NCBI GenBank assembly: GCA_022822135.1
Contig: JAJECH010000055.1
Coordinates: 62,001 to 126,000, forward strand
Direction of reading: 5' to 3'
DNA length: 64,000 bases
Source of the DNA: Pseudomonadales bacterium
GTDB lineage: Bacteria > Pseudomonadota > Gammaproteobacteria > Pseudomonadales > Azotimanducaceae
Below, piece by piece: positions 1 through 64,000 of the stretch. The translations under genes were made by a program, and so were the position numbers. The first letter of the stretch is position 1; each line of letters starts with the position of its first letter. The notes under the pieces are model-generated. The model was given only the letters and a program-made list of their open reading frames with translations. It was not told the origin of the DNA and made no database searches.

Positions 1-57
1 TCAAAACGGCTTGCTTTGAGGTATGTGTTCTCAATCGTTAACCGGTAAGCACAGAAA

Positions 58-834
58 TTGAATACGAGAGAAGCGCTTTCGAAGATCTTCTATCGACCAC
101 GTGAGGTCTTCGCAGCGCTGAAGCAAGATCGAAGAGGCGGTCGAATCCTATTTCTCCTCGTCGCGATCGCACTTGTCGACATGACGATAACTGGTCTTTC
201 GTCTTCGTGGCTCCAATCGGACGATTTAGGAGCGAGCATCGAGCGGGTCGAAATGAGCGAGCTAGGCAATGCCAATGATCCCGGTGTGGTATTGAGAACG
301 CGCACGAATACCGATACTGAGGTGGAATACTCGTCCGAATCTGTCAACTACAGGTTTGGCGTCAGTTCGCATAAGAGAAGTATTAGCTTTCCTACGTTTT
401 TGGATGTCGTCCTAACGTTCTTCGGGTTTGCGTTGTTGCTCGTAATTGAGGCGACGTATTTCCGAATTGTTGGGGCAATCATCGGGCTCGATTTGAAGAT
501 CGATCAATGGTTTGCACTGGTCGCTTTCAGCCGAATCCCCGGAGATGTGTGCATCTTTCTCATAACGATTTTGCTGACGTTAGTTTTTTTAATTTCAAGT
601 GAGTTGATGGGGCTTGAGTCGGCAACATTGCTGCGGTTAATTCACGGTAACACTTCCTCGTTTCCTTCAGTTGACTATTTTCTTGAGTATTGGTATTTCG
701 CAGGGATCTGGGTTATCGCACTTCAAACAATCGGCTTTAGGGACTGGTCAGGTAGGAGCACATCAGTATCGCTCGCGATAGTGGTCGCGCCCTCTGTACT
801 TTTTTATGGTATTTGGTGGTGGTTAGTTTCTTGA
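58..834 (+). CDS. YIP1-like multi-pass membrane protein, tandem paralogue 1 of 3
   Basis: A 258-residue inner-membrane protein with no assigned function. The N-terminus has the pattern 'EALSKIFYRPREVFAALK', shared with the next two large genes and typical of YIP1-domain proteins (short amphipathic start, then several membrane helices). Hydrophobic segments are visible near residues 28-50, 118-140, 150-178 and 215-255, with a polar loop around residues 52-110. The TTG start is chosen because it gives the same N-terminal length as the two paralogues. The C-terminal 'WVIALQTIGFRDWSG' is also shared by all three. The upstream region begins at the window edge, so a promoter cannot be judged. The family assignment is from pattern recognition; transport or membrane-organisation roles are guesses. 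Confidence 0.75.
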   Translation: MNTREALSKIFYRPREVFAALKQDRRGGRILFLLVAIALVDMTITGLSSSWLQSDDLGASIERVEMSELGNANDPGVVLRTRTNTDTEVEYSSESVNYRFGVSSHKRSISFPTFLDVVLTFFGFALLLVIEATYFRIVGAIIGLDLKIDQWFALVAFSRIPGDVCIFLITILLTLVFLISSELMGLESATLLRLIHGNTSSFPSVDYFLEYWYFAGIWVIALQTIGFRDWSGRSTSVSLAIVVAPSVLFYGIWWWLVS

Positions 835-917
835 GTTCACGACTACAAAATCGCTCTACCTTAAATGGTGTGACGAAACTCATTAGGTAGGAACGTTGAC
901 TTTACGAGGAATCTAAG

Positions 918-1058
918 TTGGTAACTTTCACTGATTCAAATGAAGAAAACGTATTACGTTATTTAGGCTCGACACACGAACTGGGTTCGACGAGAATTGC
1001 GTTGAGTGTTCCTTTTGCCGAACGTCGGGAGTCGTCAATCCAAGGTAGCGATGCTTAA
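918..1058 (+). CDS. Possible small protein, 46 aa, unknown
   Basis: A short open frame starts at TTG and ends in TAA directly against the ATG of the next gene. A good ribosome-binding sequence (GAGGA, seven bases before the TTG) and the immediate stop/start junction suggest translational coupling to the second YIP1-like gene. The predicted product is polar, without membrane segments or a motif I recognise. It could equally be an untranslated leader. Conservation in relatives would decide. Confidence 0.3.
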   Translation: MVTFTDSNEENVLRYLGSTHELGSTRIALSVPFAERRESSIQGSDA

Positions 1059-1829
1059 ATGACAAGCGCACAAGCGTTGCTGAGGATTTTCTATCGACCT
1101 TTGGAGACGTTTAGATTCATAAAGGATGAACGATCGTGGTTTCTCGCCGCGCTCTTAGTTTTCTTGTTTTCGTGTGCAATTTGGTTCGTACCAGGCGCTT
1201 GGGTAACTTCGGTAGCGCCTCCGCCGAAGACATTAGAGAGTAACCAGCAAGTCGACGCACTTGATCAAAACGCAATAGGATTGGAACTCGATATAGATAG
1301 AGGTAATACCACGCGTAGCCACCCTGAAACCGACTTCGTAATCGACCAATCCACCAAGTTCACCCGATTTGATCGGGACTGGGCTTCCTATCTCATTTAC
1401 CGTTTCGCTCCACTTACATTCATATTCCTATTTGGCTTTTTACTTCTCGAAGCGTGCTACTACCGGTTGATAGGCTTGCTCCTATCACTCGAATTTAGAG
1501 TCATCGATTGGTTTAGATTCTCGATTTGGAGCCGCTTACCCGCTACGCTTTTGAGCGTTATTTTTACGGTGCTCGCCGAAAGCTCTGGAGCATTTAAACC
1601 TACGTTAGATCCCGACAATGTGCTTGCCTTGGCGTGGTGGGTAAACATGCCAGACTCTTTTCTACTAAACAACCTTGGCATGTTGAGACGCATTGACGTA
1701 GGTTTGATTTGGGTTGTGGTGCTGCAAACCATCGGCATCCGCGAATGGTGTTCTACGAGCACAGTCACGTCATTAATTATTGTTGTGATTCCCGTGGTAC
1801 TCTACTATACAATCGTCGCGTTATGGTAG
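1059..1829 (+). CDS. YIP1-like multi-pass membrane protein, tandem paralogue 2 of 3
   Basis: A 256-residue paralogue of the flanking genes. It starts with 'QALLRIFYRPLETFRFIK' and ends with the shared 'WVVVLQTIGIREW' segment before a last hydrophobic helix. Membrane segments are visible near residues 27-47, 112-135, 150-172, 215-228 and 236-254. The loop between the first two helices is polar and differs strongly among the three copies, while the helices and the 'DWFRFSIWSRLPA' segment are conserved. This is what divergence after old tandem duplication would give. Function unknown; a homo- or hetero-oligomer of the three products is possible but not shown. Confidence 0.75.
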   Translation: MTSAQALLRIFYRPLETFRFIKDERSWFLAALLVFLFSCAIWFVPGAWVTSVAPPPKTLESNQQVDALDQNAIGLELDIDRGNTTRSHPETDFVIDQSTKFTRFDRDWASYLIYRFAPLTFIFLFGFLLLEACYYRLIGLLLSLEFRVIDWFRFSIWSRLPATLLSVIFTVLAESSGAFKPTLDPDNVLALAWWVNMPDSFLLNNLGMLRRIDVGLIWVVVLQTIGIREWCSTSTVTSLIIVVIPVVLYYTIVALW

Positions 1830-1907
1830 CTTCCTTTAACTAAAAAAAAAGAGTCTATTAGCTCTATTGCCCGAAATCGATTGATTCACCGGAACTGACG
1901 TTTGTCT

Positions 1908-2708
1908 ATGCAGTCAAGCGAAGCGCTCAGAAAGATCTTCTTTAATCCCAGTGCCGTATTTGCTGCTCTGAAAGCAGAGCGTAAATGGGTTCCGGCGGTT
2001 GTTTTAATGGTGTTGCTGCTAGGTATTCACGGAATTGTGACGCAATTCGCTACCTATTCGCAAAATCGCGTAAGCGAACTAACTGGTTCGCAATCAGCCA
2101 TCGGTTCTACAACGATTGATTCGCAGCGCCAAGAAATCACTGATCGCGCAAAGCAGATCGAGCAGACTGATTTGGCACTCAAGAATGACGGTAGAGCGTT
2201 CGATGCCGGCAGCAATCACGTCGGCCGCTTTATCCTGTGGTTGTTCTTACTGTTGGCATTGCTACCCGTTGCGTTCGGACTAGTGAGTCTTATGTGCTTT
2301 ATCGAAGCAATCTATTTCCGCGTCGTTGGAGCGTTGCTGCATCTTGACTTTAGGCTGGGGGATTGGTTTGTGTTCTCGGTTTGGAGTCGCGTCCCAGCCA
2401 TCGCGTTAGGTGTAGTGGCGATCATTGTGGGTGCGGTCGCATTCGGTCGACAACCTGATCGAGCCGATTTAGAGGTACTCTCGCTTGCGAGATGGGTAGA
2501 TCTGCCGGAAGCACGGTACGGTGGCGAAAACTGGACGACTTATGTTAAGTTCGACAATCTTGACGCGAGTCTTATTTGGGTCGTTGCGTTGCAGACAATC
2601 GGATTTCAAGAATGGTCAGGTAGGGGATCCGCTCTTTCACTCGGCGTTGTGCTCATTCCAACGTTCACCTGGATTTCGATATCGCTATTTTTGATTTTTC
2701 TGTTGTAA
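1908..2708 (+). CDS. YIP1-like multi-pass membrane protein, tandem paralogue 3 of 3
   Basis: The third copy has about 266 residues. The ATG at 1908 is preferred over an in-frame TTG at 1902 because 'MQSSEALRKIFFNP' then lines up with the starts of the other two. The first polar loop is the longest and contains a Gln-rich stretch with some coiled-coil character (residues about 70-95). The conserved core 'GDWFVFSVWSRVPA' and the terminal 'WVVALQTIGFQEWSG' are present. It is followed by a short gap and the convergent flavoprotein gene, so this closes the array. Family known, function not. Confidence 0.75.
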   Translation: MQSSEALRKIFFNPSAVFAALKAERKWVPAVVLMVLLLGIHGIVTQFATYSQNRVSELTGSQSAIGSTTIDSQRQEITDRAKQIEQTDLALKNDGRAFDAGSNHVGRFILWLFLLLALLPVAFGLVSLMCFIEAIYFRVVGALLHLDFRLGDWFVFSVWSRVPAIALGVVAIIVGAVAFGRQPDRADLEVLSLARWVDLPEARYGGENWTTYVKFDNLDASLIWVVALQTIGFQEWSGRGSALSLGVVLIPTFTWISISLFLIFLL

Positions 2709-2775
2709 GACACAAGATAACCATGAGCGCGCACAGGGGTGGTTTAGGCTAAATTCGAAAATTACATAGAGCGTG

Positions 2776-4236
2776 CTATGACATTGCCGCGCGTCGTCCC
2801 GCCAAACATCCAAAGACGGCACCAGCCATCAATCCGGACCCGCCTGGATAGTTGTGGTAATACAAACCGCCCACAATCTCGCCGGCAGCGTATAGACCTT
2901 TAATTTGTTCGCCCTGCTCGTCAACGACGGATGTCTCCGCGTCTACTTCGAGTCCACCGAACGTGAACGTAATGCCACATGTGACTCCGTATGCCTCGTA
3001 CGGGGGTGAATCAAGGCGATTAGCCCAGTTCGATTTGTCAACGACTAACCCAGTGGTACATCGACCGTCTTTCACTGTAGGGTTAAACGGTATCGTGTCG
3101 TCCACCGCTAAGTTGTAGGCGCGAACCGTCCGTTCGAAACCGGTTGCATCGACGCCATCCATGCGTTCACCAAGCTCCTCAATGGAGCCCGCCGTGACTT
3201 TGGTGACTTCGCGGATGCGGTACTCGTCCCGTAGTAGCTGGGTTACTTTCTGATCGAATACTTGCCAAGCAAGGTGGTTCGGTTGCATGAGAATCTCGCT
3301 TCCGTATTTCGCATACGTGTAGTTTCGAAAATCTGCGCCTTCGTCTAAGAACCGTTCGCCTTGAGCGTTCACGACGATCCCGAAGGGATAGGAGTGTTTC
3401 TGGAATCCATCTCCTACCGTCAAATCTCCGAACATTGGCGCATTGAGATCCCAGGCAACCGCATGGCATCCAGACCAATGCCCCGTAGTCGCGGCACCGA
3501 GTTCCTGCGCCATGCGAATACCGTCACCCGTGTTGAATTTGGTACCGCGCACCTTCGCGAGATCCCAGTTCGGACCAAGGTAACGGGCTCGCATCTCAGC
3601 ACTGGATTCGAAACCGCCGCAGGCGAGTACGACGCTGTCGAATGGTCTGTGTTCCTTCGCGTTAATTGTGAGGGTGAATCCAGAATCTCCTCGCGTCATA
3701 TGCGTGATACGACTGGCGTAATGAATCGTCACGCCGAGTTTGGTTGCTATCGCAGTCAGTTGGTCGATCAATCCTTGACCGCCGCCCCACGCTTCAACCG
3801 TTAAACCGCCCCAAAATCGTCGCTTGCCATCGACTTCAAACGACTGGCGTCCGTACAGAGGTAGAAAGCGTACGCCGTTGTGGCGCAGCCATCTTAGCGT
3901 CGGATAACTCTGCTTGACGAGCAGATCTGCTAGATCCGGGTCCGTGCGATATTGGGTGACTCGACCGAGGTCATCAAAGAAATCAGCTTCTGAATACTGT
4001 CCGAACTCTGTTTGTTCAATCTCTTCGTCCGTTAGGTCAGGCATTAGCTCTCGAATTTGTTCGACGCCGTCGTACGTGGTACGAATTGCTCCTGCAGTAA
4101 ACCGTGAATTGCCACCTCTGAGTTCATAAGGTGCTCGTTCAAACAACTCGACATCTGCGCCATGTTCACGAGCGCTGATGGCAGCGCAGAAAGCGGCGTT
4201 GCCGCCGCCGACAATCGCTACGCGGCGTGCGGGCAA
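2776..4236 (-). CDS. TcuA-like FAD-dependent dehydrogenase/fumarate reductase flavoprotein
   Basis: A 486-residue soluble flavoprotein. The N-terminal dinucleotide fold 'VAIVGGGNAAFCAAISARE' binds FAD. The succinate dehydrogenase/fumarate reductase fold follows, with 'LACGGFESS' and a C-terminal 'GLYAAGEIVGGLYYHNYPGG' motif that closes the FAD site. The length and the GGNSRFTAGAIR segment are most like tricarballylate dehydrogenase TcuA, which oxidises tricarballylate to cis-aconitate, but substrate cannot be read from sequence. The TTG start at 4236 overlaps the end of the upstream CoA-transferase gene by 19 bases, so the two are co-translated. No TcuB or TcuC partner is next to it, so a different tri- or dicarboxylate substrate is quite possible. 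Confidence 0.85.
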   Translation of the reverse strand: MPARRVAIVGGGNAAFCAAISAREHGADVELFERAPYELRGGNSRFTAGAIRTTYDGVEQIRELMPDLTDEEIEQTEFGQYSEADFFDDLGRVTQYRTDPDLADLLVKQSYPTLRWLRHNGVRFLPLYGRQSFEVDGKRRFWGGLTVEAWGGGQGLIDQLTAIATKLGVTIHYASRITHMTRGDSGFTLTINAKEHRPFDSVVLACGGFESSAEMRARYLGPNWDLAKVRGTKFNTGDGIRMAQELGAATTGHWSGCHAVAWDLNAPMFGDLTVGDGFQKHSYPFGIVVNAQGERFLDEGADFRNYTYAKYGSEILMQPNHLAWQVFDQKVTQLLRDEYRIREVTKVTAGSIEELGERMDGVDATGFERTVRAYNLAVDDTIPFNPTVKDGRCTTGLVVDKSNWANRLDSPPYEAYGVTCGITFTFGGLEVDAETSVVDEQGEQIKGLYAAGEIVGGLYYHNYPGGSGLMAGAVFGCLAGRRAAMS

Positions 4237-5429
4237 CTTATGACCTGTTCACGCACAAATGAATCGATTGCTTCTTGACCATAACCGAGTTCCTGGAGAA
4301 CGATGCGAGTGTGTTCGCCAAGTAGGGGTGGGGACTCTTTCGGCGTGGTCGGCAACCCGTCAACCAAGAATCCAGCCCCGAGAAAACGTAACGGCTCTTC
4401 CACACCAGGAACCTTGTCAATGGTTCCGATCGAATTGCGGAACGCTAACTGAGAATGTTGAAGCGTATCCGGTGGTCCTTTTAGCACACCACTCGGAACG
4501 CCGGCTTCGCGCAACACACCGTCCCAGTGTTCGGCCGGCTCGGTCTTGAATATCTCGCCAAAGATCGAGCGCAGTTCGGCGCTGTTTTGACTCAACTTCA
4601 GCATCGCATCAAATCGCTCGTCTTCGATCAAATCGTTCCGACCGATCGCATTTGCCATACGCGTGAACGCCCGGTAACTGTTTGCGTTCACTAGGAGTGT
4701 GCCTTGAGCACATTCCCACGTGCCGGCTGAACCTATGGAAGCGAGTGGGTTGGGACCCGGTCGAGGATTTACGTTTCCGGTGGCGAGGTAGTTGTAGTAG
4801 TTGAGCCCCATAACCGTCATGGCGCATTCGAGCATCGATACGTCCAGAAAAGCGCCTTCACCACTACGGCTGGCCCTTAGTAAAGCCGCATTGATCGCGG
4901 ATGAAGCGATCACGGCTGTGCACGCATCGGCGACGGCGAATCCCACGCGAACCGGCTGCTCGGACGTACCCGTCGCCAGAAACATACCGGACTCGCCTTG
5001 CATTAAGTGATCCATGGCGGGTCGATCGCTCTCCGGTCCCTCTTGACCGTAACCCGATATCGCGCAGTAGACGAGGTCGCGCTTGAGCTCACGACATGCA
5101 CCGTAGTCGATCCCAAGCCGCTGTGATGTACCAGGACGCATGTTGATGACAATGACGTCAGAATTCGCGACGAGCTGTTCTACGATGACTTTTCCGTCGT
5201 CATGCTTCAAATCGACCGCAATCGATCGTTTGTTAGCGTTCTGTCCAAGAAAACCAGGCGACATACCCGACACAGCTGATCGACCCATCTGGCGCATCTG
5301 ATCACCGCCGCTCGGTGACTCAACCTTAAGTACTGAAGCACCCATTAGCGCTAGCTGGTATGTGCAAAGGGGACCGGCGTGAACGTGCGTAAAATCCAAA
5401 ACACGAACGCCTTCTAACAGATTAACCAC
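4218..5429 (-). CDS. CaiB/BaiF family III CoA-transferase
   Basis: A 403-residue member of the family III CoA-transferases, which move CoA between organic acids through an aspartyl-CoA intermediate. The start 'GVRVLDFTHVHAGPLCTYQL' and 'GASVLKVESPSGGDQMR' are family hallmarks. The catalytic aspartate is expected near 'DHLMQGESGMF' (about residues 170-180). The start is GTG. It lies upstream of and overlaps the TcuA-like gene, so the operon probably activates an organic acid as its CoA ester and oxidises it or its product. The divergent PhyH gene begins within about 60 bases, suggesting a shared control region. Substrate unknown. Confidence 0.9.
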   Translation of the reverse strand: MVNLLEGVRVLDFTHVHAGPLCTYQLALMGASVLKVESPSGGDQMRQMGRSAVSGMSPGFLGQNANKRSIAVDLKHDDGKVIVEQLVANSDVIVINMRPGTSQRLGIDYGACRELKRDLVYCAISGYGQEGPESDRPAMDHLMQGESGMFLATGTSEQPVRVGFAVADACTAVIASSAINAALLRASRSGEGAFLDVSMLECAMTVMGLNYYNYLATGNVNPRPGPNPLASIGSAGTWECAQGTLLVNANSYRAFTRMANAIGRNDLIEDERFDAMLKLSQNSAELRSIFGEIFKTEPAEHWDGVLREAGVPSGVLKGPPDTLQHSQLAFRNSIGTIDKVPGVEEPLRFLGAGFLVDGLPTTPKESPPLLGEHTRIVLQELGYGQEAIDSFVREQVISCPHAA

Positions 5430-5491
5430 GGGATATCCTTGGTATTCGACTGAAGGTCATGCTACTGATACTGGATCCGGAACACTCGACC

Positions 5492-6268
5492 ATGCCACGG
5501 ACCTCATACTTGACGGATGAAGAAAAGTTTCGATTTGACCTTCAAGGATACCTAGTCGTCAACGGTGTCCTTTCGAAATCGGAATGTCAGGAACTCTCAG
5601 AACTTGCAGATGACGTGTGGCCGCGTACGTCGGAGGACGGTTCGTATCGACGAACGGGTGCGATCTCAAAATGGGGCCAGCGTTTCCTTGATTTGGCGGA
5701 CCACCCTAAGTTGCTGCCTTACTTGCTCGATTTGGTAGGGAGTCGGGTGCGTTTGGATCATGACTACTGCATCTTCATGCAAAAAGACGCATCACGCAAT
5801 AGGCTACATGGTGGTCCGAGAATCCACGAATCTGATCACTGGTACCACTACAGCGACGGCATCATGAGAAACGGGTTGACCGTAGCGACTTACGCGCTCA
5901 CGGATGCCGATATAGGAGATGGCGGATTTGCCTGCATTCCCGGTAGTCATAAGACTAACTTTCTCAGGAATTTACCGGATGACGTTGCTTGGTTTGATCG
6001 CGAAGCGGACTACGTGTATCAACCGCCGATTGAAGCGGGTGATGTATTGATTTTCACGGAAGCACTGATTCACGGAACTGCTGTCTGGCGTGCAGATCAC
6101 GAGCGTCGGGCGCTGCTCTACAAGTACAGTCCACCTCATTCTCGATGGGGACACGACGTGTACGAACCGTCGGATTATCCAACGGCGACACCACAACAGC
6201 TGCGACTCATGGCTCCGCCATCCGTACACGCGCACCCTCCAGTGGTAGCGCCCGCTGAGGCAACGTAG
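5492..6268 (+). CDS. Phytanoyl-CoA dioxygenase (PhyH) family protein
   Basis: About 258 residues of the non-haem iron, 2-oxoglutarate dioxygenase PhyH superfamily. Visible family signatures are 'FDLQGYLVVNGVLS' near the start, 'LHGG' followed by 'YALTDADIGDGGFACIPGSH' in the middle, and 'ALIHGTAVW ... RRALLYKYSP' near the end, where the last iron-binding His and the 2-oxoglutarate-binding Arg are expected. ATG 5492 fits the family start; an in-frame ATG at 5459 would add eleven residues. It is divergent from the CoA-transferase/flavoprotein operon, so it may hydroxylate a related acid. The substrate is unknown; PhyH proteins act on many small molecules. Confidence 0.85.
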   Translation: MPRTSYLTDEEKFRFDLQGYLVVNGVLSKSECQELSELADDVWPRTSEDGSYRRTGAISKWGQRFLDLADHPKLLPYLLDLVGSRVRLDHDYCIFMQKDASRNRLHGGPRIHESDHWYHYSDGIMRNGLTVATYALTDADIGDGGFACIPGSHKTNFLRNLPDDVAWFDREADYVYQPPIEAGDVLIFTEALIHGTAVWRADHERRALLYKYSPPHSRWGHDVYEPSDYPTATPQQLRLMAPPSVHAHPPVVAPAEAT

Positions 6269-6534
6269 CGCATCAGACGACCGTACGTTACGGGATTCCC
6301 GAATCCTTGTGTGTTATCGTATCTACTTCCCGTACTTGCTGCGCGTAACGAGGAGCTATGTCTTCATTGGATGGGACGGTAAATTACCGACTCCACGTGC
6401 AGTTGCGTCGGGCGTCTACATGACGTTCTTCTTTGACGTTTAAATTCAATTAATGTCACTCTCCTACGCGATTCGGATCGACTACTCGACGATGTGGGAA
6501 CGTAAGACTTCAAGTCAATCTCGGAACGTTTCTC

Positions 6535-8646
6535 ATGCGTAACTTTTTCCTCGCATTAGGACAGTTCATCCACGCGTTGTTTATTGAATACATAAGTAGA
6601 CCTACGACTCGACGAATAAACGCTTGGGTGTCTAGCCTCGATAAGTGGGCGAGACAGGAAACAGCGCGCGCACTAGCGGATGAGAACGAAGCGCCAGAAG
6701 TAACGGGCAAACGCATGTTGAGCGTGATCATTCGGTCCGTTCCGTATATGAGACCAATGTTCATTCACATCTTAGCTGTGTTTGGATTTGGTTTCTTCCT
6801 CTCGTTGCTTTTCCTTGCTACCGGCACGATCAGTAGTGACCTCTGGGACAACAAGATGATGGTGAATGACAAACTACAGCCAGCGCAAGCCGTTGTGCTC
6901 TTTGTCGACAAAACCTATTTGCGGTCCGAATTCTTAGATGAACAGGAACTAGAGGAAGTTCGAGAACTGGGATTTGAGGGCAACAAGCTAACCATTGATC
7001 AACGAAAAACCATCCGTAATCGGATGCTTATGTGGTTTTTCGCGGGGGACATATTCGGCATCATTCTTGCGTTTGCGCTCAGCTATTACCCCTCATGGAT
7101 TTGGCAGAACGTCAACCACTATCTACGGGTAGCGATGGTGGAGAAACTGGAATACCTGTCGCTTACATTCCACCATTCGAATCGATCCGGTGACGCAATT
7201 TATCGAATCTACCAAGATAGTTCGATGGTCGTCAACGTGCTGGACGAGGTGGTGGTTGGGCCGTTTAACGACCTTCGCGAGTTATTTATCGCGTTTGCAT
7301 TTGTATTTGCGTTTGACCCGATCCTTGGCATCGTTTGCATACTTTCGTTTATCCCAATGGCGGTCATCACTGCGTACGCGACGCCGATCATCCGTCGATT
7401 GGCAGTACGCAATCGCGTAACAAACAGCAACTTAACGTCCCGAATTCAGGAGACCTTCGCAGCTCTCAAAGTCATTAAAGCGAATAACGCTGAATCGATC
7501 GTCGTTGATCGATTTGATGTGGATGCACACAAAGCACTTGACGCGGCGTTGTATGTCCGGTTCGGGATGGTGGCATTGAGTTTCATCGTCGCCATCATCG
7601 GTGGTTTGGTGATCATCGGACTTGAGTACTTACTTCTCACCTGGGTATTGGAGGAACGTGAAACGAACGTACCGGGGTGGGCTATTGTGTTCGTCGGTTT
7701 TATGGTTTGGAATCTTGCATCGTACCACTCAGCGAACGGTCGGGTGGGGCAGGTTATTGGTACCGGCAGAGGTTTCGTTCGTTTATGGTGCATGTTGCAG
7801 GACCTATTCATCGGACTAGAGCGTGCGTTCTACTTCCTTGATGTAGAACCGAAGGTTTTTGATCCGGAAGTTCCGGAGCAGTTTCCCGACAACGTTCAGA
7901 CAGTCGCGTGGAACGATGTGCATTTCGAATACGAAAACGGAGCGAAAGTACTACACGGTGTTGATCTAACTGCGCAAGCGGGAACGATTACGGCAATCGT
8001 TGGCGTTACCGGATCCGGTAAGTCGACGCTGATGTCACTTTTGCTCCGTTTGTATGACCCGACGAGTGGTAGTGTCACGATCAACGATGTGGATATTCGG
8101 GATTTCCTCTTAGATGACATCCGTCGTAACCACGCAATTGCGATGCAGAAAAACGTACTGTTTACAGGCAAGGTCACCGACAACGTTGCGTTTGGCTTGC
8201 CCGATGCTGACTTCGACGACGTAAAACGAGCATGCGAAATCGCATGCGCTGACGAGTTCATTACTGAGCTGAGTGACGGCTACGACACAAACTTAGGTGA
8301 GCGCGGCGCGAAGCTTTCTTCGGGACAACGACAACGACTGACCATTGCGCGGGCGATCGTTCGAGATACTCCCATTTTGATCCTAGACGAACCGACAGCA
8401 TCGCTAGATGCAAAGACAGAACACCGTGTATTAGAGAATCTCGCAGAGTGGAGCAAAGATAGGGTAGTTTTCTTAATAACACATCGACTTTCGACAATTC
8501 GGAACGCCGACAACATCGCCTTCCTTGAAAGTGGGAAAGTGATTGAGTCGGGATCACATGATGATTTGCTCAGCGTGACAGACGGTCGTTATCGTCGATT
8601 CGTTGAGGCAGAAGAAGTCGGTTTGGTGGACTCACAGGTTCAGTAG
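6535..8646 (+). CDS. ABC exporter half-transporter, subunit 1 (membrane + ATPase)
   Basis: A 703-residue fused exporter subunit. An N-terminal cytosolic stretch of about 70 residues leads into six predicted membrane helices (roughly residues 75-450). The nucleotide-binding domain has Walker A 'GVTGSGKST' near 490, signature 'LSSGQRQR' near 595, Walker B 'ILILDEPTASLD' near 614 and the switch His in 'THRLST'. It is followed nine bases later by a second, different exporter half, so a heterodimer is likely. The polar segment between the first two helices (about residues 107-160) is long. Substrate unknown: lipids, peptides and drugs are all possible for this family. Confidence 0.9.
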   Translation: MRNFFLALGQFIHALFIEYISRPTTRRINAWVSSLDKWARQETARALADENEAPEVTGKRMLSVIIRSVPYMRPMFIHILAVFGFGFFLSLLFLATGTISSDLWDNKMMVNDKLQPAQAVVLFVDKTYLRSEFLDEQELEEVRELGFEGNKLTIDQRKTIRNRMLMWFFAGDIFGIILAFALSYYPSWIWQNVNHYLRVAMVEKLEYLSLTFHHSNRSGDAIYRIYQDSSMVVNVLDEVVVGPFNDLRELFIAFAFVFAFDPILGIVCILSFIPMAVITAYATPIIRRLAVRNRVTNSNLTSRIQETFAALKVIKANNAESIVVDRFDVDAHKALDAALYVRFGMVALSFIVAIIGGLVIIGLEYLLLTWVLEERETNVPGWAIVFVGFMVWNLASYHSANGRVGQVIGTGRGFVRLWCMLQDLFIGLERAFYFLDVEPKVFDPEVPEQFPDNVQTVAWNDVHFEYENGAKVLHGVDLTAQAGTITAIVGVTGSGKSTLMSLLLRLYDPTSGSVTINDVDIRDFLLDDIRRNHAIAMQKNVLFTGKVTDNVAFGLPDADFDDVKRACEIACADEFITELSDGYDTNLGERGAKLSSGQRQRLTIARAIVRDTPILILDEPTASLDAKTEHRVLENLAEWSKDRVVFLITHRLSTIRNADNIAFLESGKVIESGSHDDLLSVTDGRYRRFVEAEEVGLVDSQVQ

Positions 8647-8655
8647 GTTTTTCAG

Positions 8656-10737
8656 GTGGTCCGAAAATTCATTCAAAAGCGGCAAGTCGACCGGACTTCT
8701 GATACGACACAGAAAGACCACACAATTGTCAGTGGCTTCAAAGCGGGTGCTCAGTTTGATGATCGCATCGACACTGCTCCCGAAATATCGCATGTTGAGT
8801 CATTGAGGATCGTCCTACGGGGATTTAAGTGGCTCAAATACGTTAAGGTGCTATTCGCCACGCGATGGGCGATGCGGACCGTGATGATCATCCCAGGACT
8901 GTTTCTCGGTTGGTTTGCAAAAATCGTCATCGATCACGTGATTTTGCAGGTCCCGCTCGTCGCTGACGACGTGAACTTCCCACCACATATGCACTGGTTA
9001 TTGGAAATCCTCGAAGGTCGTGAGCCGCTAAACATTGCATTGATTCTGCTCACGATTTATGTTGTGGGACTCGTTCTTATCGGAACGAGAGCGGGAGGTA
9101 CAGGCGCTGGTCTGTATGGTGGTCGGGACGCCGCTAGCAACGCTGAAAACGCAGTGAGTGGCAATCAAGGGGGTGCATGGACAGGTAGTGAAGCTGGAGG
9201 AATCTGGGGCATTACCGAGTGGTGGGTGAGCGTCCGACTGTCTCAACGATTCATCAATCGTCTACGCACTGACTTATTTAGACGGCTAATACGCGCGCCA
9301 ATGACCCGGATTGACGATCAAGCGGTCGGAGACTCGCTGTATCGCACACTGTACGACACCCCTATGGTGTTCACCAATATCACAGAGACCGTGTTCTCGC
9401 CGTTCTTTATTTTTGTTGGTCTTGGTCTTACGTTCTATCAGCTTTGGTGGACGTATTCGGAAGCGTCGATGCTGATCATAGGTCTCATGGCGCTGATGAT
9501 CCCGATCACGATTTTCACGACAATCGCGCCGTCGAAATGGATTCGACGGATGACTCAGAACCAGCGTGCAGCCGGTGCAGCGACGACGAATACGCTCGAA
9601 GAGACCATGAACAACATCAGTGCAGTTCAAAGTCTCGGTGCCATGAAAACAGAGAAAGAACGTTTTGCCAATCGTTCTGCTCATGCCTTCTGGCGTGCCC
9701 GTATCGCCATGTTCCCTTGGCTAGGTGTTGGGATCATTCTGGAGATTGTGGGTTGGCCTTTAGGGTTTTATCTTGCTTGGCATGTCACCAATATGGTGAT
9801 CGAAGGGCAACTAACTGTCGGCGATTTCGGCGCATTGTTCGGCATGTATATGGGATTACGAGGATCGTTTCAGGGATTAGGTCGACTCTGGTTGAATGTT
9901 CAAGACCAAGCCGCCGCGGCACGCCGAGTGTTTTTCTTCATGGATCTTGTGGTGGACGATGAAGAACACCAACCCGGCAATAAGCTAGGACCCATAGAAG
10001 CGGGAGTTCAACTAGAAAACGTTGGATTCAAGTACCCGAACGGTCATGAAGCACTAAAGGACATCAATCTTGAGCTACGCATCGGTGAGATCGTTGCAAT
10101 TGTCGGTCCGACCGGGTGCGGCAAGACGTCTTTAGCCTACCTCCTACCCTCGTTTCTTAAACCGACATCCGGTCGCGTGTTGGTCGACGATCATGACGTA
10201 ATGCAAATCGATCTCGAGTCCTTGCGAAGACAAACGTCGTATATCTTTCAGGAACACTTGCTACTTTCTGAGTCGATCCGATCGAATCTGAGCTTGGCCA
10301 ATCCGGATGCGACCGAAGAAGATATGGTGAAAGCACTTGAGTCGGCAAGTTGTATGGAATTCATTGAAGAACTTCCGGATGGAATCGATACGGTACTTGG
10401 ACGGTCAGGCGACACGTTATCGGTTGGTCAACAACAACGACTAAGTATCGCTCGCGGATTGGTACGCAATGCAAAGATCATGGTACTAGATGAACCGACT
10501 GCCGCGCTCGATCCTCAAACTGAGAATCTACTCGTACGCTCTTTACGCAGTGAAGCTGATGACCGATTGGTGGTCGTCATTGCACACCGTTTATCGACCA
10601 TTCGCCAGGCGGATAAGATCGTCTTTCTCGATGAAGGAGAAGTCAAAGAGGTTGGTAGTCACGAGGAATTAATGTCGCACGAAGACGGTCCGTATCGGGA
10701 ATTCGTCAATCTTCAATCGTCTACCCAGCCAGCGTAG
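8656..10737 (+). CDS. ABC exporter half-transporter, subunit 2 (membrane + ATPase)
   Basis: A 693-residue partner of the upstream exporter half, starting at GTG nine bases after its stop. The start 'VVRKFIQKRQ' matters because it is copied in the decayed gene further downstream. A glycine-rich loop lies between the first two membrane segments (about residues 140-185), an unusual extracytoplasmic insertion. The ATPase domain has Walker A 'GPTGCGKTS' near 484, Walker B 'IMVLDEPTAALD' and 'AHRLST'. The signature is 'LSVGQQQR' instead of LSGGQ. The partner also deviates (LSSGQ), so neither composite ATP site has the textbook signature. Role: ATP-driven export across the inner membrane, substrate unknown. 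Confidence 0.9.
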   Translation: MVRKFIQKRQVDRTSDTTQKDHTIVSGFKAGAQFDDRIDTAPEISHVESLRIVLRGFKWLKYVKVLFATRWAMRTVMIIPGLFLGWFAKIVIDHVILQVPLVADDVNFPPHMHWLLEILEGREPLNIALILLTIYVVGLVLIGTRAGGTGAGLYGGRDAASNAENAVSGNQGGAWTGSEAGGIWGITEWWVSVRLSQRFINRLRTDLFRRLIRAPMTRIDDQAVGDSLYRTLYDTPMVFTNITETVFSPFFIFVGLGLTFYQLWWTYSEASMLIIGLMALMIPITIFTTIAPSKWIRRMTQNQRAAGAATTNTLEETMNNISAVQSLGAMKTEKERFANRSAHAFWRARIAMFPWLGVGIILEIVGWPLGFYLAWHVTNMVIEGQLTVGDFGALFGMYMGLRGSFQGLGRLWLNVQDQAAAARRVFFFMDLVVDDEEHQPGNKLGPIEAGVQLENVGFKYPNGHEALKDINLELRIGEIVAIVGPTGCGKTSLAYLLPSFLKPTSGRVLVDDHDVMQIDLESLRRQTSYIFQEHLLLSESIRSNLSLANPDATEEDMVKALESASCMEFIEELPDGIDTVLGRSGDTLSVGQQQRLSIARGLVRNAKIMVLDEPTAALDPQTENLLVRSLRSEADDRLVVVIAHRLSTIRQADKIVFLDEGEVKEVGSHEELMSHEDGPYREFVNLQSSTQPA

Positions 10738-10854
10738 TTAGATCGATTTAAAGTAACCTGCTATTTGTATTTTCGGGATTGTTGTTAGCGCGGTTTTCAT
10801 GTGGTAGATGCAGTCAGTTGACGAACTTCTCACGGTACATTAGTGTTTAGCGCC

Positions 10855-11387
10855 GTGATTCGCAATTTCATCCAACGACGCAGATGTCCTACATCTTTCA
10901 GGAGCATCTCCTACTTGCCGAGTCGATTCGTTCCAATCTGAGTTTGGCGAATCCCGAAGCGACGGAGAAAGACATGCTTAGAGCGCTTGAGGCTGCAAGT
11001 TGCATGGAGTTCGTTCAGGACTTACCTGATGGCATTGATACCGTTCTCGGACGCTCAGGTGATACATTGTCAGTTGGGCAACAACAGCGTCTCAGTATTG
11101 CTCGAGGGTTAGTTCGTGACGCGAAGGTTGTGATTTTGGACGAACCTACAGACGCTCTAGATCCGCAAACAGAGATTCTGCTGGTGCGGGCACTGCGAAG
11201 CCAGGCAGATGATCGCCTAGTTGTCGTTATCGCGCATCGCCTATCGACGATTCGACAAGCGGACAAGATCGTCTTTCTTGAGGAGGGGAAAGTTAAGGAA
11301 GTCGGGGATCACGACGAATTGATGTCTCGCGAAGACGGAGCCTATCGTGAGTTCGTTCGTCTTCAGTCGTCTTCCGAAGCAACTTAG
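10855..11387 (+). pseudogene. Decayed third ABC exporter copy with a large internal deletion
   Basis: GTG at 10855 begins 'VIRNFIQRRR', matching the start of the upstream exporter subunit 2 (VVRKFIQKRQ). After ten codons the sequence jumps to the equivalent of about residue 523 of that protein, in another frame. From ATG 10884 an open frame of 167 codons ('SYIFQEHLLLAESIRS' onward) is over 80% identical by hand count to the parent's C-terminal ATPase half. Signature 'LSVGQQQR', Walker B and switch His are present, but Walker A and all membrane helices are gone. The simplest history is duplication of the whole gene, then an internal deletion of about 1.5 kb. Translation from 10884 is possible but lacks a clear ribosome-binding site. 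Confidence 0.85.
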
Positions 11388-11397
11388 CGCACTGGGA

Positions 11398-12555
11398 TCA
11401 TTTTTCCGCGAAAGCTGAGAATCCGTACAGATTAGCCGCATTTTCACACGTTACTTTGCGTTTGACAGCGTCTGATACGCCTTCAAATTCACGGGCAATA
11501 AACTCCTGAGAATCTGGCCATACGCCGTCAGGGTGAGGAAAGTCGCTCCCCCACATCACGTTCTCTTCGCCGAGGATATCGAGCAATCGTAAACCGACTG
11601 GATCGCTTTGATAGGTGGCGTAACACTGTCGGTGCCAGTACTCGGATGGTTTCATTGTCAACGTCAGATCCGCGAACTGATCTTCCCACTCCAGGTCCAT
11701 GTGCTCGAGTAGGTACGGGATCCAACCGATACCTGCTTCACCAATGACGATCTTTAGGTCGGGATAGGTTTCAAGGACGCCGCCATAAACGACCTCCATG
11801 AGGACCGTCGCCATTGCGAGTTGGAAGCCGGTGATGTGAACTGCGAATGCCTGACGTCGTTGCAGCGGACCTAGTGTGGCATAGTCGTAGCTCATCTTTG
11901 GACCGATGGTATGGAAGTGCAGTGGCAACCGAGCGGTTTCGATGGCGGCCCACAATGGCTCCCAATCAGGGTGGAAGAGCGGCAGCATGTCGTGCGTGAT
12001 GGCAACTTCGATGCCACGAACCGCGCCACGCGCCGCGACCCGCTCTACTTCCGCAACTGCGTCGTCGATGGACGCACCCGTGATGCTTGCGATGCCTGCA
12101 TAGCGATCAGGATGCCTGTCGCAGAAATCAGCCAACCATTCGTTATAGATGCGTACGAGCTCAACAGCCGCTTCGTCGTCCTGTAAACGCATGGATGCGC
12201 CTAACACCCCGTATAGCACTTCCGCTTGAATACCGTCCCGTTCCTGATCTTTCAGACGTAAATCAGGATCCGTCAACCGCGGGATACCCTTTTCGCCGTC
12301 GTCGTACAACCCCTGTGCGGCCATCCGGTCAGATCGATGAATTTCTCCAGGTACGTACCGCCTACCCGCGGAACCCATGCCGTTTTGCAGACCGAAACGT
12401 GCGCCGTTCTTAGATGTCCAGAACCGGCCTGACGAAGTTTCTTCGACGTAAGGCATTCGATCGCGCAAATCGGCTGAGCAACGCCGTTGAAAGAGGTCTT
12501 CAGGCAACCAAGGAAAGTCGATATGGCAATCGGCGGAAATGACGTCATACTTCAT
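11398..12555 (-). CDS. Amidohydrolase family 2 metal-dependent hydrolase
   Basis: A 385-residue TIM-barrel protein of the amidohydrolase_2 (ACMSD-like) group. It shows an N-terminal 'VISADCHIDFP' (metal-binding His region), 'LPLHFHTIG' in the middle of the barrel and 'VMWGSDFPHPDG' near the end, where the metal-binding Asp lies. Such enzymes decarboxylate or hydrolyse aromatic and cyclic acids. The ATG start is clear. The gene is convergent with the decayed ABC copy and divergent from the efflux operon at 12.7 kb. Substrate not predictable. Confidence 0.85.
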   Translation of the reverse strand: MKYDVISADCHIDFPWLPEDLFQRRCSADLRDRMPYVEETSSGRFWTSKNGARFGLQNGMGSAGRRYVPGEIHRSDRMAAQGLYDDGEKGIPRLTDPDLRLKDQERDGIQAEVLYGVLGASMRLQDDEAAVELVRIYNEWLADFCDRHPDRYAGIASITGASIDDAVAEVERVAARGAVRGIEVAITHDMLPLFHPDWEPLWAAIETARLPLHFHTIGPKMSYDYATLGPLQRRQAFAVHITGFQLAMATVLMEVVYGGVLETYPDLKIVIGEAGIGWIPYLLEHMDLEWEDQFADLTLTMKPSEYWHRQCYATYQSDPVGLRLLDILGEENVMWGSDFPHPDGVWPDSQEFIAREFEGVSDAVKRKVTCENAANLYGFSAFAEK

Positions 12556-12673
12556 GTGCGAAAGACTCGTTAGACGCGATAGTCAAGGGATACAACAGGG
12601 AACGCCCGCATTTTAAGCGACTGGAATCTTCTTAAAATGCGTATCACAAAGAGACTCCAACGATTTTCCTTCC

Positions 12674-14185
12674 ATGAAAAAGGCTTGGCTAACGCTTGCC
12701 ATCCTTGTCGTCATTGCCGGCGTTGCTGGTGGTACGGTGTACGCGATGCGCGACAACGGCGATACTTTTGAATACGAACAAAAAGCAATCGAGGTCGGCG
12801 ATGTCGAAAGCGTAGTGAACGCGACCGGCGCGCTTGAACCGGTTAATACAGTGATTGTCGGTACTGAAGTCTCGGGTCAAATCTCGGAACTTCTGGTCGA
12901 TTTCAACGATAAGGTCGAACAAGGTCAGGTGATCGCGCGCCTGGATCCACGTACTTTTGAAGCAAGGCTGTTACAACGTGAAGCCGATGTTGAAGTGGCG
13001 AATGCCAATATTCAGAGTCGTAATGCCGAGCTGACAAGATCGCGTAGCAATATGAAGCGTGCGCAACGCGAGCTTTCGCGTCGAGAGGAACTTTCATTGG
13101 ATGGTCACGTTTCGGTATCCGAACTGGAAAACGACAAAAACGCGCTCGATCAAGCCATTGCGGCGGTAGAGATCGCTACTGCCTCGGTGACGAATGCGCA
13201 TGCTGGACTCACACAGTCAGAAGCAGCGTTGGCACAAGCCAAACTGGACCTCGAACGAACATACATACGCGCACCGATCTCAGGAACCGTGATTAACCGG
13301 GCGGTTGAGATAGGTCAAACTGTCGCAGCAAGCTTCTCAGCCCCGGAGTTATTTGTGATCGCTCATGATTTGCATGAAATGAAGGTAGAAGCGAGCGTGG
13401 ACGAGGCAGACGTTGGCCGACTACGTGAAGGATTACCCGCGCGATTTACCGTTGATGCCTACCCTGATCGCGATTTCAATGGTCGAGTTTCGCAGATTCG
13501 AAAGTCGCCGACCGAAAACCAAAGCGTTGTCACTTATAAGGTAATTGTCACTGCACGTAACGACGACCTGTCATTGTTTCCGGGTATGACCGCAAACGTT
13601 GATATGGTGCTTGGTCGACGTCAAGACGTACTAACCATTCCTAATTCAGCGCTGACATATGCGCCACGCGGAAGCCAACCAGAGTCTCAATCCAGCGGTG
13701 GACCGACTGGCGGCGGACCCGGTGGCGGCGGTGGCAGATCGGGTGGTGGCGGCGGCTTCATGACGCCAGAACAACGAGCAGAGCAACTTGCACAGCAACT
13801 CGATCTGAATGCAGACCAAACTTCGAAAGTCGCCGATATCTATCAATCGTCCATGCAACGCATGCAGGCAATGTTCGCAGGCGGGGCAGGTCGCGGTGGA
13901 TCGCCAGGTGGTTCCAGTGACATGCGCCAACGGATGATGAATCTTTTCAATGAAGCCAACAAAGAAATCGCCGAGATACTCGAACCTGAACAACGAGCCA
14001 AGTTCGAGGAAATGAATGCGATGCGCGGTGGCAACCGTCAATCGGTATATGTACTGACTGAGACGGGCGAGGAAGAACGCAAATCGATCGTGATTGGCTT
14101 GCAAGACGACAACATGGCGGAAGTCGTGTCAGGGTTGGATGAAGGCGATATGGTGATCGTTCGAGCGAAGCGGGCCGCCACATAA
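12674..14185 (+). CDS. MacA-like periplasmic adaptor of tripartite efflux with Gly-rich and Spy-like insertion
   Basis: A 503-residue membrane-fusion protein. An N-terminal membrane anchor (residues 4-24) is followed by the lipoyl-like domain ('VSGQISELLVDFNDKVEQGQ'), a long alpha-helical hairpin (about 90-190) and the beta-barrel ('IRAPISGTVINRAVEIGQTV'). Between the barrel and the C-terminal membrane-proximal domain sits an extra segment: a glycine-rich linker (about 339-363), then a helical part with 'LDLNADQTSKV' and 'ILEPEQRAKFEEM' (about 363-450). These resemble the LTxxQ motifs of Spy/CpxP-type periplasmic chaperones. Standard MacA proteins of about 370-390 residues lack this. The stop overlaps the next ATG by one base, giving a macA-macB-type operon. 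Confidence 0.9.
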   Translation: MKKAWLTLAILVVIAGVAGGTVYAMRDNGDTFEYEQKAIEVGDVESVVNATGALEPVNTVIVGTEVSGQISELLVDFNDKVEQGQVIARLDPRTFEARLLQREADVEVANANIQSRNAELTRSRSNMKRAQRELSRREELSLDGHVSVSELENDKNALDQAIAAVEIATASVTNAHAGLTQSEAALAQAKLDLERTYIRAPISGTVINRAVEIGQTVAASFSAPELFVIAHDLHEMKVEASVDEADVGRLREGLPARFTVDAYPDRDFNGRVSQIRKSPTENQSVVTYKVIVTARNDDLSLFPGMTANVDMVLGRRQDVLTIPNSALTYAPRGSQPESQSSGGPTGGGPGGGGGRSGGGGGFMTPEQRAEQLAQQLDLNADQTSKVADIYQSSMQRMQAMFAGGAGRGGSPGGSSDMRQRMMNLFNEANKEIAEILEPEQRAKFEEMNAMRGGNRQSVYVLTETGEEERKSIVIGLQDDNMAEVVSGLDEGDMVIVRAKRAAT

Positions 14186-14886
14186 TGAGTGAGATCATTC
14201 ACTGCGAGAATCTAAGCAAGACGTACTACTTAGGCGACGAGGAAGTTCACGCCCTCGATGATGTTTCGATCAAACTGGGACGTGGCGACTATGCCGCGGT
14301 TATGGGACCGTCAGGATCAGGCAAATCCACGTTTATGAACATCGTCGGTTGTCTAGACACTCCAGATACGGGCAATCTTTGGCTCGATGGTGAAGAAGTG
14401 AGTCAGATGTCTAGGAATGAGCTTGCCGGTATAAGAAATAAAAAGATCGGATTTGTATTCCAGCAATTCAATCTCTTAGGTCGCACGTCGGCGCTGGACA
14501 ACGTCGCACTCCCTTTGCTCTATGCGGGCATGAAACGCCACGATCGTCGCGAGCGCGCATACGCGGCGCTTGAACGCGTCGGTCTTAAAGATCGCGTAGG
14601 TCATCACCCGACGCAGCTCTCCGGTGGTCAGCAACAGCGTGTCGCGATCGCGCGCGCGTTGGTCAACGAGCCAGCAATATTGCTCGCGGACGAACCGACC
14701 GGTGCGCTCGACACGCACACGGGTGAAGAGATCATGGATATCTTCGACGACTTAAATCAGTCAGGCTTGACGATCGTGCTCGTCACACACGAGTATTTGA
14801 TTGCCGCACATGCTCACCAGATGATTCGGTTTTTAGATGGAAAGATCACCGGAGTCGAACAACTGAAGGCGGCGGAGGCCGCGTAG
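14185..14886 (+). CDS. MacB-type ABC transporter ATP-binding protein
   Basis: A 233-residue ATPase of the LolD/MacB/FtsE group. Walker A 'GPSGSGKST' is near residue 41, signature 'LSGGQQQR' near 146 and Walker B 'ILLADEPTGALDTHTGEE' near 165, with the switch His in 'LVTHEY'. It lies between adaptor and permease genes and overlaps the former by one base. It therefore powers the efflux permease encoded next; in E. coli MacB the two are fused, while split versions like this are common. Confidence 0.92.
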   Translation: MSEIIHCENLSKTYYLGDEEVHALDDVSIKLGRGDYAAVMGPSGSGKSTFMNIVGCLDTPDTGNLWLDGEEVSQMSRNELAGIRNKKIGFVFQQFNLLGRTSALDNVALPLLYAGMKRHDRRERAYAALERVGLKDRVGHHPTQLSGGQQQRVAIARALVNEPAILLADEPTGALDTHTGEEIMDIFDDLNQSGLTIVLVTHEYLIAAHAHQMIRFLDGKITGVEQLKAAEAA

Positions 14887-14888
14887 AT

Positions 14889-16127
14889 ATGGATGTTCTG
14901 GAACTGATTCGTGTCGCGTGGAGTTCGATTCGCGTTCACAAGATGCGTAGTTTCTTGACGATCCTTGGTATCATGATCGGTGTTGCGTGTGTGATCACCA
15001 TGATGACCGTAACCGCTGGCGCACAGCATGACATTGATCGACAGATGCGCGAAATGGGAAGCAACCTCATGATGGTTTATGCCGGAAGCTGGCGTAGTCG
15101 TGGTGGCGTACGCAGTGCGGCGGGATCGAATGCGGTATTGACTGAGGATGACGCTGAAGCCATCAAACGAGAGATTCCTGAAATACTAGCTGCGGCTCCG
15201 ACGGTGCGCGGCTATGCACAAGTCGTGGTTGGAAATCGAAACTGGAACTCTTCGGTGTACGGTATCGACGAGGATTTTCTCGTTGTGCGCAATTGGGGTG
15301 TGAACGAAGGTAGATTGTTTGAACCGTCAGAACTTAGCCGTGGTTCTCGTGTCGCGTTGGTTGGTTCAACCACTGCAACCGAGCTTTTCGGTGAAGGTCA
15401 GGTTCTCGGTCAGACCATTCGAGTTCAAAACGTCCAATTTACGGTTGTCGGATTGCTTGCCTCGAAGGGAATGGCGCCTGGTTCGACTTCGTTCGACCAA
15501 GATAGTGTGATATTGATACCGCTCAAGACCGCTCGAACGCGCTTACTAGGTCGGCAAGGTGTAGCTGGAGACTCAGTTGAATATATCTACATCTCGGTCG
15601 AAAACGAAGATGACATGGTTTATGTCGAAGACGAGATTAAGAAGCTACTGCATGCACGTCATAGGATTGATCTTGAACGCGAAGCGTTCTCAGTCAACAA
15701 CATGTCAGAGTGGATTGAATCCCGACTTGAGCAGCAAAACACGTTTAACTCATTACTTTCGGTGATTGCAGCGGTGTCGTTGATTGTCGGTGGCATCGGG
15801 ATCATGAACATCATGCTGGTTTCGGTGACCGAACGAACGAGAGAAATCGGCCTACGTATGGCGGTAGGCGCGCGCAACACTGACATCATGCAGCAGTTTC
15901 TGGTTGAAGCGATTGCCCTGTGTATCGCTGGTGGCATTCTTGGAATTGCGATGTCGGTAGCCGTGAGCACCGGGGCATCTTACCTTGCTGGATGGCCGAT
16001 CTACTTTCAATGGTGGGTGCTCATGATGGCAGTTGCTTTTTCAGGCGTGATCGGGATCTTCTTTGGGTTCTATCCGGCTCGAAGTGCTGCGAATAAGGAC
16101 CCGATCGAAGCGCTACGTACGGAGTAG
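14889..16127 (+). CDS. MacB-type ABC transporter permease
   Basis: A 412-residue permease with the four-helix MacB topology. One helix near residues 18-40 precedes a large periplasmic domain (about 45-270), and three helices follow near 280-305, 330-355 and 370-395. Family motifs visible are 'MRSFLTILGIMIGVACVITM' at the start, 'GGIGIMNIMLVSVTERTREI' and 'GFYPARSAANKDPIEALR' at the end. The spacing to the upstream ATPase gene is two bases. With the adaptor and an outer-membrane TolC encoded elsewhere it would export antibiotics, peptides or siderophores; substrate not predictable. Confidence 0.92.
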   Translation: MDVLELIRVAWSSIRVHKMRSFLTILGIMIGVACVITMMTVTAGAQHDIDRQMREMGSNLMMVYAGSWRSRGGVRSAAGSNAVLTEDDAEAIKREIPEILAAAPTVRGYAQVVVGNRNWNSSVYGIDEDFLVVRNWGVNEGRLFEPSELSRGSRVALVGSTTATELFGEGQVLGQTIRVQNVQFTVVGLLASKGMAPGSTSFDQDSVILIPLKTARTRLLGRQGVAGDSVEYIYISVENEDDMVYVEDEIKKLLHARHRIDLEREAFSVNNMSEWIESRLEQQNTFNSLLSVIAAVSLIVGGIGIMNIMLVSVTERTREIGLRMAVGARNTDIMQQFLVEAIALCIAGGILGIAMSVAVSTGASYLAGWPIYFQWWVLMMAVAFSGVIGIFFGFYPARSAANKDPIEALRTE

Positions 16128-16167
16128 AGCTTTAAACACTCTTATCCGAAACTAGCGTATCAGCGTG

Positions 16168-16734
16168 ATGTGGGCTACAGCGAATCATCTTTCTTCGAAG
16201 TCGTACAAACTATGTGTAGTGTGTACGGCGTTATGTCTCATTGGCTGCGGTACCGCTACGAGCTCCCTAAGTTCAATTGTTCCGTATGGAGTTGACCTCA
16301 CTGGCGTATGGGTACTTGATGAATCTCGGAGCGATGAACCACCGGACAATAGCAAAGCGCTTCAGCGACTGAAAGCGGCCGAGATAGAAGGTAAGCGATC
16401 GGATTCGTTCGGCTCAATTCTTTACGCGGCTCAAGATTTCCCGGTTATCGCGGCGAAACGCTTATCGATTGATCAAGACGAGAGTTCGATCGGTATCTCG
16501 TATGGTGATGGACAACACCGCGATCTCATTTGGGGTCTACAGACACGAGCAGAATGGAACGTCGATGCAGGTTGGGAGCAAAGACGACTCGTGGTGAAGT
16601 CTGTAGTTAGTCACACACAAGGAACCGAACGGTATCAGATAGAACCTGATGGCAACACGTTGGTGGTGAATGTAGCGATCCGTGCTGGACCCGATCGAAG
16701 AAGCTTCCTCAGAACCTACACAAGAGGTCAATAG
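16168..16734 (+). CDS. Predicted lipoprotein, unknown function
   Basis: A protein of about 188 residues with a lipoprotein-type signal: basic start, hydrophobic stretch and 'CLIGC' lipobox, with the acylated Cys near residue 27. The mature part begins with a 'DLTGVWVLDESRSD' segment resembling small beta-barrel (lipocalin-like) lipoproteins. ATG 16168 follows an in-frame GTG at 16165; either may be used. It lies just after the efflux operon on the same strand and may be its last gene, followed by a hairpin. I do not recognise a specific family. Confidence 0.6.
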   Translation: MWATANHLSSKSYKLCVVCTALCLIGCGTATSSLSSIVPYGVDLTGVWVLDESRSDEPPDNSKALQRLKAAEIEGKRSDSFGSILYAAQDFPVIAAKRLSIDQDESSIGISYGDGQHRDLIWGLQTRAEWNVDAGWEQRRLVVKSVVSHTQGTERYQIEPDGNTLVVNVAIRAGPDRRSFLRTYTRGQ

Positions 16735-16768
16735 CCCGCTGAAGAAAGTCGTAGCGTATGAATAGGAA

Positions 16769-16801
16769 CGGTGCGCAAGGTGCTCATAACCTCGCGCACC
16801 G
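16769..16801. terminator. Probable bidirectional terminator hairpin
   Basis: An 8-bp stem CGGTGCGC / GCGCACCG is extended inside by AGGT / ACCT around a seven-base loop. It sits between the lipoprotein gene and the convergent symporter gene. There is no long T-run on either side, so termination strength is uncertain, but the place between convergent genes fits. Confidence 0.5.
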
Positions 16802-16829
16802 CACCGTTTAAAGCAATATACCTGACAAG

Positions 16830-18167
16830 TCAGGCCGCACTAGAACTTTCTTCCGACTCACTTTCCGAGTCGTCATTTGCGGCCTCAAGATTGTCGCCTT
16901 CGCTTTGCGCGATGATCGCGGTAATCGAAAGGTCACTTGTGACGTTGACTGCGGTTCTGCACATGTCGAGTATTCGATCAACGGCTAATACGATTCCGAT
17001 AAACTCAACGGGTAATCCAACCGCCGTGAGAATTAAAGTAATCGCGACCAGACTTGCGGCAGGTACGCCCGCGACGCCAATCGACGTCAGTAACGCCAAG
17101 ATAACAACTGTCAATTGCTGCATGAGCGTGAAATCGACACCAGCAGTCGTGGCGAGTATCTGTGCGATGAATATCACCACAACACACTCGTAAAGCGCAG
17201 TTCCATCCATGTTGACCGTGGCACCAAGTGGCAACACGAAACCGGTTACCCGATTTGAAACTCCTGCGGACTCTGCACTCCGAATGGTGACCGGCAGTGT
17301 CGCAGACGATGAAGCAGTCGAAAAGGCAGTGAGTTGTGCACGCGACACTTTTCCGTAATAGGCGAGCGGATTCACTCCACCTACAAACTTAAGTAACAGC
17401 GGAAGTACGACCGCAAAGTGGAACGCAAGTGCGAGAAGCACCGTCAATGCGAACGTCAGTAGTGGTTGAAATGCATCCCAACCACTTCGTATCGCGACGA
17501 CACCGACTAGCGCGAGGACCCCGACCGGTGCGAATCGCATGATCCACAGAGTGATCATGATCATGATGTCATGAACGCCAGTCCAGAAGTTAGTCATCGT
17601 GTCGGCGATTGAACCGGTCAGTTTCGACATGAAATAACCGAAGACCACGCCGACGAAAATCAACGCCAACAGCTGGGTTTCCGACGCCGCTAGAAAGATG
17701 TTTGCTGGAATTGCACGCTCGATGATGGCAATAAGATCACCTGTCGTGCGGCCTTCAACACGTTCCATAATGCTGCTCGTATCACCGATGCCCGCGACTA
17801 ATTGAGGCGCATTGTCGGTGACGCCAGGCTGGAGAATGTTGACGAACAACAAGCCTGAGATGACGGCCAAAATGCCAGTCAATAAGTAGAGACCAACGGT
17901 TTTAGCACCCACCCTTCCAAACGAATCCTGCTTCGCCATGTTGGCGATACCGAGGATGATCGTTGAGATAATCAGGGGAACGACGATCATCTTGAGTGCG
18001 TTTAGGAACAATCCGCCAACAAAATCGAAGACGCTGAGCACGCCATCGCCAACCGCTGTACCAGCATCGAAGATGAGTCCACAGATTGCGGCGAGCACGA
18101 GCGCGCCGAGAATTTGCCAATGCAGAGTTTTGTCCATCTGCATCGCAGAGTTTTCGTTTAGTGCCAT
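16830..18167 (-). CDS. Dicarboxylate/amino acid:cation symporter (DAACS, GltP/DctA-like)
   Basis: A 445-residue sodium or proton symporter with the conserved transport core: 'AFSTASSSATLPVTIRSAE' (re-entrant hairpin 1, serine-rich), 'LPLGATVNMDGTALYE' (NMDGT substrate/sodium site) and 'GVPAASLV' (hairpin 2). Hydrophobic segments spread over the whole length. The C-terminus is an acidic, serine-rich tail. The ATG has a good ribosome-binding sequence (GGAGA). Substrate is probably glutamate, aspartate or C4-dicarboxylates. It is transcribed alone. Confidence 0.93.
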   Translation of the reverse strand: MALNENSAMQMDKTLHWQILGALVLAAICGLIFDAGTAVGDGVLSVFDFVGGLFLNALKMIVVPLIISTIILGIANMAKQDSFGRVGAKTVGLYLLTGILAVISGLLFVNILQPGVTDNAPQLVAGIGDTSSIMERVEGRTTGDLIAIIERAIPANIFLAASETQLLALIFVGVVFGYFMSKLTGSIADTMTNFWTGVHDIMIMITLWIMRFAPVGVLALVGVVAIRSGWDAFQPLLTFALTVLLALAFHFAVVLPLLLKFVGGVNPLAYYGKVSRAQLTAFSTASSSATLPVTIRSAESAGVSNRVTGFVLPLGATVNMDGTALYECVVVIFIAQILATTAGVDFTLMQQLTVVILALLTSIGVAGVPAASLVAITLILTAVGLPVEFIGIVLAVDRILDMCRTAVNVTSDLSITAIIAQSEGDNLEAANDDSESESEESSSAA

Positions 18168-18365
18168 TAGTCGTCTCCAATTTGGAACGGCGTTCTCGAG
18201 GCAGTATTGACCTAACGGACAAGAAGTGAGAACGGCAGAACGAATTCCTCGCTTATGCTACACGAAGTCGTTGTGGAATTTTCGGTTTTGTCTCGAAAAC
18301 ACTGAAGGATGTATCCAGATTTTTGCGGTTTCTAATTAAAAGACGACGTTAAAGGCGTCGCGTGA

Positions 18366-19112
18366 TCACGAAGTCAGGTGTCCAAGAATCGTTCTTTGTC
18401 GCTGTGTCAGGTCAAACGCTGGCAATGAAATCCGACGAGAGGGATCTTCCTGCAGAGCGGTCGTGTATTTGAAAACTAAAGACCGCCGTTGATGTGGACC
18501 GAGCCATCGTCCGTTTCCATGTAATAAACGAGAGGTGCAGATGAACGCGGATCTTGCAGGTGCATCGGGTGTAAGGACATGAGGCGATGAATGTGCGGTT
18601 TCATTCATCCGTGATGGTGGCGCACGTCGGACATGATGGCTGCCTTCTACGCAGCATAGACCACCAATGCCGGGACCTGTATCCGTCATATTCCAAACCA
18701 CGCTGCAAGAAAGTCTTGATTCTGCGCCGATATTCGCCTCTCTCGTAAGTTTGTCATTTAATGGTTCTCCAACAAATCTTTCTTCGTATATACCGTAAAT
18801 CGAGTCTAAGAGAATCGTTGGTCCAAGTAGGAATTGAAGCATGTCGATCACGCTAGGATGATCGACTAAAGCAACGAACGACGGATGCCATCCTAAAAAA
18901 CCGGCGCCGAGCGGCGCTGTACCAAATCGATTGTAGGTCGTAGGAGGCGGCAGTACCTGTGCGTCAATCTGTTGATTGAGATCGTCGACTTCCCTCTCTA
19001 GGAGTGCATCCTTGAGGACTAAATAACCTTTTAAATCAATTAGATATTGATCTAAATCCCCAACACGCTGCGACAGTGATTCGGAATCTTCCTGCGCTCG
19101 AGACGGCGACAT
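18366..19112 (-). CDS. PhyH-like protein, possibly missing an iron-binding motif
   Basis: A 248-residue protein recognisable as PhyH-related by 'LIDLKGYLVLKDALLE', 'VVWNMTDTGPGIGGLCCVEG' followed by SHH, and 'SRLLHGNGRW ... RRSLVFKYTT'. In the related gene at 5.5 kb the central block is preceded by an LHGG motif with a likely iron-binding His. Here the equivalent stretch ('RFVGEPLNDKLT') has neither LHGG nor HxD. It may be a divergent or inactive member. It is divergent from another PhyH gene 64 bases away, and the two could share a promoter region and a pathway. Confidence 0.7.
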   Translation of the reverse strand: MSPSRAQEDSESLSQRVGDLDQYLIDLKGYLVLKDALLEREVDDLNQQIDAQVLPPPTTYNRFGTAPLGAGFLGWHPSFVALVDHPSVIDMLQFLLGPTILLDSIYGIYEERFVGEPLNDKLTREANIGAESRLSCSVVWNMTDTGPGIGGLCCVEGSHHVRRAPPSRMNETAHSSPHVLTPDAPARSAFICTSRLLHGNGRWLGPHQRRSLVFKYTTALQEDPSRRISLPAFDLTQRQRTILGHLTS

Positions 19113-19176
19113 GCTTATGGTCCTGTAACTGATGTAAATCTAGATAATTCGGAACAAACTATACCGAGCCATTCCA

Positions 19177-20031
19177 ATGCTCACTCGACTGTGGCCTGGC
19201 GGTTATTTGGTTCCTCGTCGTGAGGGAGCGAGTTCTGCTACCGAAGAACTTGAACAAGATGGCGCAACGTTGGTAAAACGCGTTGTCCATGGCGATGAGC
19301 TCAGCGCACTTCGCGAGGAAATCGAAGGCGTTTATTCAAATTACGGTCAGGACTTTCGGGACGCCAAGAAAGAACGAGCTTGGTCGAATGATTTTCGCTA
19401 TGAAATGTTCAATCGATCCCCGCTCGCACAAAGAGCTGCTGCGCATCGGGGCATCTTGGATGTCATTGAGCCACTACTAGGTGAGGACTGCCACATCATC
19501 GCAAATACGTGCTGGCGTAATCCCGCTGCGACCGGTTCGACGCATGGTGGTGGCAACTGGCACATCGACGCTGGTCCACATATCCCGTTGCGAGAGGATC
19601 AACGATGGCCAGATGAACTGCCGCATCCAGTATTCGCCATTGGAGTTCATCTTTACCTCGAAGACTGTCCGATGTCGAGTGGTCCAACAGCTGTGATTCC
19701 CGGAAGTCACAAATCGGGTCGCCCGCCGCCGCAGGATAAAAATACAGACGTCGAATTAACCTGGAACGATGAAGGTGCTCTACCGCTAGTGGCTGAAGCT
19801 GGCGACGCGGCGTTCTTTGTCTCAGACGTTTGGCATCGTCGCCTTCCGCCGGAACCGGTTCATCCTGGGCGATTCTTCTTGCAAATCCACTACGGCCGAC
19901 GAGATATCGCACAGCGGGTTAAGCCAACTCACGAGCTCAACCATTTGGAACCGGCTGCACTCGAACGGATTGAATCTGATCGAGAAAGACTGCTGCTGGG
20001 TTTACACCAGCAAGGGTTTTACGACGGTTAA
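19177..20031 (+). CDS. Phytanoyl-CoA dioxygenase (PhyH) family protein
   Basis: A 284-residue iron/2-oxoglutarate dioxygenase of the PhyH family. The facial-triad HxD is visible as 'GNWHIDAGPH' (about residue 129). It is followed by 'MSSGPTAVIPGSHKSGRPPP' and the distal His in 'FFVSDVWHRRLPP', with the 2-oxoglutarate Arg in 'GRFFLQIHYGRRD'. All catalytic residues appear present, unlike the divergent neighbour. The gene ends overlapping the convergent RDD gene by four bases. Substrate unknown. Confidence 0.85.
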   Translation: MLTRLWPGGYLVPRREGASSATEELEQDGATLVKRVVHGDELSALREEIEGVYSNYGQDFRDAKKERAWSNDFRYEMFNRSPLAQRAAAHRGILDVIEPLLGEDCHIIANTCWRNPAATGSTHGGGNWHIDAGPHIPLREDQRWPDELPHPVFAIGVHLYLEDCPMSSGPTAVIPGSHKSGRPPPQDKNTDVELTWNDEGALPLVAEAGDAAFFVSDVWHRRLPPEPVHPGRFFLQIHYGRRDIAQRVKPTHELNHLEPAALERIESDRERLLLGLHQQGFYDG

Positions 20032-20450
20032 GCCTTGGTTGGCTTAGGAGTTTTCGGATCACGAACGACGTGCGTTCCAGAGAGCATGTCGGACCAACTA
20101 CGACGTTCGGCATCGAACAGAATCCAGAGATAGCCGATAAAGAGACAAGCGCCTCCTAAGAGTGCCCCAAGGAACCTCATCAAGACTTTTCGTAGCGTCA
20201 TCGGTTCGGTACTTACGATGCGCAAGCGCCACGCGAGCATGCCAATCGTCTGTCCACGCTTGATCCAGAAGTAGGCGAAGAACGCAAACAACTCGATAAA
20301 TAAAAGACTCTGCACCCAAGCGCCTACGACCGCATCGCCTCTGATCGTGACCAGCAACACGATCGTAAATACCCAAATACCAAGCACGACCAATGCGTCA
20401 TAGATCATCGCCATGACGCGTACGATGAAGCCGGCGGGTTGACTGGTCAA
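20028..20450 (-). CDS. RDD family membrane protein
   Basis: A small protein of 140 residues with the RDD-domain pattern. An Arg lies in the first segment 'GFIVRVMAMIYDALVV', 'RGQTIGMLAWRLRIV' sits between helices, and 'RRSWSDMLSGTHVV' is near the end. Three hydrophobic segments are visible (about 10-35, 45-65 and 90-110). The start is TTG; a later ATG would remove the conserved Arg, so TTG is preferred. Family function is poorly defined (some members are sodium/proton antiporters or accessory membrane proteins). Confidence 0.85.
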   Translation of the reverse strand: MTSQPAGFIVRVMAMIYDALVVLGIWVFTIVLLVTIRGDAVVGAWVQSLLFIELFAFFAYFWIKRGQTIGMLAWRLRIVSTEPMTLRKVLMRFLGALLGGACLFIGYLWILFDAERRSWSDMLSGTHVVRDPKTPKPTKA

Positions 20451-20478
20451 GAAAAACTACGTTAATCGTGGGTGGTGT

Positions 20479-21951
20479 CTAGTTAACCGACTGCATTGAA
20501 CCATCCGATGCAATGAGGACTTTGCTGCCACAAAGCTCTCTAGTTTGCATATCTTGCATCCAGTCTCGATCGGTCGTATTTCCCCAAGTTCGTTTTCCGT
20601 CGGCAGTCAAGCATGCAGCAACAGCTCTTGTTGGTGCGTCGCGATCGAAAATTACCGTGTAGGCTTCAACTTGAACCGTTTCACTTGGATTTTCTTCGAT
20701 TAATCGATCATTCGACGTATCAACAAACGCTTGGACATCCTCGTGTTTGAACGGCTGTGAGGGTGGCGTAGCAGAATAGATTCCGTGCGCGTGTTTCATG
20801 AGGATGCCGCCGTTGGCAGTCACCAATCCGACTTCATCTGGTTGCTCACGTAATAACTCAACCATCCGCGCGATCGAGTGCATCACGTAGTTGTTCAGCG
20901 GACCACCGCCGAACGTTAATCCTCCTGTAACGGTTAGCTGCTGCTCAAGGTCTAAGCCTATTTCTCGTGCCGCGACTTGCACTGCCGAGGGAAAGCAGCT
21001 ATAGAGGTCGAAGTAGGCAATGTCATTCAGATTTACTTCGGCGAGTTCAAGTACACGTTTCGCAACCGTTCGCAAGCCAGGTGCGCGAGTGAAACTTGCA
21101 CGGTTTGAAATAGTCGTGGTGTCGTGCCCGTCCGTGCCAGCCCACGGATAAACCCATTTGCGCTCAGCGATACCGAGTCGCCTAGCGACTTCCTGCGAAC
21201 ACATGAGCAGCGCTGCGCCCTGATCAACATTGTTGTTGGCGTTCATGAGTTTTGGATAGGGAAACGCAATGGGACGATTACTTTCGCCTTCGGTGCGGAT
21301 TTCCTCAGCGGTGACATCATGCTGAATCCACGCATTCGGGTTCGTTTGTGCGACATCGTTAAAGCGTGACCACAGTTCCGATACCTTGATCTGGTGCTCG
21401 TCAATGGATTCTTTGCATTCATGTCGTATCGCGCTTTCGACAACGGCGTACATCTGCGATGCACCACCGATTCCACGTTGAGTCTCAAACGGATTGCGAC
21501 CACCAAACACCGGCTTCATCGTCCAATCAAGTGTCCCTGGAAGTTCACGCCACGACAGTTCTTGACCTGCTCGTCGTGCTGACGCTTGGCTGTACCCGCA
21601 TTCGGCACCCGTCAGTGCGATAACGTTGAACTTACCGCTCTGAATGTCGAGGGCTGACAGATTGACTGCTGTTTGGACACTGTTTCCACCCATGACGGTC
21701 TTACCGGTTTCGACGCCGTTCAGACCCACTTGTTCAGCAAGGTACTTTCCCGGATTCTCGTATTGCCACAATCCTTGACTCACGCGAATGGAGTCGACAT
21801 GCTTGAGGATATCGGGATTGCCGGTATCGTCAGCAGCCGCTTTCAGCGCGTCGAGCATGAGATCGACGGGCTCTTTTGCGTTGTGAAAATCTCTGGTCTT
21901 CTGCGCAACTTGACCGATTCCTACGATGATTGGAGTATTGGATTCTGTCAT
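20479..21951 (-). CDS. Thiolase-fold acetyl-CoA acetyltransferase-like protein
   Basis: A 490-residue thiolase-superfamily protein, starting with 'PIIVGIGQVAQKTRDF'. Where classical thiolases carry the nucleophilic Cys, the sequence reads 'VMGGNSVQTAVN', with Ser and no Cys. The later blocks 'LTFGGGPLNNYVMHSIARMV' and 'VTANGGILMKHAHGIYS' place it with a long subgroup annotated as acetyl-CoA acetyltransferase, in which, as I recall, GGNS is normal. An additional C-terminal domain of about 80 residues follows. Thiolytic activity is therefore doubtful, and a role in acyl-CoA metabolism is inferred from the fold only. Confidence 0.8.
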   Translation of the reverse strand: MTESNTPIIVGIGQVAQKTRDFHNAKEPVDLMLDALKAAADDTGNPDILKHVDSIRVSQGLWQYENPGKYLAEQVGLNGVETGKTVMGGNSVQTAVNLSALDIQSGKFNVIALTGAECGYSQASARRAGQELSWRELPGTLDWTMKPVFGGRNPFETQRGIGGASQMYAVVESAIRHECKESIDEHQIKVSELWSRFNDVAQTNPNAWIQHDVTAEEIRTEGESNRPIAFPYPKLMNANNNVDQGAALLMCSQEVARRLGIAERKWVYPWAGTDGHDTTTISNRASFTRAPGLRTVAKRVLELAEVNLNDIAYFDLYSCFPSAVQVAAREIGLDLEQQLTVTGGLTFGGGPLNNYVMHSIARMVELLREQPDEVGLVTANGGILMKHAHGIYSATPPSQPFKHEDVQAFVDTSNDRLIEENPSETVQVEAYTVIFDRDAPTRAVAACLTADGKRTWGNTTDRDWMQDMQTRELCGSKVLIASDGSMQSVN

Positions 21952-22194
21952 GACAAGGGGTCGATTTAGCTTATATCAATAGCTGACGAAGGAACAAGGG
22001 TATGGGTCCGATTCAGTAAGTGATCAGACCGATCAGTTCAGTAGCTTACATACGCTCAATGAACCGATGCAGACCAGGATAGTGGAGCGTACATTTTGTT
22101 TGGCTTGAAATAGAACGGATTTTCGATGGGTTGGATTTTTTAGAAATCATTCAATCGATAGCATTGTCGCCTGTTTTTCTACGGGTACCGCTGT

Positions 22195-24396
22195 ATGTCC
22201 TCACGTGTCGATCGCCATGGCCTGCAGGTCGATTCAACGCTAGATACCTTTATCGTTAATGAGGCGCTCCCCAAAACGGGTGTTGATCCAGATGGATTCT
22301 GGCAAGGCTTCGCAAACCTGGTCGCAGAACTCACACCCCGCAATACGGAACTGTTGCGTGTACGGGATGAGCTTCAAGAACAGATCGACAAGTGGCATTT
22401 GGAACGTAGAGGTTCACTGATTGGTCTTGAGGACTACAAAGCCTTCCTCCGTGAGATCGGGTACCTCGTCGACGAAGGTGACGATTTCCAAATCACAACC
22501 GAAAATGTGGATCCGGAGATAGCAGAAATCGCCGGTCCGCAGTTGGTCGTCCCCGTATTGAACGCTCGCTTTGCGCTCAACGCTGCAAACGCACGATGGG
22601 GCAGCGCATATGACGCGTTCTATGGGACAGACATCATTCCTGAGGGACCGGGAACGGAAAAAGGTTCGGCGTACAACCCGGCGCGTGGTGAGTTGGTGAT
22701 CGCTCGAGTTGCTGAAGAGCTCGACGCGATCGTGCCGTTAGCCGGTGCAAGTCATGCTGACGCTACCTCGTATCGAATCAACAGAGCGGGCGAGACCGCG
22801 TCCTTGCAAGTCAAGACTGACAGCGGAAAGGTGATGTTACAGAATCCTGCTCAGCTGGCAGGTTTTCTGGATGGTGAAGGCGGGGAACCGCGCTCGGTGT
22901 TGTTGAAGAACAACGGTCTTCATATTGAAATCCAGATTGATCGTTCGCACGACGTTGGCGCAGTGCACAAGGCTGGCGTCAAGGACGTCATCTTCGAGTC
23001 AGCTGTAACCACGATACAGGACTGCGAAGATTCTGTCGCTGCAGTTGACGCAGAAGACAAGACAGATGTCTACCGTAACTGGCTTGGTTTGATGAAAGGC
23101 GACTTGGCTGAGTCCTTTGAAAAAGGTGGCGAAACAGTCCATCGGGTACTTGAGGAAGATCGGACGTTCAATGGCGTGGACGGTTCCGTGTTTACGTTAC
23201 CGGGTCGAAGTTTGCTACTCGTGAGGAATGTTGGTCATTTGATGACCAACGACGCGATTTTGGATGCAAACGGCGATGAAATCTACGAAGGGATCATGGA
23301 TGCAGTCGTGACCAGTCTATGCGGACTACACGATTTGCAGCAAAGAGGTTCGAAGCAGAACTCAAAGACCGGCAGTATCTATATCGTTAAACCGAAGATG
23401 CACGGTCCGAGCGAAACGCAATTCACTTGCGACCTCTTTGACCGCGTTGAAGACGTGTTGGGTCTTGACCGCAACACAGTCAAGGTCGGGATCATGGACG
23501 AAGAGCGACGAACGAGTCTGAATCTGAAGGAGTGTATTCGAGCCGCGAAAGATCGGGTCGTGTTCATCAACACAGGTTTCTTGGATCGGACGGGCGACGA
23601 GATCCATACGAGCATGCAAGCTGGCTTAATGGTTCGTAAGGAACCGATGAAACAGGAGACTTGGATTCTGGCGTACGAAGACAGCAATGTGGATAACGGT
23701 CTTGAAACAGGATTCGAGGGTAAGGCGCAAATCGGAAAAGGCATGTGGCCTAAACCGGATGAAATGAAGGAGATGCTAGAAACGAAGCAGAATCACCCGA
23801 CCGCTGGTGCGTCGTGTGCGTGGGTACCTTCGCCGACAGCTGCAACACTCCATGCTTTGCACTACCATCGCATCAGCGTAGCCAGTCGCCAACGCGAACT
23901 GCAAGAAAGAACCAAAGCGAACATCGACGACATATTGACGATTCCGCTTGCACAAGGTGAAAACCTATCCATCGAAGAAGTACAGAACGAGCTGGATAAC
24001 AATGCGCAGGGAATCCTCGGTTACGTGGTGCGCTGGGTTGATCAGGGTATCGGTTGCTCAAAAGTACCCGACATCAACAACATCGGTCTTATGGAGGACC
24101 GCGCGACTTGTCGAATATCGAGTCAACACATCGTAAACTGGCTCCACCACGGATTGGTAACGGAAGAACAGGTTCGCGAAACGATGCAACGCATGGCAGC
24201 TGTTGTGGATGAGCAAAATGCTGATGACGACGCGTATATGAAGATGGCGCCGAATTTTGACAATAGTCTTGCATTTCAGGCGGCGTGTGACTTGGTCTTC
24301 AAAGGGCTGATTCAACCCAATGGATACACCGAACCCATCCTGCACAAACGCCGCCGTGAACTAAAGCGAAAACTCGCGAGTAGCGAAGCGTCGTAA
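22195..24396 (+). CDS. glcB: Malate synthase G
   Basis: A 733-residue isoform-G malate synthase (E. coli GlcB is 723). It condenses glyoxylate with acetyl-CoA to malate in the cytoplasm, feeding two-carbon compounds and glycolate into the TCA cycle. Visible signatures are '[20 protein letters not shown]', the catalytic Arg in '[14 protein letters not shown]' near residue 338 and '[20 protein letters not shown]' in the C-terminal half. The start is ATG. No isocitrate lyase or glycolate oxidase genes are nearby. The 243-base upstream gap shows no promoter I can be sure of. Confidence 0.96.
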
Positions 24397-24466
24397 CGAC
24401 GAACGCATGACCGCAAAACATCGAGACATGTAATCGATTTCTTGCTAGTGGTGATCTAACAAACGA

Positions 24467-25387
24467 GTGGTACAACGCAACGGACTGCCGGTCACGTTAA
24501 TGGACGGCAGCATGGGTGAAGAGCTTGCAGATCGAGGCTTTTCAACGCGAGATGGGCTATGGTCAGCGCGTGCGCTGATTGATCACCCAGCCGAGGTAAC
24601 CGCTTTACATAAGGATTATTTAGAGGCTGGCGCAGAGATCATCGCGACCAACACGTACTCGACGATTCCTTCGTACCTTGAGAAAGTTGGAATTGGAGAT
24701 CGAATGGGTGAATTGGCGACGCTGGCTGCGCAACTCGCACGTACAGCGATTGACGAAACCAATCAATCAGCCAACAGACTATTAGCTGGTTGTTTACCAC
24801 CGTTAGACGAAAGCTATCGCCCAGATCTTGTACCGTCTGCGGAGGAGTCGATTCCTATCTACTCCGAGCTCATTCGTTGCCTAGCCTCAGAGGTCGACCT
24901 ATTTCTTGCGGAAACCATGTCGTCGATTGATGAAGCGGCTCATGTGGCTGAAGCACTTCGGGCCTCGCCGGATGCAGTGCGTCGGGAATGGATGGTCTCG
25001 TTTACGCTTGATGATCGAGATGGAACAAAACTCAGAAGTGGCGAGACTGTAATTGAAGCAGTCAACGCCATGAGTAAATACGAGCCGATTGCGATACTGT
25101 TCAACTGTACGACGCCACAATCGATATTGGCGGGGATTGAAACTGCACACCAAGTCGCACCGTGTCGGGTCGGCGGGTATCCAAATCGGTTTAAACCTGT
25201 GCCTGAAGACTGGACACTTGATGATGAACAAGACATCGTCCGGGACGCTGAATTAACCCCTGAGACGTTTGTTTCGTGGTCAAACCGGTTTATCGAGGCA
25301 GGTGCAACCTACCTAGGTGGTTGTTGCGGCATTGGACCGACGTATATCGGTGCGCTCGCGAGTAATCTCGATGCTCGGGAATCTTGA
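24467..25387 (+). CDS. Homocysteine S-methyltransferase family protein
   Basis: A 306-residue zinc-dependent methyltransferase domain protein. The start 'LMDGSMGEELADRG' and the three zinc ligands, Cys in 'LFNCTTPQ' (about residue 213) and the Cys pair in 'GGCCGIGP' (about 286-287), are intact. It is like MmuM (S-methylmethionine or SAM as donor) rather than full-length MetH, because no cobalamin domain follows. The start is GTG, 70 bases after malate synthase G on the same strand, so co-transcription is possible though functionally unrelated. It converges on the WYL regulator gene. Confidence 0.88.
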   Translation: MVQRNGLPVTLMDGSMGEELADRGFSTRDGLWSARALIDHPAEVTALHKDYLEAGAEIIATNTYSTIPSYLEKVGIGDRMGELATLAAQLARTAIDETNQSANRLLAGCLPPLDESYRPDLVPSAEESIPIYSELIRCLASEVDLFLAETMSSIDEAAHVAEALRASPDAVRREWMVSFTLDDRDGTKLRSGETVIEAVNAMSKYEPIAILFNCTTPQSILAGIETAHQVAPCRVGGYPNRFKPVPEDWTLDDEQDIVRDAELTPETFVSWSNRFIEAGATYLGGCCGIGPTYIGALASNLDARES

Positions 25388-25455
25388 GTAGGTTGGCGTT
25401 TAGCTAGGTTACTTGCTATCTAAGAAATTCTGCTTCGATATTGAACGATTCGTCG

Positions 25456-26538
25456 TTAAGGATCGTTCGGTTTGTCGAGGAAAATCATGTTGACGGCACG
25501 GAGATCTTCACCGAAACTGTTCATCCAACGCTTTAGCTCAAGACTCTCATTGACGGTTGCGGTCACTCGAAGCCAACCATCGTCAAGTTCTTCGATCGCT
25601 TGATCTTCGGAGAGGCGTGCTTCCCTAAGGTGCAATCCCGGACTCCCCCGAATCTCAAAGTTCAGCTTGACTCGTTCACCTTTGCCGAACATGTGCCTGC
25701 CTTCCAGAACATATTCGTCCAAGTCAAAATCCACAGGACGGTCAAATTGATGACTTAGTTCTCTGGCGTTTACCATTCGATGCGCCGCGAACGTGCGAAT
25801 TCGCATGTCAGCCTCAGCGACTCTCAAGCTATCTGCGACTAAGTAGAGTACCGGTGCTCGATCAATCAATCCATACGGATGCACCACGTACTCGCTGACT
25901 TCACCTCGTCGATTCTGATAGGTCAAAGCCATTTCAATATTGTTGAATAAACAGTGCGTGACGGTCTCTAGCAGTTCGGGTTCGATCGCTGGAGGAATTA
26001 ACGGCTGGGTAGGTGGGCTGAATCGAACCTTTTCGAGCCAATCTTTCGCGGATTGATCGGTGGAGTGCGCTTTCAATACGGCGTTTGCTTCGACGAAAAA
26101 CGACTGGAGCGAGTTGTTTAAATCTTGCGGCAGGAAGTTCCGGAGGTAGTTTTGCGACATCACCAGCAAAAGCGCCTCGATCGGCGACATGCTTGGGAGC
26201 ATGATCTTTGGAGCTTGTGAGCCCCAGCGGTAGCCATATGGTCTTCGGTTTGTGTAAACCTCAAGCTGCGGGTAGAAATCAGAGAGTGTTTTGAGCATCC
26301 GTTGCACCGATCGCAAATCGCGATTGATGGAGTTTGCTGCCAGTTCGTCGTGGATGTCCTTCGCGGTTTTGTGCGTTCGATGTGGAATGAGAGCGAGGAC
26401 ATCGAGTGCAAATTGCAACGTGTCCGTAATTTCGCGACGTGGTGTTGTCATCAACTCATTGGAAAAAGCCGTCCCATATATTAGATCGAGTGGATTGTTG
26501 TACTGATTTTCGCGTCTGTATCTGATGCCGATATACAT
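25456..26538 (-). CDS. WYL-domain transcriptional regulator
   Basis: Up to 360 residues. An N-terminal winged helix-turn-helix (about 40-105, 'LRSVQRMLKTLSDFYP') is followed by a WYL domain (about 195-330) with 'YQNRRGEVSEYVVHPYGLID', and a C-terminal WCX region. WYL regulators bind single-stranded nucleic acid or nucleotide ligands and often control defence and DNA-damage genes. ATG 26538 is the longest start; ATG 26451 ('MTTPRREITDT') is equally plausible. It is divergent from the higB remnant and the macro/avidin pair, so it could regulate that island. That is inference only. Confidence 0.88.
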   Translation of the reverse strand: MYIGIRYRRENQYNNPLDLIYGTAFSNELMTTPRREITDTLQFALDVLALIPHRTHKTAKDIHDELAANSINRDLRSVQRMLKTLSDFYPQLEVYTNRRPYGYRWGSQAPKIMLPSMSPIEALLLVMSQNYLRNFLPQDLNNSLQSFFVEANAVLKAHSTDQSAKDWLEKVRFSPPTQPLIPPAIEPELLETVTHCLFNNIEMALTYQNRRGEVSEYVVHPYGLIDRAPVLYLVADSLRVAEADMRIRTFAAHRMVNARELSHQFDRPVDFDLDEYVLEGRHMFGKGERVKLNFEIRGSPGLHLREARLSEDQAIEELDDGWLRVTATVNESLELKRWMNSFGEDLRAVNMIFLDKPNDP

Positions 26539-26544
26539 TACAGT

Positions 26545-26823
26545 ACAGTCGCGAAGATACGGCAGAAAGCGTTGAGGTCGTTTTATGAGACTGATAGTCC
26601 TCGCTGGCTACCGCCTAAGCTAGTTCCTCGGATTCGCCTTTTTCTCTCAGAATTAGATCTTGTGGTTCGACCAAACGATCTAATTTTGCCGGGTTCTCGA
26701 GTACCTCGATTCAGTGGCTAGCTTGTTGGATTCCGGAGTATTCGAGTCAGTGGAAATCGGCGAATCGTGATTAGATTTGACGAGGGCGAACCAACCGATG
26801 TGAATTTCATTGACTATCCCTAA
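26545..26823 (+). pseudogene. higB: Broken higB (RelE-type) toxin gene
   Basis: Directly before the higA antitoxin one frame encodes a near full-length HigB: 'KIRQKALRSFYETDSPRWLP', then 'LVVRPNDLILPGSRVPRFSG', then, after a TAG at 26719-26721, 'LVGFRSIRVSGNRRIVIRF' and 'PTDVNFIDYP'. It aligns with the HigB pattern ending in GNWRI ... DYH. The ATG start is gone (ACA/GTC at the expected place). The TAG falls where HigB has a charged residue after 'LKG', the His of 'RLH' is Pro, and the Trp of 'GNWRI' is Arg. The toxin is thus inactivated several times over. It ends 12 bases before the antitoxin. Confidence 0.85.
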
Positions 26824-26835
26824 GAGGAAATAAAC

Positions 26836-27099
26836 ATGAACGCGATGGCAAATCCGACTCATCCTGGAGAGACGATTCGTTTTGAGTGCATTGAAGCTAG
26901 CGGCTTAACTGTGACTAAAGCGGCGCGTTTGCTAGGTTGTTCTCGACCTGCATTGTCAAGAGTATTGAATGGTCGTGCTGGGATTTCACCGGAGATGGCG
27001 ATTGCACTAGAACGACAGGGTTGGAGTAATGCTGACTTTTGGGTACGACGACAAGCGGCATTTGATTTAGCCCAAGCTCGACGAAGAGTAGCAGAGTAA
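26836..27099 (+). CDS. higA: HigA-family antitoxin
   Basis: An 87-residue HTH antitoxin of the VapI/HigA type: 'PTHPGETIRFECIEASGLTV', the helix-turn-helix 'KAARLLGCSRPALSRVLNGR' and 'ISPEMAIALERQGWSNADFW'. A good ribosome-binding sequence (AGAGGA) precedes the ATG. Its partner toxin upstream is broken, so this antitoxin stands alone. It may persist as an autoregulator, as an anti-addiction gene against related toxins, or simply because decay is recent. Confidence 0.92.
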   Translation: MNAMANPTHPGETIRFECIEASGLTVTKAARLLGCSRPALSRVLNGRAGISPEMAIALERQGWSNADFWVRRQAAFDLAQARRRVAE

Positions 27100-27258
27100 T
27101 CGGTACGATTCTCCAACGCATCAGATTAGGTAGCAAACGCCTCACTCTTGAGCACTTAGGATTGAGAGAGTAGACAGAATCCTCATTCGCAGTCTTCACC
27201 GCGTAGCTGATCATGGTGATGGTTCGTGTCTGAGCGATAGGTCGTTTTTTGAGAAGTG

Positions 27259-27744
27259 ATGATTGAAGTAGTTCAAGGCGACATCACAGTGCAGACTACG
27301 GATGCTGTCGTGAACGCCGCTAATTCAGATTTGACCGGTGGTACTGGGGTTAACGGTGCAATCCACGAAGCTGCTGGTCCGAATTTACCGAAAGCACTTC
27401 GCGAAATCGGTGGGTGCCATACAGGAAGTGCCGTTATCACTCCAGGTTTCGAGATGAAATGCCGTTACATCATTCATGCGGTCGGTCCGATTTGGCATGG
27501 TGGGAGTTTAGGTGAAGACGCGCTATTGGCGAGGTGTTACCGTGCTTGTTTGGGTCTCGCAGCGCAGTACGAACTTTCGTCCTTAGCCTTTCCGTTGATC
27601 TCGACGGGTGTGTACGGCTATCCGCCACATTTGGCGGTCAAAGTTGCCGTAGAGACTGTGAAAGAACACGCAGAAATTCAGTTGGTTCGGTTTGTCGCGT
27701 TCGATAATCACATGCACAAACTGCTGTTGGACGAGGTCGGGTAA
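27259..27744 (+). CDS. Macro-domain ADP-ribose-binding protein (MacroD/YmdB type)
   Basis: About 161 residues forming a single macro domain, which binds ADP-ribose and in this subgroup hydrolyses O-acetyl-ADP-ribose or mono-ADP-ribose from proteins. Motifs are 'AVVNAANSDLTGGTGVNGAI' with HEAAG (binding loop 1), 'YIIHAVGPIW' and 'FPLISTGVYGYPPHLAV' (loop 2). The catalytic-loop Asn and the GV-GAIH motif are intact. ATG 27259 is preferred over GTG 27256. Its stop overlaps the start of the avidin-like gene (TAATG), which makes joint translation very likely and suggests a shared process. Confidence 0.92.
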   Translation: MIEVVQGDITVQTTDAVVNAANSDLTGGTGVNGAIHEAAGPNLPKALREIGGCHTGSAVITPGFEMKCRYIIHAVGPIWHGGSLGEDALLARCYRACLGLAAQYELSSLAFPLISTGVYGYPPHLAVKVAVETVKEHAEIQLVRFVAFDNHMHKLLLDEVG

Positions 27745-28088
27745 TGGAATGGGTTGGCACGTGGGAAAACCAAAACGGCTCGCGATTGGTGATCGACGAA
27801 TTCAAAGGATCGCATTTTTACGGTTCCTTTGAGTCGAAGAAGGGTCGCGCGGTAGAGGGTCAGAGCTACCCTGTTCACGGATCAATCAACGGAGAATTGA
27901 TCGGCTTTGTCGTCGATTTCGGCGAAGTTGGGTCGCTCGTAAATTTCAGCGGTAGGATGGGTGAAGATGGTGCGCTTCACACACTATGGGTTCTGACCCG
28001 TGAGTACGTAGACGAAGAGCACACGAGAAAGACTCAACCATGGAATAGTTTCATGGTGAACAGCGACATCTTCCAGAAGATTGGTTAA
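27744..28088 (+). CDS. Avidin-like protein without signal peptide
   Basis: A 114-residue protein that matches the avidin/streptavidin barrel along its whole length: 'VGTWENQNGSRLVIDEF', 'YGSFESKKG', 'FSGRMGEDGALHTLWVLTRE' and 'PWNSFMVNSDIFQK'. Equivalents of streptavidin biotin contacts are kept at Asn9 (N23), Ser13 (S27), Ser31 (S45), Ser64 (S88), Trp82 (W108), Trp100 (W120) and Asp108 (D128). Tyr43 is Phe29, Trp79 is Phe59, Thr90 is Val66, Trp92 is Phe68 and Asn49 is Arg35. Known bacterial avidins are generally secreted; this one has no signal peptide and is co-translated with a macro-domain gene. Ligand may be biotin, with altered affinity, or something else. Confidence 0.8.
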   Translation: MEWVGTWENQNGSRLVIDEFKGSHFYGSFESKKGRAVEGQSYPVHGSINGELIGFVVDFGEVGSLVNFSGRMGEDGALHTLWVLTREYVDEEHTRKTQPWNSFMVNSDIFQKIG

Positions 28089-28165
28089 GCTTTTAGCGAA
28101 CGGATCGAAGTATCCGTCGTCGCTACGTTTGAAATAGGCAAACGTCTCGAAAAAATGCTGTGTGG

Positions 28166-28171
28166 TAATCT
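28166..28171 (+). promoter_or_regulatory. Possible -10 element for tRNA-Leu
   Basis: TAATCT, preceded by TGTGG, lies 11 bases before the first base of the tRNA, where a -10 box would be expected. No convincing -35 sequence is present. Confidence 0.3.
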
Positions 28172-28181
28172 ATTGAAACGC

Positions 28182-28268
28182 GCCTGAGTGGCGAAATTGG
28201 TATACGCGCTAGATTCAAAATCTAGTGGTGGCAACACCGTGAGAGTTCGAGTCTCTCCTCAGGCACCA
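28182..28268 (+). tRNA. tRNA-Leu (CAA), CCA encoded
   Basis: The acceptor arms GCCTGAG and CTCAGGC pair fully, followed by discriminator A and an encoded CCA. The anticodon stem CTAGA/TCTAG encloses the seven-base loop TTCAAAA with anticodon CAA. A long variable arm (TGGTGGCAACACCG region) and the T-arm GAGAG TTCGAGT CTCTC confirm a class II leucine tRNA. It precedes queA, as in Pseudomonas, and forms the boundary between the accessory island and the core gene block. Confidence 0.97.
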
Positions 28269-28282
28269 ACGAGATCGCACCG

Positions 28283-28987
28283 TTAATCTCCGTATGCGGC
28301 TATCAGTACGGGTTTGATGACGTTCGTCCATATCTCGTAGCCTTTTGCGTTCATGTGAAGTCCGTCTTCGACTAGTAAGTCATCCATTACCGTATCGTCT
28401 TCATTCAACATTGGGGTGCTGGTATCCAGAAAGCGCACGTGGTCATGTTCGTTAGCAAGTGCTTGTAAGGCAGTGTTGACCTCGACCATCGTAGACCATA
28501 GATGGGCTCGACGTACTGATGGTTTTACGGCGATAAAGTAGACATCCGTGTTAGGTAGGTTATCTTTGAGATGATTTACGAAATCTCGATACTCGGAAAG
28601 AATCTCGGCAGGTTGTTTGCCAGCTGCCACGTCGTTATCCCCTTCGTAGACAAGCACTGCTCGAGGTTTGTAAGGTGTAACGATTCGGTCTCGAAACATG
28701 TTAAGTTCGAACATTTGCGACCCACCGAAGCCTCGATTCATGACAGTAAGGGGTGCCATGTCTTCCGATAACGAACGCCAGAAAACGATGCTCGAACTTC
28801 CTGCGAACAGTATGGCGTTTTTCGGCGGGGGATTCGCTTGGTCAGCCGCTTCGAATCGCTGAATGACAGGTTCCCACCGACTTTCCTCGGTTTCATGGTT
28901 CTCAGCAATGTGGACGAGCGCCACACACGTCCCGAGACTTACAAGAATAAGGCGGAGAATTCGACGTTGTCGGATCGATACGTTCAT
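28283..28987 (-). CDS. SGNH/GDSL-type esterase or lipase
   Basis: About 234 residues. A hydrophobic N-terminal segment (residues 10-28) looks like a signal anchor or signal peptide, so the enzyme probably acts in the periplasm. Catalytic blocks: 'LFAGSSSIVFW' (nucleophile Ser, block I), 'NRGFGGSQ' (block II Gly), 'YEGDNDVAAG' (block III Asn) and 'EDGLHMNAKGY' (block V Asp/His). It is thus complete and probably active on acyl or acetyl esters. ATG 28987 is chosen over GTG 28990. It is convergent with tRNA-Leu and divergent from queA. Confidence 0.88.
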   Translation of the reverse strand: MNVSIRQRRILRLILVSLGTCVALVHIAENHETEESRWEPVIQRFEAADQANPPPKNAILFAGSSSIVFWRSLSEDMAPLTVMNRGFGGSQMFELNMFRDRIVTPYKPRAVLVYEGDNDVAAGKQPAEILSEYRDFVNHLKDNLPNTDVYFIAVKPSVRRAHLWSTMVEVNTALQALANEHDHVRFLDTSTPMLNEDDTVMDDLLVEDGLHMNAKGYEIWTNVIKPVLIAAYGD

Positions 28988-29040
28988 CACGTTAGTAAAC
29001 TGGAAAGACGTTCAATGTTAGCGACACACGTCAACCAACC

Positions 29041-31153
<2,113 letters not shown>

Positions 31154-31186
31154 ACTCAACACGTCGCGTCGCGTAGGAGGTCTCTC

Positions 31187-31483
31187 GTGGACTATACGAT
31201 GATCATTTTCTTGGTTGCGATGATCGCGATCTTTTATTTCTTAATCATTCGACCGCAAAGTAAGCGGCGGAAGGAACAAGCCGCATTGATGGCCGGTCTG
31301 TCAGTTGGTGACGAGGTCGTCAGCATCGGTGGCATCATGGGGGAAATCTCAAAAGTAGACGAGAACTATGTGACTGTGAAGGTCGCAGACAAAGTTGAAC
31401 TACAGTTTCAGAAAGCCGCCATCTCATCAACGTTACCGAAAGGTACGCTTAAAGAGTTACCCCAGAGCAAAGCTTCCGCATAG
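31187..31483 (+). CDS. yajC: Sec translocon accessory protein YajC
   Basis: A 98-residue protein with one N-terminal membrane helix (about 4-21), then 'IIRPQSKRRKEQAALMAGL' and 'GDEVVSIGGIMGEI', all typical of YajC. It binds the SecDF complex in the inner membrane. The start is GTG with a strong ribosome-binding sequence (TAGGAGG). It is followed nine bases later by secD. Confidence 0.97.
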   Translation: MDYTMIIFLVAMIAIFYFLIIRPQSKRRKEQAALMAGLSVGDEVVSIGGIMGEISKVDENYVTVKVADKVELQFQKAAISSTLPKGTLKELPQSKASA

Positions 31484-31492
31484 TAGGCAACG

Positions 31493-33415
31493 ATGCCCGA
31501 CAACCGCGTCTTTGGCCAAAACCTATTCGGTACAAAGGCACCCGCAGATCAACCGTACCGATACCCGTTGTGGCGATACGTTATTGCGCTCGGTGTATTG
31601 GTTATCGGCATTCTGTACGCACTACCGAATCTGTACCCTCCCGATCACGCCGTCCAGATCGAGGTAGATAACGCCTCAATCGTCATCGGCACTCGGTTCA
31701 CAGCGCAAGCGCGCGATTTACTCGAAGGCGAGGGTATCGAGGTTAAACGGGCAGCGCTAACGCAGCGCGGCAGTCAGATTCATTTGTTTAGCGAAATTGA
31801 CCAGGTCCGCGCGAAGGACCTACTTGAGTCAAGATTGAACCCGGTTGGCATGGAGCGACAGTTCATCATTGCTTTGAATCTTGCCCCGACCACGCCCCAA
31901 TGGTTACGCGATCTAGGTTCTAAGCCAATGACACTTGGTTTGGATTTGGCTGGAGGTATCCATTTCGTTCTGCAGGTGGACATGCAGAGCGCCATAACCA
32001 AGCAACTAAACGACGAAGCGGACAAAGCAACGTCCCTGTTACGTGAAGCAAATGTACGCTATATCCCGAGCGAAGACTTTGTGTCGGAGGTCGATGTCCA
32101 TATTCCATTCGCGGACGCATCACGTCAGGCAGAAGCGATGACGGTGTTGGGTTCGTCGTATGGCCCACCAAATCACATCATCGAGGAAGTCGAGTGGCGT
32201 GGTGCTCTCGCCATTCGCATCGCGTTGACACAAGATCGCCTCAACGAGATTGAAGATGCTGCGATTGAGCAGAACCTAACAGGATTGCGCAATCGGGTGA
32301 ATGAAATCGGGGTCGCCGAACCGCTTGTACAGCGCCTTGGTAGCTCACGTATCGTGATCGAGTTGCCGGGGGTACAGGATAGCTCCGAAGCGAAACGGAT
32401 TCTGGATAAGTTCGCCACGCTCGAATTTCGACTCGAAGCATCGGTAACGGACCGGCCGTCGCAGATCGAAGTTCTGCCGTACGAAGGCGTCGATGTTAGG
32501 TTGCTGAAAGAGAACATCGTGACAGGAGACAACGTCACGGATGCACAACAGGCGCGTGATCCGGAAACCTCCTTACCTCAAGTCAATATGCAGTTCGACA
32601 GCATCGGTGGTGAACGGATCAATCGTGCGACTGCACCGAACATTGGTCGTCGCATGGGCATCATTTTCATCGAACAGCGACCGGTCGTTGTCAACGAAGT
32701 AGTCAATGGTGAACGGGTCGAACGCACGAAGATCGAAACTTCGCGGCGCTTGATTAGTGTCGCGACCATTCAAGGTGCGCTAAGTTACAACTCTCGTATT
32801 ACCGGTATTTCAGTAAGAGACGCACAGGAACTCGCGATATTGCTGCGAGCAGGTGCGCTTGCGGCGCCGATGTACTTCGTCGAAGAGCGTACGGTTGGCG
32901 CATCCCTCGGTGACGAGAACATTGACCGTGGCATGCTCGCGGTGGTGATTGGTTTAGCGCTAGTCGCGATATTCATGATCGTTTACTACAAGGTGTTTGG
33001 CGTGATCGCGGATATCTGCTTGACGATGAACATGATCGTTCTTATCGCAGTTATGTCGTTGTTAGGTGCTACGCTCACGTTGCCGGGTATCGCAGGTATC
33101 GTCCTAACGGTCGGTATGGCCGTGGATGCTAATGTGCTCATTTTTTCGCGTATCCGGGAGGAGCTAAAGCGCTCGCCGCCGGCGACTGCGATTAAAAATG
33201 GGTATGACCGTGCGTTTGTTACGATCCTTGACGCCAACATTACCACGCTCTTCGTCGCTCTGATCCTCCTTGCCATAGGTAGTGGACCTGTGGCCGGGTT
33301 CGCGGTGACGTTGTCCATTGGTATCGTCACATCCATGTTCACGTCGATTTTCGTTTCGCGTGGCTTGGTCCATTTAGTCTACGGTAATCGTGCCGTGAGG
33401 ACTGTTTGGATATGA
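31493..33415 (+). CDS. secD: Protein translocase subunit SecD
   Basis: A 640-residue membrane protein. TM1 lies near residues 24-44; a large periplasmic P1 domain follows, opening with 'GLDLAGGIHFVLQVDMQ' around residue 148. The second conserved block 'RAGALAAPMYFVEERTVGAS' precedes five further membrane helices. It uses the proton-motive force to pull preproteins through SecYEG. The stop TGA overlaps the ATG of secF (ATGA), so stoichiometric synthesis is expected. Confidence 0.97.
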   Translation: MPDNRVFGQNLFGTKAPADQPYRYPLWRYVIALGVLVIGILYALPNLYPPDHAVQIEVDNASIVIGTRFTAQARDLLEGEGIEVKRAALTQRGSQIHLFSEIDQVRAKDLLESRLNPVGMERQFIIALNLAPTTPQWLRDLGSKPMTLGLDLAGGIHFVLQVDMQSAITKQLNDEADKATSLLREANVRYIPSEDFVSEVDVHIPFADASRQAEAMTVLGSSYGPPNHIIEEVEWRGALAIRIALTQDRLNEIEDAAIEQNLTGLRNRVNEIGVAEPLVQRLGSSRIVIELPGVQDSSEAKRILDKFATLEFRLEASVTDRPSQIEVLPYEGVDVRLLKENIVTGDNVTDAQQARDPETSLPQVNMQFDSIGGERINRATAPNIGRRMGIIFIEQRPVVVNEVVNGERVERTKIETSRRLISVATIQGALSYNSRITGISVRDAQELAILLRAGALAAPMYFVEERTVGASLGDENIDRGMLAVVIGLALVAIFMIVYYKVFGVIADICLTMNMIVLIAVMSLLGATLTLPGIAGIVLTVGMAVDANVLIFSRIREELKRSPPATAIKNGYDRAFVTILDANITTLFVALILLAIGSGPVAGFAVTLSIGIVTSMFTSIFVSRGLVHLVYGNRAVRTVWI

Positions 33416-34326
33416 ACTTAAATATCGACTTTATGGCACATCGCCATATCGCAACGGTTCTATCAGTCTTATTCTTAATCGCGTCCGTTGTCGCGTTCGC
33501 TTGGCTTGGGGTAAATCGTGGGCTCGACTTCACGGGCGGGGTGTTGATTGAACTGGCGTTCGAAGCGCCTGTGGATCCGGTATATGTACGGACGATTCTT
33601 GCAGAAGACGGATACGGCAACGCAGTCGTTCAGAGCCTCGGTAGTGAAACTGAAGTTCAAGTTCGAGTGCCTCCCGTACCAGGAATCGACCAATCGAACT
33701 TGGGTAACAATATTCGTGCTTCTCTCGTCGACGGGATTGGTGCTGCCGATCTCCGACGGTCTGAGTTCGTAGGGCCTACGGTCGGTGAGGAACTCACGGA
33801 GAAGGGAGGTCTCGCGCTTCTTGTCGCGCTGGGTATGGTGTTGCTATACATCATGCTTCGTTTTACGGGGAAGTTCGCCCTTGGAGCAGTCGTCGCGTTG
33901 ATGCACGATGTCGTCATAGTCGTGGGTCTTTTCTGTATGTTCGGATGGACGTTCAATTTGGCCGAACTGGCAGCGCTCCTGGCGGTCATTGGATATTCAC
34001 TTAATGACACGATCGTAGTCTCCGATCGAATACGCGAGAACTTTAGGACGATACGTAGACGCAAACCCGTTGAGATCATCAATATATCTCTAAACCAGAT
34101 GCTAGGTCGGACGTTGGTGACTTCGTTGACGACGCTGCTAGTTCTCTTAGCGCTTTTAATCGCGGGAGGCGAGCAAATCTCCGGCTTTGCTACCGCATTG
34201 ACGATCGGTGTCGTAATCGGTACGTACTCGTCGATCTACGTCGCGGCAAACCTACTGCTCATGCTCAATATTCAGAGTGAAGATCTGGCGCTGCCGACGA
34301 AGGACGCGAACGAAGGTGCCGTATAG
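33412..34326 (+). CDS. secF: Protein translocase subunit SecF
   Basis: A protein of about 304 residues with six membrane helices, partner of SecD. Signature 'RGLDFTGGVLIELAFE' lies in the periplasmic domain start, and 'VVIVVGLFCMFGWTFNLAEL' and 'AVIGYSLNDTIVVSDRIREN' form the membrane core. ATG 33412 overlaps the secD stop by four bases; an in-frame TTG lies six bases upstream. It ends 16 bases before the convergent suhB end. Confidence 0.97.
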   Translation: MNLNIDFMAHRHIATVLSVLFLIASVVAFAWLGVNRGLDFTGGVLIELAFEAPVDPVYVRTILAEDGYGNAVVQSLGSETEVQVRVPPVPGIDQSNLGNNIRASLVDGIGAADLRRSEFVGPTVGEELTEKGGLALLVALGMVLLYIMLRFTGKFALGAVVALMHDVVIVVGLFCMFGWTFNLAELAALLAVIGYSLNDTIVVSDRIRENFRTIRRRKPVEIINISLNQMLGRTLVTSLTTLLVLLALLIAGGEQISGFATALTIGVVIGTYSSIYVAANLLLMLNIQSEDLALPTKDANEGAV

Positions 34327-34342
34327 ACGCGTTCCTACGGCT

Positions 34343-35107
34343 TTAAACCGCAGCTATTGATACTTGCTTTGCTCGCTCCGCAACGAGCTTTCTGTGCATG
34401 TACGTGTTCCCGGCAACCAGACCGTCATTCTTCGATGTCCACTCACCGCCGCTCAGTGTTGTCGCGAATCCACCAGCTTCCCGAATAAACAAGCGTGCAA
34501 ATTGAAAATGGAATGCAGAAGCACCCGAATACGCGAGCGCGTCGTACCTCCCACACGCGGTGTTCGAGATGTCAATACCTAGACAGCCGGTGATCCGCGT
34601 GGTCAGTCGAAGATTCGAGAAGTCGTCTTGAACTTCAGAGATGTCTCGTGCGACCATGGCGTTGTTCGTTGTCCGAGTATCACTTACTCTCATGCGACCG
34701 TCACTCGTGAAGCAACCTTCGTTACGAGTCACATGAAAGTGACCATCTCGAAAATGATCCACAATCAATGCATGCTGAAGTCGATCGTCGCGTGAAATAC
34801 CGACTAGCGTACAGAAATGATCCAGACGACGCAGGAAGTTCATTCGCCCACAAATGGGTTCAATAACCCAAGTCGTCTCAGCGTTAGACGTCCGCAGGAA
34901 ATCATCAGCGACGACGATCTCATGTTCTGGGTAGGAACGTTCGACCGTGCTAGTGAATGTGCGCATTGCGCGATCGTGCGTACGCTGAAAATACGCTTCA
35001 CTCGCAGCTGAAATTGAACGCGAAGAAGGGACGTTAGGTGCGCGAGCCATCAATTCGCGACCAGCCGCACGGACCGCTTGAGTCGCGATTCTTAATATGG
35101 GGTTCAC
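34343..35107 (-). CDS. suhB: SuhB-like inositol monophosphatase fold protein, catalytic residues lost
   Basis: A protein of 254 residues from GTG 35107 ('NPILRIATQAVRAAGREL'), close to E. coli SuhB (267). Its position, divergent from trmJ and next to secF, is the normal suhB place. The fold is recognisable: 'ETTWVIEPICGRMNFLRRLD', 'RITGCLGIDISNTACGRYDA', 'ARLFIREAGGFATTLSGGEW'. The metal-binding motif WVIDPLDGTTNF has become WVIEPICGRMNF (two catalytic Asp and a Thr changed), the upstream E-E-S motif reads ADDF, and the late W-D-x-A-A-G motif reads SAFHFQFA. Phosphatase activity should be lost. In E. coli SuhB also joins NusA in rRNA antitermination, a role reported to be independent of phosphatase activity. 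Confidence 0.88.
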   Translation of the reverse strand: MNPILRIATQAVRAAGRELMARAPNVPSSRSISAASEAYFQRTHDRAMRTFTSTVERSYPEHEIVVADDFLRTSNAETTWVIEPICGRMNFLRRLDHFCTLVGISRDDRLQHALIVDHFRDGHFHVTRNEGCFTSDGRMRVSDTRTTNNAMVARDISEVQDDFSNLRLTTRITGCLGIDISNTACGRYDALAYSGASAFHFQFARLFIREAGGFATTLSGGEWTSKNDGLVAGNTYMHRKLVAERAKQVSIAAV

Positions 35108-35159
35108 ACTAAAAATTCTAGCATTGATGCTGGATGACAGCTGAAGACGAGGTTTTAAA

Positions 35160-35882
35160 TTGGAGACTCGAATCGTGCTCGTAGAACCGTCGCATCCAGG
35201 AAATATCGGGGCGACAGCGCGAGCGATGAAGACGATGGATTTATCGTCGTTGTACTTGGTGAATCCGAAGCGTTTTCCGGACCCACAGGCGGACTGGCGC
35301 GCGGCAGGAGCGTTGGACGTAGTCTCGTCAGCACGGATCATCGATTCGCTCGAAGATGCAATCGGCGATTGTGGGTACGTCGCAGGAACAAGTGTGCGCG
35401 ATCGGCACATCCCGTGGACAGTTAAGAGTGTTTCAGATTTCGCGGCGGATGTCGCGAGCATGCCTCAAACTTCAAAACCGGTCGCCATCCTGTTTGGGCG
35501 AGAAAACAACGGCTTATCGAATGACGAACTCGCGTTGTGCAATATTCATGTGCGAATTCCGTCATCGTCAGAGTACGGCTCACTCAACCTAGCCATGGCG
35601 GTCCAAATCGTGGCATATGAATTGTTCAATGCGCGGGGAAATAGTGAGGTACGCGCAGGTTGGGATCGCCGACACGCCAGTCACGCTGAAATTGCAGCGA
35701 TGTATGAGCATCTTGATCGCGTGTTGAACGAAATTGGGTTCTTCGATCCGAGCGCACCGAGAACCGCATTTACTCGATTCCAACGCATGTTCAGTCGAAT
35801 CGAGCTGGACGAAACGGAGGTAAAAATACTGCGAGGCATGTTCACTCATGTTGAACGTGCCGTTGCGACGAAAGGCGGCTAG
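35160..35882 (+). CDS. trmJ: tRNA (cytidine/uridine-2'-O-)-methyltransferase TrmJ
   Basis: A 240-residue SPOUT methyltransferase that methylates the 2'-OH of nucleotide 32 of tRNAs with SAM. Signatures: 'IVLVEPSHPGNIGATARAMK' at the start, 'VAILFGRENNGLSNDELALC' and 'IPSSSEYGSLNLAMAVQIVA' (knot region), then a C-terminal helical dimerisation part. The TTG start gives the standard N-terminus. It is divergent from suhB with a 52-base gap and upstream of iscS, with cysE and iscR missing between. Confidence 0.95.
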   Translation: METRIVLVEPSHPGNIGATARAMKTMDLSSLYLVNPKRFPDPQADWRAAGALDVVSSARIIDSLEDAIGDCGYVAGTSVRDRHIPWTVKSVSDFAADVASMPQTSKPVAILFGRENNGLSNDELALCNIHVRIPSSSEYGSLNLAMAVQIVAYELFNARGNSEVRAGWDRRHASHAEIAAMYEHLDRVLNEIGFFDPSAPRTAFTRFQRMFSRIELDETEVKILRGMFTHVERAVATKGG

Positions 35883-35983
35883 GTGTTTTCTGGCTGCTGC
35901 TGAGTAAATCTCCTTGGCGTTTTGCGCCATAAAATTGACGGGCAGCGCCTTCCTTCTACGGCACATTCAACGGTTCTCTGGAT

Positions 35984-37159
35984 TTGAATATCGCCTCACC
36001 GCGTGCTCGCGCGGTATACCTTGACTACGCGGCAACTACTCCGGTTGATCCGCGGGTTGCTCACAAGATGAGCAAATGCCTTATGTTCGACGGTGATTTT
36101 GGTAATCCTGCTTCTTCGTCCCATGTATTCGGTTGGGAAGCTGAGGAGCATGTTGAGAATGCGAGGGTGCAGCTCGCTCAGCTTATAGGTGCAGATCCAT
36201 TAGAAATCGTATGGACTTCGGGTGCAACTGAGTCAGACAACCTCGCATTAAAAGGTCTCGCCGAACACTATGGTTCCGGTCACATAGTAACTAGTGCCTA
36301 CGAACACAAAGCCGTACTTGACACCTGCGAGTATTTAGAGAAGAGAGATGTACGTGTAACTTACGTTGAACCGGGTTCGGACGGACTTATCTCGCCGAAG
36401 CACGTTGAAGACGCGCTTGAGGACGACACTTTCGCAGTTTCCATCATGCACGTCAACAACGAGATTGGCGTTTTGAACGACGTTGCTTCGATCGGTCAGA
36501 TATGTCGCGATCGGGAGGTGTTTTTTCATGTCGACGGGGCACAAAGTGTGGGAAAAGTGCCTGTTCGTGTGGAAGATCTGAAGATTGATATGCTGAGTAT
36601 TTCAGGGCACAAGATTTATGGACCCAAGGGCATAGGTGCACTATACGTCAGACGTGCCGCGAGCATTCCGCTTCAGGCCATCATTCACGGCGGTGGACAC
36701 GAGAGAGGACTGCGTTCTGGTACATTAGCGACGCACCAAATCGTAGGTATCGGTGCAGCGGCAGCCATTTGTGCAGAAGAACTAGATCCTGAAGCGAATC
36801 GATTGCGCGCCCTACGTGAGCGGCTATGGTCACATCTGAAGCAAATGCCAGACGTTCACTTGAACGGATCCGACGATCAGCGAATCCCTGGGCTAATCAA
36901 TGTAGGATTTGGCGGCGTCGATGGCGAGACACTACTGATGGCATTGAACGACGTTGCTGTATCGTCTGGGTCGGCTTGTACATCGGCGACTGTTGAACCT
37001 TCGTATGTTCTGCGTGCTATCGGTGTTGAAGACAGCCTTGCGTCTGCGTCTTTAAGGTTTACCGTAGGCCGGTTTACGACTGAGGAGGACGTTGACTTCG
37101 CCGCGATGCGTGTTGCGGACGTGGTTCACACATTACGAGAACGCAGAACGAGTATCTAA
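35984..37159 (+). CDS. iscS: Cysteine desulfurase IscS
   Basis: A 391-residue PLP enzyme that takes sulfur from cysteine for Fe-S clusters, tRNA thiolation and thiamine. Signatures: '[18 protein letters not shown]' at the start, PLP Lys in '[20 protein letters not shown]' and the catalytic loop Cys in '[20 protein letters not shown]'. It closely follows the IscS type rather than SufS. The TTG start is preceded by GGAT only, a weak site. The usual neighbours iscR (upstream) and iscU, iscA, hscB, hscA and fdx (downstream) are absent, so the sulfur acceptor scaffold must be encoded elsewhere. Confidence 0.95.
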
Positions 37160-37366
37160 GAGTATTCGGAATGGATGTTTGTATTTGAACAGGATCAGCT
37201 TACCAGTCCATGTGTCGTGACACAATGCAAGAGAGTGCTAGTTAAGCTATCGGACTGAGAGAAAAGCGTCGCGGGTTTACATTCGATACCTTAGATGTCG
37301 CACGGACTTCTCGAAATCGGATAATTGGGGAATCGGAATGCTAAAAAGAGTAGAGCTCATTCGCTC

Positions 37367-37726
37367 ATGGAACTAAATCACACGATCGTACCGTCCAAGG
37401 ATAAAGAGGCCGCGGCGCGCTTTTTCGCGGAAATCATGGGCTTGAAGTATGAAGGTATGACAGGCCATTTCGCTCCAGTGGTGGTCAACGACTCATTAAC
37501 AATGGACTTCGACGATGCAAAGGAATTTAGAAGTCACCACTACGCCTTTAAGGTAACTGATCAGGAGTTTGACGGAATTTTTGGTCGAATAAAAACCAAG
37601 GGCATCACGTACGGTTCCGGTCCATTCGCGTCTGATAATGGGGAAATCAACAACTGGAATGGTGGACGTGGTTTCTATTGGCGTGACATTGACGGACATC
37701 TCTTGGAAGTCCTAACGCGCGATTGA
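37367..37726 (+). CDS. VOC (glyoxalase/bleomycin resistance) family protein
   Basis: A protein of about 119 residues, a single vicinal-oxygen-chelate domain: 'ELNHTIVPSKDKEAAARFFA', 'EIMGLKY' and 'GRGFYWRDIDGHLLEVLTRD'. Metal-ligand candidates are His4, His58 region and the Glu in 'LLEVLT'. ATG 37367 is the natural family start; an in-frame TTG at 37325 would add 14 residues. It sits where iscU-iscA normally follow iscS, about 200 bases after it, so it is probably a later insertion or rearrangement product. Substrate unknown. Confidence 0.85.
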   Translation: MELNHTIVPSKDKEAAARFFAEIMGLKYEGMTGHFAPVVVNDSLTMDFDDAKEFRSHHYAFKVTDQEFDGIFGRIKTKGITYGSGPFASDNGEINNWNGGRGFYWRDIDGHLLEVLTRD

Positions 37727-38015
37727 GATTCAGATCGCTGAATTTCCTTCCTCGATCGGGTCAAAATGAATGTATTCGGTTTTAATTCGTTTATCTAGCT
37801 AGTTCAATAAGCGAAATCGGCGTTTTCTAAGCTATGAAAACTCAGTTAGACGAAGAATCGGATGCGAGAGAGATTTATGCAATCAATTCAAGCTACAAAT
37901 CCACTTCACTGAATTAATATATAAACACATTCATACATTTTTGTATATAAATTCGAATTAACACTGAATTAGATGAGTATTGATAGTTTTTACTTAAGGT
38001 AAGGGTTGTACCCGT
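37727..38015. other. AT-rich intergenic stretch between VOC and doc genes
   Basis: Markedly richer in A and T than its surroundings, with TATATA repeats on both sides of a short spacer (about 37918-37949) and a 10-base palindrome AATTCGAATT at 37950-37959. No open frame of note. It could hold the terminator of the doc gene, but no GC-rich hairpin with T-run is visible. Confidence 0.5.
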
Positions 38016-38399
38016 TTACATTTCAACATTCTCAAGTTTCTCTGCAAACCACTCTGCTACCATTTCTCGAGTCACTTCATGCATAACGAGCGAAAGTGTA
38101 AGAGCTTTCAGTTCTTCATTGGACGCGTTCAATCGAAATCCGCATTTTCGAATGAAGAACTCCGTGACAATATTGGCGGTTCGTTTATTACCGTCGATAA
38201 AGCCGTGATTGCATGCTAGTCCTCTCAGCAACGCGGCGGCTTTGTCGGACATATTTGGGTAGTAGCCTACATAGGGTGTATCAATTGCTGAGTGAAGAAT
38301 TTCTTCGTCATGAATACCGTGCGATCCCCCGAATTCAATCGCTTCTTCGTGTGCTTTTAGCAGAATGTCGAAGGTGATCCGATAGTGATCGTCAGAGAT
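38016..38399 (-). CDS. doc: Doc/Fic-type death-on-curing toxin with non-standard start
   Basis: Reading on from the obvious internal ATG (38252) towards the 5' end the frame stays open and encodes the typical Doc N-terminus: 'DDHYRITFDILLKAHEEAIE', 'FGGSHGIHDEEILHSAIDTP', then the active-site motif 'NHGFIDGNKRTA' (His near residue 65). The whole fits Doc length (about 127 residues). No ATG, GTG or TTG exists between an in-frame TGA upstream and this sequence. An ATC at 38399 lies seven bases after AAGGAG, and a CTG three bases before it. Doc toxins phosphorylate EF-Tu. It overlaps the antitoxin stop by eight bases. Confidence 0.8.
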   Translation of the reverse strand: MSDDHYRITFDILLKAHEEAIEFGGSHGIHDEEILHSAIDTPYVGYYPNMSDKAAALLRGLACNHGFIDGNKRTANIVTEFFIRKCGFRLNASNEELKALTLSLVMHEVTREMVAEWFAEKLENVEM

Positions 38400-38574
38400 C
38401 AGCCAGCTCCTTCATGAGCTGACGTCGTTCCTTGACGATTTGACGCAAGAGCTCTTTGTCTGACGTAGGTTTGCGCTTGACGGACTTCGTTCTTTCACTA
38501 GATTGTCGTTCAAGATTACTTGAACCACGGATAGGACGATTAGTTGGATTATTCGATTTTTCTTTCAACGGCAC
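38392..38574 (-). CDS. Small basic antitoxin candidate paired with doc
   Basis: A 60-residue protein from GTG, rich in Lys, Arg and Ser. The C-terminal third ('KELLRQIVKERRQLMKELAD') is probably helical and could insert into the Doc cleft. It does not show the Phd DNA-binding fold I would expect of the classic partner. Its stop overlaps the toxin 5' end and its last codons carry the AAGGAG that would serve the toxin. Antitoxin role is inferred from position and size. Confidence 0.6.
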   Translation of the reverse strand: MPLKEKSNNPTNRPIRGSSNLERQSSERTKSVKRKPTSDKELLRQIVKERRQLMKELADL

Positions 38575-38606
38575 TACCCCTATTAGACCGATGAATAGCC
38601 ACGTTA

Positions 38607-38612
38607 ATTATA
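38607..38612 (-). promoter_or_regulatory. Possible -10 box of the doc toxin-antitoxin operon
   Basis: On the minus strand a perfect TATAAT lies about 33 bases upstream of the antitoxin GTG, in a short AT-rich stretch. No clear -35 box is seen at the right distance. Confidence 0.35.
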
Positions 38613-38875
38613 TGTTAAAGTACAATTTTGCGGTGCGTTGCTTTGTTTCTGTCGCACTGAAAGTTTAATATTCCTAAAGGAGAGCAATTGGAAATTTAAG
38701 GATTGAGACTTTAGTTCAAAGGCTAGGTCCCCATTACTCTGGTTCAAACATCGATCTCCCATTACAATTCGCATAGCTCGGGTGCGCTCCATAGTCTTTA
38801 TCAAACGATTTTTCTCGGTGGATGCGTGTCTACCCCAACAGGAATTGCATTCCGTCGAACAACTGTGATCACTTT

Positions 38876-39301
38876 ATGTCTATAGAACGTACATTGTCTA
38901 TCGTTAAACCCGATGCGGTCGGTAAAAACCTCATCGGGGAGATTTACTCCCGTTTTGAAAGGGAAGGGCTCAAAATCATTGCGTTAAAAATGTTGCATTT
39001 ATCGCGAGATGAAGCAGAAGGGTTTTACGCCGAGCACAAAGGTAAAGGTTTCTTCGAACCTCTGATGGAGTTTATGACGTCCGGGCCGATTTGTGTTCAA
39101 GTTTTGGAAGGCGAAGAAGCGATTCAAACCAATCGAACCTTAATGGGAGCGACGAATCCGCAGGAAGCGGATCCGGGAACCATTCGAGCGGATTTCGCCA
39201 GCACAGTTGACGCAAATGCCGTTCATGGGAGCGATTCTGCCATATCCGCTGCCCGAGAAATCGCATACTTCTTCTCTCAGGATCAGATTCATAGCAGGTA
39301 A
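38876..39301 (+). CDS. ndk: Nucleoside diphosphate kinase
   Basis: 141 residues, the normal family length, from ATG 38876 ('[18 protein letters not shown]'). An in-frame ATG 54 bases upstream would add a tail not seen in the family. The catalytic phospho-His is in 'NAVHGSDS', the nucleotide site in 'RTLMGATNP'. It balances nucleoside triphosphates with ATP as donor. The gene begins the conserved ndk-rlmN-rodZ-hisS-yfgM-bamB-der block. Confidence 0.97.
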
Positions 39302-39308
39302 AAGCACT

Positions 39309-40442
39309 TTGCAGCGTCAAAACGTGCTGGGTCTCTCCCGCAACGACCTGATTGATTATTTCGAGTCACGTGGAGAGAAGCGATTTCGCGCCACGCAGGT
39401 AATGCTGTGGTTGTACCACAAGCTTGTGCTGGACTTCGATCGCATGTCGAACATCGCCGCGAGTCTGCGACAAGTGATGGCAGACGAATTAGCTGTAGAA
39501 CTACCTGAGGTTTTGACCGTTCTAGAGTCGAAAGACGGTACCGTCAAATGGTTAATGAAAGCTCGATCGGGAGATACCGTCGAGACGGTGCTGATCCCAG
39601 ATGGTCGCCGTCAAACGTTGTGTATCTCTTCGCAGGTTGGTTGTGTTTTGGACTGTACGTTTTGTGCGACCGGTAAGCAAGGGTTCAACGGCAATCTCGA
39701 TGCCGGTGATATCGTAGGGCAGGTACTGCAAGCGTGCCTTTGGTTACAAGAACACCGACCAAATGAACGTTTATCGAATGTCGTATTCATGGGTATGGGA
39801 GAGCCGTTACTTAATTTCGATGCAACATTTAAGTCGATCGACGTATTGCGAGATGACTTAGGTTTCGGCTTGTCCCGTCGCCGTGTTACGGTCAGCACAG
39901 CCGGTGTCGTACCTGGTATTCAACGGATGTGTGGACTTACGACGGTAGCGCTTGCGGTTTCATTGCACGCGCCAAATGATGAAATCCGTTCTGAATTGGT
40001 ACCTCTGAATCGGAAGTACCCGATCGATTCGCTACTTGATGCGTGTCGAGCCTACCTCGCTTCGCAGGATGTCAAAGCGACGATAACGTTCGAGTACACC
40101 TTGATTGATGACGTGAACGACACGAAGAGTCTTGCGCTCGATCTTGCGAAGCTACTGCGAGACTTTCGGTGTAAAGTGAACCTTATCCCGTTCAATCCAT
40201 TTCCAGGTAGTAGCTACAAGCGACCGAGCGAATCCAGAATTTATGCATTTCACAAAAATCTGATGGACAACGGTGTCAGAGCTATGCGTCGCACGACTCG
40301 TGGGGCGGATATTGATGCGGCGTGCGGGCAGCTGGTCGGTCAAGTCAACGATCGAACGCGTCGCGTTGCGCGTTATCGAGAAGGGGTGAATCCGATTTTC
40401 ACGCCTACGACAAAAATTCCTACGTCTTCCGTCATTAATTAA
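39309..40442 (+). CDS. rlmN: 23S rRNA/tRNA adenine-C2 methyltransferase RlmN
   Basis: About 377 residues, a radical-SAM enzyme that methylates A2503 of 23S rRNA and A37 of some tRNAs. The Cx3Cx2C cluster motif is 'GCVLDCTFCATGKQG'. The C-terminal methyl-carrying Cys is in 'DAACGQLVG' and the N-terminal KHDGT-like region is 'LNDLIDYFESRG'-adjacent. The exact start is unclear: the frame is open back into ndk, with TTG 39309 and GTG 39324 as the best candidates and no ATG near. Its usual follower pilF is missing. Confidence 0.95.
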   Translation: MQRQNVLGLSRNDLIDYFESRGEKRFRATQVMLWLYHKLVLDFDRMSNIAASLRQVMADELAVELPEVLTVLESKDGTVKWLMKARSGDTVETVLIPDGRRQTLCISSQVGCVLDCTFCATGKQGFNGNLDAGDIVGQVLQACLWLQEHRPNERLSNVVFMGMGEPLLNFDATFKSIDVLRDDLGFGLSRRRVTVSTAGVVPGIQRMCGLTTVALAVSLHAPNDEIRSELVPLNRKYPIDSLLDACRAYLASQDVKATITFEYTLIDDVNDTKSLALDLAKLLRDFRCKVNLIPFNPFPGSSYKRPSESRIYAFHKNLMDNGVRAMRRTTRGADIDAACGQLVGQVNDRTRRVARYREGVNPIFTPTTKIPTSSVIN

Positions 40443-40461
40443 CGATTCCGGTATCGAGTCT

Positions 40462-41559
40462 GTGACCACAGAAAAACAATTGGGTGAGGACCCGATCCCC
40501 GTCGAAGTAGGGAGCGCAGCGGAAGCATCGATTGATCGAACCGTACTAGATCAAGAAATAGAGGATATTGGGTTTCAGGATGCGGCACAGGATTTAGGTG
40601 CTCGTCTTGAGGCGGCGCGAGAAAGCGCGAAGATGACGGTTGAGGCCGCGGGTGAGCTCCTGAAGCTACTGCCAGAGACGATACTCGCGTTGGAAAGCGG
40701 TGAACTTACGGAGACAGGCGGTAAGGGACTCATCTACATCGAAGGTTATTACCGCGCATATGCGAATGCTCTCGGCGTGGAAATTGGCGATACCCGCTTC
40801 GCGGTCGATCACGCTAGACCAATTGAAACCGGCGCGAATCTAACTCCTCAAGTAAATTACCAAGCGACTACCAAGCAAGTACTGACCGAGCGACTTCGCG
40901 AGAGATCGGATGCGATCATATTAGGCTTAGCTGCAATCATGGTGCTGGTCGTTGGCGGTGTTATTTGGTTGGTTTGGCCGAGCTCTGACGATATCGGGAC
41001 AACCGCGACTGGCGTTGTAGTTACGCCGTCCGATCCGCCACAATCTCAATCGACTGCTGCTGAATTGCCGTTCTACCTTCGGGATGAACCCGCGCAGGCG
41101 CCTGAAACTGGAGCATCCGCGAATACTCTGGAATCCAATCGCGACGAGCCATCTGATTTGGCAGATAGTTCTGTAGGTCAATCAGTTGATGCTGAACTTG
41201 GAGTCACTACGGGAGCGTTAGCTACCGAACCCACACCTACGAGCGCGCCACCCGTAGTGCAGTCCGCGAATCCCTTGTCTGAGTTTAATTTTGTGCCAGG
41301 AACCGCAGTGGCTTCGCAAGATAGAGGCTTGATCGAAATTAGGTTTAGGGGTCCTAGTTGGGTTGAGGTGTACGGTGCGGATGACGCTCGCCTTTATTAC
41401 AAGATGGGACAAGCTGGTGAAGTGGCGTCGCTGGTTGGTTTGGTTCCTTTTACGCTTAGGATCGGCGATGCGTCGGTCGTAACTGTTCGGTTTAACGAAT
41501 CAGAAATTGACCTCGCGCCGTATACGTTCGGTAATGTTGCCAATCTGACGGTTCAGTGA
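40462..41559 (+). CDS. rodZ: RodZ-like cytoskeletal/HTH membrane protein
   Basis: A 365-residue bitopic protein. The N-terminal helix-turn-helix (about residues 48-115, 'ARLEAARESAKMTVEAAGEL') is followed by a basic stretch, one membrane helix (about 152-173) and a long low-complexity periplasmic linker with many Pro, Thr and Ser. A C-terminal beta domain has 'LIEIRFRGPSWVEVYGADD' (RodZ C-terminal family). RodZ links MreB filaments to the cell-wall elongation machinery. The start is GTG. The last bases overlap the GTG that opens hisS; ispG, normally between them, is absent. Confidence 0.92.
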   Translation: MTTEKQLGEDPIPVEVGSAAEASIDRTVLDQEIEDIGFQDAAQDLGARLEAARESAKMTVEAAGELLKLLPETILALESGELTETGGKGLIYIEGYYRAYANALGVEIGDTRFAVDHARPIETGANLTPQVNYQATTKQVLTERLRERSDAIILGLAAIMVLVVGGVIWLVWPSSDDIGTTATGVVVTPSDPPQSQSTAAELPFYLRDEPAQAPETGASANTLESNRDEPSDLADSSVGQSVDAELGVTTGALATEPTPTSAPPVVQSANPLSEFNFVPGTAVASQDRGLIEIRFRGPSWVEVYGADDARLYYKMGQAGEVASLVGLVPFTLRIGDASVVTVRFNESEIDLAPYTFGNVANLTVQ

Positions 41560-41564
41560 ATCCT

Positions 41565-42830
41565 ATGTCCACACGTTCGCCTCTCGTGAGAGGTATGCGG
41601 GATCTATACGCGGATGAACTCGCGAGTATTCGATCCGTGGAATCAGTGTTTGGCGATCGGCTTGAGAGTTACGGCTACGAGCTCATCCGCCTACCAACGA
41701 TGGAACGAACAGCATTGTTCACCCGCGGCATAGGGGAATCGACCGATGCCGTATCCAAGGAGATGTTCACGCTCGATGATGAAACAGACTCCCTATCACT
41801 TCGCCCTGAAGGTACCGCGTCATGCGTTCGAGCGGTCATTGACGCAAATATGTATCGCGGCAACCAGCCTAAGCTCTGGTACGCAGGGTCCATGTTTCGG
41901 CACGAACGCCCACAACTGGGACGTTACCGGGAGTTTTTCCAAGTTGGAGCAGAAGCATTTGGCTTCGACGGACCCGATGTGGACGCGGAGTTGATTCGAA
42001 TCGTGCAGGATGTATGGGAGATTTTGGACATTGCCGATGAAATCACGTTAGAGATCAATTCGCTCGGGAATGCAACGAGTAGGCGGCGACACCGTAACGC
42101 GTTGGTCGAATACCTTGCGCAGTTCAATGATCAACTAGACGAAGACAGCCAGCGACGTCTTGATCAGAATCCGTTGCGCATTTTGGATTCCAAGAACGAC
42201 AGAACTCAAAAAATACTCGAGCAAGCGCCAAGTATTTCAGACTACCTTGATGACGAATCTCGAAACCACTTCGAGGAGTTTCAAGAGCGTCTTGAGAGGT
42301 TCGGTATCAAAGCATCGGTCAATACGCACCTTGTACGCGGATTGGATTACTACACGCATGCGGTTTTCGAATGGAACACCGACAAACTAGGTGCTCAGAA
42401 GCAGGTAGGCGGCGGCGGTCGGTATGACGGTCTCTGTGAATTGCTCGGTGGCGTACCGTGTCCGGCAGCGGGTTTTGCCATTGGCATTGATCGCGTTGCG
42501 CTGTTGCGGAATGAGTTAGGAATCGCCTCACCGACTTCCCACCCTGATGTATACGTGATTGCACTAAGCGACGAAGAAGATGACTTTGCGTTAGATGTCG
42601 CAGCGAAGTTGCGAACTGAATCAAGTCTGAAAGTACGAGTGCATCAAGGCGGCGGGAAAGTAAAGGCGCGGATGCGTGCTGCGGACCGTAGCGGTGCGGC
42701 AATCGCTCTTATAATCGGCGCGCAAGAAGCAGCCAGCAACCATGTTTCACTTAAGTGGTTGCGAATTAATCGGGAACAGGTTACCGTTCCGGTGACTGAA
42801 CTACCTACTACGCTTCTTAACTCGAATTGA
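41565..42830 (+). CDS. hisS: Histidyl-tRNA synthetase
   Basis: A protein of about 421 residues from ATG 41565 (a GTG at 41556, overlapping rodZ, would add three residues). Class II synthetase motifs: motif 2 'MFRHERPQLGRYREFFQVGA', the His-specific 'GLDYYTHAVFE' and motif 3 with 'GGGGRYDGL' and 'GFAIGIDRVALL'. The C-terminal part is the anticodon-binding domain. Charges tRNA-His with histidine. It is translated directly after rodZ in a compact operon. Confidence 0.97.
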   Translation: MSTRSPLVRGMRDLYADELASIRSVESVFGDRLESYGYELIRLPTMERTALFTRGIGESTDAVSKEMFTLDDETDSLSLRPEGTASCVRAVIDANMYRGNQPKLWYAGSMFRHERPQLGRYREFFQVGAEAFGFDGPDVDAELIRIVQDVWEILDIADEITLEINSLGNATSRRRHRNALVEYLAQFNDQLDEDSQRRLDQNPLRILDSKNDRTQKILEQAPSISDYLDDESRNHFEEFQERLERFGIKASVNTHLVRGLDYYTHAVFEWNTDKLGAQKQVGGGGRYDGLCELLGGVPCPAAGFAIGIDRVALLRNELGIASPTSHPDVYVIALSDEEDDFALDVAAKLRTESSLKVRVHQGGGKVKARMRAADRSGAAIALIIGAQEAASNHVSLKWLRINREQVTVPVTELPTTLLNSN

Positions 42831-42851
42831 TTCCACGCAAAAGAGCATCTT

Positions 42852-43478
42852 GTGTCTGATTACTTGACCGACGAAGAGCAGGTCGACAGGTTAAAGAAGC
42901 TCTGGAAGGACTATGGCATTACCGTAGTTGTTGCGCTATCGCTAGGGATTGGCGGTACTGTTGCATGGGATTACTTTAAGGCTTATCAGTCGAATGAAGC
43001 ACAAGCCGCCTCGAATTTGTATACGAGTTACTTGGAAGCCTCTGGAGTAGGTGAACCTAGTTCAGAGTTCATCGACGAGCTTGAATCGAACTACGGAAAC
43101 TCCGCGTACTTTGCGTTCACGCTCCTACGTGAAGCGAAAAGCGAGGTGGATGCTAAGAACTTTAGCGGCGCACACGAGTCTTTAACTAAGGCATTCGAGG
43201 TCGCAAAGGGATCGCCACTCGGTGATTTAGTTGCACTACGCAAAGCCAAAGTTGAATTTGAACTCGGGGATTACGAAGCCGTGTTGCTGACGTTACAGGA
43301 AGTCGAAACAGCAGGATATCGCTGGCAAGCCCTTATGCTAAAAGGCGATGTCCACTTTCAGAACAACGAACTCGAGGCTGCACGAGAGGCGTATCAATCT
43401 GCCAAAGACCAGCTACCGACTGGGTTCGAAAGTGATGTTGTTGATATGCGCTTAGCAAGCGTCCCACCCGCAACATGA
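42852..43478 (+). CDS. yfgM: YfgM family tetratricopeptide membrane protein
   Basis: A 208-residue inner-membrane protein. A short cytosolic start ('SDYLTDEEQVDRLKKLWKDY') leads to one membrane helix (about 17-38) and a periplasmic TPR-like helical domain, as in E. coli YfgM. It works with PpiD at the SecYEG exit as a periplasmic chaperone. The start is GTG. The stop overlaps bamB by four bases (ATGA). It lies in the standard hisS-yfgM-bamB-der order. Confidence 0.92.
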   Translation: MSDYLTDEEQVDRLKKLWKDYGITVVVALSLGIGGTVAWDYFKAYQSNEAQAASNLYTSYLEASGVGEPSSEFIDELESNYGNSAYFAFTLLREAKSEVDAKNFSGAHESLTKAFEVAKGSPLGDLVALRKAKVEFELGDYEAVLLTLQEVETAGYRWQALMLKGDVHFQNNELEAAREAYQSAKDQLPTGFESDVVDMRLASVPPAT

Positions 43479-44719
43479 GAGATCGACCAAGATCGCTATT
43501 GATCCTGGTTTGCGTGTTCGCGGCGTTATTGATTTCAAGCTGTGGTACTTGGAAGTCACTGACTACACGTGACGACAAACCTAAGGAACCGAAGGCCGAC
43601 AAACCGTTGCCGTTAGCGCAGTTTGCATCCGAAGCAAACATACGGGTTCTATGGCGTCGAAACATTGGACGGGGTATTGGTCGGAAATTTATCGACTTAT
43701 CTCCTGTAATCGAGGAGGGTGTGATCTACGCAGCAGACGCCTACGGTTTCGTTGCGTCAATTGATCATGCATCCGGTCGATTTCAATGGATGTCCCGCAT
43801 CGGTCGGCCAAGGAGCAAGGGTTTTATGAACGTCATGGATCGTAGTGATCCCGCGTTCGTAACCGGTGGACTAGGCGTAGGCGCGAATATGATTTATGTC
43901 GGCACCGCGCGCGGTGAGGTGGTGGCGCTTGCTGCCTCCGATGGAGAAGAGCGGTGGCGAGTTGTGTTGACCAGTGAGATACTGGCGCCTCCCATCGCGT
44001 CGCGGGATGCCGTTTATGCACAAACAAGTGATGGGAATCTGTTTGCGCTCTCTCTAGAAGATGGCTCGCAAAAGTGGGTATTCCATTCACAGAATCCTCT
44101 AGTTACCTTGCGCGGCACGTCCACGCCAGTTTTCAATTCCGGAATCGTCTATGCTGGTTTTGCCAATGGTGTATTGTCCGCGATCGATTCAACCACTGGC
44201 GAATTGCTCTGGGAGCAGACGGTTTCGCTACCAACAGGAACGTCTGATCTGGAGCGAATGGTTGATGTCGACGGCAAGCCACTTGTCGAGCAAGGTGTAG
44301 TGGTTGCTTCAACGCACCAAGGTATGACAACGGCAATCCGCCGTTCGGATGGCCAACCGTTATGGCAGGTCGAGGTGGCGTCTACTCGCGCACTGCAATC
44401 CGGCTATGGTCTCGTGTTTGCTGTCACTGATGACGATGAAGTTGTTGGTATCGAACAACGAGACGGCACGATCGCATGGCGACAGGAGGGTTTACTTCGT
44501 CGTCAGTTAACTGACCCGCTCGCATTTAGTAATTACATCTTCGTCGGTGACATGCAAGGTTTTGTCCACGTAATCGCACAAAGTGACGGGCGTTTCATCG
44601 CGCGGAGACGTGTTGATGGCGCTGCGATTCAACCGACGATGGCACACGAAGACGGTGTCGTATATGTACAAAGTAAGGGTGGCAGGCTCATCGCGCTTGA
44701 GCTCGATCGATCGTCATGA
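43475..44719 (+). CDS. bamB: Outer membrane protein assembly factor BamB
   Basis: A 414-residue lipoprotein with a lipobox ending 'LLISSC' (acylated Cys near residue 23) and an eight-bladed beta-propeller of PQQ-like repeats, seen as repeated 'DG...W' units ('AASDGEERWRVVL', 'EDGSQKWVF', 'TTGELLWEQTV'). It helps the BamA machine insert beta-barrel proteins into the outer membrane. It overlaps yfgM upstream and der downstream by four bases each. Confidence 0.95.
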   Translation: MRDRPRSLLILVCVFAALLISSCGTWKSLTTRDDKPKEPKADKPLPLAQFASEANIRVLWRRNIGRGIGRKFIDLSPVIEEGVIYAADAYGFVASIDHASGRFQWMSRIGRPRSKGFMNVMDRSDPAFVTGGLGVGANMIYVGTARGEVVALAASDGEERWRVVLTSEILAPPIASRDAVYAQTSDGNLFALSLEDGSQKWVFHSQNPLVTLRGTSTPVFNSGIVYAGFANGVLSAIDSTTGELLWEQTVSLPTGTSDLERMVDVDGKPLVEQGVVVASTHQGMTTAIRRSDGQPLWQVEVASTRALQSGYGLVFAVTDDDEVVGIEQRDGTIAWRQEGLLRRQLTDPLAFSNYIFVGDMQGFVHVIAQSDGRFIARRRVDGAAIQPTMAHEDGVVYVQSKGGRLIALELDRSS

Positions 44720-46134
44720 CACTGAAGTCTGGAACGATCGCTCTTGTCGGTCGTCCCAACGTCGGCAAATCTACGCTCTTTAATCGGCTATGCGGGGGTC
44801 GCGACGCCCTAGTTCATGATCGACCCGGATTAACACGAGACCGTAAATATGGTCGCGCCGAATTCGGCGGACGTACCGGTACAGTGATCGATACCGGTGG
44901 ACTTCACGATACGTCCGACATCGCGAATCTAGTGAATGCTCAGGTTCGACTCGCGATCGAGGAAGCCGATATCGTCGTTGTACTCCTGGATGCAGCGGCA
45001 GGTGTTACGCCGGCGGATGAATTCATCCTTCAAGAGCTTCGCGTTCTAAATAAACCAATGCGATTGGTTGCCAACAAGATCGATGGTGTTAAGGAGGCTC
45101 AGCTATTTGCGCTTAAAGAGTTAAGCGGCTTAGGGTTCGGCGATGTACTTTTTGTTTCTGCGACTCATGGGGACGGGGTAAATGCGCTCCGTGAATCGCT
45201 CGAACCTTACCTTACTCGTGTCGTTGATTCGATCGACCATGACGGGATTCCGGTCGCAGTGATCGGTCGGCCTAACGTCGGCAAGTCCACGCTCGTTAAT
45301 GCGCTACTGGGCGATGATCGTTGTGTCGTGTTTGATCAACCCGGCACAACGCGAGACTCTATCTACATTCCCTTCGAACGGGACGATCAACGGTATGTGT
45401 TGATTGATACGGCCGGGATCAGACGAAAAGGTCGCGTACAAGACGTCGTGGAGAAGTTCTCGGTGGTGAAAGCACTTGACGCCATGGTCGCGGCAGAGGT
45501 GGCATTACTGGTCATCGACGCAACAGAAGGTATCGTCGAACAGGATCTGCACATCGTAAGTTACGCTGTCGACGCGGGAACTGGCTTAATACTGGTCGTG
45601 AATAAAGTCGATGCGATGGGTTCAGAGCAGCGACGAGCATTGAAGACAGCATTGAGCCGACGATTGAGGTTTGCCGAGTGGATACCCATTCACCATACGT
45701 CGGCACTGAAAAGGACTGGTATTAAGAAACTGTATTCGAAGGTTCGGCAAGTTCATCGCTCAGGACGTCTCGATATTGCAACCCCTGATCTCAACCGTGT
45801 GCTGCAGAAAGCTGTGGAGAGCCACACACCACCTGCGATCCGCTCCCGTCAGGTCAAAATTCGTTATGTCAACAAACTTCGCGATCATCCACCATCATTA
45901 CTGGTGCACGGCAATCAGGTTGAGTCGCTGCCGTCGAGTTACAGACGCTACTTAGAGAATCGATTTCGAACTGCGTTAGAAATCGTTGGCATGCCAATTG
46001 CGATTGAGTTTCGTAATACAGAGAATCCGTTCGGACACCGACGGAATGAACTCACGCGACGTCAACAGAAGCATCGGCAACGGCTGATCCAACGACGCAA
46101 AGCACGGGCGAAAGCGAAGCGCTCTCGAGGCTGA
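44716..46134 (+). CDS. der: Ribosome assembly GTPase Der (EngA)
   Basis: A 472-residue protein with two tandem GTPase domains: G1 'GRPNVGKSTLFNRL' near residue 10 and again 'GRPNVGKSTLVNALL' near 184, each with NKID/NKVD and DTGG/DTAG motifs. A C-terminal KH-like RNA-binding domain and a strongly basic tail follow. Needed for 50S subunit maturation. It overlaps bamB by four bases and closes the operon; the M23 peptidase gene converges on it three bases on. Confidence 0.97.
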   Translation: MTLKSGTIALVGRPNVGKSTLFNRLCGGRDALVHDRPGLTRDRKYGRAEFGGRTGTVIDTGGLHDTSDIANLVNAQVRLAIEEADIVVVLLDAAAGVTPADEFILQELRVLNKPMRLVANKIDGVKEAQLFALKELSGLGFGDVLFVSATHGDGVNALRESLEPYLTRVVDSIDHDGIPVAVIGRPNVGKSTLVNALLGDDRCVVFDQPGTTRDSIYIPFERDDQRYVLIDTAGIRRKGRVQDVVEKFSVVKALDAMVAAEVALLVIDATEGIVEQDLHIVSYAVDAGTGLILVVNKVDAMGSEQRRALKTALSRRLRFAEWIPIHHTSALKRTGIKKLYSKVRQVHRSGRLDIATPDLNRVLQKAVESHTPPAIRSRQVKIRYVNKLRDHPPSLLVHGNQVESLPSSYRRYLENRFRTALEIVGMPIAIEFRNTENPFGHRRNELTRRQQKHRQRLIQRRKARAKAKRSRG

Positions 46135-46137
46135 AGG

Positions 46138-46983
46138 CTACTCAGCTTCGTCGTATAGTGCATTTAGCGTTGCCATAAATACAGCGGGGTCTGTGCGTTC
46201 ACCGCTCAGGCTCACGGACCAGTGTAAGTGCGGTCCCGTTGAGCGACCTGTCGTACCGACTTTACCGATTACTTTGCTTCGATCAATTCGTTGTCCTTCG
46301 GTTACGAGAATCTCGCTCAAATGACACATCATGGATATGAAACCGCCGCCGTGATCGATCATGACGGTTTTGCCGTTGAAGAAGAAATCACCGACAACTA
46401 CAACTGTACCGGGGGTTGGATTTTTGATCGGTGTGCCGGTTGGCGCTGCCCAATCAATACCAGAGTGCGGATTGCGAGGTTGGTCATTGAAGAATCGCCG
46501 TGATCCAAAGACGCCTGAAGTGCGGCCTTCGATGGGTTGAATGATTGGGAGTAGGTCGAGCGGTTGTTCAGTAAACAGGTTGTAAGCTGCTCTCATCCGC
46601 GCCGATTCCTCACGAATCCGTTCTAAATTAGCGGTAGACGGCGTGACGTGTTCCTGATCGGTCACCGTGATACGTTCTTCGGGGTACTCTCGGTCTAGAA
46701 CTTTGATGGCAACATTTTCTGATCTGCCATCCTGGTAACTCACTTTAACGTCCGTTTCACCCGATGTCATGAATAGGGGGATACGAACGATCGCGACATT
46801 ACCTACGATCAGTTGTGGTCTCTCTTGAAAAACGACGCTCGCTACTTCGGAGCTTTCGATAGGTAATAGAGCGATGGTGCCATGAGCGCCTTGAGGCAGG
46901 GTACTTGCCTGTAACGCGATTCCACCTGAAACAAGAGAAAGCGTTACTAAAGATCTTGTAAAAATCAGCAGTTTATCGATCAC
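46138..46983 (-). CDS. M23 family metallopeptidase (LytM domain)
   Basis: About 281 residues from GTG 46983, which overlaps the end of xseA by 11 bases; a longer start inside xseA would hide the signal peptide. The hydrophobic segment at residues 5-25 is a signal sequence. The C-terminal LytM domain has all zinc ligands: 'HSGIDWAAPTGTP' (HxxxD) and 'TGPHLHWSVS' (HxH). It should cut cell-wall cross-links in the periplasm. The N-terminal part is a beta-rich segment like those preceding LytM in related proteins. Confidence 0.9.
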   Translation of the reverse strand: MIDKLLIFTRSLVTLSLVSGGIALQASTLPQGAHGTIALLPIESSEVASVVFQERPQLIVGNVAIVRIPLFMTSGETDVKVSYQDGRSENVAIKVLDREYPEERITVTDQEHVTPSTANLERIREESARMRAAYNLFTEQPLDLLPIIQPIEGRTSGVFGSRRFFNDQPRNPHSGIDWAAPTGTPIKNPTPGTVVVVGDFFFNGKTVMIDHGGGFISMMCHLSEILVTEGQRIDRSKVIGKVGTTGRSTGPHLHWSVSLSGERTDPAVFMATLNALYDEAE

Positions 46984-48565
46984 TTGATTCGCCTTGTTGA
47001 TCGCTTGTGTCTCGTTGTCTGGTGGCTTGAACGACCGCATCAATCGTACCGCCGTGCACGTGTGCGTTGATCTCTTCACCCGGACTTATCGTTTCGATAT
47101 CAGATACGATCTCACCCCAAACTGTACCATCCGGTTTTGTCACCACCGCATAACCGCGTTCAAGTGTAGCGAGTGGACTCACTGCTCGGAGTGTGGCGAC
47201 TCTCTGATGAAGGACAGCGTCTAACTTCTCGAGGCTACTACGTACTGATACCGCCAACGTGTTACTGATCTGGTTAACCTCGGTCTGTAATCCTTGGATC
47301 CTCTCCATCGGTCGGATACGGACAAGCTGAGACGTTGCGAGTTGAAGTCCGCTTTGGTATTGGCTGAGTACAAGATTCAGATGTTCTTGGATCTTACGAC
47401 GCGAATCACGGCGCCGTCGTTCGAGTTCGTTAAGATGTGAAACCGGATTACTACGATGCAAACGATGTTCCAGGTTGGTGAGTTGATCGTTCAAGTTTTT
47501 GATCCCAACCAATGGGGAGACTCGCTGCAACCTTAGACCGAGATTCCTTACATTCGCTCGACGCGATTCGAATTGTGATGCGAAAGCTGCGATCAGTTTC
47601 TCTCGCGCACGCAACACTTCGCTGTCGCGAGATTGGATATCTTGGGTTGGCTTACGAAGGCGCACATTCAACGACTCAAGGTCCTGTCCTCGAGAAACTA
47701 GGTTCGTATTCGTAAGACTGAGCAACGTGTTCTGCATGCTCACTAAATGTCGACGTAGTTCCAATACATCTGGTGACAAGAGCTCAACTGCTGTAGAAGG
47801 CGTCGCAGCGCGTTGATCTGCGACGAAATCGGAGATCGACACGTCTTTCTCGTGTCCGACCGCGCTGACGACTGGGATAGGGCAGGCGAAGATCGCGCGT
47901 GCAACCGTTTCGTCGTTGAACGCGTTGAGGTCCTCATAGGACCCGCCACCACGAGTCAACAGTAATACATCTGCATCAGCCACCGTCCGCATGGTTCGTC
48001 GGATCGCAGCAACGATCGAATCTGGAGCATCGCGCCCTTGAACGAGTGTGGGTACGTGGATGATTTCAGTCAATGGGTAGCGTCGACTGAAGTTCTGAAT
48101 CACATCCGTTATTGCTGCACCAGATTCAGCGGTCAGTAGCGCGATTCGTTTCGGAAACCGCGGGATGGGTTTCTTATGTTCTGGACGGAACAAACCCTCT
48201 TGTTCTAGTTCGCGTCTTAGCCGTTCAAACTCGGCACGAAGTGCGCCTTCACCGGCGAGTTCCATGCGGTCAACGAGAATCTGAAACTGACCGCGATCAC
48301 GGTAAATCGTAAATTTGCCATGTACATTGACTTTCGACCCGTTTTCAACATTGAATCGAAAGCGTCGATTGACACTCCGCCATGCGACACAATGAAGCGT
48401 CGCGTTCCCATCGACAAGATCGAAGTACCAATGATCCCTTGTGTAGAGGTTTGAAATCTCGCCGGTAATCCAAAGCGGCAAGAACTGTTCGTTTAGTACG
48501 CGATTGACGCGCTCAATCGCTTGAGAAACGGTTTGGATTGGTTCGTTTGTGCCATCTTCCGGCAT
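46973..48565 (-). CDS. xseA: Exodeoxyribonuclease VII large subunit
   Basis: A 530-residue protein. N-terminal OB fold ('LPLWITGEISNLYTRDHWYF'), catalytic core 'RFPKRIALLTAESGAAITDV', 'VLLLTRGGGSYEDLNAFNDE' and 'AVGHEKDVSISDFVADQRAA', then a long coiled-coil region (about 280-430). It degrades single-stranded DNA with the small subunit XseB, encoded elsewhere. In gammaproteobacteria it normally lies divergent from and next to guaB; here an RloAB pair lies between. Confidence 0.97.
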   Translation of the reverse strand: MPEDGTNEPIQTVSQAIERVNRVLNEQFLPLWITGEISNLYTRDHWYFDLVDGNATLHCVAWRSVNRRFRFNVENGSKVNVHGKFTIYRDRGQFQILVDRMELAGEGALRAEFERLRRELEQEGLFRPEHKKPIPRFPKRIALLTAESGAAITDVIQNFSRRYPLTEIIHVPTLVQGRDAPDSIVAAIRRTMRTVADADVLLLTRGGGSYEDLNAFNDETVARAIFACPIPVVSAVGHEKDVSISDFVADQRAATPSTAVELLSPDVLELRRHLVSMQNTLLSLTNTNLVSRGQDLESLNVRLRKPTQDIQSRDSEVLRAREKLIAAFASQFESRRANVRNLGLRLQRVSPLVGIKNLNDQLTNLEHRLHRSNPVSHLNELERRRRDSRRKIQEHLNLVLSQYQSGLQLATSQLVRIRPMERIQGLQTEVNQISNTLAVSVRSSLEKLDAVLHQRVATLRAVSPLATLERGYAVVTKPDGTVWGEIVSDIETISPGEEINAHVHGGTIDAVVQATRQRDTSDQQGESSDR

Positions 48566-48748
48566 GGATGAGGATTCTGCTAGTGTCGAAAAGACACACT
48601 GTTAAGTAGTTTGAATTCTAGGGTCGATTCGTTTTGCTGAGTTTTTGTAGCAATGAGTGATGCTGAGTCTACTTTGTCGAAAACAACCATCACTAGTTTC
48701 CTTTTCGAAATCGAAGCGAACCAAATTAACAATGAGCTGGAGCAACCA

Positions 48749-49378
48749 TCATCGATATGTTAATTTCTGTAGATATTCGACAAGTAGATCCACTTCAGTC
48801 GAAGGATTCACTGATGCGGTGCGTTGCACATCTGCGCGTGCTTGCCGTGCATTGTTCTTTGCTATCTCTAGATTAGGTTCGAGATCCTTGAAGAGGTTTT
48901 TATCGGCTTTCTGATAGTTAGGCAGGTATTTCCGTAGGCAAGCGATGCACTCGTCGCAGGAACTTCGCCCGTGCGTTGGCTGAAATGGACTTCTCATATA
49001 CTCGTAATGCAGCAGTAACCAGTATTCAAAACACGGCCATGATCGTGCGAGATAGATGCCTTCATTCTGCGCTCGCTGACTCGCGGCGATAAAGTTCGCA
49101 TGACTATTTCTATCAAAGACACAATAGACACGGTCGTACCGTTCGCCGAAGCTGATCTCTTCATCACGAAAGCGAATAGCGGTCTCGACAATAGACTGGG
49201 GATCTGAACCCACTATGGAGGGAGAGATTTCCACGTTAGCGGAGTTGATTCGATATCGAGATTTCAATCCATCGAAGTAAAACCGCTCCGTCCGTTCGCC
49301 TTCCGTAACGATGAGAACTCGATCGTATGATTCACGCGAAGCTTTCTTACGGTTCCCGATGCGACGTAACTTAGCCAC
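48749..49378 (-). CDS. rloB: RloB family protein (AbiLii-like defence component)
   Basis: A 209-residue RloB: 'RVLIVTEGERTERFYFDGLK' (Glu of a Toprim-like fold), 'DRVYCVFDRNSH' (Asp) and 'ARSWPCFEYWLLLHYE', all typical. The start is GTG, four bases after the end of the upstream ATPase gene, so they are translated together. RloA/RloB pairs correspond to AbiL abortive-infection systems, thought to sense phage and cut or block nucleic acid metabolism. The pair sits inside core genes. Confidence 0.9.
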   Translation of the reverse strand: MAKLRRIGNRKKASRESYDRVLIVTEGERTERFYFDGLKSRYRINSANVEISPSIVGSDPQSIVETAIRFRDEEISFGERYDRVYCVFDRNSHANFIAASQRAQNEGIYLARSWPCFEYWLLLHYEYMRSPFQPTHGRSSCDECIACLRKYLPNYQKADKNLFKDLEPNLEIAKNNARQARADVQRTASVNPSTEVDLLVEYLQKLTYR

Positions 49379-49382
49379 TCGG

Positions 49383-50648
49383 CTAGTTCGCTACATGGGA
49401 CAACAATCTCTCAGGAATGAGAAATGGCAAAGCTCCGTATCGACCGGAGAGGTACGCGCGTTCGAGATTTGATACACCTTTTCGCACTTTGAACTCGCTT
49501 AGTGCGAAGAGCGAGGTCGCGAGCGTTTCATCTCTTTCGCAAAACCAGACTTGATCCCGCCGAAACACTCTTTGGCTAAGCACAGATGTGTCATGAGTAG
49601 AGAACACCAGCTGTGCACACTTCCGGTTCAGTTCGGGGTTATGAAAGCAATCGATGAGAAATCGCACTAGCTTTGGATGTAGATTGTCATGCAATTCATC
49701 GACTACCAGCACGTAGCCGTTTCTTAAGGAGTCAAGCCAAGGACCTGCAAGGGCGAATAACTTCTGAGTTCCATCTGACTCTTCTTCAATATCAAGATCT
49801 CCCTTCGTTCCATCGTTTGTTTCGTGCGTTAACGTGACTGTTGTCAGTGCATCAATTAACCTCCCGCGAAACCTATCGCCAATTCCTTCGGATACGGAAG
49901 ATGCGATCGAAGATTGTTCCGGCTCCTCTCTCTTGATTTTTAAATCCGAGATTCCTATATCTGCTGATCTAAGAAAGTTAAGAATGCTATTTTTTCTCCC
50001 GTCCTCGTAACAATCGAGTGTGATAGATCGCGACCATCTTCCAGGCGTAGTAACATGCAAGTAACGTGAAAACCACTCGTAAAGAGGCCGTAGCTGATCG
50101 CTGTTTAACCTTACCGCAGTCGACAAGAAGAGCGTATCAGGTCGAGTTGCTCTACGCCAGACCTCCCTATCACCGAAGAGCTTTTGACCGAATTCGAACT
50201 TACTATCTCTGCGCTCGTACCATGTTTGGAGACGACCTCGTGGCCACGCATATAGCCATTCTTCAATGATCGCATCCTTAGTTGCTTTGAAACCAAAGCG
50301 GTAGCGTATGCCGTCGGTACCGAGTACGGTAGCTTCTAAAGTGGTGGGACGATAACTGGTGGTCTCATCGAAACGGAAACCCTCAACTGGCAACTCATTC
50401 AATCCTCTCGCTGAATCTATGACAATCGACTTCATGGCACCAAGTGCTCGAAGGATATTGGTCTTTCCGGCACCGTTAGCACCATAGATCACGGCAGATC
50501 GTACCGCGTCTATCGGTCTCCTCCGTTCGATGGACTCGGCATTTACCACATTGGTTGAACGGTGTTCTTTTCCTTGATCAGCGATGAGCGTCAGTATCAC
50601 CTCGTCTTTGATCGATCTGTAGTTCGCTACGGTAAAGTCAAGTAACAT
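49383..50648 (-). CDS. rloA: RloA-like AAA/ABC-type ATPase (AbiLi-like defence component)
   Basis: About 421 residues from ATG 50648 ('MLLDFTVANYRSIKDEV', the typical start; GTG 50660 would add four residues). It is an SMC-like ATPase with Walker A 'YGANGAGKTNILRAL' near residue 55, Walker B 'YVLVVDELHDNLHP' and the H-loop 'LVFSTHDTSVL'. This architecture is shared by AbiLi and other overcoming-lysogenisation-like defence ATPases. It precedes rloB by four bases. It probably senses infection and activates RloB. Confidence 0.9.
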   Translation of the reverse strand: MLLDFTVANYRSIKDEVILTLIADQGKEHRSTNVVNAESIERRRPIDAVRSAVIYGANGAGKTNILRALGAMKSIVIDSARGLNELPVEGFRFDETTSYRPTTLEATVLGTDGIRYRFGFKATKDAIIEEWLYAWPRGRLQTWYERRDSKFEFGQKLFGDREVWRRATRPDTLFLSTAVRLNSDQLRPLYEWFSRYLHVTTPGRWSRSITLDCYEDGRKNSILNFLRSADIGISDLKIKREEPEQSSIASSVSEGIGDRFRGRLIDALTTVTLTHETNDGTKGDLDIEEESDGTQKLFALAGPWLDSLRNGYVLVVDELHDNLHPKLVRFLIDCFHNPELNRKCAQLVFSTHDTSVLSQRVFRRDQVWFCERDETLATSLFALSEFKVRKGVSNLERAYLSGRYGALPFLIPERLLSHVAN

Positions 50649-50660
50649 TACAATCTTCAC

Positions 50661-50974
50661 ATGTTCTAACCGTTAATTTTGCATTATTATGTCAATAAAC
50701 GCTAATAAATATTGTGAAAGGGTCATTAAAGGTACTAGTTGAGGTTTGGAAATGGAGGGTTGTAGCGCTCAATTCGCCGGTTTCAACGATACGCTGAATT
50801 AACGGAAAAGACCCTCGACTAGCACCACACAAAACGTGAATCCACCTCAGCACTTTGCTTGCTAGCTCGTCTCGATTTAGATCAGTGACATTCTTCCGTT
50901 CCGAAAGAAAGATGCCGACAGGATGTTAGGACATCTCATCGCTAAAATCTCCTTTTGGTCGAAGGCTTAACAGC
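50661..50974. other. Intergenic region between rloA and guaB
   Basis: AT-rich near rloA and more balanced near guaB. A TTGACA on the minus strand (at about 50690) could serve the rlo operon, but I see no matching -10 box at 16-18 bases. No open frame or strong hairpin is visible. Both promoters must lie here because the genes are divergent. Confidence 0.5.
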
Positions 50975-52441
50975 ATGTTGCGCATCACCAACGAAGCTCT
51001 GACGTTTGACGATGTGCTTTTGCGACCGGGTTATTCCAAGGTCCTACCCGCCGATGTCTCGCTGCGATCCCGAGTCACGCGTGACATTTCCTTAAACGTC
51101 CCACTCATCTCCGCTGCCATGGATACCGTAACCGAGGCACGTCTCGCGATCGGTATTGCCCAAGAGGGTGGCATCGGCATCGTGCATAAGAACATGTCGA
51201 TCGAGGCACAAGCTAACGAAGTACGGACAGTAAAGAAATTTGAGACAGGCGTTATTCGTGATCCGATCACCATTGACGTCGATGCATCGGTTCAGGATCT
51301 CATAGACCTAACCGCGAAGCACCAGATTTCGGGCGTGCCAGTCCTAAGTCAGAACACATTAGCGGGGATCGTGACTCATCGAGATATTCGTTTCGAAACG
51401 CGAATGGACTTGCGTGTCTCCGACGTAATGACGCCGAAGTCGAAACTCGTAACGACCCCGGAAGATTCGTCGTTTGAGACGATCCTTGAGTTACTGCAGC
51501 AGCACCGAATCGAGAAAATCCTCTTGACCAATCACAACGGTCAACTGAGTGGCATGGTCACCGTTAAGGACATTCAGAAATCGCAGGACTATCCGAATGC
51601 GTGCAAAGACGAGGCAGGCCAGTTGCGCGTCGGTGCGTCCGTTGGTACGAGCTCTGAAACGGATGAACGTGTCGAAAAACTTGCCGAAGCAGGCGCGGAT
51701 TTGATCGTCGTCGATACCGCACACGGACACTCACAAAACGTTATTGAGCGAATACGATGGATTAAGCAGTCGTTCGCAGACCTTAGTGTCGTAGGCGGCA
51801 ACGTTGCTACGGCAGAAGGTGCACGAGCGCTCGTGGACGCTGGCGTTGATGCGGTCAAAGTCGGAATCGGACCCGGCAGCATCTGTACGACCCGGATGGT
51901 TACCGGGGTCGGAGTACCGCAGGTGACTGCGATTGACGATGTTGTCTCGGAGTTAAGCGCTGAGGAAGTACCTGTCATAGCGGATGGTGGTATTCGCTAC
52001 TCTGGCGACATTGCGAAGGCGATCGCTGCAGGAGCAGACTGTGTCATGATTGGTTCGTTACTTGCAGGCACGGACGAAGCGCCCGGGGAGATCGAACTCT
52101 ATCAAGGACGTACGTACAAGAGCTATCGGGGAATGGGTTCTTTAGGTGCAATGGCCGAGCATCGCGGCTCGCGTAATCGCTATGCGTTAAACGAAGACGC
52201 CAACGTCAATAAACTCGTGCCGGAAGGTGTCGAAGGTCGTGTGCCATATCGTGGACCGCTTCGAGCGGTTGTACAGCAGATGACAGGAGGCTTACGTAGT
52301 GCAATGGGTTACACAGGATGTGAAACCATCGAAGAACTTCGCACTCAGTCTCAATTCAGCTCGATCACCAGTGCTAGCCAAGAGGAAAGTCACGTCCACG
52401 ACGTAGATATTGTCAAGGAAGCGCCGAATTACCCGGGCTGA
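50975..52441 (+). CDS. guaB: Inosine-5'-monophosphate dehydrogenase
   Basis: A 488-residue IMPDH, the first step from IMP to GMP (IMP to XMP with NAD). The TIM-barrel start '[17 protein letters not shown]', a CBS pair (about 95-205) for allosteric control, the active-site Cys loop '[17 protein letters not shown]' near residue 300 and '[10 protein letters not shown]' are intact. It is followed 42 bases later by guaA, the next enzyme. Confidence 0.97.
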
Positions 52442-52483
52442 GTAACGCTTGGCATCTAACTCTGAGTACAGCGACTAGAGCTC

Positions 52484-54019
52484 TTGATTGTTGTAATTGA
52501 TTTTGGCTCTCAAACGACCCAGCTGATCGCGCGTCGCGTACGTGAACTCAACGTCTATTGTGAGATTCACCCATTCGATGCAGACGCGTCCCTGCTCTCG
52601 GAACTGCGTCCAGACGGGTTCATACTCTCAGGTGGTCCTGAATCCGTAACTGAACGGATCACGCCACGCATTCCGGACTGGTTGCTCGAAAGTAATAAAC
52701 CTGTTCTTGGCATTTGCTATGGAATGCAAGCGCTGGTTGCGCAGCTGGGAGGCCACGTCGAAAACTCGCAGATGAAAGAGTTCGGCGCGACGCAAGTCCT
52801 GACCAACGGTAGTGATTTGCTCTTGCACGGACTTGGAAATACGCTGCCAGTGTGGATGAGTCATGGCGACAAAGTTGCGAAACTACCTGTCGGATTTAGT
52901 GGTACTGCAAAAACCGCCTCTGCCCCATTCGTTGGTATGGCCGATCCAGCACGTAGGTGGTACGGCATCCAGTTTCATCCAGAGGTCACCCATACGCGTG
53001 ACGGTGTTGAAATCCTACGGCGTTTCTTATTTGACGTGGTTGGTTGTGACGCATCTTGGCAACCCGCGAACATCGTAGATCGTCTCGTCGAGGAGATCAA
53101 AGTCGAGGTAGGCGATAGTGACGTGCTACTTGGCCTATCGGGCGGGGTTGATTCAAGCGTAACCGCGGCATTACTCGCGAGAGCCATCGGCGAGAGACTC
53201 CATTGTGTTTTCGTTGACAATGGCTTACTCCGCATGAACGAGCGAGAGGAAGTTGAACAAGCGTTTCAGCCATCCAATACGATGACATTGGACTTACGCG
53301 TGATTGATGCGAGGTCACGATTTCTAGATGCATTGCACGGCGTGGATGAGCCCGAAGCCAAGCGGAAAATCATCGGAGAAACTTTCATTCGGGTGTTCGA
53401 AGCTGCCGCGTCGGAATTGACCAACGTGAAGTTCCTCGGGCAAGGTACGATCTACCCGGACGTCGTCGAGTCGGCTGCGACTAGGTTCGGTAAATCGCAT
53501 GTGATCAAAAGCCACCACAATGTGGGTGGCTTACCAGAACGACTTCATTTGGAGCTGCTCGAACCATTGCGGGATCTATTCAAAGATGAAGTACGACAGG
53601 TTGGTCTTGCTTTGGGTTTACCTGATTCTCTAATAAATCGACATCCGTTTCCCGGACCAGGTCTTGCGGTTCGAGTACTAGGAGAGGTTCACGAAACGTA
53701 TTTGGAAACACTTCGTCAAGCGGACGCGATCTATCTAGAGGAGTTACGACAAGCAGATTGGTACGACAAGGTCGCGCAGGCGTTTTGCGTTTTTCTCCCC
53801 GTCAAGTCGGTGGGAGTGATGGGAGATGCAAGACGGTATGAGTATGTCATCGCGTTGCGTGCCGTGACCACAACAGACTTTATGACTGCCGATTGGGCTA
53901 AACTCCCTCATGATTTGGTCGGAAGAGTTTCGTCGCGAATCATCAACGAAGTTAAAGGGGTATCACGCGTTGTTTACGACGTTTCGAGTAAACCGCCGTC
54001 GACGATTGAATGGGAATGA
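52484..54019 (+). CDS. guaA: GMP synthase (glutamine-hydrolysing)
   Basis: A 511-residue enzyme that converts XMP to GMP with glutamine and ATP. The class I amidotransferase domain has nucleophile Cys in '[11 protein letters not shown]' (about residue 77) and His/Glu in '[11 protein letters not shown]'. The ATP pyrophosphatase loop is '[15 protein letters not shown]' near 219, and the dimerisation domain '[17 protein letters not shown]' follows. The start is TTG (none better upstream). It forms an operon with guaB. Confidence 0.97.
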
Positions 54020-54084
54020 ACTCGTAGGAATCTTCGAACGAAATGTTCGCTGTTTTGAAGCACATGGTTAGGTAGTGAGTCTGG

Positions 54085-55065
54085 ATGTCCGAACGGCCAG
54101 TTAGTCGACTCAGCACGCTATTTAAACCGCCAGAATTGGCGGAGAAAGGCGTTTCTGTGTCAAATGCGGAAATTGAGTTTTTCACGGAGAATGGTTTTCT
54201 ATTCAAGCGAAATCTCATTGACTCAGATGCCTCTGCAGATGCACTCGATCGAGCGTGGCGAAGTCTGCTTGATTCAGTACCGCCAGCGGACGGAAGCGCT
54301 TGGGTGTTGATACGTGACGATCCTGACAGCTGGCGATCGCCTCAGTGGTCCGAACTACCACCAGCGGATACTTCCGGTCCCTTTGAAGGAAGGCAGCGAA
54401 CCGCAGTACATGGACGAACGGTCAAGATGCATGAGATCGGCAACGAGGAGTACCTTCTAGATCTCGTGCCTAACAACCCCAAAATCCGAGAGATCGCCAG
54501 GGCATTACTTGCGGATAGACTGAAATTAAGTGAGCGCACGAGAGGTGTGTACGCGCTTTTCCCAACGAAGCAATTGTCAACGGAGGAAATCCAAAAACGC
54601 ATCAATGGTGTGAGTCTTGGACCTCATACCGACCGCGTGTGCCAGCAACTCAACGTGTGCGCATATCTCGACGACGTGCCACCCCGCTCGGGAGGATTCA
54701 CTGTTTATCCTGGAAGCCATCGGATCATGTTTCAGGCACATCGGTACGAAGCAAACTGGTCGCCGTCCGATTCGTTTAACGATGCGATGCGGGAAGTCGT
54801 TAGCACCATTACGCCGGTCGAATTCGTTGGTAAGCAAGGCGATGTCGTCTTTTGGCACGGGCGAACCGTACACTCGGCAGGTATCCACATCGGCGACACG
54901 ATTCGATGGGCGGTTTTCGCTGATTTCACGGAAGACCGTGAAATCCTTGACGCGGATGCACATCGTGCTCTTGGTCTTTATGAGTGGTTCAAAGATGCCA
55001 AGCTGTTTAGGAATGACGTAGAAGTCAGCGATGACATGTGGCGCAGCTGGCGATTAGGACGATAG
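54085..55065 (+). CDS. Phytanoyl-CoA dioxygenase (PhyH) family protein
   Basis: A 326-residue iron/2-oxoglutarate dioxygenase. The HxD is clear in 'SLGPHTDRVCQQL', then 'PPRSGGFTVYPGSHR' and the distal His in 'VVFWHGRTVHSAG', with Arg in 'GDTIRWAVFADF'. The N-terminal 'EIEFFTENGFLFKRNLI' is the usual PhyH opening. It lies alone between guaA and an amidohydrolase gene on the same strand. Substrate unknown. Confidence 0.85.
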   Translation: MSERPVSRLSTLFKPPELAEKGVSVSNAEIEFFTENGFLFKRNLIDSDASADALDRAWRSLLDSVPPADGSAWVLIRDDPDSWRSPQWSELPPADTSGPFEGRQRTAVHGRTVKMHEIGNEEYLLDLVPNNPKIREIARALLADRLKLSERTRGVYALFPTKQLSTEEIQKRINGVSLGPHTDRVCQQLNVCAYLDDVPPRSGGFTVYPGSHRIMFQAHRYEANWSPSDSFNDAMREVVSTITPVEFVGKQGDVVFWHGRTVHSAGIHIGDTIRWAVFADFTEDREILDADAHRALGLYEWFKDAKLFRNDVEVSDDMWRSWRLGR

Positions 55066-55194
55066 TGCAATTAGTTCGGGTTTAGCGAAGTAACGCGCAC
55101 ATTGCTACCTCAAAACTAAGTTCAACGCACCAAATCCGTTAAATATGCACGTCGGCTTTTTATTAGCCGCAAATATATCCCACGGAGGGACTTT

Positions 55195-56889
55195 ATGTCA
55201 CATTCAATGATCATCTCGGGTGGAACTCTCGTCGACGGTACTGGCGCAGAACCGCGCAAGGCTGATGTCGCGGTAGACGATGGCGTGATTAGCCGAGTTG
55301 GTGATCTTTCAGAAGCAGAAGCTGAACGTACGATTGATGCAACCGGAAAGTTGGTTACACCTGGATTCGTTGATCTTCATACGCATTTGGACGCTCAAAT
55401 TGGTTGGGATCCTGAAATGCGACCCAGTTCTTACCACGGTGTTACGACTGCTCTCATCGGAAATTGCGGCGTAACTTTCGCGCCGTGCGCGGAAGATAAC
55501 CGTTCCTATCTCGCCAAATTGATGGAAGCTGTTGAAGATATTGCGGCAGACGCCATCATGGATGGCTTGCCGTGGAACTGGACCAGTTTCGGTGAATATC
55601 TTGATTCTCTGCAGACACTGCGTCCCGCGTTGAACGTCGTCGGCATGTGCGGACACTCGGCGATTCGTTTCGAAGCGATGGGCGATAAGAGCTGCGACGA
55701 AGGCGTACAAGCCGACGAACGTGAACTGAAGCGAATCGTTGAATTGGTCGAAGAGTCGGTAGAAGGCGGCGCGGTCGGGTTCTCAACGTCACGTTTTCTT
55801 GGTCACCGTGTTCCTGATGGTCGATTGACCCCTGGAACTTGGGCAGATGAGCGAGAGACAACCGCAATACAGAAAGCAGTCGTTGAGGCTGGTGGACGGG
55901 GTGGTTTATTCCAGGCAGCGCCTGATATGCGCACACGATATGAAATCGAGCGTCAAATGTTCGAAACAGGTGCTGAGCTAGGTTGCCAGGTGTTGTTCTC
56001 GGGTGGTACTGGCCCTCAGGGTGATGGTGGCGTTTCCAGTTGGGAAGACTTCCTTGGACGCAACAACGAAGCCGGTCGCCGGATCACTTCCATTTGTCAT
56101 ACGCGGCCGAGCGGTTCGTTCTTCGGGTTGGCGCAACAAGCGTTTCTCCGCACACCAGCGTGGGCTGAGTTAATGAAGCTGCCAAGCATCGCTGAACGTG
56201 TGGCTGAAATGAAGAAGCCCGAAGTTCGTGAAAAATTGATCTCGGAAGCGATCGAGAACGGCGGATTTGGTCAGACAGCACGTATCCTCCACCCAATGGG
56301 TTTCGGCGACTACCCTGACTACGACCTCGAGAACCAGAAGAACTTGCAGAAACTTGCGGATGAAGCTGGTAAAGATCCGGTTGAGGTCTATGTTGACCGA
56401 TTGATCGAGTCGGAAGGTAAAGAACTTTGGAATCTCTGGGCATTCGGTGGTGCGCTTCAGAATCAATGGAACTACATGCGGTTACCGTACGTGATTCCGA
56501 TGCTTGGTGACGCCGGCGCGCACGTTGGTCAATTCACCGATGCGGATTCACCGACGTTCTTACTCGGCGAATTGACGCGAGATCGTGGCGTGTACACAGT
56601 ACAAGAAGCGGTCCATCGTATTTCAGGTCAGTCTGCCGAAGTGCTTGGTCTCAAGAAGCGAGGCGAAGTGCGAGAAGGCTGGCACGCAGATCTCAATGTG
56701 ATCGATTACGACGAATTGAAATCATGTCATCCGGAGTACGTGAACGATTTCCCACACAATGGCGGTCGCTTGGTTGTCAAGAGCAAAGGCTATGACGCGA
56801 CGATCGTGGCTGGGCAAGTCGTTATCGAAAACGGTGAATACACAGGCAATCGACCTGGTGAAGTTATCCGAGATTTCATCCGCGATTAA
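55195..56889 (+). CDS. D-aminoacylase-like amidohydrolase
   Basis: A 564-residue zinc amidohydrolase of the N-acyl-D-amino-acid deacylase group: 'TPGFVDLHTHLDAQIGWDPE' (HxH metals), 'LIGNCGVTFAPC', 'MCGHSAIR', 'VGFSTSRFLGH' and 'LGDAGAHVGQFTDADSPTFL' (metal Asp and substrate contacts). A strong ribosome-binding sequence (GGAGGG, six bases before ATG) predicts high expression. A perfect terminator follows. It probably hydrolyses N-acyl-D-amino acids or related amides; the precise substrate is open. Confidence 0.88.
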   Translation: MSHSMIISGGTLVDGTGAEPRKADVAVDDGVISRVGDLSEAEAERTIDATGKLVTPGFVDLHTHLDAQIGWDPEMRPSSYHGVTTALIGNCGVTFAPCAEDNRSYLAKLMEAVEDIAADAIMDGLPWNWTSFGEYLDSLQTLRPALNVVGMCGHSAIRFEAMGDKSCDEGVQADERELKRIVELVEESVEGGAVGFSTSRFLGHRVPDGRLTPGTWADERETTAIQKAVVEAGGRGGLFQAAPDMRTRYEIERQMFETGAELGCQVLFSGGTGPQGDGGVSSWEDFLGRNNEAGRRITSICHTRPSGSFFGLAQQAFLRTPAWAELMKLPSIAERVAEMKKPEVREKLISEAIENGGFGQTARILHPMGFGDYPDYDLENQKNLQKLADEAGKDPVEVYVDRLIESEGKELWNLWAFGGALQNQWNYMRLPYVIPMLGDAGAHVGQFTDADSPTFLLGELTRDRGVYTVQEAVHRISGQSAEVLGLKKRGEVREGWHADLNVIDYDELKSCHPEYVNDFPHNGGRLVVKSKGYDATIVAGQVVIENGEYTGNRPGEVIRDFIRD

Positions 56890-56924
56890 GCTCTTCGTAT
56901 TGCACTAAGCAATAGCTAACTTGT

Positions 56925-56956
56925 ACGCCCCGTGATTGCGATCACGGGGCGTTTTT
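56925..56956 (+). terminator. Strong Rho-independent terminator
   Basis: A perfect 12-bp stem ACGCCCCGTGAT / ATCACGGGGCGT with a four-base loop TGCG, followed directly by a run of five T. It ends the amidohydrolase transcript and separates it from the EF-G-like gene. Confidence 0.95.
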
Positions 56957-57191
56957 CATTTGGCACTGATGATTTCAGGATAAACCTCAGAAAGTTCGTT
57001 CTCTTAATTAATCTTCAATACGGCGTCTGAACTGCTGATAAACTACGAGCTCTAGCTACTGACCGTAAGTTGCATTGCGGCGTCGTGCGTGACCTGCTGA
57101 GAAGCGCTTGCACGCAGTCGCTTTCATCGTTACGGCGTATCGCGTTGCAATAACGCGTTCATCCATTGGTTATTACGGAGCGCATACCGTC

Positions 57192-59231
57192 ATGGCTTAT
57201 TCAACTCAAGACATCCTCAATCTTGCCCTGATTGGCGGTGCCGGAGTAGGTAAAACCACCGTCGCTGAAGCGATGCTCTACAAAGCTGAGGCGATCAACG
57301 CACAAGGGAATGTCGACACGGGAACAACGGCGTCAGACTATCGCCCGCGTGAAAAGAGCATGCAGCACTCTCTCGTGCCGACCGTTTGCTCATTTGATTG
57401 TGGTTCTCGCCATATCAATTTGATAGACAATCCAGGATTTCCGGATTTCATCGGCCGCATGCTTGCGGTGTTACCAGCGGTTGAGAGTGTCGCGATCGTT
57501 GTTGACGCAAACTTAGGCGTCGACTCGCACACGATGAAGATCGCACAGTACGCGTCAGATCAGAAACTCTGCCGCATGGTCATCGTCAACAAGATAGACG
57601 CAGAAAACGTCGATCTGGAAGCAATCACGGAACAGATTCGAGAGACTCTAGGCTCAGAGTGTTTACCAATCAATCTACCGAACACGGACCTTACCGACGT
57701 CGTCGACTGCTTTTTCGAGAACAGTGCCGGCGACACTAATTTCAGCTCGGTCGAGGAAGCACATGAGCAGATCATCGATCAAATCGTTGAAGTCGATGAA
57801 GAATTGATGGCGCTCTATCTAGAAGAGCAAGAATTACCTGAAGAGCGAATGCACGAGGTCTTCGAGCAGTCATTGCGTGAAGGTCACCTTGTGCCGATCT
57901 GCTACACGTCGGCGTCCTCTGGTGCGGGGATCGAGGATCTCCTCACGATCATGACGCGTCTGATGCCGAATCCGACGGAAGGCAACCCTGCGCAGTTTCT
58001 CAATGGTGACACGGGTACCGAAGATGCAAGTGTCGATCTTTCGGCGAACGGGCACGTCCTCGGCCATGTTTTTAACGTAGTTGAGGACCAGTTCAAGGGT
58101 CGCATGGCATTGCTCAGAGTTCACCATGGCACGCTTCGAAACGGTGCACAGTTGTTCGTCGACGATGCACGCAAGGCGATGAAGATACAACATCTCACCC
58201 AGTTACTAGGCGAACAACAAACCGAGATAGCAGAAGCGGTGGCAGGGGATATATGCGCGATCCCGCGAGCCGAAGACGTCAAGTACAACGCAGTCATGCA
58301 CGATTCGCACGATGAAGATAGCGTACGAATGAGGCCGATTGATTTGCCGATTCCTGTATATGGTCTGGCGATCTCAGCACCGGATGACAGCAATGCGCAG
58401 AAAGTGTCGGAAGCGCTTCAGACTGTAGCCGTTGAAGACCCATCGATCGCGGTTGAACACGTCGTGGCGCTCAATGAAACTGTCTTGCGAGGCTTGGGAG
58501 AAATGCACCTTCGTGTGGTACTAGAAGAGCTCAGGGAAGACCACGGTCTACCGATCGACACGCGAGTACCGGCGATCGAATACCGTGAAACGATCACGAC
58601 CTCAGCCGAGGGTCATCACCGGCACAAGAAGCAATCTGGTGGCGCCGGCCAATTTGGCGAGGTCTATCTGAAAGTCGAACCAATGCCGCGTGGTGGTGGC
58701 TTTGTATTCGAAGACAACATCGTTGGGGGCGTGATTCCGGGACAGTTCATTCCGGCAGTCGAGAAGGGGATCTTGCAAGTGATGGTCTCTGGTGCAATCT
58801 CCGGTCATGAAATGCAGGATATCAGGGTGTCGGTGTACGACGGCAAACATCATTCGGTTGACTCAAAAGAGATCGCTTTCGTACAAGCAGGGAAACGAGC
58901 GTTTATGGATGCGGTTGCGAAAGCGCGTCCCATTGTCATGGAACCTATCGTCGATATTAGTCTGAACGTACCTAATAACTGTATGGGCGATGTCGCGGGT
59001 GATCTGTCATCCATGGGCGGAATGGTGAATGGATCTGAAGTTCAACCCGACAATAGCGTTGAAATTCAAGGTCAAGCGCCGCTTCGTGAATTACAGACGT
59101 ACCACTCACGGCTCAGTTCGGTTTCAGGCGGTCGAGGTACCTACTCGATGCAGTTCAGCCACTATGCGCCGGTTCAAGCACAGTTACAGAAGGAGCTTGC
59201 AGCGTCCTTCCAACCGGTCGAAGAAGAATAG
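57192..59231 (+). CDS. Elongation factor G paralogue (EF-G2 type)
   Basis: A protein of about 679 residues from ATG 57192 ('MAYSTQDILNLALIGGAG'); a longer start at 57108 has no family support. GTPase motifs: G1 'IGGAGVGKTTVAE' near 15, 'LIDNPGFPDFIGRM' and 'VIVNKIDAENV'. Domains II-V follow, with 'HHRHKKQSGGAGQFGEVYLK' and 'PNNCMGDVAGDLSSMGG'. The differing switch regions and location away from rpsL-rpsG-tuf mark it as an accessory EF-G, not the main fusA. Role in translation or ribosome recycling is unproven. Confidence 0.9.
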   Translation: MAYSTQDILNLALIGGAGVGKTTVAEAMLYKAEAINAQGNVDTGTTASDYRPREKSMQHSLVPTVCSFDCGSRHINLIDNPGFPDFIGRMLAVLPAVESVAIVVDANLGVDSHTMKIAQYASDQKLCRMVIVNKIDAENVDLEAITEQIRETLGSECLPINLPNTDLTDVVDCFFENSAGDTNFSSVEEAHEQIIDQIVEVDEELMALYLEEQELPEERMHEVFEQSLREGHLVPICYTSASSGAGIEDLLTIMTRLMPNPTEGNPAQFLNGDTGTEDASVDLSANGHVLGHVFNVVEDQFKGRMALLRVHHGTLRNGAQLFVDDARKAMKIQHLTQLLGEQQTEIAEAVAGDICAIPRAEDVKYNAVMHDSHDEDSVRMRPIDLPIPVYGLAISAPDDSNAQKVSEALQTVAVEDPSIAVEHVVALNETVLRGLGEMHLRVVLEELREDHGLPIDTRVPAIEYRETITTSAEGHHRHKKQSGGAGQFGEVYLKVEPMPRGGGFVFEDNIVGGVIPGQFIPAVEKGILQVMVSGAISGHEMQDIRVSVYDGKHHSVDSKEIAFVQAGKRAFMDAVAKARPIVMEPIVDISLNVPNNCMGDVAGDLSSMGGMVNGSEVQPDNSVEIQGQAPLRELQTYHSRLSSVSGGRGTYSMQFSHYAPVQAQLQKELAASFQPVEEE

Positions 59232-59264
59232 TCGATAGCGTCGTTGGCGTCGAAGATAGAACTC

Positions 59265-59729
59265 ATGTCTGACGCCGCCGATGAAAGTTTCATGCGTGAG
59301 GCATTAGATCTCGCGCGCGAAGCGGAGGGCAATGGCGAAGTTCCCGTTGGTGCCGTGTTAGTACGGGATGGTTGCGTAATCGGTCGAGGCGCATCGTGTC
59401 AAATCCAACAGAATGACCCTTCGGCGCATGCTGAAGTTTCCGCATTACGAGATGCGGGACGTCGTACCGAAAACTATCGTTTAGTTGATTCGACGCTTTA
59501 CGTCACGCTTGAGCCTTGCATGATGTGTGTAGGCGCGATGGTGCATGCTCGGATTTCGCGGTTGGTTTACGGGTGTATTGCACCGAAAACCGGTGTTGTT
59601 CAGTCGCATGGAAATTTGCTCGATTGGACGTCACACAACCATCGAATAGAGGTTGCAGGTGGTGTACTCGCGGAGGAATGTAGCGCCTTACTGACCGCAT
59701 TTTTTGATGGCATACGTGAGGGTGACTGA
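59265..59729 (+). CDS. tadA: tRNA-specific adenosine deaminase
   Basis: About 154 residues from ATG 59265. It converts A34 to inosine in tRNA-Arg(ACG). Zinc and catalytic motifs 'PSAHAEVSALRDAG' (HAE) and 'TLEPCMMCVGAM' (PCxxC) are intact, as is 'GEVPVGAVLVRDG'. A TTG 21 bases earlier is a less likely start. It is normally next to purL in gammaproteobacteria, as here. Confidence 0.96.
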   Translation: MSDAADESFMREALDLAREAEGNGEVPVGAVLVRDGCVIGRGASCQIQQNDPSAHAEVSALRDAGRRTENYRLVDSTLYVTLEPCMMCVGAMVHARISRLVYGCIAPKTGVVQSHGNLLDWTSHNHRIEVAGGVLAEECSALLTAFFDGIREGD

Positions 59730-59749
59730 CTGAGCCTCGTTCAGCCAAT

Positions 59750-59770
59750 CGCGGGAGGATCTCTCCCGCG
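59750..59770 (+). promoter_or_regulatory. Hairpin between tadA and purL
   Basis: An 8-bp perfect stem CGCGGGAG / CTCCCGCG with loop GATCT lies 52 bases before the purL GTG. No T-run follows, so it is not a standard terminator. It may terminate weakly, or affect purL leader structure. Confidence 0.5.
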
Positions 59771-59822
59771 AACAGATATAGATCAAAAAGAGTCTGCGAT
59801 TGTCGCCTCAACGAAAGGTCGC

Positions 59823-62800
59823 GTGACTGGTGCTTACGCTGAGTACGTTCACATCCTTGAACTAAGTCGACCGCTCGATGCTAACCAAGAGTCTACGGCT
59901 AGAGCGTTACTCGATTATGCGACGGGCGGCGTCGCGCAGACGAATTCGACCTCACCTACGCTGACAGTGGTGCCTCGTCTAGGAACGATTTCACCTTGGT
60001 CGAGTAAAGCGACAGAGATTTTCAAGCTATGCGGAATCGATGCAGTGATTCGCGTCGAGCGTGGTGTGCGATGGTGGTTGCACAATGCGGATTCAATTGC
60101 GACAGATACGGCCCTGCAATTGCTACATGATCGTATGACCGAGTCGGTCTTACATTCCGAGACCTTTGAACTGCTCTTCAGCAACGTGTCGCCGAAACCG
60201 CTCGATCATATCTCGCTCGGGAACGACCCGGTGAGTGTCCTTCGTACATGTAACGAAAGGCTAGGACTCGCACTTTCGGACGATGAGATTCAGTATTTAG
60301 TCGATTTGTATGCACGCATTAAGCGAGATCCAACAGACGTTGAACTGATGATGTTCGCACAAGCGAATTCTGAGCACTGTCGTCACAAAATCTTTAATGC
60401 GACTTGGACAGTTAATGACGCGCTTGTCGAAAGGTCACTCTTCGATTCCATCAGAAACACCGCAGAAGTGAAGCAATTCGCTGGATTGTTGAGTGCCTAC
60501 GCGGACAACGCTGCCGTGATCGACGGTACGGAGACACTCATTCAACAGGCTGACGCAGCATCACGTCACTACATTGACAAGAGTGTGCAGCTCGACATTC
60601 TGATGAAGGTTGAGACACACAACCATCCTACGGCGATTTCACCGTTTGCAGGAGCCGCGACAGGGTCGGGTGGCGAGATCCGCGATGAAGGTGCGGTAGG
60701 TCGCGGTTCCAAACCGAAAGCTGGACTCGTGGGATATACCACCTCGCATTTACGCATTGCGAATGACGAGCAACCCTGGGAAGGTGAACTCGGTCGTCCA
60801 GACCGCATCGCAAGTCCCTTTGAAATCATGCGCGATGGACCGTTAGGGGCAGCGGGTTACAACAACGAGTACGGCCGACCGGCACTACTTGGTTACTTTC
60901 GTACATTCGAACACGTCATCGACAAAAACCGTTGGTGGGGTTATCACAAACCGGTGATGATTGCTGGTGGGGTAGGTTCCATCCGACGGGAACATGTGGA
61001 CGCCTTGGTACGCGACTCGGATGAACATGAGCTCTTAGTCGTACTTGGCGGACCTGCGATGCTCATCGGCTTGGGTGGAGGCGCGGCTTCCAGTATGCGC
61101 ACGGGTGTTTCGGATGAAGATCTTGATTTTGCTTCTGTGCAACGGGACAACGCAGAAATGGAACGTCGTTGTCAGGAAGTCATTGATAGCTGTGCGAATC
61201 TAGGTGAAGCTAATCCGATCGTCAAGATTCATGATGTTGGCGCAGGTGGATTGTCGAACGCGCTACCAGAACTCGTAAATGACCTTGAACGCGGCGCGTC
61301 CATCGATCTCAAGAAAGTAGCGAATGCAGATCCTGGCATGTCTCCTATGGAGCTCTGGTGTAACGAAGCGCAGGAACGATACGTCATCGCGTTAGAACCA
61401 GACGGGTTATCGTGGTTTGAGCGAGTTTGTGAGCGCGAAAGGTGTCCGTTCGCCGTCGTCGGGAATACGAATGCGAGCGGAGATTTGAGAGTTACCGATT
61501 TACATTCCGATGACGACGCGGTCGCAATGCCGATGAACGGTCTCCTCGGGAAACCTCCAAAGATGCATCGAGCGTACGTGGTCACACCACGCGCCGCAAA
61601 TCCCGGCGATTTTCAGAATATGGAAATCGATGATGTCGTCGATCGTGTCCTTCGCTTTCCAGCCGTTGCATCAAAGAAATTCCTTGTCTCAATCGGTGAT
61701 CGGAGTATCACGGGTCTGGTTGTTCAAGAGCAAATGGTCGGGCCATTTCAGGTACCGGTAGCTGATGCTGCCATTACGTCCTCCGGTTTTAAGTCGAATA
61801 GCGGAGAAGCCATGACGCTTGGCGAGCGATCGCCTATCGCGGTACTCGATCCCGCCGCGTCTGCACGAATGGCGATTGCAGAAGCGCTGACCAACATGGT
61901 TGGCGTCAAGATCCAATCGCTTGACTCCGTCGTTCTGTCAGCGAACTGGATGGCAGCCGCAGGATTTGAGAACGAAGATCAAGCACTACGCGATGCGGTG
62001 ATCGCAGTTGGGGATGAGTTTTGTCCTGGATTGGGTATTTCAATTCCTGTTGGAAAGGACAGTTTGTCGATGTCCACTCACTGGGACGAGCGCTCGGTTA
62101 CGTCGCCTTTAACGCTAATCGTTTCCGCGTTTGCACGTGTACCCGATGTACACACGTTCGTGACTCCCGCTTTGCGCAGAGACGATACCTTGTTGCTGCT
62201 TCTTGCGCCTTCATCAAAACAGCGACTAGGCGGTAGTGCCGCGGTTCAGACGTACGCCAAATTGGGGAGTGTTCCTCCTGACGTCGAACATCCTCATCGG
62301 CTGAAAGCACTCTTTGAATTGATTCAGCGACATCTGGGTGATGGGAGAATCCTCTCGATACATGATCGCTCCGATGGTGGACTATTCACCACGGTCCTCG
62401 AACAAGCCATTGCGGGACGAATTGGCGTTGAACTTAATTGCGACGATGACTGGTTCTCGTTTTTATTTAATGAGGAGATTGGTGTTGTTATCGAGACAGA
62501 TGCCACCAGTCTGAGTAGATGGCAGAGTGCAGCGTCAGAACTAGAACTCACCATAACCCAGATTGGACGAACTGCTTCCCATGATCGACTGGTTGTTCGA
62601 AACGAAAACCAAGTTCTCTTCGACCGTACGCTTGTCGAATTAGAGGATCTCTGGTCACGTACGAGCTTTGAGATGCAGCGTCGCCGAGACAATCCGGCGA
62701 GTGCGGAAGAAGAGAGGGCGTTAATCAGTATGCGCGACGATGGTCTTGCTGAGAAGTTGACATTCGATCCCAATCGTATTCCTGCCATTGCCACGTCGAA

Positions 62801-63578
62801 ACCAAGTGTTGCCGTTCTGCGAGATCAGGGGATCAATGGTCAGCTCGAGATGGCCGCCGCATTTCGAAACGTCGGATTCGATGCAGTAGACGTGCACATG
62901 ACGGACCTCTTTGACGGTCGTGAATCTCTTGAGAACTTTCACGTCTTGGTGGCGTGCGGCGGATTTTCGTATGGGGATGTACTTGGCGGTGGAGGCGGAT
63001 GGGCTAAGTCCGTGCTCTATAGTCCAGAACTTCGAGATGAGTTTGCCGCGTTTTTCGAACGCGATACCTTAACGCTAGGAATCTGCAACGGCTGTCAAAT
63101 GCTCTCGCAACTACGTCAGATAATCCCTGGCGCCGAATCGTGGTTGACGTGGGCGCCGAATTTGTCCGGTCGATTCGAAGGACGCACCGTGCAAGTTCGA
63201 ATTAACGACGTCCACACGCCGTGGTTGGAAGGTATGGCGGGTTCTCAGATTCCGGTCCCGGTAGCGCATGGAGAGGGTCGCGCGAATTGCGCGAACGTTG
63301 GTCAAGTATCTAAGCTCCTCGAGAACGATTTGGTGGCAATGCAGTATGTCAATGGACGTGGGCAAGTAACCGAGCACTATCCGCTGAATCCAAACGGTTC
63401 TACGGCTGGTATCGCCGGATTGGTAAGCTCAACCGGAAAGGCGTTGATCGCGATGCCTCACCCAGAACGAGTATTTCGTTCTATGCAACAAACATGGCGC
63501 GGACCACGTTCTCGACGCACTCGACGATTTAGTGGGTGGGCAAGACTATTTCAGAATGCGTATCGCGCGGTTATGTAG
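59823..63578 (+). CDS. purL: Phosphoribosylformylglycinamidine synthase
   Basis: A 1251-residue large-type FGAM synthase (E. coli PurL has 1295), fourth step of purine synthesis. The N-terminal PurS-like part and linker are followed by two ATP-binding halves with 'ANSEHCRHKIFNA', 'KVETHNHPTAISPFAGAATG' and 'GKDSLSMST'. The C-terminal glutaminase has nucleophile Cys in 'GICNGCQMLSQL' (about residue 1090) and His/Glu in 'MPHPERVFR'. The start is GTG. It ends 13 bases before the convergent Nudix gene. Confidence 0.97.
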   Translation: MTGAYAEYVHILELSRPLDANQESTARALLDYATGGVAQTNSTSPTLTVVPRLGTISPWSSKATEIFKLCGIDAVIRVERGVRWWLHNADSIATDTALQLLHDRMTESVLHSETFELLFSNVSPKPLDHISLGNDPVSVLRTCNERLGLALSDDEIQYLVDLYARIKRDPTDVELMMFAQANSEHCRHKIFNATWTVNDALVERSLFDSIRNTAEVKQFAGLLSAYADNAAVIDGTETLIQQADAASRHYIDKSVQLDILMKVETHNHPTAISPFAGAATGSGGEIRDEGAVGRGSKPKAGLVGYTTSHLRIANDEQPWEGELGRPDRIASPFEIMRDGPLGAAGYNNEYGRPALLGYFRTFEHVIDKNRWWGYHKPVMIAGGVGSIRREHVDALVRDSDEHELLVVLGGPAMLIGLGGGAASSMRTGVSDEDLDFASVQRDNAEMERRCQEVIDSCANLGEANPIVKIHDVGAGGLSNALPELVNDLERGASIDLKKVANADPGMSPMELWCNEAQERYVIALEPDGLSWFERVCERERCPFAVVGNTNASGDLRVTDLHSDDDAVAMPMNGLLGKPPKMHRAYVVTPRAANPGDFQNMEIDDVVDRVLRFPAVASKKFLVSIGDRSITGLVVQEQMVGPFQVPVADAAITSSGFKSNSGEAMTLGERSPIAVLDPAASARMAIAEALTNMVGVKIQSLDSVVLSANWMAAAGFENEDQALRDAVIAVGDEFCPGLGISIPVGKDSLSMSTHWDERSVTSPLTLIVSAFARVPDVHTFVTPALRRDDTLLLLLAPSSKQRLGGSAAVQTYAKLGSVPPDVEHPHRLKALFELIQRHLGDGRILSIHDRSDGGLFTTVLEQAIAGRIGVELNCDDDWFSFLFNEEIGVVIETDATSLSRWQSAASELELTITQIGRTASHDRLVVRNENQVLFDRTLVELEDLWSRTSFEMQRRRDNPASAEEERALISMRDDGLAEKLTFDPNRIPAIATSKPSVAVLRDQGINGQLEMAAAFRNVGFDAVDVHMTDLFDGRESLENFHVLVACGGFSYGDVLGGGGGWAKSVLYSPELRDEFAAFFERDTLTLGICNGCQMLSQLRQIIPGAESWLTWAPNLSGRFEGRTVQVRINDVHTPWLEGMAGSQIPVPVAHGEGRANCANVGQVSKLLENDLVAMQYVNGRGQVTEHYPLNPNGSTAGIAGLVSSTGKALIAMPHPERVFRSMQQTWRGPRSRRTRRFSGWARLFQNAYRAVM

Positions 63579-63591
63579 ATTGCTGTCGTGA

Positions 63592-64000
63592 TCAGATAGT
63601 TGTCCAGCTGGCTCGCTCAGGAATCTCGAAATGCCGGAATTTGTACCTACCGCTGTCTCGATCTGAGAAATAACACTCCAACGATCTGCGAATGACCGGA
63701 AATGCGAGTTGCTCCCAGGGTACCGAGTTCTTGCTGAACAACTGAACGTCAAGTGTTTCATCGCCAGGCGCAAACGACCCAACTAGGTCGGCTAGGTAAA
63801 ACTGATAAATCTGTGATATGTACGCAAGGTCAAATTGGGTGTAGAGCATTTCGATTTCGACTTCAGCGTGTGCTTCTTCCGCTGTTTCACGCTTCGCACC
63901 GTCAAGCGTCGTCTCGTGAATTTCTAGGAACCCGGCAGGAAATGTCCAGCGATCCTTTCGTGGTTCGATTCCTCTCTTGCATAACAGTACGAGATCATCA
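63592..64000 (-). CDS. Nudix hydrolase, 5' end beyond the window
   Basis: The frame stays open on the minus strand to the window end: 'DLVLLCKRGIEPRKDRWTFP', then the Nudix box 'GFLEIHETTLDGAKRETAEE' (G-x5-E-x7-RE-x2-EE), with the usual Gly after EE replaced by His, and 'LYTQFDLAYISQIYQFYLA', 'VPWEQLAFPVIRRSLE'. About 135 residues are visible, and the N-terminus (often a zinc ribbon in this group) is missing. The family cleaves nucleoside-diphosphate-linked compounds such as ADP-ribose or NADH. The substrate is not predictable. Confidence 0.9.
   Translation of the reverse strand, partial: DDLVLLCKRGIEPRKDRWTFPAGFLEIHETTLDGAKRETAEEAHAEVEIEMLYTQFDLAYISQIYQFYLADLVGSFAPGDETLDVQLFSKNSVPWEQLAFPVIRRSLECYFSDRDSGRYKFRHFEIPERASWTTI

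Follow-up and report, generated by a model that had tools for sequence, protein, structure and literature searches.

A SuhB ortholog with a degenerate active site, and recurrent loss of SuhB catalytic residues within one bacterial order

The suhB gene in the window, by which we mean the whole 64,000-nucleotide stretch analyzed here (G000:C49:62001-126000, from a draft genome of 3.75 Mb), most probably encodes a pseudoenzyme: its catalytic residues are lost, and the gene is under purifying selection. We consider it most likely, with a probability of roughly 0.7, that the protein is kept for a noncatalytic role, presumably as a Nus factor in rRNA transcription. Mutants in suhB show cold-sensitive growth. 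Published accounts describe E. coli SuhB as required if NusB/E is to enter the rRNA transcription complex stably (PMC6614801, PMC4807359), and one of them describes relief of a suhB mutant without any need of the SuhB phosphatase (PMC6614801). The link between the phosphatase and the rRNA role has been judged from E. coli mutants. The natural losses described below, in which the active site has repeatedly disappeared and the lysine that contacts NusA has stayed, offer an evolutionary answer to whether the phosphatase is needed.

The window gene and its active site

The gene is a 254-codon frame (35107-34343, minus strand) that runs from GTG to TAA. That the frame is open had been claimed by the sequence-only reading that preceded this work, which named no strand. 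It and its neighbors comprise the following features.

34343..35107, minus strand: suhB ortholog, a putative pseudoenzyme with a degenerate active site (GTG start, TAA stop, 254 aa)
34904..34909, minus strand: codons 67-68, A-D replacing E67-E68 (alignment to E. coli SuhB)
34907-34909, minus strand: A67 codon
34904-34906, minus strand: D68 codon
34844..34861, minus strand: codons 83-88, E-P-I-C-G-R replacing D84-P-L-D87-G-T89 (alignment to E. coli SuhB)
34859-34861, minus strand: E83 codon
34850-34852, minus strand: C86 codon
34844-34846, minus strand: R88 codon
34508..34510, minus strand: codon 200, H replacing D212 (alignment to E. coli SuhB)
34382..34393, minus strand: codons 239-242, R..V at the E. 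coli K251/L254 positions (NusA-AR2 contact)
33406..34326, plus strand: secF, neighbor convergent with suhB, synteny conserved
35160..35882, plus strand: trmJ, neighbor divergent from suhB, synteny conserved

The gene is a SuhB ortholog. Its product matches Pfam PF00459 (Inositol_P superfamily) at 84 bits, above the cut-off of 27, its closest solved structure is that of E. coli SuhB in the PDB (residues 1-250, E 8.4e-27), and its best NCBIfam family is the SuhB equivalog NF008027, matched at 92.1 bits and so below the cut-off of 332. An AlphaFold2 prediction made with five close orthologs was too poor for a structure search or for an assessment of the pocket (mean pLDDT 41, pTM 0.42), so the assignment to the fold family, in which we concur with the earlier reading, rests on sequence. 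The claimed secF-suhB-trmJ synteny holds, and indeed the order secF-suhB-trmJ-iscS is conserved in all 17 members of the window's genus that have suhB; adjacency to trmJ extends to 12/12 outgroup suhB loci. IscR, searched with the E. coli protein as query, was not matched in any of the 17 genus loci (L188-L204; 35882-35984 in the window), where trmJ and iscS are neighbors, and iscR is present at 11 of the 12 outgroup loci.

We take E67, D84, D87, and D212 of E. coli SuhB to be metal ligands, and these together with E68 and T89 to be the metal and substrate residues of the IMPase family. All six are changed in the window protein: E67, E68, D84, D87, T89, and D212 align with A, D, E, C, R, and H. 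In the same alignment E67, E68, D84, D87, and D212 are invariant in all 25 canonical SuhBs. The translated motifs, WVIEPICGRMNF, ADDF, and SAFHFQFA, match letter for letter those from which a replaced catalytic site had been claimed, and where the NF008027 family has E-E, DPxDGT, and WDxAAG as catalytic residues the window protein has A-D, EPICGR, and FHFQFA.

The genus: selection and paralogs

SuhB is degenerate in all 17 readable members of the genus (18 genomes). The eighteenth genome, G012, lacks any PF00459 match but is only 77% complete, which leaves its SuhB state unjudged. Because the same positions are degenerate in every readable congener, chance or assembly error is excluded. Of the four presumed ligands, none is kept in seven of the genus SuhBs, one in nine, and two in one. 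An IMPase that is still active with a reduced metal affinity would be compatible with the acidic residues that persist at positions 68 (D) and 83 (E) of the window protein; with all six key residues replaced, A, C, R, and H standing at four of them, and with no ligand kept exactly in 7/17 members, we find this highly improbable. Judging from the residues replaced, the window protein has almost certainly lost catalysis.

The genus divides into subclade A (G000, which carries the window, G001, G006, and G015-G017), subclade B (ten genomes), and G004, a long branch that joins subclade A with a support of 83 in the SuhB tree. In pairwise Nei-Gojobori estimates, for most of which dS exceeds 1 or is undefined, the dN/dS of suhB is 0.043-0.095 over seven subclade-A pairs and 0.12-0.25 over four subclade-B pairs. 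The pairs with dS below 1 are G015-G016 (dS 0.78, ratio 0.093), G005-G013 (0.19, 0.25), G005-G009 (0.35, 0.23), and G008-G011 (0.98, 0.12). For G015-G016, the best-conditioned pair of subclade A, the ratio for suhB is about 2-3.5 times those for trmJ (0.028), iscS (0.048), secF (0.039), secD (0.027), and tgt (0.043), and rimP, rbfA, and truB stand at 0.092, 0.096, and 0.097. The gene therefore evolves faster than its immediate neighbors, yet nowhere near neutrally.

That speed, which leaves congeners of the other subclade only 27-32% identical to the window SuhB, is what a decaying pseudogene would show if selection had relaxed and the frame were open by chance. We reject this reading, which is scarcely credible, on the dN/dS values (0.04-0.25, far below 1) and on the frames, open in 17/17 readable genomes; the invariance of W81, R141, and G224 in the genus and the 94% conservation of R139 also argue against it. 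Relaxed selection, a concern raised by the sequence-only reading, is thus not seen. A neofunctionalized enzyme, performing new chemistry with new residues in the old pocket, would fit the presence of H200 in 6/6 and C86 in 4/6 subclade-A sequences, but in G001 and G006 the C86 position holds S and D, respectively, and the replacements vary among subclades and families with no common new pocket, so that this alternative too is very unlikely.

W81, R141, and G224 are conserved completely or almost so in all three groups, the active, the degenerate, and the genus SuhBs. Within the genus, R139 and E222 are each retained in 94% of the proteins, and G132 is retained in 82%. These six residues are candidates for the noncatalytic function of SuhB.

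A second intact SuhB, which the earlier reading had also thought worth excluding, was not found in the genus among the PF00459 matches of the congeners compared, an 82-position fragment at a contig end of G003 and the incomplete G012 aside. Besides SuhB, the window's genome encodes two PF00459 proteins, and these exceed the curated cut-offs for HisN and CysQ. Among 28 PF00459 loci compared in congeners, 25 are nearest HisN or CysQ, and the remaining 3 correspond to the degenerate SuhB; the genus matches that lack a locus of their own are, apart from the G003 fragment, degenerate SuhBs already read.

Recurrence across the order

With E. coli SuhB as query we screened 390 genomes from the order, and then read the trmJ-adjacent SuhB in the low-scoring ones; because the degenerate families were found through low-scoring genomes, the counts that follow give no rate for the order. 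The TrmJ-anchored search covered 71 genomes, in 3 of which trmJ was not matched. Genomes with no SuhB near any fetched trmJ copy (e.g., G038, G108, G229, G247, G260, and G287) were counted neither way, a match in G034 that lies beside no trmJ was left uncounted, and a fragment of 136 aa in G298 was dropped. Many genomes with a degenerate SuhB (most of f6, f7, f27, f37, and f38) carry two TrmJ-like copies, of which usually one adjoins suhB.

SuhB is degenerate in every member read of families f6 (12), f7 (2), f20 (4), f27 (5), f37 (9), f38 (8), and f39 (9), and in three of four members of f44. The resulting 52 full-length degenerate SuhBs, from eight families other than the window's, are each encoded on the strand opposite to trmJ, at a distance of 90-369 bases from it. 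In no case are D84, D87, and D212 all present; of the four ligands, 5 proteins keep none, 36 one, and 11 two. Less clear are f15, where three of four are degenerate in a poor alignment, and f8, with one partial gene (G368) and an intact congener (G385). Within the window's own family, f1, we read 18 of the 19 other genera and found 16 canonical SuhBs, a degenerate one in G036, and one without D212 in G019. The count of 52 excludes the three f15 rows, the partial f8 row, G036, and G019. The best match to E. coli SuhB anywhere in genomes of the degenerate families is no stronger than 3.1e-66, compared with 3.9e-68 or better for the canonical ones read. With that query, then, no match of canonical strength was found in the other families; their further PF00459 proteins lie outside this comparison, and active phosphatases may be among them.

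Because f1, f44, and f8 each contain both states of SuhB, the active site must have been lost independently several times if sideways gene transfer is set aside. A tree of NusA, an independent protein, requires six changes of SuhB state, on a quick search with several weak branches. The SuhB tree groups nearly all degenerate rows and would allow a single origin for them (two changes), on which we do not rely given its long branches and a grouping support of 82. Each tree was obtained by a quick search and has many weakly supported branches, and suhB may have been transferred sideways; barring such transfer, the conversion of SuhB appears to have happened several times across the order.

Outside the order the survey took in 140 genomes, almost every one from a different family. 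Of the weakest matches listed we read 16, excluding the weakest three (G438, G460, and G542), which have no listed coordinates. All 16 (14 near full length, 2 fragments) keep every readable catalytic residue; trmJ falls within the fetched stretch in only 8 of them, and some of the others may be paralogs. Among the 140, G423, G433, and G530 gave no match.

The contact with NusA follows a different course from the active site. In E. coli, the KL251/254AA substitution in SuhB is reported to lower NusA-AR2 binding from 94 nM to 141 uM, that is, to abolish it (PMC6614801). The 52 degenerate SuhBs keep K251 in 49 cases, with R in 2 more, as against 4 for E67, 14 for D84, 20 for D87, and 20 for D212. 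L254 is L in 21 and V or I in 27, and R184, which is conserved in most active SuhBs, is kept in none. When the 130 sites that are at least 70% conserved in active SuhBs are ranked by family-weighted retention, K251 comes 15th, D87 82nd, D84 89th, D212 92nd, E68 113th, and E67 118th. Conversely, in the eight homologs outside the order with trmJ nearby, the readable catalytic residues are kept in 8/8 and K251 is absent in 7/8. With K251 kept without an intact catalytic site in 49/52 and the readable catalytic residues kept without K251 in 7/8, the two features are separable in either direction. SuhBs outside the order that have these catalytic residues and no K251 occur in G459, G445, G427, G435, G452, G480, and G469; the seven loci are L376, L381, L383, L384, L385, L388, and L390. 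The proposal that the enzyme was dropped and the transcription factor kept, made in the sequence-only reading for the window's lineage, thus fits these other families well, since K251 is retained while the catalytic residues are lost.

A second recurrent feature is an arginine at the metal site. Of the 52 proteins, 28 have R at the E67 position (all members read of f27, f37, and f39, the three degenerate f44 members, and one each in f6 and f38), as does the product of the partial f8 gene, and T89 is R in the six subclade-A SuhBs, the window's included. Counting R or K at sites 67, 68, 84, 87, 89, 90, or 212, the degenerate proteins score 35/52 and, in the window's genus, 7/17, versus 1/25 for active SuhBs. 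In SuhB of M. tuberculosis, Mg2+ binding is reported to lead to dimerization, probably by ordering a mobile loop (PMC2080633). By analogy, the fixed positive charge of arginine may replace the structural part played by Mg2+.

NusA in the genus and comparison with known systems

For the window's own lineage the proposal is not supported in the form in which it was made. The enzyme site is gone, as claimed, but K251/L254 are R/V in the six subclade-A SuhBs and mostly lost in the sister subclade, and K251 is kept in 1 of 17 genus SuhBs (G004). Loss of the residues that contact NusA, which the sequence-only reading had named as grounds for refutation, is thus observed in the sister subclade, and the R and V of the window's subclade decide the point neither way. 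Set against the 52 degenerate SuhBs of other families, this contact is changed or lost in the window's genus only, and there NusA itself is rebuilt. Over the matched part, NusA is 41-51% identical to that of E. coli in 16 of the 17 genus genomes with NusA (L094 in G000; L079-L093). The corresponding ranges are 53-63% for the family's other genera (19 of 19) and 57-67% for other families, from which 34 genomes were compared, all but one of them (33) with a degenerate SuhB. The seventeenth, in G012, is a fragment with 59% identity, and no NusA match was found in G004. That G012 fragment (L179) lies at the base of the genus in the NusA tree and has a standard KH2 loop; SuhB was not found in this genome. 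NusG is 53-65% identical to its E. coli counterpart in the genus, below the 66-75% of other families, and NusB, at 38-45%, overlaps the low end of the 43-56% of other families.

Among thirteen control genes, the drop in identity ranges from 1 to 8 points in subclade A; in subclade B it reaches 13 points (yajC). SuhB drops by about 20 points in both, relative to an outgroup mean that includes the degenerate G041, and NusA loses 21 points in subclade A and 12 points in subclade B. Since yajC falls by 13, NusA of subclade B does not stand out, and the claim of NusA divergence is strong for subclade A only. With domain limits as we assume them, subclade-A NusA and the others differ in percent identity to E. 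coli in the N-terminal domain (39 vs 55-56), S1 (34 vs 53-54), KH1 (58 vs 83-85), KH2 (48 vs 70-75), and AR1 (20 vs 54); AR2 is the least changed (50 vs 55-56). In subclade B, AR2 is not spared, at 45% (range 38-51) vs 55-56%. In the five members, from both subclades, whose insertions were inspected, 20-28 extra residues follow residue 66 of the N-terminal domain. The KH2 loop, GRNGQN in its standard form, reads GEHGMN, GTNGEN, or GSNGEN in 16/17 genus rows and is standard in 29/29 other degenerate rows and 27/28 remaining rows. An insertion in the AR2 loop was discarded as a mark of the genus: it is present in 17/17 genus rows, but also in 13 of the 28 remaining rows, E. coli among them, and in 2/29 other degenerate rows. 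Within subclade A, NusA is nearly frozen (dN/dS 0.010-0.022).

The rRNA leader was read against the boxA consensus as we assume it to be. In G000 and G015 this leader carries a boxA-like CTCTTTAAA some 125 bases upstream of 16S, and G010 and G004 have ATCTTTAAA at the corresponding place.

The changed SuhB contact and the strongly divergent NusA, each peculiar to the genus while NusA is ordinary in the 34 genomes checked of other families, would also be expected if the genus SuhB had left the Nus complex and acted elsewhere, with another partner or RNA, with the degenerate SuhBs of other families remaining ordinary Nus factors. We regard this as unlikely: the suhB locus is kept, a boxA-like leader is present in both subclade-A genomes examined, R239/V242 are conservative changes, and of the NusA domains in subclade A it is AR2 that has changed least. 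The last point need not mean SuhB binding, because AR2 is also reported to bind the C-terminal domain of the RNA polymerase alpha subunit (PMC6614801). We retain the view that the window protein probably acts as a Nus factor together with its own altered NusA.

Under the explanation that we favor, the Mg2+/substrate site is gone, the fold family and locus are retained, and selection would maintain a noncatalytic role, namely contacts to NusA and to the rrn leader RNA that let NusB/E join the complex. Arginine, at E67 in five families and at T89 in the window's subclade, would take over the structural part of Mg2+ and make the scaffold metal-free. In the window's genus NusA has been remodeled as well. 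The recurrent loss in related families suggests that this helper role is what selection keeps. We propose the full scenario only tentatively and consider it somewhat improbable as a whole: that SuhB has repeatedly become a metal-free scaffold for transcription and ribosome assembly, often with arginine in place of the metal, accompanied in the window's genus by a coevolved rebuilding of the N-terminal and RNA-binding domains of NusA. The favored explanation itself is weakened slightly by two points: AR2 has diverged too in subclade B, and half of the controls outside the order have no confirmed trmJ neighbor.

Pseudoenzymes as a kind and the dispensability of the SuhB phosphatase are already known; no paper on a naturally degenerate SuhB was found in the open-license literature. 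What is new, as far as we found, is that the loss recurs within one order while the contact to the partner is preserved, and that NusA is divergent in one genus. The degenerate SuhBs are ready-made separation-of-function proteins for structural and genetic work, and the genus with divergent NusA is a natural variant of the rRNA antitermination complex, a re-engineered one if the coevolved rebuilding of NusA is true. They also advise caution: proteins called inositol monophosphatase by similarity alone may not be enzymes.

Among known systems, HisN and CysQ share the fold family with the window SuhB and are both encoded in its genome. Unlike it, these PF00459 paralogs retain motifs of the DPxDGT type, exceed the cut-offs of their respective NCBIfam models, and are found at other loci. 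E. coli SuhB, both Nus factor and inositol-1-monophosphatase (PDB 2qfl, 6ib7/6ib8, and 6tqo), is an ortholog that aligns over residues 1-250, likewise adjoins trmJ, and has the same fold family; its role in rRNA transcription is expected, as a prediction, for the window SuhB. The window protein differs from it in its lost active site, an identity of about 26-27%, R/V in place of K251/L254, and a NusA partner that is divergent. The degenerate trmJ-adjacent SuhBs of f6, f7, f20, f27, f37, f38, f39, and part of f44 resemble the window protein in having lost the catalytic residues at a conserved trmJ locus. Unlike the window SuhB, they keep K251, have an ordinary NusA where checked, and in many cases carry arginine at E67.
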